From Methanobacteriota archaeon (GTDB taxonomy: Archaea > Thermoplasmatota > Poseidoniia > Poseidoniales > Poseidoniaceae): 42,157 nucleotides of DNA. Shown in pieces: positions 1-42,157 of the stretch (its first letter is position 1; every line of letters begins with the position of its first letter). A program made the translations under genes and the position numbers. The notes beneath the pieces were generated by a model, which saw only the letters and a program-made list of their open reading frames with translations, did not search any database and was not told the DNA's origin. The stretch is from contig PAJN01000040.1 in assembly GCA_002710205.1 (NCBI GenBank), positions 29,688-71,844 of the forward strand, written 5' to 3'.

Positions 1-2139
1 GGCTACTTTTCCACTCTCATCGATATTCACTGTGACTTCGTATGAATCACCGCTTCTAGAGAAGAAACCATGGAGGTTTTCAATTGTTTTTTCGTTCAGC
101 AAACGAGATGCGGTGCTTCTGTCGAACCAACGACCACTTGCATCTTTCCACATAACAAATGAACATCCCTTGTCACGACCTTCGTTACTATCGCAAATGT
201 ATGACAAAATAGTCTCGCCAACATCGGAACCGCATAATGGGCATGCACCCAGTGAATCTTGAGATTCATATAATTTTGAGCGGTCATGGTCACGGATTCT
301 GTCTACCATTTCTTGAACTCGATTTCTTATCTCTGACATGTATGAATCCCTTTGGTTAGTTCCCTTCTGAACAGCATCAAGTTTCGATTCCATGTCTCCA
401 GTTAATTCGGCTGAAGTGATCCATTCAACCGGTATTCTTCTGAGCATATCAATCATTTTGATTCCGTGCGGCGTAGCTCTCAGTGAACCACCCTTGCCAC
501 GACCAATGAATTCTCTGGAAATTAATTTTTCAATCGTCTCTGCTCTAGTAGCAGGTGTCCCCAAACCCTTTCCTTTCATTGCAGCAGCTAAATCTTCATC
601 GTCGATTTTCTTACCTGCATGTTCCATTAATCTTAGAAGTCCTGCTTCCTTAAGTCGACCCGGAGGCTTCGTCTTTTCTTCTTTGAATTCATGTGAAGTG
701 ATAGTTGCTTGTCCTGGGTTTGCTGGAAGTGTGCCCCATCCTTCAGGGAGGTTTTGCTTCTTTGGTCTAACAGCGCGCCATCCGGGAGTGGATAGACTTC
801 GTGCTTCCTTCACGAAATTTTGACCTTGCTTACTTACTGTTCTTTTCTCAACCTTCCAAATGGATTCTGGATGGAAAGAAGCGAGGAATTGTCTTGCGAT
901 TAGATCGTACAATTTTGAAGCATCTGCACTAAGCCCCCCTGGAGGGATTTTCCCAGTTGGGATAATTGCATAGTGGTCAGATACTTTTGCATTATCGAAA
1001 TTTCGTTTAACATTCTTCAAACCATCATCTACCAATCTTTGTGAATGTGCATTCAATTTATCCTGCGCTCCCAATTGACGGATTGTTTTTGAAATCGATT
1101 CCATCATGTCTTCAGGAAGGAATCGTGAATCTGTTCTAGGATAGGTTGTAAGTTTGTGAGTGTCATACAATTCTTGGGCAACAGAAAGAGTGCGCCTTGC
1201 TGACCAAGACCACAGATTATTTGCTTCTCTTTGTAAGCTGGTTAAATCGAAATTAAGTGGAGGTTTTTCAGTAGCATTCCTGTCGGTTTGAGATACGGTA
1301 AAATCACCATCTGCTTCGAGAACACTTTCCAGCATTTCCTTTTCACTAGCCTCGATTATTCTGTGAGCTTTCAATTCCGGATTTTCCGGGTCATCCTTGT
1401 GTCCACTACGCTCCCACCTTGCGCTCCACTTAGCATCTCCACTCTCGAATTCAGCTTCAAGTTCCCAAAACGGCGCAGGGTTGTGTGCCAGAATCGAAAT
1501 TTCGTGATCGACTATCATGGCTAAGGTTGCAGTTTGAACACGTCCAAGGGACAGAGATTTCTTGTCATTACGACTTGTACGAAGAAATGTTGCAGCGACT
1601 CTTGAACCATTCATTCCGATAATCCAATCTGCTTCTGCTCTAGATACTGCAGCATCACGTAGGGGCTGGTAGTCTGATGATGATGCACGGTTATCCCAGG
1701 CAGATTGTATTGCATCATTGGTAAGAGATTGCAACCACATTCTAGTGGTTGGACATTTGACTTTAGCAAATTCCACAATTCTTCTGAAAATTAACTCTCC
1801 TTCTCTAGCAGCGTCACAAGCATTGACAACTTCGCTACAATCCTTTGATTTAATCATCTTTTTAATCGCAGTCAACTGTTTTCGGTTGTTACCTCTACCG
1901 GTAATTGGCTTTAGTTGAAAGTCATCAGGGATGAACGGTAATTTGTCGATGGACTTCCTCCAATTCTTGAAGGATTCATCATATTCTTCAGGTGTTTTTA
2001 ATTCCAGTAAATGGCCCACTGCCCAAGTTATCCATACTTCTTCAGATTCCCAATGGGTATCTTTCTTGGTTTTTACACCTAACACCTTTGCAATATCGGT
2101 CGCCACACTAGGCTTCTCAGCGATGACAACGACCGGCAT
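1..2139 (-). CDS. topB: DNA topoisomerase type IA, TopB/topoisomerase III-like (C-terminus cut by window edge)
   Basis: The frame is open from the ATG at 2139 to base 1, giving 713 residues without a stop; the C-terminus lies outside the window. Seen: an N-terminal Toprim fold with the catalytic glutamate in VIAEKPS (E8) and an acidic DAAREGE motif near residue 110; the active-site motif TTYPRTDSRF with the predicted catalytic tyrosine at Y333; and a four-cysteine zinc site (C633, C636, C649, C659). Family knowledge: type IA enzymes relax or decatenate DNA by cutting one strand through a 5'-phosphotyrosine bond. The motif spacing resembles topoisomerase III more than TopA or reverse gyrase, and no helicase domain is visible. 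A 20-base palindrome lies 56-75 bases upstream of the start. Confident in the family, less so in the TopA/TopB label. Confidence 0.9.
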   Translation of the reverse strand, partial: MPVVVIAEKPSVATDIAKVLGVKTKKDTHWESEEVWITWAVGHLLELKTPEEYDESFKNWRKSIDKLPFIPDDFQLKPITGRGNNRKQLTAIKKMIKSKDCSEVVNACDAAREGELIFRRIVEFAKVKCPTTRMWLQSLTNDAIQSAWDNRASSSDYQPLRDAAVSRAEADWIIGMNGSRVAATFLRTSRNDKKSLSLGRVQTATLAMIVDHEISILAHNPAPFWELEAEFESGDAKWSARWERSGHKDDPENPELKAHRIIEASEKEMLESVLEADGDFTVSQTDRNATEKPPLNFDLTSLQREANNLWSWSARRTLSVAQELYDTHKLTTYPRTDSRFLPEDMMESISKTIRQLGAQDKLNAHSQRLVDDGLKNVKRNFDNAKVSDHYAIIPTGKIPPGGLSADASKLYDLIARQFLASFHPESIWKVEKRTVSKQGQNFVKEARSLSTPGWRAVRPKKQNLPEGWGTLPANPGQATITSHEFKEEKTKPPGRLKEAGLLRLMEHAGKKIDDEDLAAAMKGKGLGTPATRAETIEKLISREFIGRGKGGSLRATPHGIKMIDMLRRIPVEWITSAELTGDMESKLDAVQKGTNQRDSYMSEIRNRVQEMVDRIRDHDRSKLYESQDSLGACPLCGSDVGETILSYICDSNEGRDKGCSFVMWKDASGRWFDRSTASRLLNEKTIENLHGFFSRSGDSYEVTVNIDESGKVA

Positions 2140-2194
2140 GATTTGGCGGGGGAAAATCGACGATACTTGAAGGCTCGGTTTTTCCGGTTTTCAA

Positions 2195-2214
2195 ACAGGT
2201 ACTATAGTACCTGT
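2195..2214. promoter_or_regulatory. Perfect 20-base palindrome upstream of the topoisomerase gene
   Basis: ACAGGTACTATAGTACCTGT is identical to its own reverse complement. It lies between the stop of the small minus-strand gene (2234) and the topoisomerase ATG (2139). It could be a dimeric repressor operator for the topoisomerase gene. It could also act as an 8-bp RNA hairpin with a UAUA loop followed by three U residues, ending the upstream transcript. The sequence does not decide between these. Confidence 0.45.
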
Positions 2215-2233
2215 AAAATTTCAGGGTATTTTT

Positions 2234-2611
2234 TTACGCCAAAAATTGTCCTCGCCGAACTTCTTCATTCCACTCTTCTTCTGCACCAGGACCTCCACAA
2301 CCAATACATCCCGGATATCCAGCTTCGAGAAGGTCTAACACCTGTTCAGAAAATTCGCTCCAGCCGCAATTTGGAACCCAGCAAATATCTAGAGGTGGTT
2401 CTAATCCACCAATTTGAGCAAGTCCAACAATTGCTAATTCCCCGTTTACGACCTTTGGTAGGTCTAACTTGGATGGTACATGGTCTGCAATCATCTGCAC
2501 GATTTCCCATGCATCCTTTTCCAAACCTTCCGGTACTGAAAGCGTGCATCCGTCTTCACGCAAAAATCTCCGTGCTGCTTCACGCAGAGATGGCCAGCGG
2601 GGGTCACTCAT
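2234..2611 (-). CDS. Small hypothetical protein with four C-terminal cysteines
   Basis: This 125-residue protein is not recognised. I chose the ATG at 2611; a GTG six codons further upstream (2629) is possible. The N-terminal half is helical and charged, with a stretch (SLREAARRFLREDG) like a small amphipathic helix. The C-terminal half has cysteines in DICW, PNCGW and GCIGCGG, which could form a zinc site although the spacing is irregular. It ends in a very acidic stretch, GAEEEWNEE. It lies upstream of and collinear with the topoisomerase gene and divergent from pyrD. The codon pattern and the lack of a competing frame suggest it is real. No function is proposed. Confidence 0.55.
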   Translation of the reverse strand: MSDPRWPSLREAARRFLREDGCTLSVPEGLEKDAWEIVQMIADHVPSKLDLPKVVNGELAIVGLAQIGGLEPPLDICWVPNCGWSEFSEQVLDLLEAGYPGCIGCGGPGAEEEWNEEVRRGQFLA

Positions 2612-2665
2612 GTCCACATTGCGGTCCACAACAGGGCAAGATTTGAAGGATGCCCTTCACGAGGG

Positions 2666-3739
2666 ATGGTCATGGGCCTAGGCTATTCACTACTCGTGCG
2701 CCCATTTCTGGCGCTGATGGATAGTGAGAAGGCCCATCGACGCGCTATACTCGGTCTTAGGATAACTTCGTTCACAGTTTTCGGTAGAATGCTGCTTAGA
2801 GTGCTTTACCGTCCACGAAATGTAGAATCTGAAACCTTTGGTATGAACTTTTCAAATCCTTTGGGTTTGGCAGCGGGCATGGACAAAAAAGCTGAAGCAA
2901 TGAGGGGTTGGGAAACATTAGGATTCGGTTTCATTGAAGTTGGGGGCATCACAGAACATGAGCAGGATGGCAATCCTAAACCCAGGATGTTTAGGTCCTC
3001 TAAGCATGATGCATTGATCAATAGAATGGGATTCAATAATCCCGGTAGTGCGAAGATGGCTTTACACTTGTCAAAATGCCGTAAACCTTCCATACCTCTA
3101 TTCCTGAATGTTGGTAAATCAAAAGTTACTAGTTTAGAAGATGCACATCTGGATTATGCAAAGACAGTTGAACTCTGCGGTCCTTATGTCGATGGTTTTG
3201 TCATTAATGTGTCTTCACCCAACACTCCTAATCTTCGAGAATTGCAAAAGGATGAAGATTTAGCTAGAATTATTGAAGCAGTGCAGGAGCATTCAGGTGA
3301 TAAACCAGTATTGGTAAAAATAGCTCCAGACCTTGAAGACATGCAAATTAAATCGATAGTAGATACCTCCCGCAGTCTTGGATGTGCAGGAATCGTGGCA
3401 ACCAATACTACGATTTCTCGACCTGATGAAAGCCCGATTATGTCTGAGAATGGCGGGCTGTCAGGGCGACCTTTGAAATCACGTTCTACTGAAGTTATCA
3501 GGCTTATTGCTGATCACACAGATGGTAACTGGCCTATTATCGGCGTTGGCGGTATTGCGAATTCCGAAGATGCATGGGAGAAGATAGCAAATGGAGCCTC
3601 CTTGATCCAAATTTATTCTTCGATGGTATTCAATGGTGCATCTGTGATTAAAGACATCGTAAATGGCCTAGATAGAAAACTCAAGTCTAAAGGTCTGACA
3701 AACTTACACGAAGCAATTGGAATTGCTAGAGGTGATTAA
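2666..3739 (+). CDS. pyrD: Dihydroorotate dehydrogenase, class 2 (quinone-linked)
   Basis: Oxidises dihydroorotate to orotate in pyrimidine synthesis using FMN. The class 2 type passes electrons to membrane quinone, and the N-terminal 50 residues here match its amphipathic membrane-docking extension. Seen: NPLGLAAGMDKKAE (64-77), NRMGFNNPG (119-127), NVSSPNTPNLREL with the predicted catalytic base Ser184, TNTT followed by SGRPLKSRST, and the FMN-phosphate loop IIGVGGI. The length of 357 residues is normal for class 2. The ATG at 2666 abuts the Shine-Dalgarno-like GAGGG, so the in-frame ATG at 2672 may be the true start. The next gene begins in the same frame directly after the stop codon. Ser rather than Cys as the base supports class 2 over class 1. 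Confidence 0.95.
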   Translation: MVMGLGYSLLVRPFLALMDSEKAHRRAILGLRITSFTVFGRMLLRVLYRPRNVESETFGMNFSNPLGLAAGMDKKAEAMRGWETLGFGFIEVGGITEHEQDGNPKPRMFRSSKHDALINRMGFNNPGSAKMALHLSKCRKPSIPLFLNVGKSKVTSLEDAHLDYAKTVELCGPYVDGFVINVSSPNTPNLRELQKDEDLARIIEAVQEHSGDKPVLVKIAPDLEDMQIKSIVDTSRSLGCAGIVATNTTISRPDESPIMSENGGLSGRPLKSRSTEVIRLIADHTDGNWPIIGVGGIANSEDAWEKIANGASLIQIYSSMVFNGASVIKDIVNGLDRKLKSKGLTNLHEAIGIARGD

Positions 3740-4129
3740 TTGCTGACTCATCGTTCGAGATTATTGATAATCGGTGCTGTACTTACATTAGCATTGGCCG
3801 CTACTTTGCTGATAAATACGCCTGAAGCCACTCGAACAGTTGATGAGGTAATGGAAGACCCAGAAAGCCTTGAAGGCCGTCAAATCGCTATCAGAGGCGA
3901 AGTTTTGGATGGTTCGATTGATAACACAACCTCAACTTTTATTCTCCACGGTGTAGATCAACAAATTATCATTGATTTTAGTGATGCTTCAGTTTCAAAT
4001 GGATTAGACGATAACAGGACTGTGTACGCAGAAGGAATTCTGGTAGAAAAGAATGGAAATTGGGTCTTTGAAGCTGACATAATCAAGACAAGTTGTCCTT
4101 CAAAGTATGAAGAAGCAAGTGAAGAATAA
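3740..4129 (+). CDS. ccmE: CcmE-like haem chaperone with CxxxY motif
   Basis: In cytochrome c maturation system I, CcmE binds haem covalently on the outer face of the membrane and hands it to apocytochromes. Seen: 129 residues with one N-terminal membrane anchor (residues 8-26), an OB-fold-like beta domain containing GRQIAIRGEVLDG and TVYAEGILVEKNG, and a C-terminal CPSKY (C119-Y123). In most bacteria the haem-binding motif is HxxxY; a CxxxY version is known from Desulfovibrio and archaea, and this fits it. The start is TTG, immediately after the pyrD stop and in the same frame, preceded by AGAGGTGAT, a full archaeal Shine-Dalgarno. No other ccm gene is in the window. It could alternatively be an OB-fold protein outside the Ccm system. 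Confidence 0.75.
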   Translation: MLTHRSRLLIIGAVLTLALAATLLINTPEATRTVDEVMEDPESLEGRQIAIRGEVLDGSIDNTTSTFILHGVDQQIIIDFSDASVSNGLDDNRTVYAEGILVEKNGNWVFEADIIKTSCPSKYEEASEE

Positions 4130-4132
4130 CCT

Positions 4133-4455
4133 ACGGTGGGTTCAAAATAGACGATGGTAACGGGCCGTTGGGATAGGAGGGGAGTTTGCGTGCCCTCTTC
4201 CGCAAATCGCAAATGGCGGTCCGAAAGCCAAGGGGCGGCTCAGCCGGCCCATGGGTTTCCATAGGCGGACGTCGATGTCTCGCCCCCACGTGACCCGGGT
4301 GTCATGAACCGAAACCGGAAGGAGTCGGGAACTGAATAACCGGGGGAACAGGTCAGGCCGGGAACGGAGCAGCCCTACCTGGGGCCATGGGTGCCGTGGG
4401 GAAACGGGACGGAGGAAGCCTGTGGATTAGGCTCATGGGTACGAGGGTCCACCTT
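4133..4455 (+). ncRNA. ffs: Signal recognition particle 7S RNA
   Basis: The diagnostic part is the helix 8 tip at about 4347-4374: CAGGTCAGG, then CCG closing a GGAA tetraloop (4361-4364), then CGG and AGCAGCC. This is the conserved SRP54-binding symmetric loop also found in bacterial 4.5S RNA. The 5' end (GGTGGG near 4135) can pair with TCCACC near 4448-4453, as in the terminal helix of archaeal 7S RNA, giving about 320 nt, a normal archaeal length. The stretch is GC-rich compared with its neighbours. Ends are estimated from this pairing. It fills the stretch between ccmE and the next gene. Confidence 0.9.
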
Positions 4456-4493
4456 TGGAGTTCCCACCTGCTTTCATACAAAATATTGTAAAA

Positions 4494-4500
4494 GAATATA
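4494..4500 (+). promoter_or_regulatory. Putative TATA box for the ABA4-like gene
   Basis: GAATATA lies about 27 bases upstream of the ATG at 4525, which predicts a leaderless transcript starting at or next to that ATG. A second AT-rich stretch, AAAATATTGT, sits just upstream (4480-4489). The assignment rests on position and composition only. Confidence 0.3.
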
Positions 4501-4524
4501 GTGAATTCGCTACGAGGCATGAAC

Positions 4525-4986
4525 ATGGATTTGATGACGGCGACTTTCTGGTTCTCTTCAATTTTCATATTTCCACTGTGGGTAATGATGTGGTTTCTTC
4601 CAAAGCATGATGTCACTCGCAAATACGTAGGAGATGTCAGAATATGTGCATTCCCATTAATTGCCTCATATGCTCTTCTACTTATTCCAAATGCAATGGA
4701 TGTACTCGTCACATTGGGGTCACAGATGCCCACTACAGATATCGTGATTGAACTGTTTAGTGATGACCAGATGATTATTCTGGCATGGCTTCATTTCTTA
4801 GTTATGGATACCTTCATTGGAAGGTATATTTGGATGCGTATGCTTGCTGCTGAAAGGCCAATTCAAGTGTCGATGCCGATTTTGGTAATGTGTATGATGA
4901 TGGGTCCGATAGGCCTACTTGCTGGCATACTTGCTACCCTAGATGTCGAAGACGACATCTCCGTACCATCCAGGGCCATCGAATGA
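4525..4986 (+). CDS. ABA4-like (DUF4281-type) integral membrane protein
   Basis: A 153-residue protein with about four membrane segments (roughly residues 5-25, 45-65, 85-105 and 120-140). The motif LAWLHFLVMDTFIGRYIW in the third segment and GPIGLLAGIL in the fourth match the pattern of the ABA4-like family, named after a plant protein needed for neoxanthin formation. Prokaryotic members have no settled function; a role in carotenoid metabolism is only inference. I chose the ATG at 4525 because a TATA-like box sits 25-30 bases upstream; GTG 4501 and ATG 4519 are in frame. Its last 48 bases overlap the convergent archease gene. It directly follows the SRP RNA but shares no evident function with it. 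Confidence 0.6.
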   Translation: MDLMTATFWFSSIFIFPLWVMMWFLPKHDVTRKYVGDVRICAFPLIASYALLLIPNAMDVLVTLGSQMPTTDIVIELFSDDQMIILAWLHFLVMDTFIGRYIWMRMLAAERPIQVSMPILVMCMMMGPIGLLAGILATLDVEDDISVPSRAIE

Positions 4987-5406
4987 AGGAACACTATCCC
5001 AATCAGAGGGTATGGTTTCTCCATGCTCAACATTTCTAAATGCAAATTCATGAGTTGTAACTGCCTTAATCTCTATTTCAAATTCAACATCTTCTTTGGA
5101 TACAAATGATACTTGTGCTTCTATCAATCCATCTTTGATCATAGGTTGGCATTCCAGTAGAAATTCATCATGAACTTCGCACCTGTATAGTACTTCATCT
5201 AACCATTTCACAACTAAAATATCAATGTCTCCATCGTGTGAAACTTCCCACCTAGCTGTTTTTCTTGTTAACGAATTCAAGTCTTGATTACTAGCCAATA
5301 AAATCGATTGCATCCCAATTGTCATCTCTTTGAGCAGATCATTGGCATTTTTCCCAAATGCACGTATACCTATATCGGCAGTTGTGGGTCTAACCCAGTA
5401 ACTCAA
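4939..5406 (-). CDS. Archease, RtcB tRNA ligase activator
   Basis: Archease helps the RNA ligase RtcB load GMP and turn over during joining of tRNA halves. Seen: near the N-terminus RPTTADIGIRAFGKNANDL, matching the HTADIG motif of the family with the metal-binding aspartate kept; the central VVKWLDEVLYRCEV; EIKAVTTHEF; and the typical last strand GDVVFDI at the extreme C-terminus. The 155 residues are close to the family's usual 140. The start is most likely TTG at 5406, four bases after the stop of the upstream kinase gene and preceded by AGAGGTGAT; an ATG at 5448 would extend into that gene. RtcB itself is not in the window, but the splicing endonuclease is 2 kb away. Confidence 0.85.
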   Translation of the reverse strand: MSYWVRPTTADIGIRAFGKNANDLLKEMTIGMQSILLASNQDLNSLTRKTARWEVSHDGDIDILVVKWLDEVLYRCEVHDEFLLECQPMIKDGLIEAQVSFVSKEDVEFEIEIKAVTTHEFAFRNVEHGETIPSDWDSVPSFDGPGWYGDVVFDI

Positions 5407-5410
5407 GATA

Positions 5411-6463
5411 TCACCTCTGAGAAATTTGTAAACTCCAAGCGACTTCACCCAAGCGATTTGCTAGATCATCACTGGTCAACGTGAAGTTTTGTGTGCCGCT
5501 CATAATACACTCACATGCAGCATTAGCCAAATGTGCAATATCAGTAACTTCAAGTCCGAGGTTTACTCCTGCAGCTACTGCTACAGCCGCAGCATCAATA
5601 ATTCCGATTGCACCACGAGGTTCAGCCAATGTACATGGGGAAGAGATTACTTGCTCATCGCTAGTGTATATTGTTACTCCATTTTCTCCTTGTAATACAA
5701 CTAGATTATTCCAGTCATTTTCTTTGATTAACATCTTCGCTGCATCCGACGAGTCGCTACATGCCAATCTTTTAGCCATCAAATCTAGACCTCTGGTTTG
5801 GAAAATAACCCAGTCAGCACCGGCAGTTCGATGTAATCCAGTCAGCTTTGGATCGCAGATTACTGGAACTCCTGCAACCTTTGCAGCATTAATTAATCTA
5901 GCAGCGCCTTCATCAGTAACGACTCCTTGTCCGTAATCAGATATTACTAGAACGTCTGCTGTTGAAATTCTTGAAACTGCTTGGTCGATAATTGATGTGT
6001 GAGCCTCAGAATTAATCGGTGTATCATCTTCAATATCCCATCTCAGGAGTAGTTGTTGGCTTGAAATAAGATATTCTCTTCCGGCAATCATCCTAGTCTT
6101 TACAGTTGTAACTCTGTCTTCGATTATTGCTATTCCATCACACTCAACTTTTTCTTCTTCAAGAGCCTCGAGTATATTTCCTCCAGCTTGGTCATCTCCT
6201 ATGACTCCGAACAAAATTGCATCCAATCCAATATTTTCTAATCCCCTAGCAACGTGTGCTGCTGCTCCTACATCTTCATACCGTTCAGTTTCTTTTAGAA
6301 CTGGAACTGGAGCACGTGAATTTAGATTGTTTGCATAACCATGAATGTACCTATCGAGCATGATATCTCCTACTAAGACGACATCACCTGACATGCTCTT
6401 AATCTGAGTTTGTAAATTGATTAATCTGTCATGAATATCATGTTCTACATCACTCATTCCCAT
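5411..6463 (-). CDS. PfkB-family sugar kinase, RfaE/HldE kinase-domain-like, altered active-site motif
   Basis: The 350 residues align by eye with the kinase half of RfaE/HldE, which phosphorylates heptose 7-phosphate. Seen: GDIMLDRYIHG and SRAPVPVLK near residues 32-57, GAAAHVARGLENIG (66-79), ISDYGQGVVTDEGA (174-187) and CDPKLTG (203-209). The normal C-terminal signature GAGD, which holds the anion hole and catalytic base, is replaced by GAIGIIDAAA (284-293). The aspartate is kept but displaced by three residues. No nucleotidyltransferase domain is attached. The enzyme may act on a different substrate or be inactive. Both ATGs (6463, 6457) follow a GAGGGAT ribosome-binding site. The downstream archease gene starts four bases after the stop, so the two are probably co-translated. 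Confidence 0.75.
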   Translation of the reverse strand: MGMSDVEHDIHDRLINLQTQIKSMSGDVVLVGDIMLDRYIHGYANNLNSRAPVPVLKETERYEDVGAAAHVARGLENIGLDAILFGVIGDDQAGGNILEALEEEKVECDGIAIIEDRVTTVKTRMIAGREYLISSQQLLLRWDIEDDTPINSEAHTSIIDQAVSRISTADVLVISDYGQGVVTDEGAARLINAAKVAGVPVICDPKLTGLHRTAGADWVIFQTRGLDLMAKRLACSDSSDAAKMLIKENDWNNLVVLQGENGVTIYTSDEQVISSPCTLAEPRGAIGIIDAAAVAVAAGVNLGLEVTDIAHLANAACECIMSGTQNFTLTSDDLANRLGEVAWSLQISQR

Positions 6464-6475
6464 AAAAATCCCTCA

Positions 6476-7447
6476 TTATTCCTCTTTTCGTTCATCCCTA
6501 TCAAGTAATTCAGCCAATAAACTAGCATGTTTCGAATCAGAAATTCCAAGATTTTTCCTCAGCGTATTAAGCATTGCAGCCTCATCTGGCGTAATCATGC
6601 CATCCTCAAGGGCCGTGATCAATGTTGCTCGATATGTTGTTGTTGCCTCATCCAAAATAGGGTCTGCTCTGGCTTCTTCCAACAATCGCTCGTGAGTCTC
6701 CATATCGATTCCAAAAGCCTTCCTCATTGTGGCTAGCAGCGCAATTTCATCCTCTACTATTTCACCATCAATTAGCGCTTGTCTTAGCATATCTCGGTAT
6801 ACGTCCTCTGGAGGAGGTGCGTTTTGAGCGCGTCTTGCTTCATCAGATAATCTTCCAACTCTTTCAGGATGCATTCCTAGGAAAGTAACGACTTCTGTGA
6901 TTAGTTGCTGTTCATCTTTGGTAATCTTGCCATCTTCCCAAGCCCTAGCAAACATTCTCCTAACCAGATTCTCTCCAGCTTGTGCATCTAGTGATGCAGT
7001 ACCTTCAGGGTTTGAAACCGGGGAGATAACTCGATTTTCATGGAATACAAGACCTTCATCAAGGTAGGAGAGTAGATCCAGAGTCATCTGTCCTCCTTTC
7101 CTGAGTGTGTTTAGTGCAACTTTTTCTCCGTTCTTGAATACTAACTCAGCTAGTATTCTGTCTCTCAAATCCCCTGCTCTAATTCTACCTTTTGGGGTTA
7201 ATCCATAGACGCGTCTTCGCTGTTTAGCACCAGGGACGTGACGTTGTCCAGTAGTTAGCTCGTCGCTCTTTTCTAGTCGCTTTAGAGTTCTTGGAACGTG
7301 TTTCCTTTGTACATGTACTGCTGCTGAAATTCCAGCTTGTGTAACTGCAAAAGGAGCCTCCCACTGACCTTCTGGAAGTGGGTTGTCGAATAGATGCAGA
7401 AGAGTACGCTCTTCGGTAGTCATCGTTCCTAGATAACCGTCGACCAT
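6476..7447 (-). CDS. Winged-helix protein with three TerB-like DGxIxxDE repeats
   Basis: Residues 10-95 look like a MarR-type winged helix-turn-helix: the helix pair AVTQAGISAAVHVQRKHVPR is followed by a wing rich in Arg and Lys (AKQRRRVYGLTPKGR). Residues 161-315 hold three copies of a helical unit of about 45 residues (161-206, 217-260, 272-315). Each contains the acidic motif DG-hydrophobic-I/V-xx-DE and then a GI/GM turn and a His-containing helix. These resemble TerB or EF-hand-like helical repeats; the acidic loops might bind a divalent metal. The ATG at 7447 has a good GGGAGGAG ribosome-binding site; an ATG at 7423 is possible. It is divergent from endA and collinear with the kinase and archease genes. 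A DNA-binding sensor is plausible; ligand and targets are unknown. Confidence 0.6.
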   Translation of the reverse strand: MVDGYLGTMTTEERTLLHLFDNPLPEGQWEAPFAVTQAGISAAVHVQRKHVPRTLKRLEKSDELTTGQRHVPGAKQRRRVYGLTPKGRIRAGDLRDRILAELVFKNGEKVALNTLRKGGQMTLDLLSYLDEGLVFHENRVISPVSNPEGTASLDAQAGENLVRRMFARAWEDGKITKDEQQLITEVVTFLGMHPERVGRLSDEARRAQNAPPPEDVYRDMLRQALIDGEIVEDEIALLATMRKAFGIDMETHERLLEEARADPILDEATTTYRATLITALEDGMITPDEAAMLNTLRKNLGISDSKHASLLAELLDRDERKEE

Positions 7448-7480
7448 ACTCCTCCCTAGTGTGCCTACAGAGGGGGAGGC

Positions 7481-7487
7481 ACATAAG
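7481..7487 (+). promoter_or_regulatory. Putative TATA box for endA
   Basis: ACATAAG is centred about 25 bases upstream of the ATG at 7509, the spacing expected for a leaderless archaeal transcript. This favours that ATG over the upstream in-frame GTG at 7461. The assignment is by position and composition only. Confidence 0.3.
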
Positions 7488-7508
7488 ACTGGTCACTATG
7501 CGCCTAAT

Positions 7509-8456
7509 ATGGCAGAGGGCAGGAAGTCCAAACCGAGGTCTAGACCAACTAGGCCAATTGGGTTGACTGGAGAGGGCTCTCCTGCAAAACCCAATTCACC
7601 TCCTACCAAGCATGATTTAGGGTGGTTTATTTCGGCTCCATTATCCAACAGATTGTATCAGAAGTCTGCTTTGGGTAAGCCGATTGATGGCGGAATTATC
7701 CTAACAGAAGAGGAAATAATGTTTTGTCACTGGCATCGTCATGTACCACTCGCAGAAGGTTGGGTTGAAGAAAGACTTTCTGAAGATTCAAATTTTGTTT
7801 ACAAATCAGTGGCATATGATGTCGTTAGAAGCGCTGGTGAGAAGGTAGTTCCTGTTGATGGTAAATGGTTTAGATGGTCGAGAGAATCTCATCCGAATAA
7901 AGGCGATGCTGAAGCGGAAGTGAGATGGTCTTTAGTGAAAGATGATTTTGATATTGATGAATTGCTAGATTGGACCAAGTCGTTATCTGAAAATGGAATG
8001 AAAGCAGAAATTGCAATTGTCGATGATGAAATGGATGTGACAATGTACAGACTATCAATTATCGATCCGGCTGGAAATTTGACTCCTGCTACTAAGAGTG
8101 AATATCCACAACTTGGCATCGAACATTTATCTCGTAAATTTTTGAGAAAGGATGAACTTGATTGGATTAATGAAGTTCAAAACCCAGTAACCGATTTATT
8201 CGGTGAGTTAAATGGCCGTGGATTGTTGATGAGGCCAGGTTTCAAGTATGGATGTCGATGGCGTGTATATTCAACTTCAGTTGAAGAAGATCATGCACCA
8301 TGGCTAATGCAAATGGAACAAGATGCGCCATCAAACTGGGAGGGAGTATGTCTTTCAGTACGACTCGCCGAAGGAGTCAACAAAGGTTGGGTCATCGCCA
8401 TAAAGAGGAGTAGTTGGAATTTCCTCGTCATTAGTCGCCACCTCCCTGGAAGGTGA
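7509..8456 (+). CDS. endA: tRNA-splicing endonuclease, two-domain archaeal type
   Basis: Cuts introns from pre-tRNA at the bulge-helix-bulge. Numbering is from ATG 7509. The C-terminal catalytic domain has PGFKYGCRWRVY with catalytic Tyr247, DHAPWLM with His262 and VRLAEGVNKGWVIAI with Lys292. The Tyr-to-Lys spacing nearly matches that of the Archaeoglobus enzyme. The N-terminal half has a degenerate copy of the fold starting at SNRLYQKSALGKP, so the protein is probably the two-repeat type that works as a homodimer. Residues 1-35 are basic and Pro-rich, a likely disordered lead. The 315 residues fit the family. Its last 102 bases, including the Lys292 codon, overlap the C-terminal codons of the convergent metalloprotease gene. 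Confidence 0.9.
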   Translation: MAEGRKSKPRSRPTRPIGLTGEGSPAKPNSPPTKHDLGWFISAPLSNRLYQKSALGKPIDGGIILTEEEIMFCHWHRHVPLAEGWVEERLSEDSNFVYKSVAYDVVRSAGEKVVPVDGKWFRWSRESHPNKGDAEAEVRWSLVKDDFDIDELLDWTKSLSENGMKAEIAIVDDEMDVTMYRLSIIDPAGNLTPATKSEYPQLGIEHLSRKFLRKDELDWINEVQNPVTDLFGELNGRGLLMRPGFKYGCRWRVYSTSVEEDHAPWLMQMEQDAPSNWEGVCLSVRLAEGVNKGWVIAIKRSSWNFLVISRHLPGR

Positions 8457-10415
8457 ACTGATACCCAAAACGACCCATAGTGCCGATAGTGCTAGAGCAA
8501 TCGGTATCAATTTAGCTGGGCTTGTCCATTCTTCGATAGTCGACTCTTCTTCATCATCTGCTACCAATTCAATGTCGATGTGGTAATTGTGTCCAGAATC
8601 TGAAGCTAGTATGATTTCACCCCTGACAACCATCCCTTTTACTAACAACCCTGAGGGATTAATTTCTAGGACTATTTTTGAGCCGTCTGATAATTCTTGG
8701 TTGACCTGAGTTTCAGCAACTCTTGATAGTGGCCCATCAATACCTACCAACCACATCTGTGAAGCATCCCCCTCAAATTCAATAGGTACTTCCACTACTG
8801 ATGATTCGACAACTGCAATGTTACTACTAAATGTTGACTCAACAGGAATATTGCCCAATATTTCGAATTCGTGTTCGATGTTAAAATCGGTCCCTTGAGA
8901 ACATGAAATAGTACCGGTGATCAATCCAACAACCCCTATCAATCCACTAGAGGAAAATCTGATTTCGCCATTTTCTACTGAGATGCCTCTGCCGTCACTA
9001 CTTGTCAGATCATATTGAATTCCCTCACATTCTCCTGTGATAGGAATGTTGTCATCTGGAGTAAGAACCGAACCGAAATCTGGAAGATTGATATCTGTTA
9101 TATGTCCGCATTCTGCGGATGAAAATTCCACACTGTATGTGTCGTTTTCTACTGAAACATCTGCTCTCCAATCGACAAGAATTCCATCTCGGTTTCTGAT
9201 TGTAATTCCCTCTGAGCCGAATGTACCACCATCGCTGAACACATCACTTTCCTCACCGTCATTGCCGCCAGAAACCATGTTTTGTTCTCCATCGGCTTCG
9301 ATAACCTTCAACCATGCACGTTCGGGATGTGAGTTCACTAGATTATCCTCAATTTCTCCTGCTCGGAGGTCTTGCTGCAGAACTAGCAAACCATTTCCAG
9401 GTAAATTCGAATCATAACCGTAATTGCTGCGGTATTCGATCCAGATATACTCCTCATCACCAATTGGAATCTTTAGTGAATCACCACCTTCTGAAAGTCC
9501 TGTGAAAGTAAAAACAGGACCAGTACAATCGGTGCCAGGCATCCATTCAAGTTGCATATCTTGGTGTCTTTTTCCGCCAATCAGTTCAATACTAGGGCTT
9601 GAAGGAAGAGCAGGCCATGCACCGTTTCCGTTCCAATTTCCGCTAGCCATGATATCCCATTTTCCAATTCCTTTCCAATTTTGGTTAACAGTATCATCGT
9701 GAACTGCGTAAAGGTCTGCTGCACCTAACTGATGGTACATTTCGTGCATGATAGTTCCAAAGTTGTTTGAAGAGTGCTGACTGGATATAGTATAGTGTGA
9801 AATTTTGAGATCACCAGGGAGTTCAACTACCTCCTCTATTGATGAGAAATGTGACCAAATCCGTGAACTAGAGCCCCCACCATCTTCTTGTGGCTTAACA
9901 CAATGTAAAATCAGAAATCTGTCTACCCATCCGTCATCATTCAAATCATATTTTGACCAATCAGAAACTTCGTCTTTGATTTCGACAACAATTTCTTGTG
10001 CGAGTATGTGTGGATTAACTCCTTTCCTTCCAACGTCATTTTCTCCATCGACATCATGCCCATAATCTGCCATCCCGAAGTCCGTAGTAACTATCCTGTC
10101 ATGGTAGTCGATTTGAAGTGTTGAAGCGGGACCAAATCCTTGATTCAAATGGTCTCTCGCACCATCGTCAATTAGATTCGAAGCTCTTTGTTGGTCGCAA
10201 TTAGAATTTTCATTTTGGTCAGGAAAATCAATCAAAACCACTAACCATGACTCATCATTAGTTATCCCAATTAGCGGTCCTTCTTCCTCAGATGTTATTG
10301 TTATAGCATGCTCTTTTACCCAGTCATTCAGAGCTTCACCATTAGCAAATGCAACCACAGAAAGTAGTGATAGCACTACTGCAATTGGCCAACCTATTAC
10401 GGGTCGCATTGGCAT
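8355..10415 (-). CDS. Secreted, membrane-anchored M6-type metalloprotease
   Basis: A 686-residue protein. Residues 6-25 form a signal peptide or anchor. The peptidase core has HEMYH (224-228), the HExxH zinc motif, followed by GAADLY (231-236) and a Met-turn-like DIMASG near 254, as in the immune inhibitor A (M6) family. A Ca-binding-like DLNDDGWVD stretch lies at about 157-165. The C-terminal half is a series of beta-rich domains with WRADVSVENDTYSVEF and a predicted transmembrane helix (636-652), then an acidic tail of about 34 residues. It probably degrades extracellular protein, with products taken up by the cell. The gene overlaps endA by 102 bases at its 3' end. The ATG at 10415 and one two codons in are both possible starts. 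Confidence 0.85.
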   Translation of the reverse strand: MPMRPVIGWPIAVVLSLLSVVAFANGEALNDWVKEHAITITSEEEGPLIGITNDESWLVVLIDFPDQNENSNCDQQRASNLIDDGARDHLNQGFGPASTLQIDYHDRIVTTDFGMADYGHDVDGENDVGRKGVNPHILAQEIVVEIKDEVSDWSKYDLNDDGWVDRFLILHCVKPQEDGGGSSSRIWSHFSSIEEVVELPGDLKISHYTISSQHSSNNFGTIMHEMYHQLGAADLYAVHDDTVNQNWKGIGKWDIMASGNWNGNGAWPALPSSPSIELIGGKRHQDMQLEWMPGTDCTGPVFTFTGLSEGGDSLKIPIGDEEYIWIEYRSNYGYDSNLPGNGLLVLQQDLRAGEIEDNLVNSHPERAWLKVIEADGEQNMVSGGNDGEESDVFSDGGTFGSEGITIRNRDGILVDWRADVSVENDTYSVEFSSAECGHITDINLPDFGSVLTPDDNIPITGECEGIQYDLTSSDGRGISVENGEIRFSSSGLIGVVGLITGTISCSQGTDFNIEHEFEILGNIPVESTFSSNIAVVESSVVEVPIEFEGDASQMWLVGIDGPLSRVAETQVNQELSDGSKIVLEINPSGLLVKGMVVRGEIILASDSGHNYHIDIELVADDEEESTIEEWTSPAKLIPIALALSALWVVLGISSPSREVATNDEEIPTTPLYGDDPTFVDSFGESY

Positions 10416-10440
10416 TATTGTGAGTGTTATGCTCTTTGAA

Positions 10441-11736
10441 TCAATTGCTGCAATACTTCATTGAAATGCCTAATTCTGCCATTTTTTGGATCAGCGAGTC
10501 TGAAGGATCGGTAATCCAAGCTTCATTAGTTTGCAAATTCAAGCCGAATGGAATTATTTCACCGTATAGAATTGTTGTGATATCTGAACCATCGACTAGT
10601 GCAGCACACCTCTCAATCGCACTTCCTTCACTCCATGGGTTGGTCTGACAAGCCATCGCTAAATTTAGATCAATCTCGCTATTGTCAGTTCTAGCGACAC
10701 TGATTTTTGCAAGGTTCAGTGTGTTCGTAGTGCATCCAAGAAATCGCAATGAATCGATATAATCGATTGGCATTGATTCGATATTACATCCTGAAAATAC
10801 AACCTTGTTTGCGTTGAACCTTTTGACTACATCCAGCAAATTGTCTTGTTGTTCAGGGTCTCTACAAACTGCATGATATTCAACTAATCCCATCCCCTTT
10901 AATGGGCTAATTTTAGGTGAAGTTCCGCAGCATCGACAATCAACGTACAACACTCGGTGGACGCCTCCTTCTCCATCTAATAGTTCACACATTCCATGAC
11001 CTATTGGCATTGGTGCACGGAATGATTTCCACCCAATCAATTCAACCACCCCAGATGCCATTAGTGTTAGAGTGAATAGTAGACCTGGTAGGTTTACTGG
11101 AATAACTAACCAAAGTAGCATCAACATGATTCCATGAATTCGTAAGCGCCACCATCCGGCATTTCCTGACCATAGTAGTTTTGACATGCCAGCAATTGTT
11201 ACAACACTCATTGCAGCTAATACCAATACCATTGCCCATGCAATCGATATTGAAATCCTAAGCATTTCTGCTGCATCGTATCTTCCAATCAAACCTGTGT
11301 CGTTGTTGAATGAATGGCCGTATGAGTATAGCCATGGTAAAAATTCAGTCATTGTAAAAATTAGTGAACTGAAAGCCAAGATCCACATCATCATCATCCA
11401 AATTATGAGGGCTCTCCTTTCACTTGGTAAAAGCCCTGGTTTTGCAAAGGAATAGGCTTGTTGTATGGCGAAAGGCATTGCAGTTAGCAGTCCAATTATT
11501 GCTGCACTTAACCAACGTGTACCTGCCCATTCATCTGGTGAAAATATGTTGACACAAGAGTATTCACATGGATCTAATTTTCCTAGTAAATAGTGTAGAA
11601 TTTCGTCGATCGATAAGGACCATATGCCTGTAAGTATGATTACTAGCATTATCACTGCAGTGAGCCTTTTAGATAATTCATCAAGGTGGGATTGAACACT
11701 ACTCCTGCCGTCACTTGACAGGTGTAGGTCATTCAT
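10441..11736 (-). CDS. tatC: TatC translocase subunit with a Cys-rich HdrA-like C-terminal domain
   Basis: Numbering is from the ATG at 11736, four bases after the upstream stop; an ATG at 11772 is possible. Residues 14-240 are TatC: SVQSHLDELSKRL at the start, several membrane segments, and FAKPGLLPSERR with the conserved glutamate (E106) that recognises twin-arginine signals. Instead of ending there, the 431-residue protein continues for about 180 soluble residues with eight cysteines (C267, C269, C270, C291, C317, C335, C363, C377). The layout VDCRCCG, then HAVCRDPEQQ, then VVFSGCNIESM resembles the N-terminal domain of heterodisulfide reductase subunit HdrA (CxCG, CSxxGQ, ASCSP). The extension lies on the cytoplasmic side. 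TatC itself is about 240 residues, so this is a fusion; the HdrA likeness is by eye. Confidence 0.8.
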   Translation of the reverse strand: MNDLHLSSDGRSSVQSHLDELSKRLTAVIMLVIILTGIWSLSIDEILHYLLGKLDPCEYSCVNIFSPDEWAGTRWLSAAIIGLLTAMPFAIQQAYSFAKPGLLPSERRALIIWMMMMWILAFSSLIFTMTEFLPWLYSYGHSFNNDTGLIGRYDAAEMLRISISIAWAMVLVLAAMSVVTIAGMSKLLWSGNAGWWRLRIHGIMLMLLWLVIPVNLPGLLFTLTLMASGVVELIGWKSFRAPMPIGHGMCELLDGEGGVHRVLYVDCRCCGTSPKISPLKGMGLVEYHAVCRDPEQQDNLLDVVKRFNANKVVFSGCNIESMPIDYIDSLRFLGCTTNTLNLAKISVARTDNSEIDLNLAMACQTNPWSEGSAIERCAALVDGSDITTILYGEIIPFGLNLQTNEAWITDPSDSLIQKMAELGISMKYCSN

Positions 11737-11740
11737 GGTA

Positions 11741-12688
11741 TCAGACCAAGTCCATATCTTGCTTTTCGGCACGTGCTTGAACTACTGTTCGGTAAACTCC
11801 GAAAATTCCCCATAAGAGACACATTCCGATTACCAATGTGTATCCCCACGGAAGTGCTGTATCGATAGCCCAACCAAATCCAATAGCTAAACCAAGAGTT
11901 AGAACTCCTCTACGGATGCCTTGAGGTATTGCTAAACTCATGTCCAAATGAGGAGGTCCACCAGCAAATCTTCGTTCATAGAATTCTCCTTGGATAACCG
12001 CTGCTACAATGAGGATGGATAGTGTTGTCCAGAAGTATAAGTTTCCTTGCTCAAGGTATCCACTTGCAATATCTGCTTGTCTTTCAGCTTCAATTTCCTC
12101 TGCAGATTTTTGGCCGAATAATGAGTCATAATCACCAACGCTGATGGTTCGCAAACTTGCATCTGCATCAGCAGTTGCTGTTCCTGGAGCACTTACTGTG
12201 AATGTAAGAATCGTCCAGTGGTCACCAGCATCAGGTGCGCCACTCTCATCTACAATGTTTCCTGCCAATGAGAAGTGTACATCACCCACATCCGACTCTG
12301 GTGCAGTCCATGTGATTTCCCAGTCATTTCCAACACTGTCATGAGATAGCGCCCCTCCAGAATCCTTGACATACTTCGAGCCATCTGAGGGAGTAAAGTT
12401 GCCATCTGCATAGTCCCAGATCATGTAACCGCCAACTGCATATGTTGCATGTGCTAGACTGATTGTGAGGTTGTATGTTTCTCCGGTTTCGTAGACTCTT
12501 GGGACTCCACTAATTGATAGAATTACCTCGTTAGATGGAGAACCTCCTGCTCCGTGGCAAGAACATCCTTCTTCAGGAATGATGCGATCATTATGCATCC
12601 AAGGTGGCCCCTGTGAGTTGCCAAAGGCCGGAGCAGCTAGCATTAGAGCCAAAGTTGCAACCAGCAGGACAGAGAACCTACGGGACAT
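11741..12688 (-). CDS. Secreted CxCH (possible haem-binding) protein with three C-terminal membrane helices
   Basis: A 315-residue protein with a signal peptide (residues 1-24), then EEGCSCHGAGG (39-49), a single CxCH site one residue shorter than the usual cytochrome c CxxCH. A beta-sandwich domain follows (about 55-170) that resembles Reeler or choice-of-anchor domains; it contains YETGETYNLTISL and a tryptophan-rich stretch. The C-terminal third has three predicted membrane segments (about 218-236, 258-280 and 283-303). It is four bases upstream of tatC, so the two are probably co-transcribed. The CcmE-like gene elsewhere in the window makes haem attachment imaginable but not shown. Alternatively the Cys pair binds a metal or forms a disulphide. 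Confidence 0.55.
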   Translation of the reverse strand: MSRRFSVLLVATLALMLAAPAFGNSQGPPWMHNDRIIPEEGCSCHGAGGSPSNEVILSISGVPRVYETGETYNLTISLAHATYAVGGYMIWDYADGNFTPSDGSKYVKDSGGALSHDSVGNDWEITWTAPESDVGDVHFSLAGNIVDESGAPDAGDHWTILTFTVSAPGTATADADASLRTISVGDYDSLFGQKSAEEIEAERQADIASGYLEQGNLYFWTTLSILIVAAVIQGEFYERRFAGGPPHLDMSLAIPQGIRRGVLTLGLAIGFGWAIDTALPWGYTLVIGMCLLWGIFGVYRTVVQARAEKQDMDLV

Positions 12689-12734
12689 TATCTAGGGCCA
12701 CCTGTGGTTCCCTATTGAACATTGTCACATTCTG

Positions 12735-12752
12735 CCGCCCCTTTAGGGGCGG
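12735..12752 (-). terminator. GC-rich stem-loop downstream of pntB
   Basis: CCGCCCC-TTTA-GGGGCGG forms a perfect 7-bp stem with a four-base loop, eight bases past the pntB stop codon on the minus strand. No U tract follows, and archaeal terminators are usually U-rich, so it may serve as a transcript end or RNA-stability element rather than a classic terminator. It also lies in the leader of the downstream CxCH gene. Confidence 0.45.
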
Positions 12753-12759
12753 ATATAAC

Positions 12760-14181
12760 TCACAAATCTTTGATTGCGTTATTCAATTGGGTCATCATTG
12801 CCTTGCCATCGCCGAATAACATCATAGTTTTGTCTTCATAGAACAAATCATTGTCTACTCCAGCGTATCCTACACTCAGGCTTCTCTTGATGATTACAAC
12901 AGTTCTTGCTTGGTCAGCATCGATAATTGGCATTCCTGCAAGAGGGCCTTCGCCGGTTCTAGCTGCTGGGTTGCAAGTGTCATTAGCTCCAATGACAATA
13001 GCCATGTCGCATTCAGGGAATTCTGGGTTGATTTCGTCCATTTCAATCAATTGCTCGTAAGGAACATTTGCTTCAGCAAGTAGTACGTTCATGTGCCCTG
13101 GCATCCTTCCAGCAACTGGATGAATAGCATACTTGACCTCTGTGTCAAACTTTTCTTGCATCAAGTCAGCAAATTCCTTGACTTGGTGTTGACACTGGCT
13201 AACAGCCATTCCATAACCAGGAACTATGATGATCTTTTGAGCACCATCTGCCATCATAGCAACTTCATCAGCATCACTACCAACTTTGGTACGAGTAAGT
13301 TCTTGCTTTTCGCTTCCTCCAAATGACTTGAAGAGTACGTCAATCAACTGGCGATTCATTGCTTTGCACATAATGAATGTGAGGATTAATCCAGAAGCCC
13401 CAACAAGGCTTCCTGCAACGATTAGAACACTATTGTTTATGATGAATCCTGTAAATGCTGCTGCAATACCTGATAATGAGTTAAGCAGGCTTACTACCAC
13501 CGGCATATCTGCTCCACCAATTGGAAGAACTAGGATAATTCCTAGGACACATGAGATTCCAATAATTGCCCAAATGTAATCGGTGTTTGTTGGGTCTTCA
13601 ATTGACATGTAAATTAGTGCCAAAACTGAAACAAATAATAGTGCCTTAACTGGGTTCAACCATACAGGGCCCCATGTTGGTGTTCTAATCCACTTTCCGA
13701 AGATTTCGATACCTCCCTTTAGCTTGTACATTGCCAGCAGTGAACCTGTAAGTGTCATCCATCCAACTAGTGCAGATAATCCGGCTGCAACAATAGCAAC
13801 TGTTGCACCCAATCCTGGTTCTGGCGAAGTAGTCTCAATCCATTTCCATGTCTCGGATAGTGCAACTAGTGCTGATGCCGCACCACCGAAACCATTGAAC
13901 AAAGCAACCATTTCTGGCATTCCGGTCATTTCGACCTTAACTGCCATAATGTAACCAATTAGTGACCCAATTAGTATTCCAGAACCGATTAAGGTCCATC
14001 CCACAATTCCATCTGGGAAGAAATTCATGTCGATAATTGTTGTAACTACAGCGATTGCCATTCCCAACATACCGTATTGGTTTCCTTTAGGAGCAGTTCG
14101 AGGGTGGCCCAAATTCTTCAGACCAAAGATGAAGAATATTGCAGATACGAGGTATCCAACAGAAACCCAATCTTCCAACAT
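12760..14181 (-). CDS. pntB: NAD(P) transhydrogenase subunit beta
   Basis: Together with the two alpha parts, moves hydride between NADH and NADP+ coupled to proton flow across the membrane. The first ~280 residues are membrane helices with the family stretch GHPRTAPKGNQYG near residue 35. The C-terminal NADP-binding domain shows IVPGYGMAVSQCQH, HPVAGRMPGHMNVLLAEA, IGANDTCNPAA and KRSLSVGYAGVDN. I chose the ATG at 14181 (473 residues), one base after the stop of pntAB; an upstream in-frame ATG at 14208 would overlap that gene. The three pnt genes form a compact operon, with a stem-loop after pntB. Confidence 0.95.
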   Translation of the reverse strand: MLEDWVSVGYLVSAIFFIFGLKNLGHPRTAPKGNQYGMLGMAIAVVTTIIDMNFFPDGIVGWTLIGSGILIGSLIGYIMAVKVEMTGMPEMVALFNGFGGAASALVALSETWKWIETTSPEPGLGATVAIVAAGLSALVGWMTLTGSLLAMYKLKGGIEIFGKWIRTPTWGPVWLNPVKALLFVSVLALIYMSIEDPTNTDYIWAIIGISCVLGIILVLPIGGADMPVVVSLLNSLSGIAAAFTGFIINNSVLIVAGSLVGASGLILTFIMCKAMNRQLIDVLFKSFGGSEKQELTRTKVGSDADEVAMMADGAQKIIIVPGYGMAVSQCQHQVKEFADLMQEKFDTEVKYAIHPVAGRMPGHMNVLLAEANVPYEQLIEMDEINPEFPECDMAIVIGANDTCNPAARTGEGPLAGMPIIDADQARTVVIIKRSLSVGYAGVDNDLFYEDKTMMLFGDGKAMMTQLNNAIKDL

Positions 14182-14182
14182 T

Positions 14183-14491
14183 TCAAGCACCTCTCTTCTT
14201 GCCAGCAATCATATTCAACATACGATTTGTTACAGCGAATCCACCAACTACGTTGATCATTGCAAGAACAAGAGCAATGAAAGCAAGGATTCCTGAAGTA
14301 ACTGTATCTCCAGCATCATATGCTACATTTGCACCTAGTAGTGCCCCTACAACACTGATTCCAGAAATTGCGTTAGCACCACTCATCAGTGGTGTGTGAA
14401 GCATTGCTGGAACTTTTGTGATTAATTCAACGCCAAGGAAAATCGATAATACGAATAGAGTAATTGAGCCAATTAGAAGTTCTGGAGTCAT
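14183..14491 (-). CDS. pntAB: NAD(P) transhydrogenase alpha subunit, membrane part
   Basis: A 102-residue protein with three membrane segments, corresponding to the membrane portion of the alpha chain. Seen: VPAMLHTPLMSGANAISGI (27-45), a conserved stretch of the family, and INVVGGFAVTNRML near the C-terminus, which lines the proton path with the beta subunit. The alpha subunit is split into two genes, as in many alphaproteobacteria, rather than joined as in E. coli. Its ATG shares one base with the pntAA stop codon (TGATG), so translation is probably coupled. Confidence 0.95.
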   Translation of the reverse strand: MTPELLIGSITLFVLSIFLGVELITKVPAMLHTPLMSGANAISGISVVGALLGANVAYDAGDTVTSGILAFIALVLAMINVVGGFAVTNRMLNMIAGKKRGA

Positions 14492-15654
14492 CAGAGAACA
14501 CCTCCTAGTCGAGTTTGTTTAGGATGCATTTCTCCATCCCTACAAATCAGAACACCACCCATTCCAGGTACATGGAAGTCATTACCTTCCGGCGCTCCGA
14601 CTAGAATATCATCTTCTTCGGAAATTTGGAAACCGTTGTCCTTGTCAACCAAACTTGTGATGAAAGTTGTCAGATTGTTTGAGTAAAGCATAGATGCAGT
14701 GTTAGCCAGTGTACCTGGTAAGTTCGAAGTTCCGACAATAATTACACCGTTGTCAGTGGTGTGGATTTCACCAGCCTTCGTGATTTCACAATTACCCCCT
14801 ACATCGGCATTCATGTCAACAACAACTGCACCCGATTTGAAATTTGCAACAGCAGAAGCAGGGACAGTAATTGGAGCTGGCCTGCCAAATATTCTAGCAG
14901 TCGTTACAATAATGTCAGCATCACTAGCAACTTCACAAACAGTGTCGTTGACCTTCTGGATAAATTCAGGAGTCAAAGGTTTGGCATAACCCGCCTCATC
15001 TTCAAAGTCATCCATTCCATCAACTTCTATGAAACGACCACCAACAGATTCAATTTGTTCGGCAGCGGACTTTCTGACATCTGATGCATACACGACAGCA
15101 CCTAATCTTTTAGCGGTTGCAATTGCTTGTAAGCCAGCAACTCCGGATCCCATGATTACAACCTTAGCAGGCCTAACTGTACCGGCAGATGTAGTCATCA
15201 TCGGGATACCTCTTGGTACCTGTGCAGCGCCTAGAAGTACGGCTTTGTAACCAGCTAGGTTATCTTGACTTGAGTTCACATCCATAGATTGTGCTCTTGA
15301 GAGTCTGCGAGGAATCATATCCATGCTCATTAGAGTGATTCCTCCATCAATGCATGCTTGAACCTTCTCCGGATGGCGGAATGGGTCTGCTACACAAGCA
15401 ATGATTTGCCCCTTGGATAAATCGGCGGCATCAGGCATGCGAATTGAGATTATGATTTCACATGACATGACGTCGTTTCTGTCACCAATGGAAGCACCTG
15501 CTTCAGTGTATTCAGAATCGGAGTAATTAGCAGCAACACCTGCGCCTTTTTCGACTACAACTTCGAAACCTGCTTTTTGCAATTTTTTCATACTTCCAGG
15601 TACGATTGCAACACGAGTCTCGCCCTCTGGTTCCATTGGCACTCCAATCTTCAT
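14491..15654 (-). CDS. pntAA: NAD(P) transhydrogenase alpha subunit, NAD-binding part
   Basis: The soluble NAD(H)-binding part of the proton-translocating transhydrogenase. Numbering is from ATG 15654, preceded by the Shine-Dalgarno GAGGTGAT; an ORF start at 15684 lacks this. Seen: the N-terminal MKIGVPMEPEGETRVA typical of the alanine dehydrogenase/PntA family, the signature SMDMIPRRLSRAQSMD, and the Rossmann motif MGSGVAGLQAIATAKRLGA with the GxGxxG loop (GSGVAG). VVDMNADVGGN lies near the C-terminus. The 387 residues fit the split form. It is first in the pnt operon and divergent from malate dehydrogenase, which suggests coordinated redox metabolism. Confidence 0.95.
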   Translation of the reverse strand: MKIGVPMEPEGETRVAIVPGSMKKLQKAGFEVVVEKGAGVAANYSDSEYTEAGASIGDRNDVMSCEIIISIRMPDAADLSKGQIIACVADPFRHPEKVQACIDGGITLMSMDMIPRRLSRAQSMDVNSSQDNLAGYKAVLLGAAQVPRGIPMMTTSAGTVRPAKVVIMGSGVAGLQAIATAKRLGAVVYASDVRKSAAEQIESVGGRFIEVDGMDDFEDEAGYAKPLTPEFIQKVNDTVCEVASDADIIVTTARIFGRPAPITVPASAVANFKSGAVVVDMNADVGGNCEITKAGEIHTTDNGVIIVGTSNLPGTLANTASMLYSNNLTTFITSLVDKDNGFQISEEDDILVGAPEGNDFHVPGMGGVLICRDGEMHPKQTRLGGVL

Positions 15655-15781
15655 TTCATCACCTCGACTATGCATCGGCTGCACGCGATGAACCTTGCCA
15701 CCTGTATTCGGTTCTTGAACGACACGGTCAACATTTGGAACTTTGACCTCTGAAAATGCACCTCACATCCTTATGGACGGG

Positions 15782-15787
15782 TTATAC
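15782..15787 (+). promoter_or_regulatory. Putative TATA box for mdh
   Basis: TTATAC lies 28-33 bases upstream of the ATG at 15815, predicting a transcript with a leader of only a few bases. A GGACGGG stretch just upstream could be part of the TFB site, but this is weak. Confidence 0.35.
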
Positions 15788-15814
15788 ATGCGGTTCAATA
15801 TCGGAGTGTTTTGA

Positions 15815-16753
15815 ATGGCAGCAGGACGAAGAAAAATTGCAGTTATTGGAGCAGGAAATGTAGGTGCAACTTGTGCATTTGTTTTAGCACAAATGAAGGT
15901 TGCTGACATAGTTTTACTTGATATTTTTGAAGGATTTGCCAAGGGTAAGGCACTAGATATGAGTCAGAATAGCAACGTTCTAAATTATGATGGAACAATT
16001 ACTGGCACAGCAGATTACAATGACATTACTGGCAGTGATGTCGTAGTAGTTACCAGTGGTTTCCCAAGAAAGCCTGGAATGTCTCGTGAAGATTTGATTG
16101 GCAAGAATGCAGAGATCATCTCTCAGGTAGGTGCAGGAATCAGAGACCATGCTCCGGATTCTACAGTAATCATGGTTACCAACCCTCTAGATTTGATGAC
16201 ATACCACATGCAGAAAGTTACAGGATTCCCAACCAACCGTGTAATCGGCCAAGCAGGAGTTCTAGATAGTGCAAGAATGGCACATTTCATTGCTCTTGAA
16301 TTGAATTGTGCTGAAGAGGACATTTCTCCAATGGTACTTGGTGGTCATGGAGACACGATGGTTCCTCTACCTAGATACACCACAGTTGGTGGAATACCAA
16401 TTACTCAACTGATTTCTGAAGACAGAATCGAGGCAATTAGCGCTCGTACTGCAGGTGGTGGCGGAGAAATTGTAAAACTTCTTGAGAGAGGTTCAGCGTT
16501 CTATGCACCAGGTTCTGCAGCTGCGATAATGGCAGAATCTGTTCTAAATGATAGGAGGAGAGTTATCCCAGCATCTTGTTACTTGACCGGACAGTATGGT
16601 CTTGATGATGTATACATTGGAGTCCCGTGTATCATTGGTGCTAATGGTGTTGAGAAGATTTTTGAGCTCGATCTCACCGATTCAGAGTTAGAATCATTAC
16701 AGGGTTCTGCTAACTTCTACAAAGGTCAATTGAAGGATATTCTTGGTTATTGA
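15815..16753 (+). CDS. mdh: Malate dehydrogenase, NAD-dependent
   Basis: Interconverts malate and oxaloacetate in the citric acid cycle. Seen in 312 residues: Rossmann loop GAGNVGA (12-18), Asp in VLLDIFEG that favours NAD over NADP, mobile-loop GFPRKPGMSREDL with the arginine pair that selects malate over lactate, MVTNPLDLM, active-site GQAGVLDSAR and catalytic GGHGDTMVPL. It belongs to the LDH-like MDH group common in archaea and alphaproteobacteria. The ATG at 15815 is supported by a TATA-like box about 30 bases upstream. The gene is divergent from the transhydrogenase operon. Confidence 0.96.
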   Translation: MAAGRRKIAVIGAGNVGATCAFVLAQMKVADIVLLDIFEGFAKGKALDMSQNSNVLNYDGTITGTADYNDITGSDVVVVTSGFPRKPGMSREDLIGKNAEIISQVGAGIRDHAPDSTVIMVTNPLDLMTYHMQKVTGFPTNRVIGQAGVLDSARMAHFIALELNCAEEDISPMVLGGHGDTMVPLPRYTTVGGIPITQLISEDRIEAISARTAGGGGEIVKLLERGSAFYAPGSAAAIMAESVLNDRRRVIPASCYLTGQYGLDDVYIGVPCIIGANGVEKIFELDLTDSELESLQGSANFYKGQLKDILGY

Positions 16754-16771
16754 TTCAAAATGTAGAGTGTC

Positions 16772-16779
16772 ATAAATAC
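16772..16779 (+). promoter_or_regulatory. Putative TATA box for the cytochrome b561 gene
   Basis: ATAAATAC is centred about 25 bases upstream of the ATG at 16800, the spacing expected for a leaderless archaeal transcript. It lies directly after the mdh stop, so the cytochrome gene probably has its own promoter. Confidence 0.4.
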
Positions 16780-16799
16780 ATCTTTGGGGATGATATGTT

Positions 16800-17384
16800 A
16801 TGGCCAAGTCACATACTAGGCTCGCTAAATTTGTTCATTGGAGTTTCATAGTTCTGTATGTCTATGGTATTATCAAACAGGTTGACGATATTTCTGATTT
16901 GGAGGATTCAAAATTACTTATTTTTGAAGTGATATTTGCCTCACTTTTTCTGGTTATTGTTATTGGTAGATATTTCTACATGCGTAAAGTTGAGACAATG
17001 CATGCATCCACAGTTCCGGTACATAGAGTTCACAAGTTCATTGCCAAAACAGTACACACATCGATGTATGTCGTTTTGATAATGCTACCATTATCCGGAT
17101 TAGCAATAGCATTCTTGTTCAATCAAGGAATCAAGGATGGTCCTATGCAATTGATTGCCCTTTCTGTACACGAATTCGCTGCAACTGCAAGTTATGTGCT
17201 GATTGCAATACATGTTTCAGCTGCAATTTATTCCCGAATTAAAGGAGAAGGTGTTTGGTCTTCAATGGTTCCAATATTTACTGATGAAAAGGCTAGCAAA
17301 AATCCAGTCGTTTGCAAAGTGGCAGATTTCGAGGAGCAGGTATACGATCACATCGAGCGAATATTTTCCAAGAAAAACGATTGA
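16800..17384 (+). CDS. Cytochrome b561-like membrane protein
   Basis: A 194-residue, four-helix membrane protein of the prokaryotic cytochrome b561 (CybB-like) type. Four histidines sit at positions expected to hold two b haems: His13 in helix 1, His86 in helix 2, and His124 and His138 in the third and fourth helices (VHEFAATASYVLIAIHVSAA). The motif LPLSGLAIAF follows helix 2. It probably passes electrons between quinol and a partner outside the membrane; CybB is also reported to act as a superoxide:ubiquinone oxidoreductase. The C-terminal 40 residues are a charged cytoplasmic tail. It ends five bases from the convergent GST gene. Confidence 0.88.
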   Translation: MAKSHTRLAKFVHWSFIVLYVYGIIKQVDDISDLEDSKLLIFEVIFASLFLVIVIGRYFYMRKVETMHASTVPVHRVHKFIAKTVHTSMYVVLIMLPLSGLAIAFLFNQGIKDGPMQLIALSVHEFAATASYVLIAIHVSAAIYSRIKGEGVWSSMVPIFTDEKASKNPVVCKVADFEEQVYDHIERIFSKKND

Positions 17385-17389
17385 ATCGC

Positions 17390-18055
17390 CTAATTAAACG
17401 CTCCAGGTAGAAATGTCCATCGTATATCTTCTGTAGTTATATTTGAGTAATGTTGCTTTATTCTGGAATCATTTGCGACCTTTTCGTGATATTTCAAAAG
17501 GTTAGGATATCTCTGAATTACAGATTTTTCTATCCCATCATAATTTCCTGAGAAAAGTGCGAAAACCTCAGTGAACAATTTGAGGTCTGCAATACTCATG
17601 TCGTCTGTGTTTGCTGCCCAACCTGATTTTGACTGTGATAATTTTTCGTCATATATCTTCAGGCCATCTGCACATTTGCCCCCTGGTAGGAATAATTCCT
17701 TACGAAGCCGAATTCTCTCCTCTTGTTCTGATATTCCAAATGTAGTATCTAATCCACGTGCAAGTGGCCCCATACCATCCATGAATTCATCCACTTTCGC
17801 TGCTTGATACGCATCGCTAGGTATTAGACCAGCAAATTTTCCGATGTATCGTAAAATTGCGGATGACTCAGCAATAGTTCCATTTTGGGTTTGTAATACA
17901 GGTAGCATATTCCACGGTAAATCACCGTTTTCTTTCATCTCGTTGAACTGTTCGCCATTTACTTCAACATCTTCCCAATTCAAACCTGATAGAGCGAGGG
18001 CGACTCTACTTGCTTCGCCCCTGCCAGGAACTCCAAAGTACACTAATCGGTGCAT
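17390..18055 (-). CDS. Glutathione S-transferase-like protein
   Basis: A 221-residue protein with the GST layout: a thioredoxin-like N-terminal domain and an all-helical C-terminal domain. Seen: LVYFGVPGRGEASRVALALSG with the candidate catalytic tyrosine (Tyr6), LPVLQTQNG with the cis-proline loop, and AESSAILRYIGK, the glutathione-site Ser motif. The helical domain has MSIADLKLFTEVFAL, the usual N-capping Asp motif. It looks most like sigma-type GSTs of eukaryotes and bacteria. GSTs are unusual in archaea, which generally lack glutathione, so transfer from bacteria or algae is likely and the thiol cofactor is unclear. An ATG at 18055 begins the conserved N-terminus directly. Confidence 0.88.
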   Translation of the reverse strand: MHRLVYFGVPGRGEASRVALALSGLNWEDVEVNGEQFNEMKENGDLPWNMLPVLQTQNGTIAESSAILRYIGKFAGLIPSDAYQAAKVDEFMDGMGPLARGLDTTFGISEQEERIRLRKELFLPGGKCADGLKIYDEKLSQSKSGWAANTDDMSIADLKLFTEVFALFSGNYDGIEKSVIQRYPNLLKYHEKVANDSRIKQHYSNITTEDIRWTFLPGAFN

Positions 18056-18082
18056 GATCTTCTCAGAATAAACTAACCTATG

Positions 18083-18748
18083 TTATTTGCTAATCATTCT
18101 GTCTCGCACAATTGCAAGAGAGTATTCTTTTCCAGTTGTAGTTGCTCCTTCAACCGGGTTTGGTAATCGAACTAATTTCTTCCCTTGGCGCCCTCTGCTA
18201 CGCATTCTCACTAGTATTTCTTGACCAATATAGCACCCTTTTGCTTCGTGTACTAAATCGCCAAGTCCGCATGCCAGGGGATGTACATTGGGAGTAATTT
18301 CGTATCCCTGGTGTGGGATCATATTCTCAATTCTATATTCTGAAAAATCTTCATCACTCATATTTACAGATAGGGTTTCGGAATTAGGAGCTACCAGTAG
18401 CCACCCTCTCCATGTTTTTCTTTTGGTAATATTCTCTCCGACTTCAATATTTTCAGTTGAAATATAAACTGAATTATTTGCGCTAATATCGACAATCGAA
18501 ATATCTTGGTTCAGGACTCTTTTGGATATATGTTGAATCAAATTATCTTTGTATGGTTGGTGTCCAACTATTGCAATAAAATCGCCCATGTCAATTACAT
18601 CCACCAAATCAATAATTTTTGCAGCAGTTGTTGTAAAAACAGTAGAACAGTCACCTTCCACTTTGTTAGTGGATAGGCCATCAATGAATGAAAATTTATC
18701 TTTACCACGAATGATTAGAACATATGCGTCTAATCTAAAGAGCCCCAT
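18083..18748 (-). CDS. ygfZ: YgfZ/GcvT-fold protein, Fe-S cluster maintenance
   Basis: A folate-binding YgfZ-like protein of 221 residues. Seen: an N-terminal domain with GKDKFSFIDGLSTNKV (residues 15-30), typical of the GcvT/YgfZ fold, and the signature KGCYIGQEILVRMRSRG near residue 170, with Cys172 the conserved functional cysteine. YgfZ helps keep certain Fe-S enzymes active, such as the MiaB-type methylthiotransferase. I chose the ATG at 18748, after the stop of the upstream iscA-like gene; a longer frame from 18850 would run into that gene. It lies immediately downstream of an A-type Fe-S carrier gene, a functional match. Confidence 0.85.
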   Translation of the reverse strand: MGLFRLDAYVLIIRGKDKFSFIDGLSTNKVEGDCSTVFTTTAAKIIDLVDVIDMGDFIAIVGHQPYKDNLIQHISKRVLNQDISIVDISANNSVYISTENIEVGENITKRKTWRGWLLVAPNSETLSVNMSDEDFSEYRIENMIPHQGYEITPNVHPLACGLGDLVHEAKGCYIGQEILVRMRSRGRQGKKLVRLPNPVEGATTTGKEYSLAIVRDRMISK

Positions 18749-18758
18749 TCGCTCACTC

Positions 18759-19139
18759 TCATGCGAAAGATTCACCGCAACCACACGAACTGGATGCATT
18801 TGGATTGTTGATCTTGAAACCGCCACCCATGAGCCTGTCCACGTAGTCAATTTCTATTCCGTCTAGTAGGTGAGATGAAGCATTAGGAACTAGTACTCTA
18901 AACCCATCAACTTTCAATTCTTGACAATCTTGTTCTGTTGATTCAACAATCTGTAAATCGTACATGTAACCGGAACATCCACCAGAAAGTACGCCCACGA
19001 GAAGTGCGTGAGAACGATCGTCGCCAAAGGCGGATTCAAGCATCTCTTTTGCCTTATCTGAAATGGTTAGCGCAACTTCAACAACTTCAGGTTTGTTGAT
19101 TACCACGGCGGGTGCAGTGTCGCAAGTATTGCAGTCCAT
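18759..19139 (-). CDS. A-type iron-sulfur cluster carrier (IscA/ErpA/HesB type)
   Basis: Carries Fe-S clusters from the scaffold to target proteins. The three conserved cysteines are present: C55 in SGGCSGYMYDL, and C119 and C121 in NASSSCGCGESF. The 126 residues include an N-terminal extension of about 22 residues with another Cys pair (C3, C6 in MDCNTCDTAP), which the usual 107-residue proteins lack and which could bind metal or influence transfer. The ATG at 19139 is the only good start. It is co-oriented with the YgfZ-like gene downstream, separated by 10 bases. Confidence 0.92.
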   Translation of the reverse strand: MDCNTCDTAPAVVINKPEVVEVALTISDKAKEMLESAFGDDRSHALLVGVLSGGCSGYMYDLQIVESTEQDCQELKVDGFRVLVPNASSHLLDGIEIDYVDRLMGGGFKINNPNASSSCGCGESFA

Positions 19140-19165
19140 GTTCGCTGTGAGACAGGTGACTCATA

Positions 19166-20524
19166 TCAATCTGTGTGTGCTTTGGGACTATTTATGGCAA
19201 TTTCAAACAAGCAATGGTCTTGCCCTTTTGAGGTGCACAATCTCTCAGATGCAGTAGCATCAAATCCATATCTCTCAATTAGTATTCCTTCGAGGACACC
19301 CTCGTCCATATGACACAGAATCGAACCTAAAGTTGGGTCCCGTTCACAATTCTTTGAATCCATAACGGTAACAACACTTGGTGGAATTGAATCAATTTCT
19401 AAATCTCCCATTCCCAAATTTCTCCATTGAATTGACAGTTTTTTCCAAAACTTTTCATCGGTTACTTCGTCTCGTAATTCCAATGCTAATTCTTGACCTA
19501 TCCGTTGACCAACTGTTCGTAAAATCTCACTCATATCAACTCCTAGTTGGCCTAGTGAAGCAGCGGATATGCCTAGGGTCAATGGTTCACCGGGCCTCCT
19601 TAGTATTGCATTTGTAAACCCTATGCCTGAATCTTCACTGATCAGGCCACGTAGCCTCTTGTAGAACGAACCTTCACCCAGATTCAGTTTCAGTGGTTCA
19701 GTAATTAATCCATCAACTATACGTGCCTTCGTGGCAACAAAATCAACTCCGCCGTTCCATTGGACCTTCAATAATTCTAACTGAGCTAGCATGAAATCTT
19801 GCGATTCAATCAGCAGGGCTGTGTCTTCCTTCCCACGACCGGTTGGGTTTGACTCTGATTGAACGATTTGGATACCCACCTCTTCGTCAACATAGAAACC
19901 CATCTGCGATTGATTCTCTAAGTGGCGAATCTCTATTCGACTGTCCAGTTGTTCAAAAAACCTGATTGTTTTAGGTCCAATGTCTGCTAATATTTTGAAT
20001 CTAACACCTCGTTCTAGAGAGTCATTAATTGAATCAACAATTCCAGACCTCATCATGTGTAATATACCCCATTTTGATAACATCATCCAGACATGATTTT
20101 CTGATTCTTGAACTAGATTTTCAATTGTTGCGTAAATACTGTGTCTATCCTTAATCACCGAAAATAGAGGCTCATCAGAATTATTAATTGATTCATTAAT
20201 GATTAATGAATCTTCATTCATTTCATCTAGATGCTGTTGCAATCTTCGAACACTTGCTTCTTCCTTCTTGATTAACTGACGAAAAACATCTGGAACTGCT
20301 AGTCCTGTAAATCGCATTGGTTTATCCAATGTGGCCATTACGATCCCCATTTCTTTCATTTTTCTTAGGCTATTGTAAGCATCCATTCTAGATATTGAAA
20401 CTAGTTTGCCAATTTCACTTGCCTTTAGTGGAGGCTGTCCACAAAGGGCCAGAATTATCTTTGCATATTTTTCTTCGAGCCCACCTTCGACAAGGCGCTC
20501 AATAATTGCATCAGCAGTTCGCAT
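19166..20524 (-). CDS. TrmB-type transcriptional regulator with C-terminal V4R domain
   Basis: A 452-residue protein. Residues 1-75 form a TrmB winged helix (LKASEIGKLVSISRMDAYNSLRKM contains the recognition helices), followed by a short coiled region (KKEEASVRRLQQHLDEMN) and a middle domain (about 120-270) of the TrmB effector-binding type. The last 120 residues are a V4R domain with GQRIGQELALEL and the Cys-containing end RLCTSKGQDHCLFEI. V4R domains bind small hydrocarbons or other ligands and often sense aromatics. The combination suggests a ligand-responsive regulator. The gene is four bases from the TPR protein gene. What it controls cannot be told from the window. Confidence 0.82.
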   Translation of the reverse strand: MRTADAIIERLVEGGLEEKYAKIILALCGQPPLKASEIGKLVSISRMDAYNSLRKMKEMGIVMATLDKPMRFTGLAVPDVFRQLIKKEEASVRRLQQHLDEMNEDSLIINESINNSDEPLFSVIKDRHSIYATIENLVQESENHVWMMLSKWGILHMMRSGIVDSINDSLERGVRFKILADIGPKTIRFFEQLDSRIEIRHLENQSQMGFYVDEEVGIQIVQSESNPTGRGKEDTALLIESQDFMLAQLELLKVQWNGGVDFVATKARIVDGLITEPLKLNLGEGSFYKRLRGLISEDSGIGFTNAILRRPGEPLTLGISAASLGQLGVDMSEILRTVGQRIGQELALELRDEVTDEKFWKKLSIQWRNLGMGDLEIDSIPPSVVTVMDSKNCERDPTLGSILCHMDEGVLEGILIERYGFDATASERLCTSKGQDHCLFEIAINSPKAHTD

Positions 20525-20528
20525 TTTC

Positions 20529-22769
20529 TCAACTCATTTTTCGCTGCTGTTCTTTCTGTAGAATATTGCAGCGTCTAATTTGTTCTTTAGCTAGTTTCTG
20601 CTGGTCCTTGTCTAATCCTCGAGGCATCGCTTGCTCGAAACATTTGATTGCATCACCAAATCTTTGCATCTCTGCGTAAGCAGTACCCATGTTGTACAGT
20701 GTTTTACCTTGAACACCTTTTGGATTAATTACCATTGCTTTGTGGTATGATTCAACACATTTAGGATAATCTTCGAGGTAATATAGTGCATTGCCCCGTC
20801 CATTTAGAATTCGGATAACCATTTCGTCATCGTCTGCAAAAGAAGGTAATGCCCGATCGAAGCATGAAAGCGCCTCACGGTACTTCTTATCTTCAATTAG
20901 TCCGACACCTTTGTTATACCATTCAATGTCTTGGTTAGCAATCGAATTAGAATTAGAATCCATTCCTGTATTCACAGTTACGCGTGATGCAGCATCTAAT
21001 GCGGCGGCTGCAAGATCAACTTCTGGCTTTGCCTCACTTTCTACCGCAACTGGTTCGGGTCTTGCAGATAATTCTGGCAGTGAGACATCATTACTCTGAA
21101 ATGATTCACTAACTGTTGGAGGTGTGACTTCAATCACAGGAACTTCCTGAATAGTTTCAACTGCTTGATATGATGAACTTTCCGCAACTGGTTCAGGTTG
21201 AGACAAGCTTTCCGCTGATTCTGCAAATGCATCCAGTGGGTCTTGCGCTACTGGTTGTGGATTTGCCAATTTATGCGCCTTTTCGTGACACCTTTGAGCA
21301 GTAGCCATATCACCAGCAGATTCCAATGCTCTTGCAAGACCAATCCATAAATCGGGATTTGATTTGTCATCTTGAATCATTGATTTCCAACACTTCACAG
21401 ACTCAGTGTGGTTTCCAGATGCGGACAATGCTCTGGCCATCATTGGCGTATTTGCTTCACAGATTGATACTGCCTCATTTGCCAATGCCGGGCCTTCTGG
21501 AATTGTAGGAGGTAATCCACTAGTGTTCTCAAGAACCCTAGATTCACCTTCAGCTAATTCAATCAATAGTAAAGCCAAAGCTTCACGCCCACCTTCTTCT
21601 GTAACTAGTGCACGTCTAGCACTTAGAAGACTAGTAATGTCTCCTGCTTCTTCAGAAATATTCGCCAATCTTATTGCAGCTTTCACGTAAGAACCATCAT
21701 GTTCTAATGCATTGCTAAAGCATTTCATAGCAGCTTCTGAATTTCCCTTTCTTTCGTGTAATGCTCCAAGGTTAAAATGGCATTTTGCGTTTGTTGGTTC
21801 AAGCCCAATTGCGTGTGTGTAAGCACTGATTGCATGGTCATCTAGGCCCATCGCTGCCATTGCTCCAGCAGATATTTTCCAAGAGTCAAAATGTTGTGCA
21901 GCATCAGCGTGAAGGTGTTCTTTCAACATCTGTAATGCTCCTTTTGCATCTCCTTGTGACAAAGAATTAGTTGCTTGAGCACACAATGAGTCCAAATCTA
22001 TGCTCTCCGGTTCATCTTCAAACAGGACTTCAGCAGGTGATTCTTCAGTCTCAGTTTGCTCTTCAACCACATCTTCGCTATCAGTTGAGAGTTGTAGAAC
22101 TTCTTCAGTTTCATCATCTTCGAATAAATTATCGACACCTGCATTTACAGCATGAGTTAGAGTTTGTTCAACCAGCGATTCTTGCTTGTGAGGCATAACT
22201 GTGGGAGTTGAATGCATTATTCCACCAGCAGCTTTGTTGCTTTCCATAATTTTGACCAAGTGAGGGTGGCCGGGGAAAAATTGCAACGCTCTATGTGCAA
22301 TTTCAACAGCGCCATCTGTTTCTCCAAGCCTGTCTAGGAGGACAGCAAGATTTGCTAAAGCAGGTCCGTGAGCGGGATCTAGGTCTAGACATATTACGAA
22401 TGCTTGCCTAGCCCCTTTGGTGTCTTGTTCGGCCTCCAATAACACACCTCTGTTAAACCAGGCCATAGAGTTTGAAGGGTCCAGTGCGATGGCTTTATTG
22501 AAAGCCTTGAGAGCAGAATCATGATCCCCAGATCGGTGAGCGGCTTCACCCTCAGCAACTAAGTCATCAACCGTAGTGTCGATTTCCACATCATGCGTAT
22601 CTTCATGTTTGTTTTCACTTTCAGTAACATTTTCCACTTCCAAATCAGGAGATGGTTCTTCTTCAGGATTAGAAATTACGTTTTTCACGACATCTGCAAG
22701 AGAGGACATCATTGCGTCTGTAATCTCTGCCGCAGCATCGATTGGATTGTTCACTTGTCCCTCATCCAT
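20529..22769 (-). CDS. Large tetratricopeptide repeat protein
   Basis: 746 residues from ATG 22769; a longer frame reaching 22874 would run into the divergent SUMF gene. The first ~60 residues are acidic. TPR units follow: AHRSGDHDSALKAFNKAIAL near residue 65, FNRGVLLEAEQDTKGARQAF after it, more in the centre (for example CHFNLGALHERKGNSEAAMK), then a Pro/Glu-rich linker, and a final block near the C-terminus with YNKGVGLIEDKKYREALSCF and NMGTAYAEMQRFGDAIKCF. The role is likely a scaffold for other proteins. No enzymatic motif or membrane segment is visible. It ends four bases before the TrmB-V4R gene. Confidence 0.85.
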   Translation of the reverse strand: MDEGQVNNPIDAAAEITDAMMSSLADVVKNVISNPEEEPSPDLEVENVTESENKHEDTHDVEIDTTVDDLVAEGEAAHRSGDHDSALKAFNKAIALDPSNSMAWFNRGVLLEAEQDTKGARQAFVICLDLDPAHGPALANLAVLLDRLGETDGAVEIAHRALQFFPGHPHLVKIMESNKAAGGIMHSTPTVMPHKQESLVEQTLTHAVNAGVDNLFEDDETEEVLQLSTDSEDVVEEQTETEESPAEVLFEDEPESIDLDSLCAQATNSLSQGDAKGALQMLKEHLHADAAQHFDSWKISAGAMAAMGLDDHAISAYTHAIGLEPTNAKCHFNLGALHERKGNSEAAMKCFSNALEHDGSYVKAAIRLANISEEAGDITSLLSARRALVTEEGGREALALLLIELAEGESRVLENTSGLPPTIPEGPALANEAVSICEANTPMMARALSASGNHTESVKCWKSMIQDDKSNPDLWIGLARALESAGDMATAQRCHEKAHKLANPQPVAQDPLDAFAESAESLSQPEPVAESSSYQAVETIQEVPVIEVTPPTVSESFQSNDVSLPELSARPEPVAVESEAKPEVDLAAAALDAASRVTVNTGMDSNSNSIANQDIEWYNKGVGLIEDKKYREALSCFDRALPSFADDDEMVIRILNGRGNALYYLEDYPKCVESYHKAMVINPKGVQGKTLYNMGTAYAEMQRFGDAIKCFEQAMPRGLDKDQQKLAKEQIRRCNILQKEQQRKMS

Positions 22770-22834
22770 AGGGGTCACCAAATCGTTGAAAATCCCATAA
22801 GGGATAAGGGTTATCCGTATGCGTTCCCGCTTAA

Positions 22835-23494
22835 TTGATACGAGTCCTATCTCTCGAGGCATTTGTGCGGCCATCTTTCAATAATGAAAATGGGGGCTCA
22901 TTTGTCCTAATCGAGCCAGGTCAAAATGGCCACCTAGTCATCGATCAACCATTTTTCATTGGCGCCCGTCCAGTGACACAGGTTGAGTGGGCTGCTGTAA
23001 TGAACTCTAATCCCTCCAAATTCCAAGAGGGTTGGTCTGCTGGTCTACGGCCTGTGGAATCGGTTAGTTGGCTTGATTGCCAAGGATTTGTTGCAAAGCT
23101 GAATGAGGCTGAAACTGAACAACGTTTGGGTCTTTCAGGTATGTGGAGATTACCGACGGATGTAGAATGGGAATTTGCCTGTAGGGCGGGTTCTCAAACC
23201 AGATGGTATCACTCTGACAAGGACACGGATGTAGATGAAGTTGCCTGGCATGCCGGTAATTCTGGCGCCACCACTCGCGAAGTAGGTCAAAAAAAGCAGA
23301 ATGAATGGGGCCTATATGATTGTCATGGAAATGTTTCGGAGTGGACCGATAGTGGAGATGAACAGCGTCGTATAACTAAGGGTGGTTCTTGGTTAACGGA
23401 ATCAGAATCAACAACTTCCTCAGCATCAATTTCATCGAAAATCGATAAGAGAAGCGATGCTATTGGACTTCGATTGGTTTGGTCGCCAATCTGA
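22835..23494 (+). CDS. SUMF/FGE-domain protein without the FGE active-site cysteines
   Basis: A 219-residue protein with the formylglycine-generating-enzyme fold. Seen: PVTQVEWAAVMNSNPSKF, WRLPTDVEWEFACRAG, the core NEWGLYDCHGNVSEW and GGSW near 185, ending in IGLRLVWSPI. In true FGE the GGS motif is followed by two oxidising cysteines; here the stretch after KGGSW is Ser/Thr-rich and has none, so it is not expected to make formylglycine. It may be a non-catalytic or EgtB-like relative. The annotated start is TTG at 22835; a GTG at 22865 is an alternative. It is divergent from the TPR gene, with only 65 bases between the chosen starts. Confidence 0.75.
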   Translation: MIRVLSLEAFVRPSFNNENGGSFVLIEPGQNGHLVIDQPFFIGARPVTQVEWAAVMNSNPSKFQEGWSAGLRPVESVSWLDCQGFVAKLNEAETEQRLGLSGMWRLPTDVEWEFACRAGSQTRWYHSDKDTDVDEVAWHAGNSGATTREVGQKKQNEWGLYDCHGNVSEWTDSGDEQRRITKGGSWLTESESTTSSASISSKIDKRSDAIGLRLVWSPI

Positions 23495-23519
23495 TTAAGT
23501 CAATCTAACTGGGCATTTC

Positions 23520-23846
23520 ATGCGCCTATATCATAATCCCAGATGTTCAAAGTCTCGACAAGCTTTGTCATTAATGAAAGAAGGCGGGGTTGAATTTGAA
23601 GAATATAGATATCTAGATTTAGGAATTCATGCTGACGATTTAGAAATTCTTTCAAATCTTGAAAATGTGATTAGAACTGCAGACCTTGAAGGTAAAGAAT
23701 CAATTGATTTATCTAATCAAACTGAAGTAATGAGTTTACTAAAACGCAATCCTAGAGTGCTACAAAGGCCCATTCTGGTTCGTGGAGAAAAAGCCGTAAT
23801 CGGCCGTCCTCCTGAAGAAATAATTACTCTTCTTCACGAGGTTTGA
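23520..23846 (+). CDS. arsC: ArsC-family reductase (arsenate reductase, glutaredoxin type)
   Basis: A 108-residue thioredoxin-fold protein. Seen: YHNPRCSKSRQAL with the reactive Cys9, and NPRVLQRPILV followed by AVIGRPPEE, the ArsC signature with the arginine that lines the active site. Family members reduce arsenate or, in the Spx/YffB branch, act as regulators or general thiol oxidoreductases. The lack of other arsenic genes nearby makes the substrate unsure. It starts 25 bases after the SUMF gene stop, possibly as an operon, and its last 23 bases overlap the convergent PqqD-like gene. Confidence 0.85.
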   Translation: MRLYHNPRCSKSRQALSLMKEGGVEFEEYRYLDLGIHADDLEILSNLENVIRTADLEGKESIDLSNQTEVMSLLKRNPRVLQRPILVRGEKAVIGRPPEEIITLLHEV

Positions 23847-24210
23847 GTACTGTAGCAACATTCAGTCTAACAAAGACTTCTAGGTATGCCTTCATTCTAT
23901 CATCTACGGGTGCAATCTGTTCATGGTAAAGGGAGTCCATTATAGTGCATATTTCTGAGAAGTTGCGCTTTCCATCCATCAATTCCCAAAGCATAGATTG
24001 GGTTGAATGCATAGTTCTGCGTACTACTTTTGGTGCTTTCAGTATCCTTGCCAATAATCTTTCAAATCGCGTAAATCTTTTTTCGATTAATAGCACTACT
24101 TGCCTTCCTGTAATACCTTCAATTTCAGGATGTATACCTGCATCACCACGAAATTCCCAATCAACAGGGAGGCGTATTGGAACAAAATCATCCCATTCTC
24201 CTTCAATCAT
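23824..24210 (-). CDS. PqqD-like domain protein
   Basis: A 128-residue protein. The C-terminal half (about residues 72-122) matches the PqqD/RRE (RiPP recognition element) winged-helix layout: LWELMDGKRNFSEICTIM, then a Tyr/His-containing helix and LEVFVRLNVATVL. PqqD domains usually bind a peptide precursor and present it to a radical SAM enzyme. No such enzyme or short precursor gene is visible in the window, so the role is unknown. The N-terminal half (GEWDDFVPIRLPVDWEFRG, then basic helices) is unrecognised. Its ATG shares one base with the stop of the small membrane gene (TAATG), so it is probably translated with the surface-protein operon. Confidence 0.6.
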   Translation of the reverse strand: MIEGEWDDFVPIRLPVDWEFRGDAGIHPEIEGITGRQVVLLIEKRFTRFERLLARILKAPKVVRRTMHSTQSMLWELMDGKRNFSEICTIMDSLYHEQIAPVDDRMKAYLEVFVRLNVATVLKPREEE

Positions 24211-24389
24211 TACAATCCCTCAGTAGTGAATGTGATGTAAAGTAAAGAAATCATTGAGATTACACCACATATTGCTGTTATCCTTTTGATGTTGTCTTTC
24301 TGACTAAACTTGTCTAAGAACCATGTCGCAACACCAAAGATTGCAACTAAACAGAGTAAGGCATACCAGGAGGTAGGAACATCACTCAT
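24210..24389 (-). CDS. Small two-helix membrane protein
   Basis: A 59-residue protein with two predicted membrane segments, around residues 5-22 (WYALLCLVAIFGVATWFL) and 37-54 (ICGVISMISLLYITF). A short basic loop (DKFSQKDNIKR) separates them. The ATG at 24389 overlaps the end of the large surface-protein gene by eight bases (ATGAGTGA), and its stop overlaps the PqqD-like start, so it sits in a tightly coupled operon. Not recognised; a small accessory membrane protein is the most that can be said. Confidence 0.55.
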   Translation of the reverse strand: MSDVPTSWYALLCLVAIFGVATWFLDKFSQKDNIKRITAICGVISMISLLYITFTTEGL

Positions 24390-27300
24390 GTGCGGTCGTA
24401 TCATCAGCAACCTGTGAACCTTGCGCATGTTGCCAGGCTTGGTATTCGGCCATCTGGCGATTATATTCATCTAATTGCCTCTGATACTCTTCCATTGGGT
24501 CTTCTGCAACTTGTGTGGTTGCAGGTGGCCCTGCGAATGCTGTTGCGGGTGGCCCTTGAATTGGAATATCTTCAGTGTAATCAGCGCCTTCAAATTCGTC
24601 ATCATCGTCCTCATAATCTTCATCACTTCTCCGAAGAATAAATATTACAATTACAGCAATTAGGACTAATCCTCCTATTCCAGATGCAATTACCATTCCT
24701 GACAATCCCTCTTCAGAAGTTGGTTTCTCCCATGTTACTTGCTGATTGACTACATGCATTATTCGAGAATCAGTACCATTGATGTGTATAGCAATGCTAC
24801 CTGAATATTCTCCAGATTCTCTTATGATTTCACATCTCATGTCGTGCTTTTGCGTTGTCAAGTGTCCAGAACTCATTTCTACACGTGAACTTGCAAGATG
24901 GATTGTATTCCCGTCGCAAATTACTCCCCATCCATCCGGTGCTTTTGCACTGACTTCGAAGATCTCTGTTTGAGTAGAAGTAGATGATAGGTTGATCCAG
25001 ATGATTCCGCTGGAACCTTGTCCGATTAATTCATTGATTTCTTTTACTTCTTGCAGCTCAACATTTCTTCTTTCTCCAACCATTAAAGCCGCAGATACGG
25101 TTTTCAAAATAGGCCTGCCAATCTCGTCCATTCCACCCTCCAATTCTATCGTTGCCGATATTATTGTGTTCAGATCACAATCTGGAGTTATGATGACGTC
25201 TACAAATAAATCAATTGATTCGGTGGCGCCTAAATTCAAATTTATCCACTCTCCTGATCCTTTTGACAAGCCATTAGATGTGGAAAGGAATCCTATTACC
25301 CCTTCAGTTGGTGGCGATGTTTGAATGACTAATCGCGCACGGATACTAGAATCTGCAGCATTACCAATATTCCATGCAGTGGCGTTGAACGAGTATGTTG
25401 AATTTGTTTCTACTACACTTTCTCCTGCGAATCCATCTAACCTCGGATGTCGAATTGTTTCAGTTATCGCCTCAAACATCACCAAATTGTCTGAATTATT
25501 GATGTCTAGACCGCCCTCGGGTTCAACAGATATTGTGATTTCATGAAACTCTCCGGGAGCTTCAAGTGAGGGTAGAATGATCCAAATATCTACAATTTTC
25601 ACATTTTCTAGATCGTAAGATACCGAAAGAGGAATTCCTTGAGTAACATTTGCTCCATCAACTAGTGCCCACCATTCCCAACTCTCAGAACTCCACGGCA
25701 AATCTAGAATTGCGGTTTCTGGGCCATTACCACTATTTGTTACTTCAACTGTAACCTGTAAAGGTATGCCTGGAGTAAGTGTGGTAGGTGAATCGATTAT
25801 TGAAATCGACAAATCATGTAATGAATTAACACGTAAACCTTGCCAAGAATTACCTATGATTAAATCTCCAGAGCGCATAGATAGCGCCTTGGGTGAAATC
25901 ATTGGTCCAAGGTCTTCGGCTTGGGCATTTATTGGAGCAGTAATTCTAACTGTGAATGTAGATGATGAACCGGGCGAGATTGCTAAATCAGGAGAATTAA
26001 GCAATTCTACAGTCCACCCCGTAATTTCTGTGTAGTCAATTTGTGGTTGGAAAATATCAATTCGAGTGGCATTATTCCAAATTCTAAATGTCACATCATT
26101 GCTATTTCCTGCATCTATGTATTGGTAACCTTGAGTTTCTGAATCAACATTGATTTCAGCGTCACTAGTCATAGCCGCAGCAACTTCAATCGACTTTGTG
26201 TCAAATCTTCTCGAGTCATTGGTGCTCGTAGCTGTTAGCCATGTTTCAGCCGTCATGTCGGGTTCAACACCATTTGGAATAGTAGTTGTCAACCAAATTT
26301 GCTTAGGTGTATCCACGCGTACCAATATGTCTGTCGATTGATTCCATGCTAATCCAATACTCCATCCATTTGGCACATTCTTATCTTCAACGCTGATTGT
26401 GAAAACATCTGTTGCTTCCCCTATGTTTTCTATTGTGACAGGGAAACTACATGTGTCACCTGGTGCGCACCTAGGGGTAAATTCTGGAATGATGATATTT
26501 GGCAGTCTGTCTGGTAGAATTTTGATCATTGTCTGAACGCCACTTTGGATATCTGAATATGCATTTGAAGTCACATTAACTGTAACAGGAATGTTACCCT
26601 GAGTTGAGTTTTCATCCACAAGTACGCGTAAATCAAATTGTCTTGATTCTCCTGGCAATAACTCGATGCCTGATGAACCAATACTTGCCCCATTTGGATA
26701 TGCAAAGTAGTGAGTCCAGTTGTTCGGCACTCCACTGGCAGTAGGCGTATATCTTGCAGAAATGTTGCCTGTGTTTGTCATTTCTAGACGAGTTGTAGAC
26801 CAATCTCCAGGAAGTCCACCTAAGGTTGCAACTCCACTAGTTTGAATTTGATATTCTTGTTTTTTAGCAGCCTGGTCATAGATTATTACTAATTCATCAA
26901 TCCAATAACCAATATCGTTTCCACTAGCATCGGAAGTAAAAGTGAATCTCAATTGACTTGTGGAATGAAAATGCGAGTTATCAACCGGTATGAGCGGAGA
27001 ATTCTTTCCGTTATACCCAGTAGAAAAAGTGTTCCAACTCAATCCATCTAGGAAATTATTGTCGACCACATTTTGCATCGTAAAGGTTTCATCCCATGCT
27101 CCAGTATCATCTTTGATGTATCCTTTCATCTGGTCTCCAGAGCCGGCTCCTCCTGTGTAGAAGAATGAGTAACCAATGGCTGCATTATGTCCATTGACAT
27201 CGTCGGCCATATTGAAAACTGGACTGGTTAATGTCGAAGTTGTCATAGAAGAATAAGTAGAATATTGTCCATTTCCTACATGGAAAGCACTGGACTGAGA

Positions 27301-27888
27301 AATGTAAGCCTCAGAATTAATTTTCCATTCGCCAGTGGCAGTCCATTGAGATAAATCAACGCAGTTGTCATAGTAATAGGCAACAGTCATGTGTCTCGAT
27401 TGTTGATTGTTAGATGTATCATCATCACCGACTGAGTTGCTAACAGATATGGATAGTGTGTGGTTTCCAGAATAATATGGCGTCCATAATACATCAAGTG
27501 ATGCTGAAGACGAACCAGAAATGGGGCTAATTCCTCTGGTTGTATTTAACAATTCAAAGCGAGTATATTCGTTATGCAAGACAAGTATCTCGACATCGAC
27601 AAATCCAGATTGAACAGTTCCTAAATTTTCGATTACTATGTTTATATTCATTTCAACTCCAACAACGCCATCAGTAACATACAGCATTTCTGGCTTATTG
27701 AAACCAGGAATTGGATAATTCGATGAGAACATTTGATACAGAGATTGATTCGTTGTATCTGGATAGGTTATCGAGATGTCTGTAACATCGAGATCCACGT
27801 TAACTGCACGGCCAGAAGTCGCACTTACCATTGGCAAGGAAGAAGAAAGTAATAGCGCGATGAGGAGAATAGGTGCTACTCTTTTCAT
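24382..27888 (-). CDS. Large secreted surface protein with C-terminal membrane anchor
   Basis: 1168 residues from ATG 27888, which begins a clear signal peptide (RVAPILLIALLLSSSLPMVSA). The outside part is beta-rich with repeated CARDB/NEW3-like modules, such as VTVEVTNSGNGPETAILDLPW and VIENLGTVQSGFVDVEILV. An apparent lectin- or MAM-like domain lies early (SQWTATGEWKINSEAY). A single transmembrane helix follows near the C-terminus (IASGIGGLVLIAVIVIFIL), then RRSDEDYEDDDDEFE, an acidic cytoplasmic tail and a Gln/Tyr-rich coiled stretch (EEYQRQLDEYNRQM). Likely a cell-surface or adhesion protein. It is third-last in a four-gene operon with the upstream two-helix protein and the small membrane and PqqD-like genes. 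Confidence 0.8.
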   Translation of the reverse strand: MKRVAPILLIALLLSSSLPMVSATSGRAVNVDLDVTDISITYPDTTNQSLYQMFSSNYPIPGFNKPEMLYVTDGVVGVEMNINIVIENLGTVQSGFVDVEILVLHNEYTRFELLNTTRGISPISGSSSASLDVLWTPYYSGNHTLSISVSNSVGDDDTSNNQQSRHMTVAYYYDNCVDLSQWTATGEWKINSEAYISQSSAFHVGNGQYSTYSSMTTSTLTSPVFNMADDVNGHNAAIGYSFFYTGGAGSGDQMKGYIKDDTGAWDETFTMQNVVDNNFLDGLSWNTFSTGYNGKNSPLIPVDNSHFHSTSQLRFTFTSDASGNDIGYWIDELVIIYDQAAKKQEYQIQTSGVATLGGLPGDWSTTRLEMTNTGNISARYTPTASGVPNNWTHYFAYPNGASIGSSGIELLPGESRQFDLRVLVDENSTQGNIPVTVNVTSNAYSDIQSGVQTMIKILPDRLPNIIIPEFTPRCAPGDTCSFPVTIENIGEATDVFTISVEDKNVPNGWSIGLAWNQSTDILVRVDTPKQIWLTTTIPNGVEPDMTAETWLTATSTNDSRRFDTKSIEVAAAMTSDAEINVDSETQGYQYIDAGNSNDVTFRIWNNATRIDIFQPQIDYTEITGWTVELLNSPDLAISPGSSSTFTVRITAPINAQAEDLGPMISPKALSMRSGDLIIGNSWQGLRVNSLHDLSISIIDSPTTLTPGIPLQVTVEVTNSGNGPETAILDLPWSSESWEWWALVDGANVTQGIPLSVSYDLENVKIVDIWIILPSLEAPGEFHEITISVEPEGGLDINNSDNLVMFEAITETIRHPRLDGFAGESVVETNSTYSFNATAWNIGNAADSSIRARLVIQTSPPTEGVIGFLSTSNGLSKGSGEWINLNLGATESIDLFVDVIITPDCDLNTIISATIELEGGMDEIGRPILKTVSAALMVGERRNVELQEVKEINELIGQGSSGIIWINLSSTSTQTEIFEVSAKAPDGWGVICDGNTIHLASSRVEMSSGHLTTQKHDMRCEIIRESGEYSGSIAIHINGTDSRIMHVVNQQVTWEKPTSEEGLSGMVIASGIGGLVLIAVIVIFILRRSDEDYEDDDDEFEGADYTEDIPIQGPPATAFAGPPATTQVAEDPMEEYQRQLDEYNRQMAEYQAWQHAQGSQVADDTTAHE

Positions 27889-27932
27889 GGGCCTCGTATA
27901 GCCACAGTACATCAATGAATATGACACCTTCG

Positions 27933-28763
27933 CTATTCTTGTTCTAAAGAGGATTTAGCAGCCTCGAGTTTAACGTCAAGTTTCTTTTGCTTAGCTTGTG
28001 CAGCCCAGTATATGATGAATGATGGCCCAAGTACCATTACGAAGCAACCAATTACGGCAGCCAAGGCCCACATAAATTCAGTAGCAGCATCTATCTCAAA
28101 TTGTTTAACTTCGCCTAGTTCTTCATTTACTTGAGTCAATGAAATCGTGGGACTAACTTCTCGATTGCCACTTTCGATAACTGTGATGCGAACTAATGTG
28201 GACTCGAAGTCGGTGTAGATTATGCCTTGTGCTTTGTCAGTGGCTTCGTCCAGCGAATCTGCATATAGTGAACCTTTGCCTCTAAGTGCAGGATCGGGGT
28301 CTGTTAGCGCAATTATACCTGTTACCTCTGATGTAATGTTTACAGTATGCTCTTCAAGTTGTTTGCAAGACTCTGAACAAGAGAACTCTTCTGCATCAGG
28401 ATTTCCTAGGTCTGGATGACTGAATAACCCAGCAGCATTCGAAATTGAAATTGTAGAACCTACTGATAACATTTCTCCACTTACATTAACCCAAGTTAAG
28501 TTTGTACCATTCAAATCTGCATCCCACGTCCAAATAGTTCGGTTTTCTTCAGAATCGTAATATTTTTCCACATTATCCAATACTACTTCAGACTCATTAG
28601 ATTCAGACTCATAGATGTAAACTTCAGTGTCGATTGTGGCTCCATATACGGCATATGCTAGCAGGAAAATGAGCGTTAACCCCATGCCGATTAGTGTACG
28701 CAACAGGTTGGGGTTTTGAGCCAGTGCTTTGCGCATGTTTGAGCCCAAAGTAGAGTCATTCAA
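27933..28763 (-). CDS. Two-helix membrane protein with extracellular domain
   Basis: 276 residues with one membrane helix near the N-terminus (LIGMGLTLIFLLAYAVYG, about 24-41) and another near residue 230-252 (ALAAVIGCFVMVLGPSFIIYW). The part between is outside the cell, acidic, and contains a Cys pair in FSCSESCKQLEE that could form a disulphide. The C-terminal 25 residues are charged and cytoplasmic. Unrecognised. It is 44 bases upstream of the large surface-protein gene and may help assemble or anchor it. The ATG at 28763 is used here; an ATG at 28736 is possible. Confidence 0.65.
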   Translation of the reverse strand: MNDSTLGSNMRKALAQNPNLLRTLIGMGLTLIFLLAYAVYGATIDTEVYIYESESNESEVVLDNVEKYYDSEENRTIWTWDADLNGTNLTWVNVSGEMLSVGSTISISNAAGLFSHPDLGNPDAEEFSCSESCKQLEEHTVNITSEVTGIIALTDPDPALRGKGSLYADSLDEATDKAQGIIYTDFESTLVRITVIESGNREVSPTISLTQVNEELGEVKQFEIDAATEFMWALAAVIGCFVMVLGPSFIIYWAAQAKQKKLDVKLEAAKSSLEQE

Positions 28764-28833
28764 GAACCCTACTGCACATGCCCCGCAGTGCCCTCTTCTG
28801 AATCATCATTCTAATGTGTGCGAACAGTGCCAT

Positions 28834-28840
28834 TGATATA
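28834..28840 (+). promoter_or_regulatory. Putative TATA box of the ribosomal protein cluster
   Basis: TGATATA followed by GGGGAG lies about 35-41 bases upstream of the rps19e ATG at 28875, suggesting a leader of about ten bases. It sits in the short divergent region between the membrane-protein operon and the ribosomal cluster. Confidence 0.35.
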
Positions 28841-28874
28841 GGGGAGTTAGGTCGGCAAGTTGCTTGGTGCTACG

Positions 28875-29366
28875 ATGACGACGTTTTACGATGTCCCTGC
28901 TGACTTGTTGAACTCAGCTGTTGCTGATAAATTATCCGGGATGGAAGTTATTTCCCGTCCGCAGTGGGCTGATTACGTTAAAACCGGAATCCACCGCGAG
29001 CGTCCTCCTACCCAAACCAACTGGTGGGAGATGCGCTGTGCTGCACTTCTTCGCAAGGTTGGTCGAGAAGGACCAATCGGAGTAAATTCACTCGCTCAGG
29101 CATATGGTGGAAAGAAGGATAACGGCTCCAATCCACACACCCCAGCAATGGGTAGCCGCCATATTATTCGTACAGCACTTCAACAATTGAGCGATGCTGG
29201 CCTTATCACAATGAAAGAAACAAAGACTGTTCAATCCGTTGATGGCGATCAGAAACTCTACTCTGGCAGAGTAATCACGGGAGCAGGACACAAGTTACTC
29301 GATGAAGTCGCTCATTCTGTTCGTGAAGCAGCAGAAGAGGCTTATCCAGGTCTTGCCAAGTATTGA
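28875..29366 (+). CDS. rps19e: 30S ribosomal protein S19e
   Basis: A small-subunit protein found in archaea and eukaryotes. The 163 residues include the family stretches MTTFYDVPADLLNSAVADKL at the N-terminus, WADYVKTGIHRERPP, WWEMRCAALLRKV and YGGKKDNGSNP, followed by the helix IIRTALQQLSDAGLI. I chose ATG 28875; the open frame extends back to a TTG at 28860. First gene of the ribosomal cluster. Confidence 0.96.
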   Translation: MTTFYDVPADLLNSAVADKLSGMEVISRPQWADYVKTGIHRERPPTQTNWWEMRCAALLRKVGREGPIGVNSLAQAYGGKKDNGSNPHTPAMGSRHIIRTALQQLSDAGLITMKETKTVQSVDGDQKLYSGRVITGAGHKLLDEVAHSVREAAEEAYPGLAKY

Positions 29367-29388
29367 TGGATGTGAGGAAGTGACAACC

Positions 29389-29748
29389 ATGGCTCAATCT
29401 TCTGACGATGAACTAGCCAATTTGCGTGCTCAACGCATGGCTCAGATTCAAGCTCAGTTGGAGGAGCAAGCTGCAGCACAAGCTGATGCAGAACTTCAGC
29501 AAGAAACTCAACAAGCCGCAATGGCAGAATTAGACGGTGCTATGAAGATAATCCTTACTCCTGAGGCACGTTCCAGACTAGCAAGTTTGAATTTGGTAAA
29601 TCCAGAACTAACAACTCGTGTAAAAACACATTTGGCAACACTATCAAGCGAAAATAGAATCGCAACCCCTGTCAATGATATCCAACTCAAGCGAATCCTT
29701 GGTGGCCTTTCAGAAGGTCGAAGAGAGACTAGCATTCGAAGAATCTGA
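29389..29748 (+). CDS. PDCD5/TFAR19-like DNA-binding protein
   Basis: A 119-residue archaeal homologue of the programmed cell death 5 protein. Seen: a charged, Gln/Ala-rich N-terminal helix (LRAQRMAQIQAQLEEQAAAQ) and the core stretches ILTPEARSRLASLNLVNPEL and VNDIQLKRILGGLSEGRRE. The family binds DNA in vitro and sits regularly next to rps19e and rpl39e in archaea, as here. The ATG at 29389 begins the conserved protein; the open frame upstream of it overlaps rps19e. Confidence 0.93.
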   Translation: MAQSSDDELANLRAQRMAQIQAQLEEQAAAQADAELQQETQQAAMAELDGAMKIILTPEARSRLASLNLVNPELTTRVKTHLATLSSENRIATPVNDIQLKRILGGLSEGRRETSIRRI

Positions 29749-29757
29749 GGTGAAAAT

Positions 29758-29913
29758 ATGTCACGTAACAAGCCAGCTGCAAAAAAGATCCGCTTACTAA
29801 AAGCAGGCAAACAGAACCGCCGTGTTCCTGTTTGGGTCATGCTGAAGACTTCGCGAAACACAGTTTCTCACCCAAAGCGCCACCACTGGAGGCGCTCCAA
29901 ATTACAGAGGTGA
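29758..29913 (+). CDS. rpl39e: 50S ribosomal protein L39e
   Basis: This 51-residue, highly basic protein lines the ribosomal exit tunnel in archaea and eukaryotes. Translation reads [20 protein letters not shown], continuing with [14 protein letters not shown] and ending in [12 protein letters not shown], the normal L39e pattern. A GAGGTGA ribosome-binding site precedes the ATG. The family length is about 51, so it is complete. Confidence 0.96.
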
Positions 29914-29918
29914 AATGA

Positions 29919-30194
29919 ATGGCACGCGCAGCAGTTAGTGAATTGGTTGTTCCTTTGAGGAACGCATGGAACATTACTCGTTACAAGAGAGCACCTAGAG
30001 CAATTCAAATTATCAAGAATGAGGTAGTGAAGCACCTCAAGGTTCGTGAAGATGAAGAAGTGTGGATTGACCCATCGGTCAACGAAGCGATTTGGTCAAG
30101 AGGAATTGAAAACCCTCCGAGAAAAATCCGTCTGCAGATTACTCGTCACGACGAGCCAGATATCCCTATTGAAGTCAAATTATTGGAGGAGTGA
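29919..30194 (+). CDS. rpl31e: 50S ribosomal protein L31e
   Basis: A large-subunit protein near the tunnel exit, 91 residues. Seen: [19 protein letters not shown] (10-28), then [35 protein letters not shown] and RKIRLQITR. Normal archaeal length. The ATG at 29919 follows GAGGTGAA in the end of rpl39e; an ATG four bases earlier is out of frame. Confidence 0.96.
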
Positions 30195-30196
30195 AA

Positions 30197-30388
30197 ATGG
30201 GTAACATTAGGCCAACATTCATCAAACTACGTGCGATTATTCTTTGTGAAGAACATGGTGAGAAATTCACAGATGACTTCGACCATAACAAAAAGATGGT
30301 AGAGCAATTGACCGATGTAGAATCAAAGAAGTTGCGAAATTGGATTGCTGGGTATGTAACTAGATACCGTCAGCGCCGCACAGACTGA
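30197..30388 (+). CDS. rps17e: 30S ribosomal protein S17e
   Basis: A 63-residue small-subunit protein of archaea and eukaryotes. Seen: [13 protein letters not shown] at the start, [18 protein letters not shown] and [18 protein letters not shown] at the end. The open frame starts at a GTG two codons earlier (30191), but the ATG at 30197 fits the family N-terminus. It is two bases downstream of rpl31e. In many archaea other genes such as eIF6 follow rpl31e, so this order differs from the common one. Confidence 0.93.
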
Positions 30389-30397
30389 GGCTCTAGA

Positions 30398-30601
30398 ATG
30401 GCGATTCGAGTCGCCTGGGATAGAACCCCTGTCAGTATTCATGGCAGTAAAGATGAATTATCCATGCTTATTTCTCATTTGCGTAACAAACATGGTTTTC
30501 GTAAACATTCGATTATCATGCCTGATAGAGAGAATGATGAGGAAGCGGTTGTTTTCCTCTATGCCGCTTGTGACCCTCGCTGGATTGCGGAGGTCATGTG
30601 A
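30398..30601 (+). CDS. Small hypothetical protein in the ribosomal cluster
   Basis: 67 residues, unrecognised. It starts MAIRVAWDRTPVSIHGSKDE, has a helical His/Lys-rich middle (LISHLRNKHGFRKHSIIM) and ends in FLYAACDPRWIAEVM. No membrane segment or zinc site is visible. It lies nine bases after rps17e, and its stop overlaps the start of the methyltransferase gene (ATGTGATG), so it is probably translated. Its position suggests a ribosome- or tRNA-related job, which is inference only. Confidence 0.6.
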   Translation: MAIRVAWDRTPVSIHGSKDELSMLISHLRNKHGFRKHSIIMPDRENDEEAVVFLYAACDPRWIAEVM

Positions 30602-31428
30602 TGGGTGACAGAATGGATGTTCCTCTTCCAGAATCCAATTATGAACTGGATATTGTCCTGGTAGGCATAAATCACCCCGGAAATTTGGGTGCTGTTTGTC
30701 GAACGATGCTTAACCATGGTTTCAATCAACTTTCCTTAGTCAATCCTAATTGTTCTCCAGATGACGAGGAAGCTAGGAACAGAGCTAAGCATTCTGGAAG
30801 AATACTAGACACAGCAAGAACATACAATACTCTAGTGGATGCTGTATCAGATTCTTCTCTTGTAATCGGTACAAGTGGAAAGCGCGAGGTTGGTTCAAAG
30901 GTGCTAAAACGACATTTTGTCTTACCTTGGGAATTTGCAGAGATGCTAAGGGATTTTGAAGGCAAGGTTTCATTGATTTTTGGAGAGGAAGGCAAGGGCC
31001 TCTCAACAAGCGATTTAGATCGCTGTGATTTTTTGCTCACTCTTCCGACATGGGAAGGTTATCCCATTGCAAATTTGTCACAAGCGGTTGGTCATTGTGT
31101 TTACGAGTTACATCGTGATCGAGTTCTAAATGGTGAAAGTGTCAAAGGAGTACGTAAAGAAAGGTCCCTTTCACCTGAGTTAAGAAAAATTTTGAAACAA
31201 TCAATCGCAGAATTTTGCGATTCGCTTGATGGAGATAAGAACGATTTGATTTCTGATGTTTACGATAGAGTAATTTTACGCGGACTACCGATTGACTCTG
31301 AAGCAGAAAGGATGATTGGGGCTTTTGTTCAGGGGGCAACGGCTCTTCAAAAGCAATCAGGAGACCTTAATTGGCAGAGAGAGAGAAGGAAGAGAGTTAG
31401 GCCAGAAGATAATCAAAAATCACTGTAA
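30598..31428 (+). CDS. trmJ: TrmJ-like SPOUT tRNA 2'-O-methyltransferase
   Basis: Methylates the ribose 2'-OH of a tRNA nucleotide using S-adenosylmethionine; TrmJ acts at position 32. The three SPOUT motifs are clear: GINHPGNLGAVCRTMLNHGF (motif 1), LIFGEEGKGLS (motif 2) and PIANLSQAVGHCVYEL (motif 3). Behind the knot is a helical, basic C-terminal extension of about 90 residues, as in TrmJ. GTG 30598 or ATG 30601 may be the start; both overlap the preceding gene by a few bases. The ATGTGATG junction suggests coupled translation. Confidence 0.9.
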   Translation: MMGDRMDVPLPESNYELDIVLVGINHPGNLGAVCRTMLNHGFNQLSLVNPNCSPDDEEARNRAKHSGRILDTARTYNTLVDAVSDSSLVIGTSGKREVGSKVLKRHFVLPWEFAEMLRDFEGKVSLIFGEEGKGLSTSDLDRCDFLLTLPTWEGYPIANLSQAVGHCVYELHRDRVLNGESVKGVRKERSLSPELRKILKQSIAEFCDSLDGDKNDLISDVYDRVILRGLPIDSEAERMIGAFVQGATALQKQSGDLNWQRERRKRVRPEDNQKSL

Positions 31429-31441
31429 TTAGAGCCTAAAT

Positions 31442-31888
31442 TTATCTCTTACATTTTGCACTATTCGCACCATGTTCTCTGACAGTGACACTCTCAACCC
31501 AGCATCTATCGCCGTAATTATCTTCAATCAGTTTAGTAGAGTATTCCATGGCCATTTTGGCAAACATTTCTACCCCTGCGGATTCCACAATTACTAGGTC
31601 GATAATGCCATTTTGCTGCAGTGATTCGAATTCAGATAATTTGGGGTCATCTGAAGCAACTAATGTCTTGTGGTCGAAATTTTTCCTGAGCCAAGATTCC
31701 AAATCTTTGAGTCCACCAAAATCTACCACCCAATTTCTTTCATCTAATTCATTCGCTCCAAATTTAAATTCAAATTCTAGCGAGTAGCCATGTAAGAATT
31801 TACAGTGACTATCTGCTCGCCATTGCCTAAAAGCTGCAGAAAGTCCTCTTTCGTGTCCATATTTCTTCTTAGAAAAAAATCTAGTCAA
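31442..31888 (-). CDS. queD: QueD-like 6-carboxytetrahydropterin synthase, variant metal site
   Basis: Makes 6-carboxytetrahydropterin from dihydroneopterin triphosphate in preQ0 synthesis. Numbering is from TTG 31888, two bases past the queC stop and preceded by AGAGGTGAT; a GTG three codons earlier is possible. Seen: SHCKFLHGYS with the candidate catalytic Cys29 and His33, ELDERNWVVDFGGLK, and FDHKTLVASDDPKL. Two of the three usual zinc histidines are absent in their usual places: Phe20 replaces the His of SAAHR and Tyr35 that of HGH. The C-terminus VTVREHGANSAKCKR keeps the family's conserved Glu. Last gene of the preQ0 operon; 148 residues. Confidence 0.85.
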   Translation of the reverse strand: MTRFFSKKKYGHERGLSAAFRQWRADSHCKFLHGYSLEFEFKFGANELDERNWVVDFGGLKDLESWLRKNFDHKTLVASDDPKLSEFESLQQNGIIDLVIVESAGVEMFAKMAMEYSTKLIEDNYGDRCWVESVTVREHGANSAKCKR

Positions 31889-31889
31889 A

Positions 31890-32978
31890 TCAATCACCTC
31901 TAAAATTCAAACATATTGAGTTTATACAATATCGAGGACCTCTTGTTTCATGGAATAAATGGCCCAAATGTGAATCACATTTTGAACATCTTACTTCAAT
32001 TCTGACCATCCCATAACTAGTGTCCTTGAGTTGAGTAATTTCAGCATTAGACGCCTCTTCACTAAATGCAGGCCAACCGCAACCGGAATCAAATTTAGAA
32101 TCTGATGAAAATAGCAACTTATCACAGTCAGCGCAGTAATAATTTCCTTGCTCAAAATGCTTGTCATATTCTCCAGTATACGGCCTTTCAGTTCCATTTT
32201 GTTTCATTACATAATGGCGTAGTTGTGCCTTCAGTGCGCTTTCAAGGACTTCTTCCCACGATGACACATATTCTACAGGGTCCTTTCTGCCAATTGCATG
32301 GAATGCAAGAATTCGTTCGACATCTGCCCCACTAGTTCCGCTAGAGCGGCCATCCTTATCGGGATTGTATGAAGTGTTAGTGTTAGCGAAGACAGTATTA
32401 AAATCTAAGCCGATCTTTTTGCATGAAACCAAAGCATCCCTAAGAATAGTTTCCTTGTCTCCATCGATGTATGGAAGGTGGAATGAAACTTTCTCACTAT
32501 CCCAGTTTCCTACTGAAAATGCATTACCAATTGCATCATAGAACTCTGGCCTACAATCCGGATAAATAGCGTGGTCACCAGAGTGTACGCCCAATGCAAT
32601 GATAACATTAGTTTCTTCCTTCAATGCCACAGACAAAGCATACCCATAGAGGATAGATGAAAAAATGGCATTCCTGTTTGGAACTACTGTTGCTTTCATT
32701 TGCTCTTCTTCATAATGCCCTTCTGGAACATCAATTTCATCGCTCGTAAGAGCAGAATGAAACAATCCCATGGCTGACGACAAGTCTGCTATTTGGTGTT
32801 CTACTTCATGTCCTTCTTGTGATAAATATGCAATATTTGCCTTTGCCCTTTCAAGCTCAATATTGTGTTTTTGACCGTACTCATAGGATATGCAACTGAC
32901 TTTGTACCCTTTGGATAATAGATGGATTAACAATCCAGTGGAATCCATGCCTCCGCTTAATGCCATGACTGCACGCAT
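31890..32978 (-). CDS. queC: QueC-MsrB fusion: 7-cyano-7-deazaguanine synthase joined to methionine-R-sulfoxide reductase B
   Basis: One continuous frame of 362 residues from ATG 32978. Residues 1 to about 250 are QueC, which converts 7-carboxy-7-deazaguanine to preQ0 using ATP: SGGMDST pyrophosphate loop (8-14), YEYGQKHNIE, VVPNRNAIFSSI and GVHSGDHAIYPDCRPEF. The usual zinc motif near residue 203-219 has lost its cysteines: it reads SYNPDKDGRSSGTSGADV. Residues from about 250 onward are MsrB, which repairs oxidised methionine: NGTERPYTGEY, zinc pairs C282/C285 and C331/C334, SGCGWPAF, and RYCINS with catalytic C351. There is almost no linker. The ATG at 32978 shares a base with the queE stop. 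Confidence 0.9.
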   Translation of the reverse strand: MRAVMALSGGMDSTGLLIHLLSKGYKVSCISYEYGQKHNIELERAKANIAYLSQEGHEVEHQIADLSSAMGLFHSALTSDEIDVPEGHYEEEQMKATVVPNRNAIFSSILYGYALSVALKEETNVIIALGVHSGDHAIYPDCRPEFYDAIGNAFSVGNWDSEKVSFHLPYIDGDKETILRDALVSCKKIGLDFNTVFANTNTSYNPDKDGRSSGTSGADVERILAFHAIGRKDPVEYVSSWEEVLESALKAQLRHYVMKQNGTERPYTGEYDKHFEQGNYYCADCDKLLFSSDSKFDSGCGWPAFSEEASNAEITQLKDTSYGMVRIEVRCSKCDSHLGHLFHETRGPRYCINSICLNFRGD

Positions 32979-33574
32979 TAATCCACCCCCATCCATTTAT
33001 GCGTTTGTAGTGATAATCTCCAACCTGGATTACTTTTCACCATGTTTTCAACCACAGCGAAACTCTTACCGTTTTGTTCTACAGTATCATTCTCCATGTA
33101 ACATGGCTGAATGAAATGATGTTCAAAGCCTTGTTTCAAGTCATCATACATGGAAATGTCTTGACCGCAGTATACTACTTTCAATTCGTCACCGAACCTC
33201 TGTTTGATTGAAACATTAGGGTACACCTGGTCCTTAGGAGAAACACAAATCCAATCTATAATATCTGGAACTGGAATTGTACCATTTGTTTCAACTGATA
33301 GGTTGATTCCATGGCCCTTTAATTCACGACCAATTGTTTCCAGATCTTGTAAACAAGGTTCACCACCAGTGAAAATTACTCTTTTGCAATCATATTTCAG
33401 AACTTCATCAATTATACTTTGAAGTTCCATTTCTTCGTAAGTGAGAAAATCTGTATCGCACCATTCGCATCTCAGGTTACAATTTCCAAATCTAATGAAT
33501 ACGTGGGGTACCCCAGCATGGAATGCTTCACCCTGTACGGAATGAAAAATCTCAACAATAGGATACGTGATCAT
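32978..33574 (-). CDS. queE: 7-carboxy-7-deazaguanine synthase, radical SAM
   Basis: Radical SAM enzyme that turns 6-carboxytetrahydropterin into 7-carboxy-7-deazaguanine. The 198 residues show SVQGEAFHAGVPHVFIRFG and NCNLRCEWCD (31-40), whose CxxxCxxC cysteines (C32, C36, C39) hold the 4Fe-4S cluster, then the TGGEPCLQ loop, VETNGT and SPKDQV. All expected motifs are present. It starts ten bases after folE and overlaps queC by a base. Confidence 0.93.
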   Translation of the reverse strand: MITYPIVEIFHSVQGEAFHAGVPHVFIRFGNCNLRCEWCDTDFLTYEEMELQSIIDEVLKYDCKRVIFTGGEPCLQDLETIGRELKGHGINLSVETNGTIPVPDIIDWICVSPKDQVYPNVSIKQRFGDELKVVYCGQDISMYDDLKQGFEHHFIQPCYMENDTVEQNGKSFAVVENMVKSNPGWRLSLQTHKWMGVD

Positions 33575-33583
33575 TTGATCATC

Positions 33584-34153
33584 TCATAAAGGAGGGCTTT
33601 GAATTAACTGCATTAATTCACTTCTAGCTTCGCTCTTATCGAAAAATACACCGCGCATCGCACTCGTAGTCATAACTGCATTTTGCTTTTTGACTCCTCG
33701 ACATTGCATACATCCATGTGCCGCCTCAACAATTACAGCAGACCCAAGAGGTTGAAGATGTTCTTCCAAATCGTCAGCTACACCCTTGGTTATTCTTTCT
33801 TGATTTTGTAATCTACGAGCGTGTAATTCGACAATTCGTGCTAGTTTGCTTAACCCAACAATTCTCTCAGTAGGAATGTATGCTACATGCGCTCTTCCCT
33901 TGAATGGTTGAAGGTGATGCTCACAAGTTGAATGAAATTCAATGTCTCTCAACAATACAATTCCATCATAATCTTCACCATTGAATGTTGAGGACAAAAC
34001 TTCTGAAGCATCCATTTTGTATCCCGAATAAATCTCATCGAACGATTGAACGACACGTTTAGGAGTGTCAACTAATCCTTCTCGAGTATTATCACCTTCA
34101 ATATAATTTAACAATGTGCTTACAGCCCTCATTGCGTCTTCTTTAGTTATCAT
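33584..34153 (-). CDS. folE: GTP cyclohydrolase I, type IA
   Basis: Makes dihydroneopterin triphosphate from GTP, the first step of preQ0 synthesis. Seen in 189 residues: FHSTCEHHLQPFKGRAHVAY with zinc ligands Cys77 and His80, GLSKLARIVELHARRLQ, and HGCMQCRGV with the third zinc ligand Cys148. The spacing of the three is the same as in the E. coli enzyme. Archaea usually use the unrelated GCYH-IB (MptA) type, so this bacterial type suggests acquisition. Its ATG overlaps the RHH gene stop (ATGA), so the two are coupled. Confidence 0.93.
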   Translation of the reverse strand: MITKEDAMRAVSTLLNYIEGDNTREGLVDTPKRVVQSFDEIYSGYKMDASEVLSSTFNGEDYDGIVLLRDIEFHSTCEHHLQPFKGRAHVAYIPTERIVGLSKLARIVELHARRLQNQERITKGVADDLEEHLQPLGSAVIVEAAHGCMQCRGVKKQNAVMTTSAMRGVFFDKSEARSELMQLIQSPPL

Positions 34154-34326
34154 TCTAAAACCTCCACTCGCCCATGTCTAGCATCAATTACATCTAATTG
34201 ATCGAGCATTTTTCTACATGCAGTCCTGATTGCATCAGCTACACTAACGAATTTTCCATCATCGCCAACATGCAATTTCAAGTCCTCAAGAATTTGGGCA
34301 GGCATGTCCAGACTTACCTTAGGCAT
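34150..34326 (-). CDS. Ribbon-helix-helix (CopG-type) regulator
   Basis: 58 residues from ATG 34326. A short beta strand (PKVSLDMPAQIL) followed by two helices (EDLKLHV; SVADAIRTACRKMLDQLD) is the ribbon-helix-helix layout, with the second strand pairing in a dimer. It is first in the preQ0 operon, just downstream of two palindromes, so autoregulation of the operon is likely. A frame extending to 34356 adds ten basic residues that do not fit. CopG, ParD and NikR domains all have this fold; there is no ligand domain here. Confidence 0.8.
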   Translation of the reverse strand: MPKVSLDMPAQILEDLKLHVGDDGKFVSVADAIRTACRKMLDQLDVIDARHGRVEVLE

Positions 34327-34365
34327 GAGCCTGTGGCGTCGGCTATAGAATATCAATGTATTCTT

Positions 34366-34389
34366 CTAGTAATACTAGGGTAATATTAC
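34366..34389. promoter_or_regulatory. Two palindromes upstream of the RHH/preQ0 operon
   Basis: CTAGTAATACTAG (34366-34378) is a perfect odd-length palindrome, and GTAATATTAC (34380-34389) is a perfect even one. They share the core GTAATA and lie 40-64 bases upstream of the RHH ATG. An AT-rich promoter candidate lies between, around 34340-34357. The close spacing fits cooperative binding of an RHH dimer, a natural candidate for control of folE, queE, queC and queD. Confidence 0.45.
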
Positions 34390-34505
34390 TTCATTGTTTA
34401 GATTTTGCAATTTTTGCGGTTAGTCCGCCATCCCAAACTCTCATACTTTCTATTAGCCAATTAATCACTGCCATGGTGTTATATTTACACCGGGTAGTAC
34501 TTTAA

Positions 34506-34523
34506 TCTAATTATTATATTAGA
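34506..34523 (-). repeat. Inverted repeat just after the ABC permease stop
   Basis: TCTAAT-TATTAT-ATTAGA forms a 6-bp AT-only stem with a six-base loop, directly after the permease stop codon at 34525 on the minus strand. It might mark the transcript end, but the stem is weak. The rest of the region up to the operon palindromes at 34389, about 120 bases, shows no gene that I can identify. Confidence 0.3.
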
Positions 34524-34524
34524 A

Positions 34525-35742
34525 TCAGGATATTGAGGCTACTAGATCTTCCCTTTTGAATTGTCTAGCAGCAAACCAAGCTGCTAATCCAGCATAGATT
34601 ATGCTAGATGTCATCCAAACCAAAACATGTTCCACAATCACCCTATCAAGCAATAACTCTCTCATAGCCAGTAGAATATTCACCAATGGAACTGCAAACC
34701 ACCACGATTCAATACTATCGAGATTAATGACTTGTGTGAATAGGGCTGGGAATATTATGAACAAAATTGCTGGGCCAAGTAGTGAACCTGCCTCTTTCAC
34801 ACTATGCGCCTTCATAGCCAACGCCAATTCGAATGCAACTACCATGATTGCAAATATTACCACAGCCCCTAGCAAGAGTGCTATGCTAGTTGCTGATACA
34901 GAAGGTATTCCGATTACCGATGATGATGCAAGATAAGTTATCGCGAATAGCAACCCGCCAATCTGCAATGCAACTCCTGCACTGGTGATGCTTGCAACAG
35001 CTAACCATTTACCTGCAAGTAATTGTATTCTTGAACATGGAAGGCACAAAAGGGCCTCTAAAGTCCCTCTTTCTCTTTCACCAGCAGTCATGTCGATAGA
35101 TGGTTGAATTGCACTTGATGCAGTCCATATTGCAATAACCATTGGTATGAATAGAGAGAGTGCTAATCCGGCCTGTTCTCCCTTAGTTGCTGCATCTGAA
35201 ACCTCCCAATTGCCATCCCAAGTCACTGGGTCGAGAGTTGATTCTGGATCTAATCCTGCTTCTACTAATGTGCCATTAACAACGCCTGATTCCCATTCGA
35301 TTATTGCATCGATTATTCGACTACGTGCTTCACTAGATGCCTCACTAGTTGAGATATATAAAACCGAAAATTTCCAGCCTGATTCATTTTCTAATAATCT
35401 GAAAACTGCTTGAGTTTCTTGATTTCTGATGCGGTCTAGATCGTTTCCGATGTCTGACAAATTAGTGATTCCACTAGGCATCTCTTCATACGAAATAATC
35501 AGATTAGATTCAGCAAATGACGTATTCAGTTCATCATTTACGTCTCCTTGCCAAACAACTTCCAATTCCATTGCATCCAATTCTGCAGCCTCAGATTGTA
35601 GCAGCAGTGGCAGAGCAATGAATAGAGCTGGGAAAATTAGTAAGGGTATTACAATTAATGCAATCAAGGTTCGCCAATCTCTGACGAATTCGATGATTTC
35701 TTTCTTAGCGATTGTCGAGATAAATCTCCATGAATCACTCAT
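34525..35742 (-). CDS. ABC-2 type export permease (NatB-like)
   Basis: 405 residues from ATG 35742. Membrane helices lie near the N-terminus (LIALIVIPLLIFPALFIALP) and in a C-terminal block of about five; a large extracellular loop (about residues 45-185) holds no clear motif. DMTAGERERGTLEALLCLP, between the first C-terminal helices, is a conserved cytoplasmic loop of ABC-2 (NatB) permeases. Together with the ATPase gene upstream, it forms an exporter, possibly for Na+ or small hydrophobic compounds; the substrate is not known. Its start overlaps the ATPase gene end by eight bases (ATGAGTGA). Confidence 0.88.
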   Translation of the reverse strand: MSDSWRFISTIAKKEIIEFVRDWRTLIALIVIPLLIFPALFIALPLLLQSEAAELDAMELEVVWQGDVNDELNTSFAESNLIISYEEMPSGITNLSDIGNDLDRIRNQETQAVFRLLENESGWKFSVLYISTSEASSEARSRIIDAIIEWESGVVNGTLVEAGLDPESTLDPVTWDGNWEVSDAATKGEQAGLALSLFIPMVIAIWTASSAIQPSIDMTAGERERGTLEALLCLPCSRIQLLAGKWLAVASITSAGVALQIGGLLFAITYLASSSVIGIPSVSATSIALLLGAVVIFAIMVVAFELALAMKAHSVKEAGSLLGPAILFIIFPALFTQVINLDSIESWWFAVPLVNILLAMRELLLDRVIVEHVLVWMTSSIIYAGLAAWFAARQFKREDLVASIS

Positions 35743-36571
35743 CTTCGCCCACCTCCTTGTAATCAGGCGTGCTACCAGTAAGGAATCTTCTCCACCACTT
35801 TGCAAGTTTGCTTTCCTTTTTGCCATCTTCACTACGAGCTCTTGCTTTGTCAGATGTTAGTGAAACATATGCCTCTTCAAGAGATTCCTGTCCAGTTGCG
35901 AGTAGCAGTTCTTCCGGTGAGCCATCAGCCCTTATTGTACCGTTATGAACAATTACAATTCGATCACAAACTTGCTGTGCTTCTGCAAGGTGATGTGTGC
36001 TGTAAATAACCGTCCCTCCTTCATCACGAAGTTTCCCCACAAGTTTCCTCACAGTCCGTGCACTGGTAACATCAAGACCAGCAGTTGGCTCGTCCAATAG
36101 CAATATGTCTGGGCCGTGTGCTAATGCTCGTAATAGCGCCGTTTTCTGGCGCATACCTTTGCTGAAACCTTTCGTGTGACGTGAAAGTGCTTCTGTGATG
36201 TCGAGTAGGTTTGCGAAATGGTTTACACGGTTCCATGCAATTTCATCATCGATGCCATAAATTCGGGAATGATAACGAATATTTTCCCAGGCTGTCAATC
36301 GAGAATACAATCCTGTTGATTCAGGAACTACTCCCAATTTATTTCGCATAGAGGATACAGGTTTATCTTGGAAATTTATCGATCCTTTGCTGGGTTCCAT
36401 GACGCCAGCCATTAATCTTAGCAGCGTAGTTTTTCCCGCACCGTTTCCTCCTACTAATCCAATGACCTGACCTGATTTGATTTCTAAATCAACATGTGTT
36501 AGGGCATTAACTTCTTTGAAACTTTTACCAACGCCAACAAGAGAAAGTAATGTCTCGCTCAAAATTCTCAC
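35735..36571 (-). CDS. ABC transporter ATPase (NatA-like)
   Basis: A 278-residue nucleotide-binding protein that powers the adjacent permease. Seen: Walker A GGNGAGKTT (41-49), Q-loop-region VVPESTGLYSRLTAWENI, signature FSKGMRQKTALLRALA, Walker B ILLLDEPTAGLD and switch His in STHHLAEA. The last 40 residues are charged and extend past the domain. The gene is 12 bases downstream of the methylmalonyl-CoA epimerase gene. Substrate unknown. Confidence 0.93.
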   Translation of the reverse strand: MRILSETLLSLVGVGKSFKEVNALTHVDLEIKSGQVIGLVGGNGAGKTTLLRLMAGVMEPSKGSINFQDKPVSSMRNKLGVVPESTGLYSRLTAWENIRYHSRIYGIDDEIAWNRVNHFANLLDITEALSRHTKGFSKGMRQKTALLRALAHGPDILLLDEPTAGLDVTSARTVRKLVGKLRDEGGTVIYSTHHLAEAQQVCDRIVIVHNGTIRADGSPEELLLATGQESLEEAYVSLTSDKARARSEDGKKESKLAKWWRRFLTGSTPDYKEVGEDE

Positions 36572-36583
36572 GCCACATCTAAG

Positions 36584-37006
36584 TTAATCAATCTCTGATT
36601 TTTGAGCTAATTCAACAAGTACTCCGCCTGTACTCTTTGGATGAACGAATGCAATCAATGCCCCATGTGCACCATTTCTTGGTTCATTATCGATCATCTG
36701 CACTCCACTCTCCTTGAGTAGTGTAATCATATCCTTCAAATTTTCAACACGAAAGCAAACCTGTTGCACTCCTGGCCCTCTTTTGTCTAGGAATCTACCG
36801 ATTGGAGTATCTGGTCCTGTAGGCTCGAGTAGTTCGATTTTCGGCATTGAAGAATCATTAGAAGAGGTGGAAAAAAAGCGAGTTACAACTCCTTGTTCCT
36901 CTACTAATTCATCTCCACCTTGCATAAGTCCAATTAGATTCCAGAAATTCGATGCCTCGTCTAGATCATCACACGCTATACCTATGTGGTCCAAATAAAT
37001 CTTCAT
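36584..37006 (-). CDS. mce: Methylmalonyl-CoA epimerase
   Basis: A 140-residue vicinal oxygen chelate enzyme that interconverts the two forms of methylmalonyl-CoA, feeding the mutase encoded next to it. Seen: YLDHIGIACDDLDEASNFW with metal ligand His7, PKIELLEPTG, GVQQVCFRVENL, and GGVLVELAQ with the C-terminal ligand Glu. In most relatives the third stretch reads HH; here it is QQ, so one metal ligand may be Gln. It is eight bases downstream of the mutase gene and in the same operon. Confidence 0.9.
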   Translation of the reverse strand: MKIYLDHIGIACDDLDEASNFWNLIGLMQGGDELVEEQGVVTRFFSTSSNDSSMPKIELLEPTGPDTPIGRFLDKRGPGVQQVCFRVENLKDMITLLKESGVQMIDNEPRNGAHGALIAFVHPKSTGGVLVELAQKSEID

Positions 37007-37014
37007 GTAATCAC

Positions 37015-38574
37015 CTAAAATCCACTTGGCGCCATATATGTTCCAAATTCACTCTTCATTGCAGAAATAATCTCACCTAGCGTGCAGTCATTTCTCAATG
37101 CATCTATTACCAGCGGGAACAGATTTATTTCTCCTGCTGCTGCAATTCTAATCGCTTCTAATGAATTTTCAACTAAATCATTGTCTCTTGTGTTTCTGAG
37201 TTCCTCGAGTTTCTGTTTTTGCTTGTTACCCAGTTCGGGGTCAGGCTTCAATAGCGGTGGCATTTCTTCCTCTTCCAAAACTCCATGATTAATTCCGACT
37301 ATTTTCCTTTCATTAGACTCGACTTGTGTCATGTGTGTCCATGCAGATTCATGGATTTCTTTTTGTTGGAAACCGGCTTCAATTGCCTTCATCGCTCCAC
37401 CCATATTTTCAATTTCCAAAATCTTCTGTTTGGAACGTTGATAGATTTCATCTGTCAACATCTCTACTAAATGCGAACCACCCAATGGGTCTACTACGTT
37501 AGCAACTCCACTTTCTTCTGCAATTATTTGTTGAGTACGAAGTGCAACAGTTGCACTTTCTTCCGTGGGCAGTCCTAATGCTTCATCATAGGAATTAGTG
37601 TGTAAGCTTTGAGTGCCTCCACAAACAGCAGCCAGAGCCTGAACGGTCACTCTGGCGATGTTGTTTAGGGGTTGCTGAGCTGTTAGTGATACTCCTGCTA
37701 CTTGAGTATGGAATCTCAACATGGAACTTTTTGGATTCTTGGGATTGTATCTTTCAGTTATCAAATCGTGCCAAAGTTTCCTTGCTGCGCGGAATTTACT
37801 TGCCTCTTCAAAGAAATCATTGTGGCAGTTGAAAAAGAATGACAGCCTTGGAGCGAATGTATCGATATCTAGTCCTGTTTGTATTGCTGCCTCTACATAT
37901 GCTAAGGCGTTGGATATAGTGAACGCGACTTCCTGAACAGCCGTTGAACCAGCTTCTCTAATGTGGTATCCAGAAATTGATATTGTATTCCAAAGCGGAA
38001 TTTCATCAGCACAATATTCGAATATATCTGTAATCAACCTCATGGATTCTTTTGGTGGAAATATGTGAGTTCCTCTGGCAATGTATTCCTTTAGAATATC
38101 ATTTTGAATGGTACCACGAATTTGTTCTTGTCTTACACCGTTTTCTTCAGCCACTACTACATACATTGCGAGTAAAACCATAGCAGGAGCATTAATTGTC
38201 ATCGAAGTCGAAACTTTGTCCAGTGGAATGTCTGACATTAGAATTCGCATATCATCTAGGCATGTAATCGATACTCCAACCTTGCCCACTTCGCCTTCAC
38301 TCATTTCATCATCAGCATCTAATCCAAGTTGAGTAGGAAGGTCAAAAGCCACTGACAGACCCTTTTGACCCCGCTCTAGAAGCAGTTTGAATCTTTCATT
38401 AGTTTCTTCAGCGCTACTAAATCCTGCATATTGGCGCATAGTCCACAGCCTTGAACGGTACATTGAATCATGTATACCACGAGTGTAAGGGGGCTTTCCA
38501 GATTTATCTGGACCTGCAATCTTTGGAACCTCGATGCCACCGAGAGTTCGCCAGTCATCTTTACGCTGGCTCAT
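37015..38574 (-). CDS. mcmA: Methylmalonyl-CoA mutase, catalytic subunit
   Basis: The large subunit of the B12 enzyme that turns methylmalonyl-CoA into succinyl-CoA. Seen in 519 residues: PPYTRGIHDSMYRSRLWTMR (28-47), QYAGFSSAEETN, GLSVAFDLPTQLGLDADD, SMTINAPAM, GTIQNDILKEY, SISGYHIREAGS and QSLHTNSYDEALGLPT. No cobalamin domain is attached; the separate B12-binding subunit of archaea and some bacteria is not in this window. With the epimerase, it lets the cell use propionyl-CoA from amino acids and odd-chain fats. Confidence 0.95.
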   Translation of the reverse strand: MSQRKDDWRTLGGIEVPKIAGPDKSGKPPYTRGIHDSMYRSRLWTMRQYAGFSSAEETNERFKLLLERGQKGLSVAFDLPTQLGLDADDEMSEGEVGKVGVSITCLDDMRILMSDIPLDKVSTSMTINAPAMVLLAMYVVVAEENGVRQEQIRGTIQNDILKEYIARGTHIFPPKESMRLITDIFEYCADEIPLWNTISISGYHIREAGSTAVQEVAFTISNALAYVEAAIQTGLDIDTFAPRLSFFFNCHNDFFEEASKFRAARKLWHDLITERYNPKNPKSSMLRFHTQVAGVSLTAQQPLNNIARVTVQALAAVCGGTQSLHTNSYDEALGLPTEESATVALRTQQIIAEESGVANVVDPLGGSHLVEMLTDEIYQRSKQKILEIENMGGAMKAIEAGFQQKEIHESAWTHMTQVESNERKIVGINHGVLEEEEMPPLLKPDPELGNKQKQKLEELRNTRDNDLVENSLEAIRIAAAGEINLFPLVIDALRNDCTLGEIISAMKSEFGTYMAPSGF

Positions 38575-38633
38575 ACTACTACCTCGTCTTGAGAGTATGT
38601 CCTATAATTATTAGCAATTGTTCCTAGCAAGAA

Positions 38634-39149
38634 TCAACAGCATCCATCGTCATTACACTGCTTTTGTTCTGGCTCATCGTGCATAACTCCACCTGGGCCG
38701 TGTGCATGACCGTGCAAAATTTCGCTTTCATCTGCAGGTCTAACTTCGACAACTTCAACATTGAAAGTTAAAGACTTACCAGCTAAAGCATGATTGAAAT
38801 CTGCAGTTGCTTCCTCGGTTCCGACTTCTGTAATTCTAAACGGGCCTAGGTCGCTCATCAATGTCATGCCGACTTCAGGAGTGATGCCTCCAAACATTGT
38901 AATTGGTACTTTTTGAACTGCATCGGGATTGTGCGGCCCATATGCATCTTCAGCGGATAAAGTAAATTCGACTTTATCTCCAACTTTTGCTCCCATCAAT
39001 TCTCTTTCAAAACCTGGAATCATTTTACCATGCCCTACTAGGAATGTCAGTGGGTCTCTATCTTTACTGGAGTCAAAAATTTCTCCAGAATCTGGAAGTG
39101 TACCAGTGTAATGTACTCTTGCAACTGTATTTTTTCCTATTTTCGTCAT
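38634..39149 (-). CDS. slyD: FKBP-type peptidyl-prolyl isomerase, SlyD-like
   Basis: A 171-residue prolyl isomerase and chaperone. Seen: VARVHYTGTLPDSGEIFDSS, LTFLVGHGKMIPGFERELMG, the insert-in-flap region (DAYGPHNPDAVQKVP to about 130) and FNHALAGKSLTFNVEVVEV. The last 35 residues are rich in His and Cys (LHGHAHGPGGVMHDE and QCNDDGCC), a metal-binding tail as in SlyD. It may assist protein folding or nickel handling. It is four bases downstream of the Lys/Arg-rich protein gene. Confidence 0.92.
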   Translation of the reverse strand: MTKIGKNTVARVHYTGTLPDSGEIFDSSKDRDPLTFLVGHGKMIPGFERELMGAKVGDKVEFTLSAEDAYGPHNPDAVQKVPITMFGGITPEVGMTLMSDLGPFRITEVGTEEATADFNHALAGKSLTFNVEVVEVRPADESEILHGHAHGPGGVMHDEPEQKQCNDDGCC

Positions 39150-39153
39150 AATA

Positions 39154-40014
39154 TCATCTCTTTGTAGTATATCTCTTTACCATTTTTCTGAACTCTTCAG
39201 CGACTTCTTCTGGAATAATCATTTCCTCTTCTTTTTGGTTTATGAACGCAATAGCATCATCAACACCTGAACGCTCTCCTTTGGCCCATATTTGGCCTAG
39301 AACATTTGATCGATGTTCCTCACTGACAGAATCATTTTCCAATAATTCGCGAGCAGCATATTTGTATTCCAAGTACTTCCTTCGGTCTAATTTCTTAGAT
39401 TGAGGTTGCCTTCCACCACCGCGCTTATCAGCCGGACGTCTGCGTTTTTGCTTCCTATCACTTTTTTTGACCTCTGTTTTGATTGTCTTGAATACATTTG
39501 AAACACCTTTCTGACTTACTTCAGTCTTCGGCAATTCAATAACTACTTCTGCGACTTTGATATTTTCCTTATTGGCAGTTTCAGAAACAACATCTTCTTT
39601 GATTGAGTCGACTTCTACCTCTACCGCCTTTTTTGCATCTTGAGCCTCTTTGGCAAATTGTGCAGTAGCCGCTGATTTAGCTCTTAGATCAGCCAGACGG
39701 TCTTCTCTCTTGTCAGGCCTCTTTACTTCTGATTTTGGAGCAGGTTTTGGTTGCGGCGATGGTTGATGTTTAGGTTTGGCAGTCTCCTGCTTAGCTGGTT
39801 GAGTTTTAGATTGGTTTTCAATTTCTCTACGTTTCCTCAAAGCTTCCATTGCAGCCTTTTGTTTTGCTGCTAAATCATTTTGAGGTTTTTTAACTTCAGG
39901 AGCCTTTGGTCTAGGAGTTTGACGCTGAGTCTTTTCCTTCCTATCTCTGGCTTTTTGACTTGCGTTTGGAGCAAACGGATTAAACGGTTCATCCTTGCGC
40001 CTTCGCCGGTCCAT
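39154..40014 (-). CDS. Lys/Arg-rich, largely disordered protein
   Basis: 286 residues. The first ~210 are low-complexity and basic, rich in Lys, Arg, Pro, Gln and Ala (for example KPKHQPSPQPKPAPKSEVKR), and probably disordered, with a more acidic patch around 130-165. The C-terminal 75 residues look folded and helical: RKYLEYKYAARELLENDSVS, then NVLGQIWAKGERSGVDDAIAF and EFRKMVKRYTTKR. The makeup suggests binding to RNA or DNA. It lies between kae1 and the FKBP gene on the same strand. Not recognised. Confidence 0.65.
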   Translation of the reverse strand: MDRRRRKDEPFNPFAPNASQKARDRKEKTQRQTPRPKAPEVKKPQNDLAAKQKAAMEALRKRREIENQSKTQPAKQETAKPKHQPSPQPKPAPKSEVKRPDKREDRLADLRAKSAATAQFAKEAQDAKKAVEVEVDSIKEDVVSETANKENIKVAEVVIELPKTEVSQKGVSNVFKTIKTEVKKSDRKQKRRRPADKRGGGRQPQSKKLDRRKYLEYKYAARELLENDSVSEEHRSNVLGQIWAKGERSGVDDAIAFINQKEEEMIIPEEVAEEFRKMVKRYTTKR

Positions 40015-40056
40015 ATTGTTGCGGATTCTCCGCCTCTCATAACCCTTGGCATCCCC

Positions 40057-41070
40057 TCAAGGCCACGAAATAGGTGTTTGGTCCGTGCGCAATTCCTGAT
40101 CTATTCCAGATTGAAGCAAAGATGTGGTGCGACCATGATTTAATTCAAGCCAACCCAGTCTTGCAATCATAGTACCGTTATCAATACAATACATTCTAGG
40201 AGGGCAATGGCTACTAGCACCGCGTTCGTCGCACATTATTGCGGACATATCACGCATTCGCTGGTTACAAGCAACACCGCCGCCAAGCAAAATTTCAGTT
40301 TTACCAGTATGTGCTAATGCCCTTTCTGCAACTTCTATGCATGCTGCAAAAGCATGCTCTTGTAGGCTCCAGCAAACTGCTTCGAATGGTTTTCCTTCAC
40401 GAACCAGTTTATTGGCGGCACTCATTATTCCCGAAAATGCCAAGTCCATTCCATGAACTGCATAAGGCAATTCTAATCCTTCTAGTGACGGATTTGGATT
40501 GGTTTCCAACCATTCCTGAGCCCTTTTCTCAATTACAGGCCCTCCAGGGAATGGAATGCCATGATTCCTAGCAAACTTGTCTAGCATATTTCCGATTCCT
40601 ATGTCTAAAGTTTCACCAAGTACTCGATATCGACCATCAAGACGAGCTATGACTTGTGTATTGCCACCACTGACATAGAGTAGAATTGGATCATCACATC
40701 CACATTGTTCACGCCCAATTTCTATGTGGGCAACACAGTGATTTACCCCAATGAGTGGGATCTGTAAATGAGTGGAAATTGCACGTGCAGCAGCAGCACC
40801 TGTTCTTAGGCAAGCCCCCATCCCTGGTCCCTGCGAGTATGCTATTGCACCAATGTCCGAGGGATTTAGATTGTTCTCTGCAAGAATCTTAGCGAATAGT
40901 GTAGTTGACAATTCAACATGGTGGTCAGCTGCCTCTCTGGGATGAATTCCGCCTTCGGTCGGCCTAATGGTGTCTGAAGCAGACGGCCTCGGCTTGCCGT
41001 CACCATCAACCAACCCAAATGAAAAGGTGTGGGCGGTTGATTCTATGCCGAGAGTCCACTCTCCTGCCAT
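40057..41070 (-). CDS. kae1: Kae1/TsaD, tRNA t6A threonylcarbamoyltransferase
   Basis: The catalytic KEOPS subunit, which adds threonylcarbamoyl to A37 of tRNAs. Seen in 337 residues: LGIESTAHTFSFGLV, GGIHPREAADHHVE, SQGPGMGACLRTG, iron/zinc ligands His111 and His115 in NHCVAHIEIG, YVSGGNTQVI, ALAHTGKTEILLGGGVACN, and the C-terminal DNGTMIARLG. The Bud32 kinase, joined to Kae1 in several euryarchaea, is absent: the protein ends shortly after RTDQTPISWP. It is divergent from the imidazolonepropionase gene. Confidence 0.95.
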   Translation of the reverse strand: MAGEWTLGIESTAHTFSFGLVDGDGKPRPSASDTIRPTEGGIHPREAADHHVELSTTLFAKILAENNLNPSDIGAIAYSQGPGMGACLRTGAAAARAISTHLQIPLIGVNHCVAHIEIGREQCGCDDPILLYVSGGNTQVIARLDGRYRVLGETLDIGIGNMLDKFARNHGIPFPGGPVIEKRAQEWLETNPNPSLEGLELPYAVHGMDLAFSGIMSAANKLVREGKPFEAVCWSLQEHAFAACIEVAERALAHTGKTEILLGGGVACNQRMRDMSAIMCDERGASSHCPPRMYCIDNGTMIARLGWLELNHGRTTSLLQSGIDQELRTDQTPISWP

Positions 41071-41083
41071 GTACTTCCCTGTA

Positions 41084-41093
41084 GGATATACTA
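41084..41093 (+). promoter_or_regulatory. Putative TATA box for the imidazolonepropionase gene
   Basis: GGATATACTA is centred about 29 bases upstream of the ATG at 41118, predicting a leader of a few bases. The kae1 gene is divergent and starts 14 bases away on the other side, so the two promoters probably share this short region. Confidence 0.35.
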
Positions 41094-41117
41094 TCTAACG
41101 GTTTTACTCTGCCTAAT

Positions 41118-42157
41118 ATGATGCAGAGGTTGTTGACTAACGCTGGCCCCATCGCACACCTAGCAGGTAGTGGGCCAATTAGTGGCTACATAGACGATGA
41201 ATCCTCACTAGTTTCTGAATCCGGATTAGCTATTTTGGTTGAGGACCACATTATCAAGAAAATCGGTCCAACTGAGGAGCTGTTGCCGGAATTTTCTGAT
41301 TCGGAAATACTTGATTTAGAAGGTAAAGCAATCATACCTGGCTTAGTCGATTCCCACACACATTTACTATGGTCTGGCGATAGAAGCCGTGAAATTTCTT
41401 GGCGTCAAAAGGGTCTAACATATCGCGAAATAGCTGCAAAGGGTGGTGGGATTGCAGCAACTGTTCTGCCAACAAGGCAATCTAGTGATTCAGAATTAGC
41501 GCACTTAGGAATAGAAAGGATGCGTGAAGCTTTACGAAATGGTACAACACACATGGAGGCGAAATCAGGTTATGGATTGGATACAAAAACCGAATTGCGC
41601 TTACTTACAATTGCAGAATCGATTAGTGCAATACAAGGCTTACCTTCTCTAGATTTAACATGGCTCGGTGCTCATGCTGCACCACCTTCGAGTACCATTG
41701 ATTCGTATTTTGAAGATATAATGTCCGAACAATTACCTGCAATTCTTGAACAGGGAATTGCACGTAGTGCCGATGTATTTTGCGAACCTGGTTGGTTCAA
41801 TATTGAGCAGACTGAAGAGATAATGAAAGCAAGTAGATCTGGTGGATTAGACCTTAGATTGCACATCGATGAATTTGAAGACGGTGGCGGTGGAGAATTG
41901 GCTGCTGAACTGTCAGTTACTACAGCAGATCACGCACATTACACCAATTTTGAAGCAAGAGCAGAAATGAGTAAAGCAGGCGTAAACTGTGGTTTCCTCC
42001 CTGGAACACCTTACGCAATGGGTGCAGATTATCCACCTTTTGCACAGTGTTTGGAAAATGATTGGGCTTGGAGCATTGCATCTGATTTCAATCCAAATTG
42101 TCGTACACTTAGCATTCCATTCCTTTCATCGATACTAGTCCAGCGTAATGAAATATC
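41118..42157 (+). CDS. hutI: Imidazolonepropionase (C-terminus cut by window edge)
   Basis: Hydrolyses imidazolonepropionate to formiminoglutamate in histidine breakdown. The frame starts at ATG 41118 (a second ATG follows directly) and is open to the window end, giving 346 residues; the usual length is about 400. Seen: GKAIIPGLVDSHTHLLWSGD with the metal-binding HxH, YREIAAKGGGI, MEAKSGYGLD, WLGAHAAPP, HIDEFED and SDFNPN. This is the amidohydrolase layout with HutI-specific stretches rather than a general dihydroorotase. Other hut genes may follow beyond the window. Confidence 0.9.
   Translation, partial: MMQRLLTNAGPIAHLAGSGPISGYIDDESSLVSESGLAILVEDHIIKKIGPTEELLPEFSDSEILDLEGKAIIPGLVDSHTHLLWSGDRSREISWRQKGLTYREIAAKGGGIAATVLPTRQSSDSELAHLGIERMREALRNGTTHMEAKSGYGLDTKTELRLLTIAESISAIQGLPSLDLTWLGAHAAPPSSTIDSYFEDIMSEQLPAILEQGIARSADVFCEPGWFNIEQTEEIMKASRSGGLDLRLHIDEFEDGGGGELAAELSVTTADHAHYTNFEARAEMSKAGVNCGFLPGTPYAMGADYPPFAQCLENDWAWSIASDFNPNCRTLSIPFLSSILVQRNEI

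Follow-up and report, generated by a model that had tools for sequence, protein, structure and literature searches.

A TatC with an added domain resembling the N-terminal domain of HdrA in the archaeal order Poseidoniales

What does a cysteine-rich domain do on the end of TatC, a subunit of the protein export machinery? The question is raised by a gene in the stretch of DNA analyzed here (the window, 42,157 nucleotides), which belongs to contig 40 of a genome of 1.67 Mb that is 78% complete and is a member of the order Poseidoniales (Marine Group II). A preliminary description made from the sequence alone had read the frame at 10441-11736 as a TatC that continues for about 180 residues beyond its usual end. 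We confirm both the frame, which lies on the minus strand, and the overrun.

The fusion gene and its TatC part

10441..11736, minus strand: TatC2-HdrAN fusion gene, 431 aa, ATG start, stop codon at 10441-10443
11017..11736, minus strand: TatC part, residues 1-240 (PF00902 at 58.4 bits, profile match to TatC structures, hydropathy)
11419..11448, minus strand: FAKPGLLPSE (residues 97-106), which by alignment holds the counterparts of E. coli F94 and E103, for docking of the twin-arginine signal
11554..11568, minus strand: CX3C pair, residues 57-61, in the first extracytoplasmic loop; near-invariant in the window's family and absent in the sister family

An in-frame GTG upstream of the ATG would give an alternative form of 443 aa; we favor the ATG since the start MNDLHLSSD is kept in close relatives, and all residue numbers below refer to the 431-aa form. 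The fusion is not an assembly or frame artefact, since a fusion query matched in 129 of the 146 genomes of the window's family and unbroken frames of the same build are present in both families. A survey of related genomes, named as a check in the preliminary description, found the fusion conserved in both families of Poseidoniales, and the domain profile likewise detects members in the sister family (f2). In some genomes, apparent frames of about 780 aa were considered as longer fusions and rejected, as the retrieved loci show frames of 413-439 aa.

The match of the TatC part to Pfam PF00902 lies above the gathering cut-off (58.4 vs 25.1 bits), the fusion falls below the NCBIfam tatC equivalog cut-off (45.8 vs 132.7), and a profile search with the TatC part retrieves the solved E. 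coli and Aquifex TatC structures. Judged by these scores, the fusion's TatC is a divergent member of the Pfam family and not an NCBIfam tatC equivalog. By analogy with TatC, it would cross the membrane in six segments. Its likeness to the Pfam family and to the E. coli and Aquifex proteins extends to the HLDEL start, the P85/F94/E103 signal-peptide site and the six-helix layout, whereas the fusion differs from the E. coli and Aquifex TatCs in not keeping E170 and D211 and in bearing a 180-residue cytoplasmic cysteine domain. In the topology of E. coli TatC, the N and C termini are both inside. Since the C terminus is inside in this topology, the added domain would be cytoplasmic, on the side where signal peptides dock.

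The CX3C pair of the TatC part is a possible disulfide or metal site. We also considered whether it acts with the cytoplasmic cysteines and rejected this, because in the sister family the domain occurs though the pair is missing, and the pair is still present in most of the members that lack the cysteines.

The added domain and its cysteines

10681..10989, minus strand: HdrA-N-like core domain, residues 250-352 (profile, profile-profile, AlphaFold and Foldseek)
10444..10680, minus strand: C-terminal extension of the domain, residues 353-431 (alignments and AlphaFold model)

The preliminary description had guessed that the added part resembles the N-terminal domain of the heterodisulfide reductase HdrA. 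When a profile of the domain was searched against 293 genomes of the phylum, only three matches were found outside the order, all of them HdrA N-terminal domains (E 1.8e-4 to 6.8e-4) that align across the second half of the core domain. Comparison by hhalign with 32 HdrA N-termini gave p = 2.1e-4 for the whole domain and p = 2.1e-5 (probability 77%) for the core domain, with all four cysteines (CxC ... C ... C) in register, while the controls gave p values of 0.11 (the rest of HdrA) and 0.047 (MvhD). Two AlphaFold models of the domain had pLDDT values of 91 and 88. The preliminary description had also proposed a structure-prediction search of the C-terminal part; with the core model, the four best Foldseek matches in the PDB were HdrA chains (8rvy from Methanothermobacter; 5odi, 5odc and 5odh from Methanothermococcus), with probability 1.00, TM 0.62-0.63, rmsd 3.4-4.8 Å and E 2.5e-3 to 5.9e-3, none of them below 1e-3. 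Single-sequence searches of the domain in Pfam, NCBIfam and the PDB found no match at all, a profile search of the PDB did not find HdrA, and family scans run member by member reached HdrA only at chance level (E 0.16-0.17). The three positive lines are moderate singly, and jointly they make it highly likely that the domain is related to the HdrA N-terminal domain; the original guess thus gains a structural match and a profile match with the cysteines aligned.

An MvhD/FlpD identity was also considered and rejected, with hhalign p values of 0.026 and 0.047 (probability 1-2%) compared to 2.1e-5 for HdrA-N. The C ... GC segment of that family aligns weakly with the fusion's domain, but MvhD/FlpD starts with CNWC, not CxC. 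Most of the C-terminal extension is lacking in the sister family, and in the majority of cysteine-less members it is shortened.

With the N-terminal Fe-S domain of HdrA from methanogens and their relatives, the added domain shares the order and spacing logic of the cysteines (CxC, C, C) and a strand-loop-helix fold. Unlike in HdrA, it is joined to a membrane protein, no FAD or ferredoxin domains come after it, and its family matches are too weak for Pfam or NCBIfam calls. Since Pfam and NCBIfam searches found the FAD/thioredoxin-reductase and ferredoxin domains to be absent from the 431-aa protein, the fusion is not an HdrA. The N-terminal domain of HdrA holds an iron-sulfur cluster, one ligand of which (Cys197) comes from the partner HdrA (PMC9012536). 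For the fusion, no such partner cysteine is known, and a search for an HdrA-type partner protein in Poseidoniales gave weak generic matches only; any cluster would therefore have to be bound by the four cysteines of the domain itself or by another partner, in an environment that would differ from that in HdrA.

10930..10938, minus strand: CxC, Cys267 and Cys269, predicted cluster ligands (invariant in the 68-sequence alignment; 126-gene tally)
10864..10866, minus strand: Cys291, predicted cluster ligand (68-sequence alignment and 126-gene tally)
10786..10788, minus strand: Cys317 of the GC motif, predicted cluster ligand (68-sequence alignment and 126-gene tally)

The motifs quoted in the preliminary description are present (CRCCG, CRDPEQQ and SGCNIESM), but its count of eight cysteines needs correction to ten within residues 250-431 (250, 267, 269, 270, 291, 317, 335, 363, 377 and 429). 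Conservation, which it had proposed to check, holds for four of the ten (267, 269, 291 and 317) and not for the other six. In an alignment of 68 core domains from both families, whose members were picked for intact cysteines, the only invariant positions are C267, C269, C291, C317 and G316, with identity to the copy in the window falling as low as about 17-20%. Among 126 unselected family genes with the domain, 108 have all four cysteines. Losses of 0, 1, 2, 3 and 4 cysteines were seen in 108, 2, 4, 5 and 7 genes, compared to 80.6, 38.3, 6.6, 0.5 and 0.0 expected from independent loss at the same per-site rates, and the intact or broken state changed at least 9 times on a tree of the TatC part. 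Most of the genes with broken cysteines are shorter (368-391 aa vs a median of 441), and such genes still keep H17, P88, F97 and E106 of the TatC part, save two unread (X) residues. Since the cysteines disappear together while the TatC part remains strictly conserved, the four behave like a single site and the domain like an accessory. The predicted secondary structure would place them right behind strands 1, 2 and 3, along the same edge of the sheet, which fits a single site. Together, conservation and loss point to Cys267, Cys269, Cys291 and Cys317 as one cofactor site, probably for a [4Fe-4S] cluster.

Joint loss fits any metal, however, and four-cysteine sites often bind zinc. The four cysteines might accordingly hold zinc or another structural metal, with the domain serving as a rigid scaffold that stabilizes a receptor of two TatC types (TatC1 and TatC2, see below) or recruits TatA or a chaperone, with no redox chemistry. 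The lineage lives in the surface ocean and is largely aerobic, so that exposed clusters would be at risk. On the other hand, sequence and fold indicate HdrA-N, an Fe-S holder (PMC9012536), and the arrangement of a CxC with the other two cysteines distant at strand ends copies that of HdrA; we consider the zinc scaffold unlikely. It is also conceivable that an ancestral fusion is now drifting as a decaying or neutral leftover with little function, as the domain is lost or broken in several lineages and overall identity falls to about 17-20%. This is very improbable when set against the four cysteines and the GC-motif glycine, which are invariant in the 68 members selected for intact cysteines, the 108 of 126 unselected genes that keep all four, and the confident fold prediction.

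In the sister family (L142-L152), the domain often has a fifth cysteine (CxCxGxCP), which also occurs in some genera of the window's family.

The two TatCs of Poseidoniales

Most genomes of the order encode two TatCs, the fusion type (TatC2) and an ordinary type (TatC1; loci L001-L003 and L155-L183). Compared to E. coli TatC, the 79 TatC2 sequences from both families keep P85 (79/79), F94 (78/79, with one X) and E103 (79/79), while E170 is found in none of them and D211 in 7/79. The 32 TatC1 sequences, in contrast, keep P172, P209, P210, D211 and E227, have Q in place of E170, and possess neither F94 nor E103. In E. coli TatC, binding of the signal peptide requires F94 and E103; E170 belongs to the concave face, and E170A inactivates transport (PMC10092561). 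The complementary loss of these sites (F94/E103 vs E170/D211) suggests a split, heteromeric Tat receptor. Such loss in two paralogs amounts to a dissection of TatC by nature, and the TatC1/TatC2 pair lets one ask which TatC surfaces have to share a subunit and which a neighbor can supply.

Elsewhere in the phylum a single TatC is the usual state, and the ones examined visually have both motif sets (e.g., L274 and L283). A sister group within the class (f3) already has two TatC types, with a TatC2 that lacks the added domain (L294 and L295). The likely history is that a single TatC was duplicated, with division of labor, in the class, that an HdrA-N domain was fused to the signal-reading copy in Poseidoniales, and that the domain was then repeatedly lost. 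TatA was found in 22 of 26 relatives. Haloarchaeal TatCt, which has two TatC modules within one protein, is similar in being an archaeal Tat receptor with two unequal TatC units; the Poseidoniales units differ in being separate genes with complementary residues, one of which has an HdrA-type domain.

One genome (G000, contigs C1 and C35) has three TatC1 copies (L001, L002 and L003) compared to one in its congeners, probably due to contamination or strain mixture in the MAG. Several TatCs of other Thermoplasmatota (L274, L279, L281, L283 and L287) have long frames with an N-terminal extension resembling an exported domain plus a membrane anchor, and a further TatC (L278) has a 654-aa frame whose long C-terminal repeat domain may be a beta-propeller.

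Loss of the domain, gene neighborhood and proposed role

Several genera of f2 have a second TatC of just 241-264 aa, and their genomes yielded no separate copy of the HdrA-N-like domain. The preliminary description had held that relatives with the two parts as separate genes would speak against its reading; we found short TatCs with no stand-alone domain, and since both hold in these genera, the domain was lost there. Since such loss has occurred several times, the domain is unnecessary for export as such, and since TatC2 was kept each time, the domain would be a regulator and not an essential part.

We propose that the four cysteines hold a [4Fe-4S] cluster, as the corresponding domain of HdrA does, and that TatC2 and TatC1 operate together in one receptor. 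The cluster domain would lie on the cytoplasmic side, next to where signal peptides dock, and its redox or occupancy state would there modulate the docking of Tat cargo, so that redox or iron state would be sensed. A redox check on cofactor-loaded Tat cargo, the role suggested in the preliminary description, is conceivable. Taken as a whole, this explanation, a TatC2 whose cytoplasmic HdrA-N homologue tunes export within a TatC1-TatC2 split receptor, seems to us evenly balanced between right and wrong. In a stricter form, TatC1 and TatC2 would be an obligate heteromer in which the Fe-S domain of the signal-reading half opens or closes the twin-arginine docking site by redox or iron state, making a redox-gated translocase; we offer this tentatively and regard it as rather doubtful.

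11741..12688, minus strand: choice-of-anchor V protein, co-directional and upstream of the fusion with a 4-nt gap (NF041895, 77.5 bits, cut-off 42)

The gene order malate dehydrogenase, pntA, pntC-like, pntB, choice-of-anchor V, tatC2, M6 protease prevails in both families wherever the contigs extend far enough (57 loci), and the choice-of-anchor V gene adjoins the fusion in 57/57. We considered this neighborhood as a functional clue and set it aside, as it does not vary within the order, regardless of whether the domain is intact.

The Tat pathway exports folded cofactor proteins, and the domain may instead be an electron-transfer or cluster-delivery module that serves such cargo (e.g., a Rieske protein) just before export, as a maturation partner and not a gate. 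Consistent with this, the HdrA N-terminal domain is an electron-transfer module (PMC9012536), and redox genes lie close to the fusion (transhydrogenase pntAB, cytochrome b561 and CcmE). However, no partner oxidoreductase was found tied to the presence of the domain, and the neighborhood is weak evidence since all of the order shares it, including members with a degenerate domain; we judge a delivery module to be quite improbable.

Under the preferred reading, in which the domain tunes export, the export of folded proteins may be tied to the redox or iron state of the cell. If the cluster is real, Tat export would have a built-in sensor. Few archaea of the surface ocean rival this lineage in abundance. 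Within the limited coverage of the open full-text literature, we found no report of a TatC with an HdrA-type or any Fe-S domain. The choice-of-anchor V protein has a GCxCH motif that does not vary and that is shorter by one residue than CxxCH, the usual haem site.
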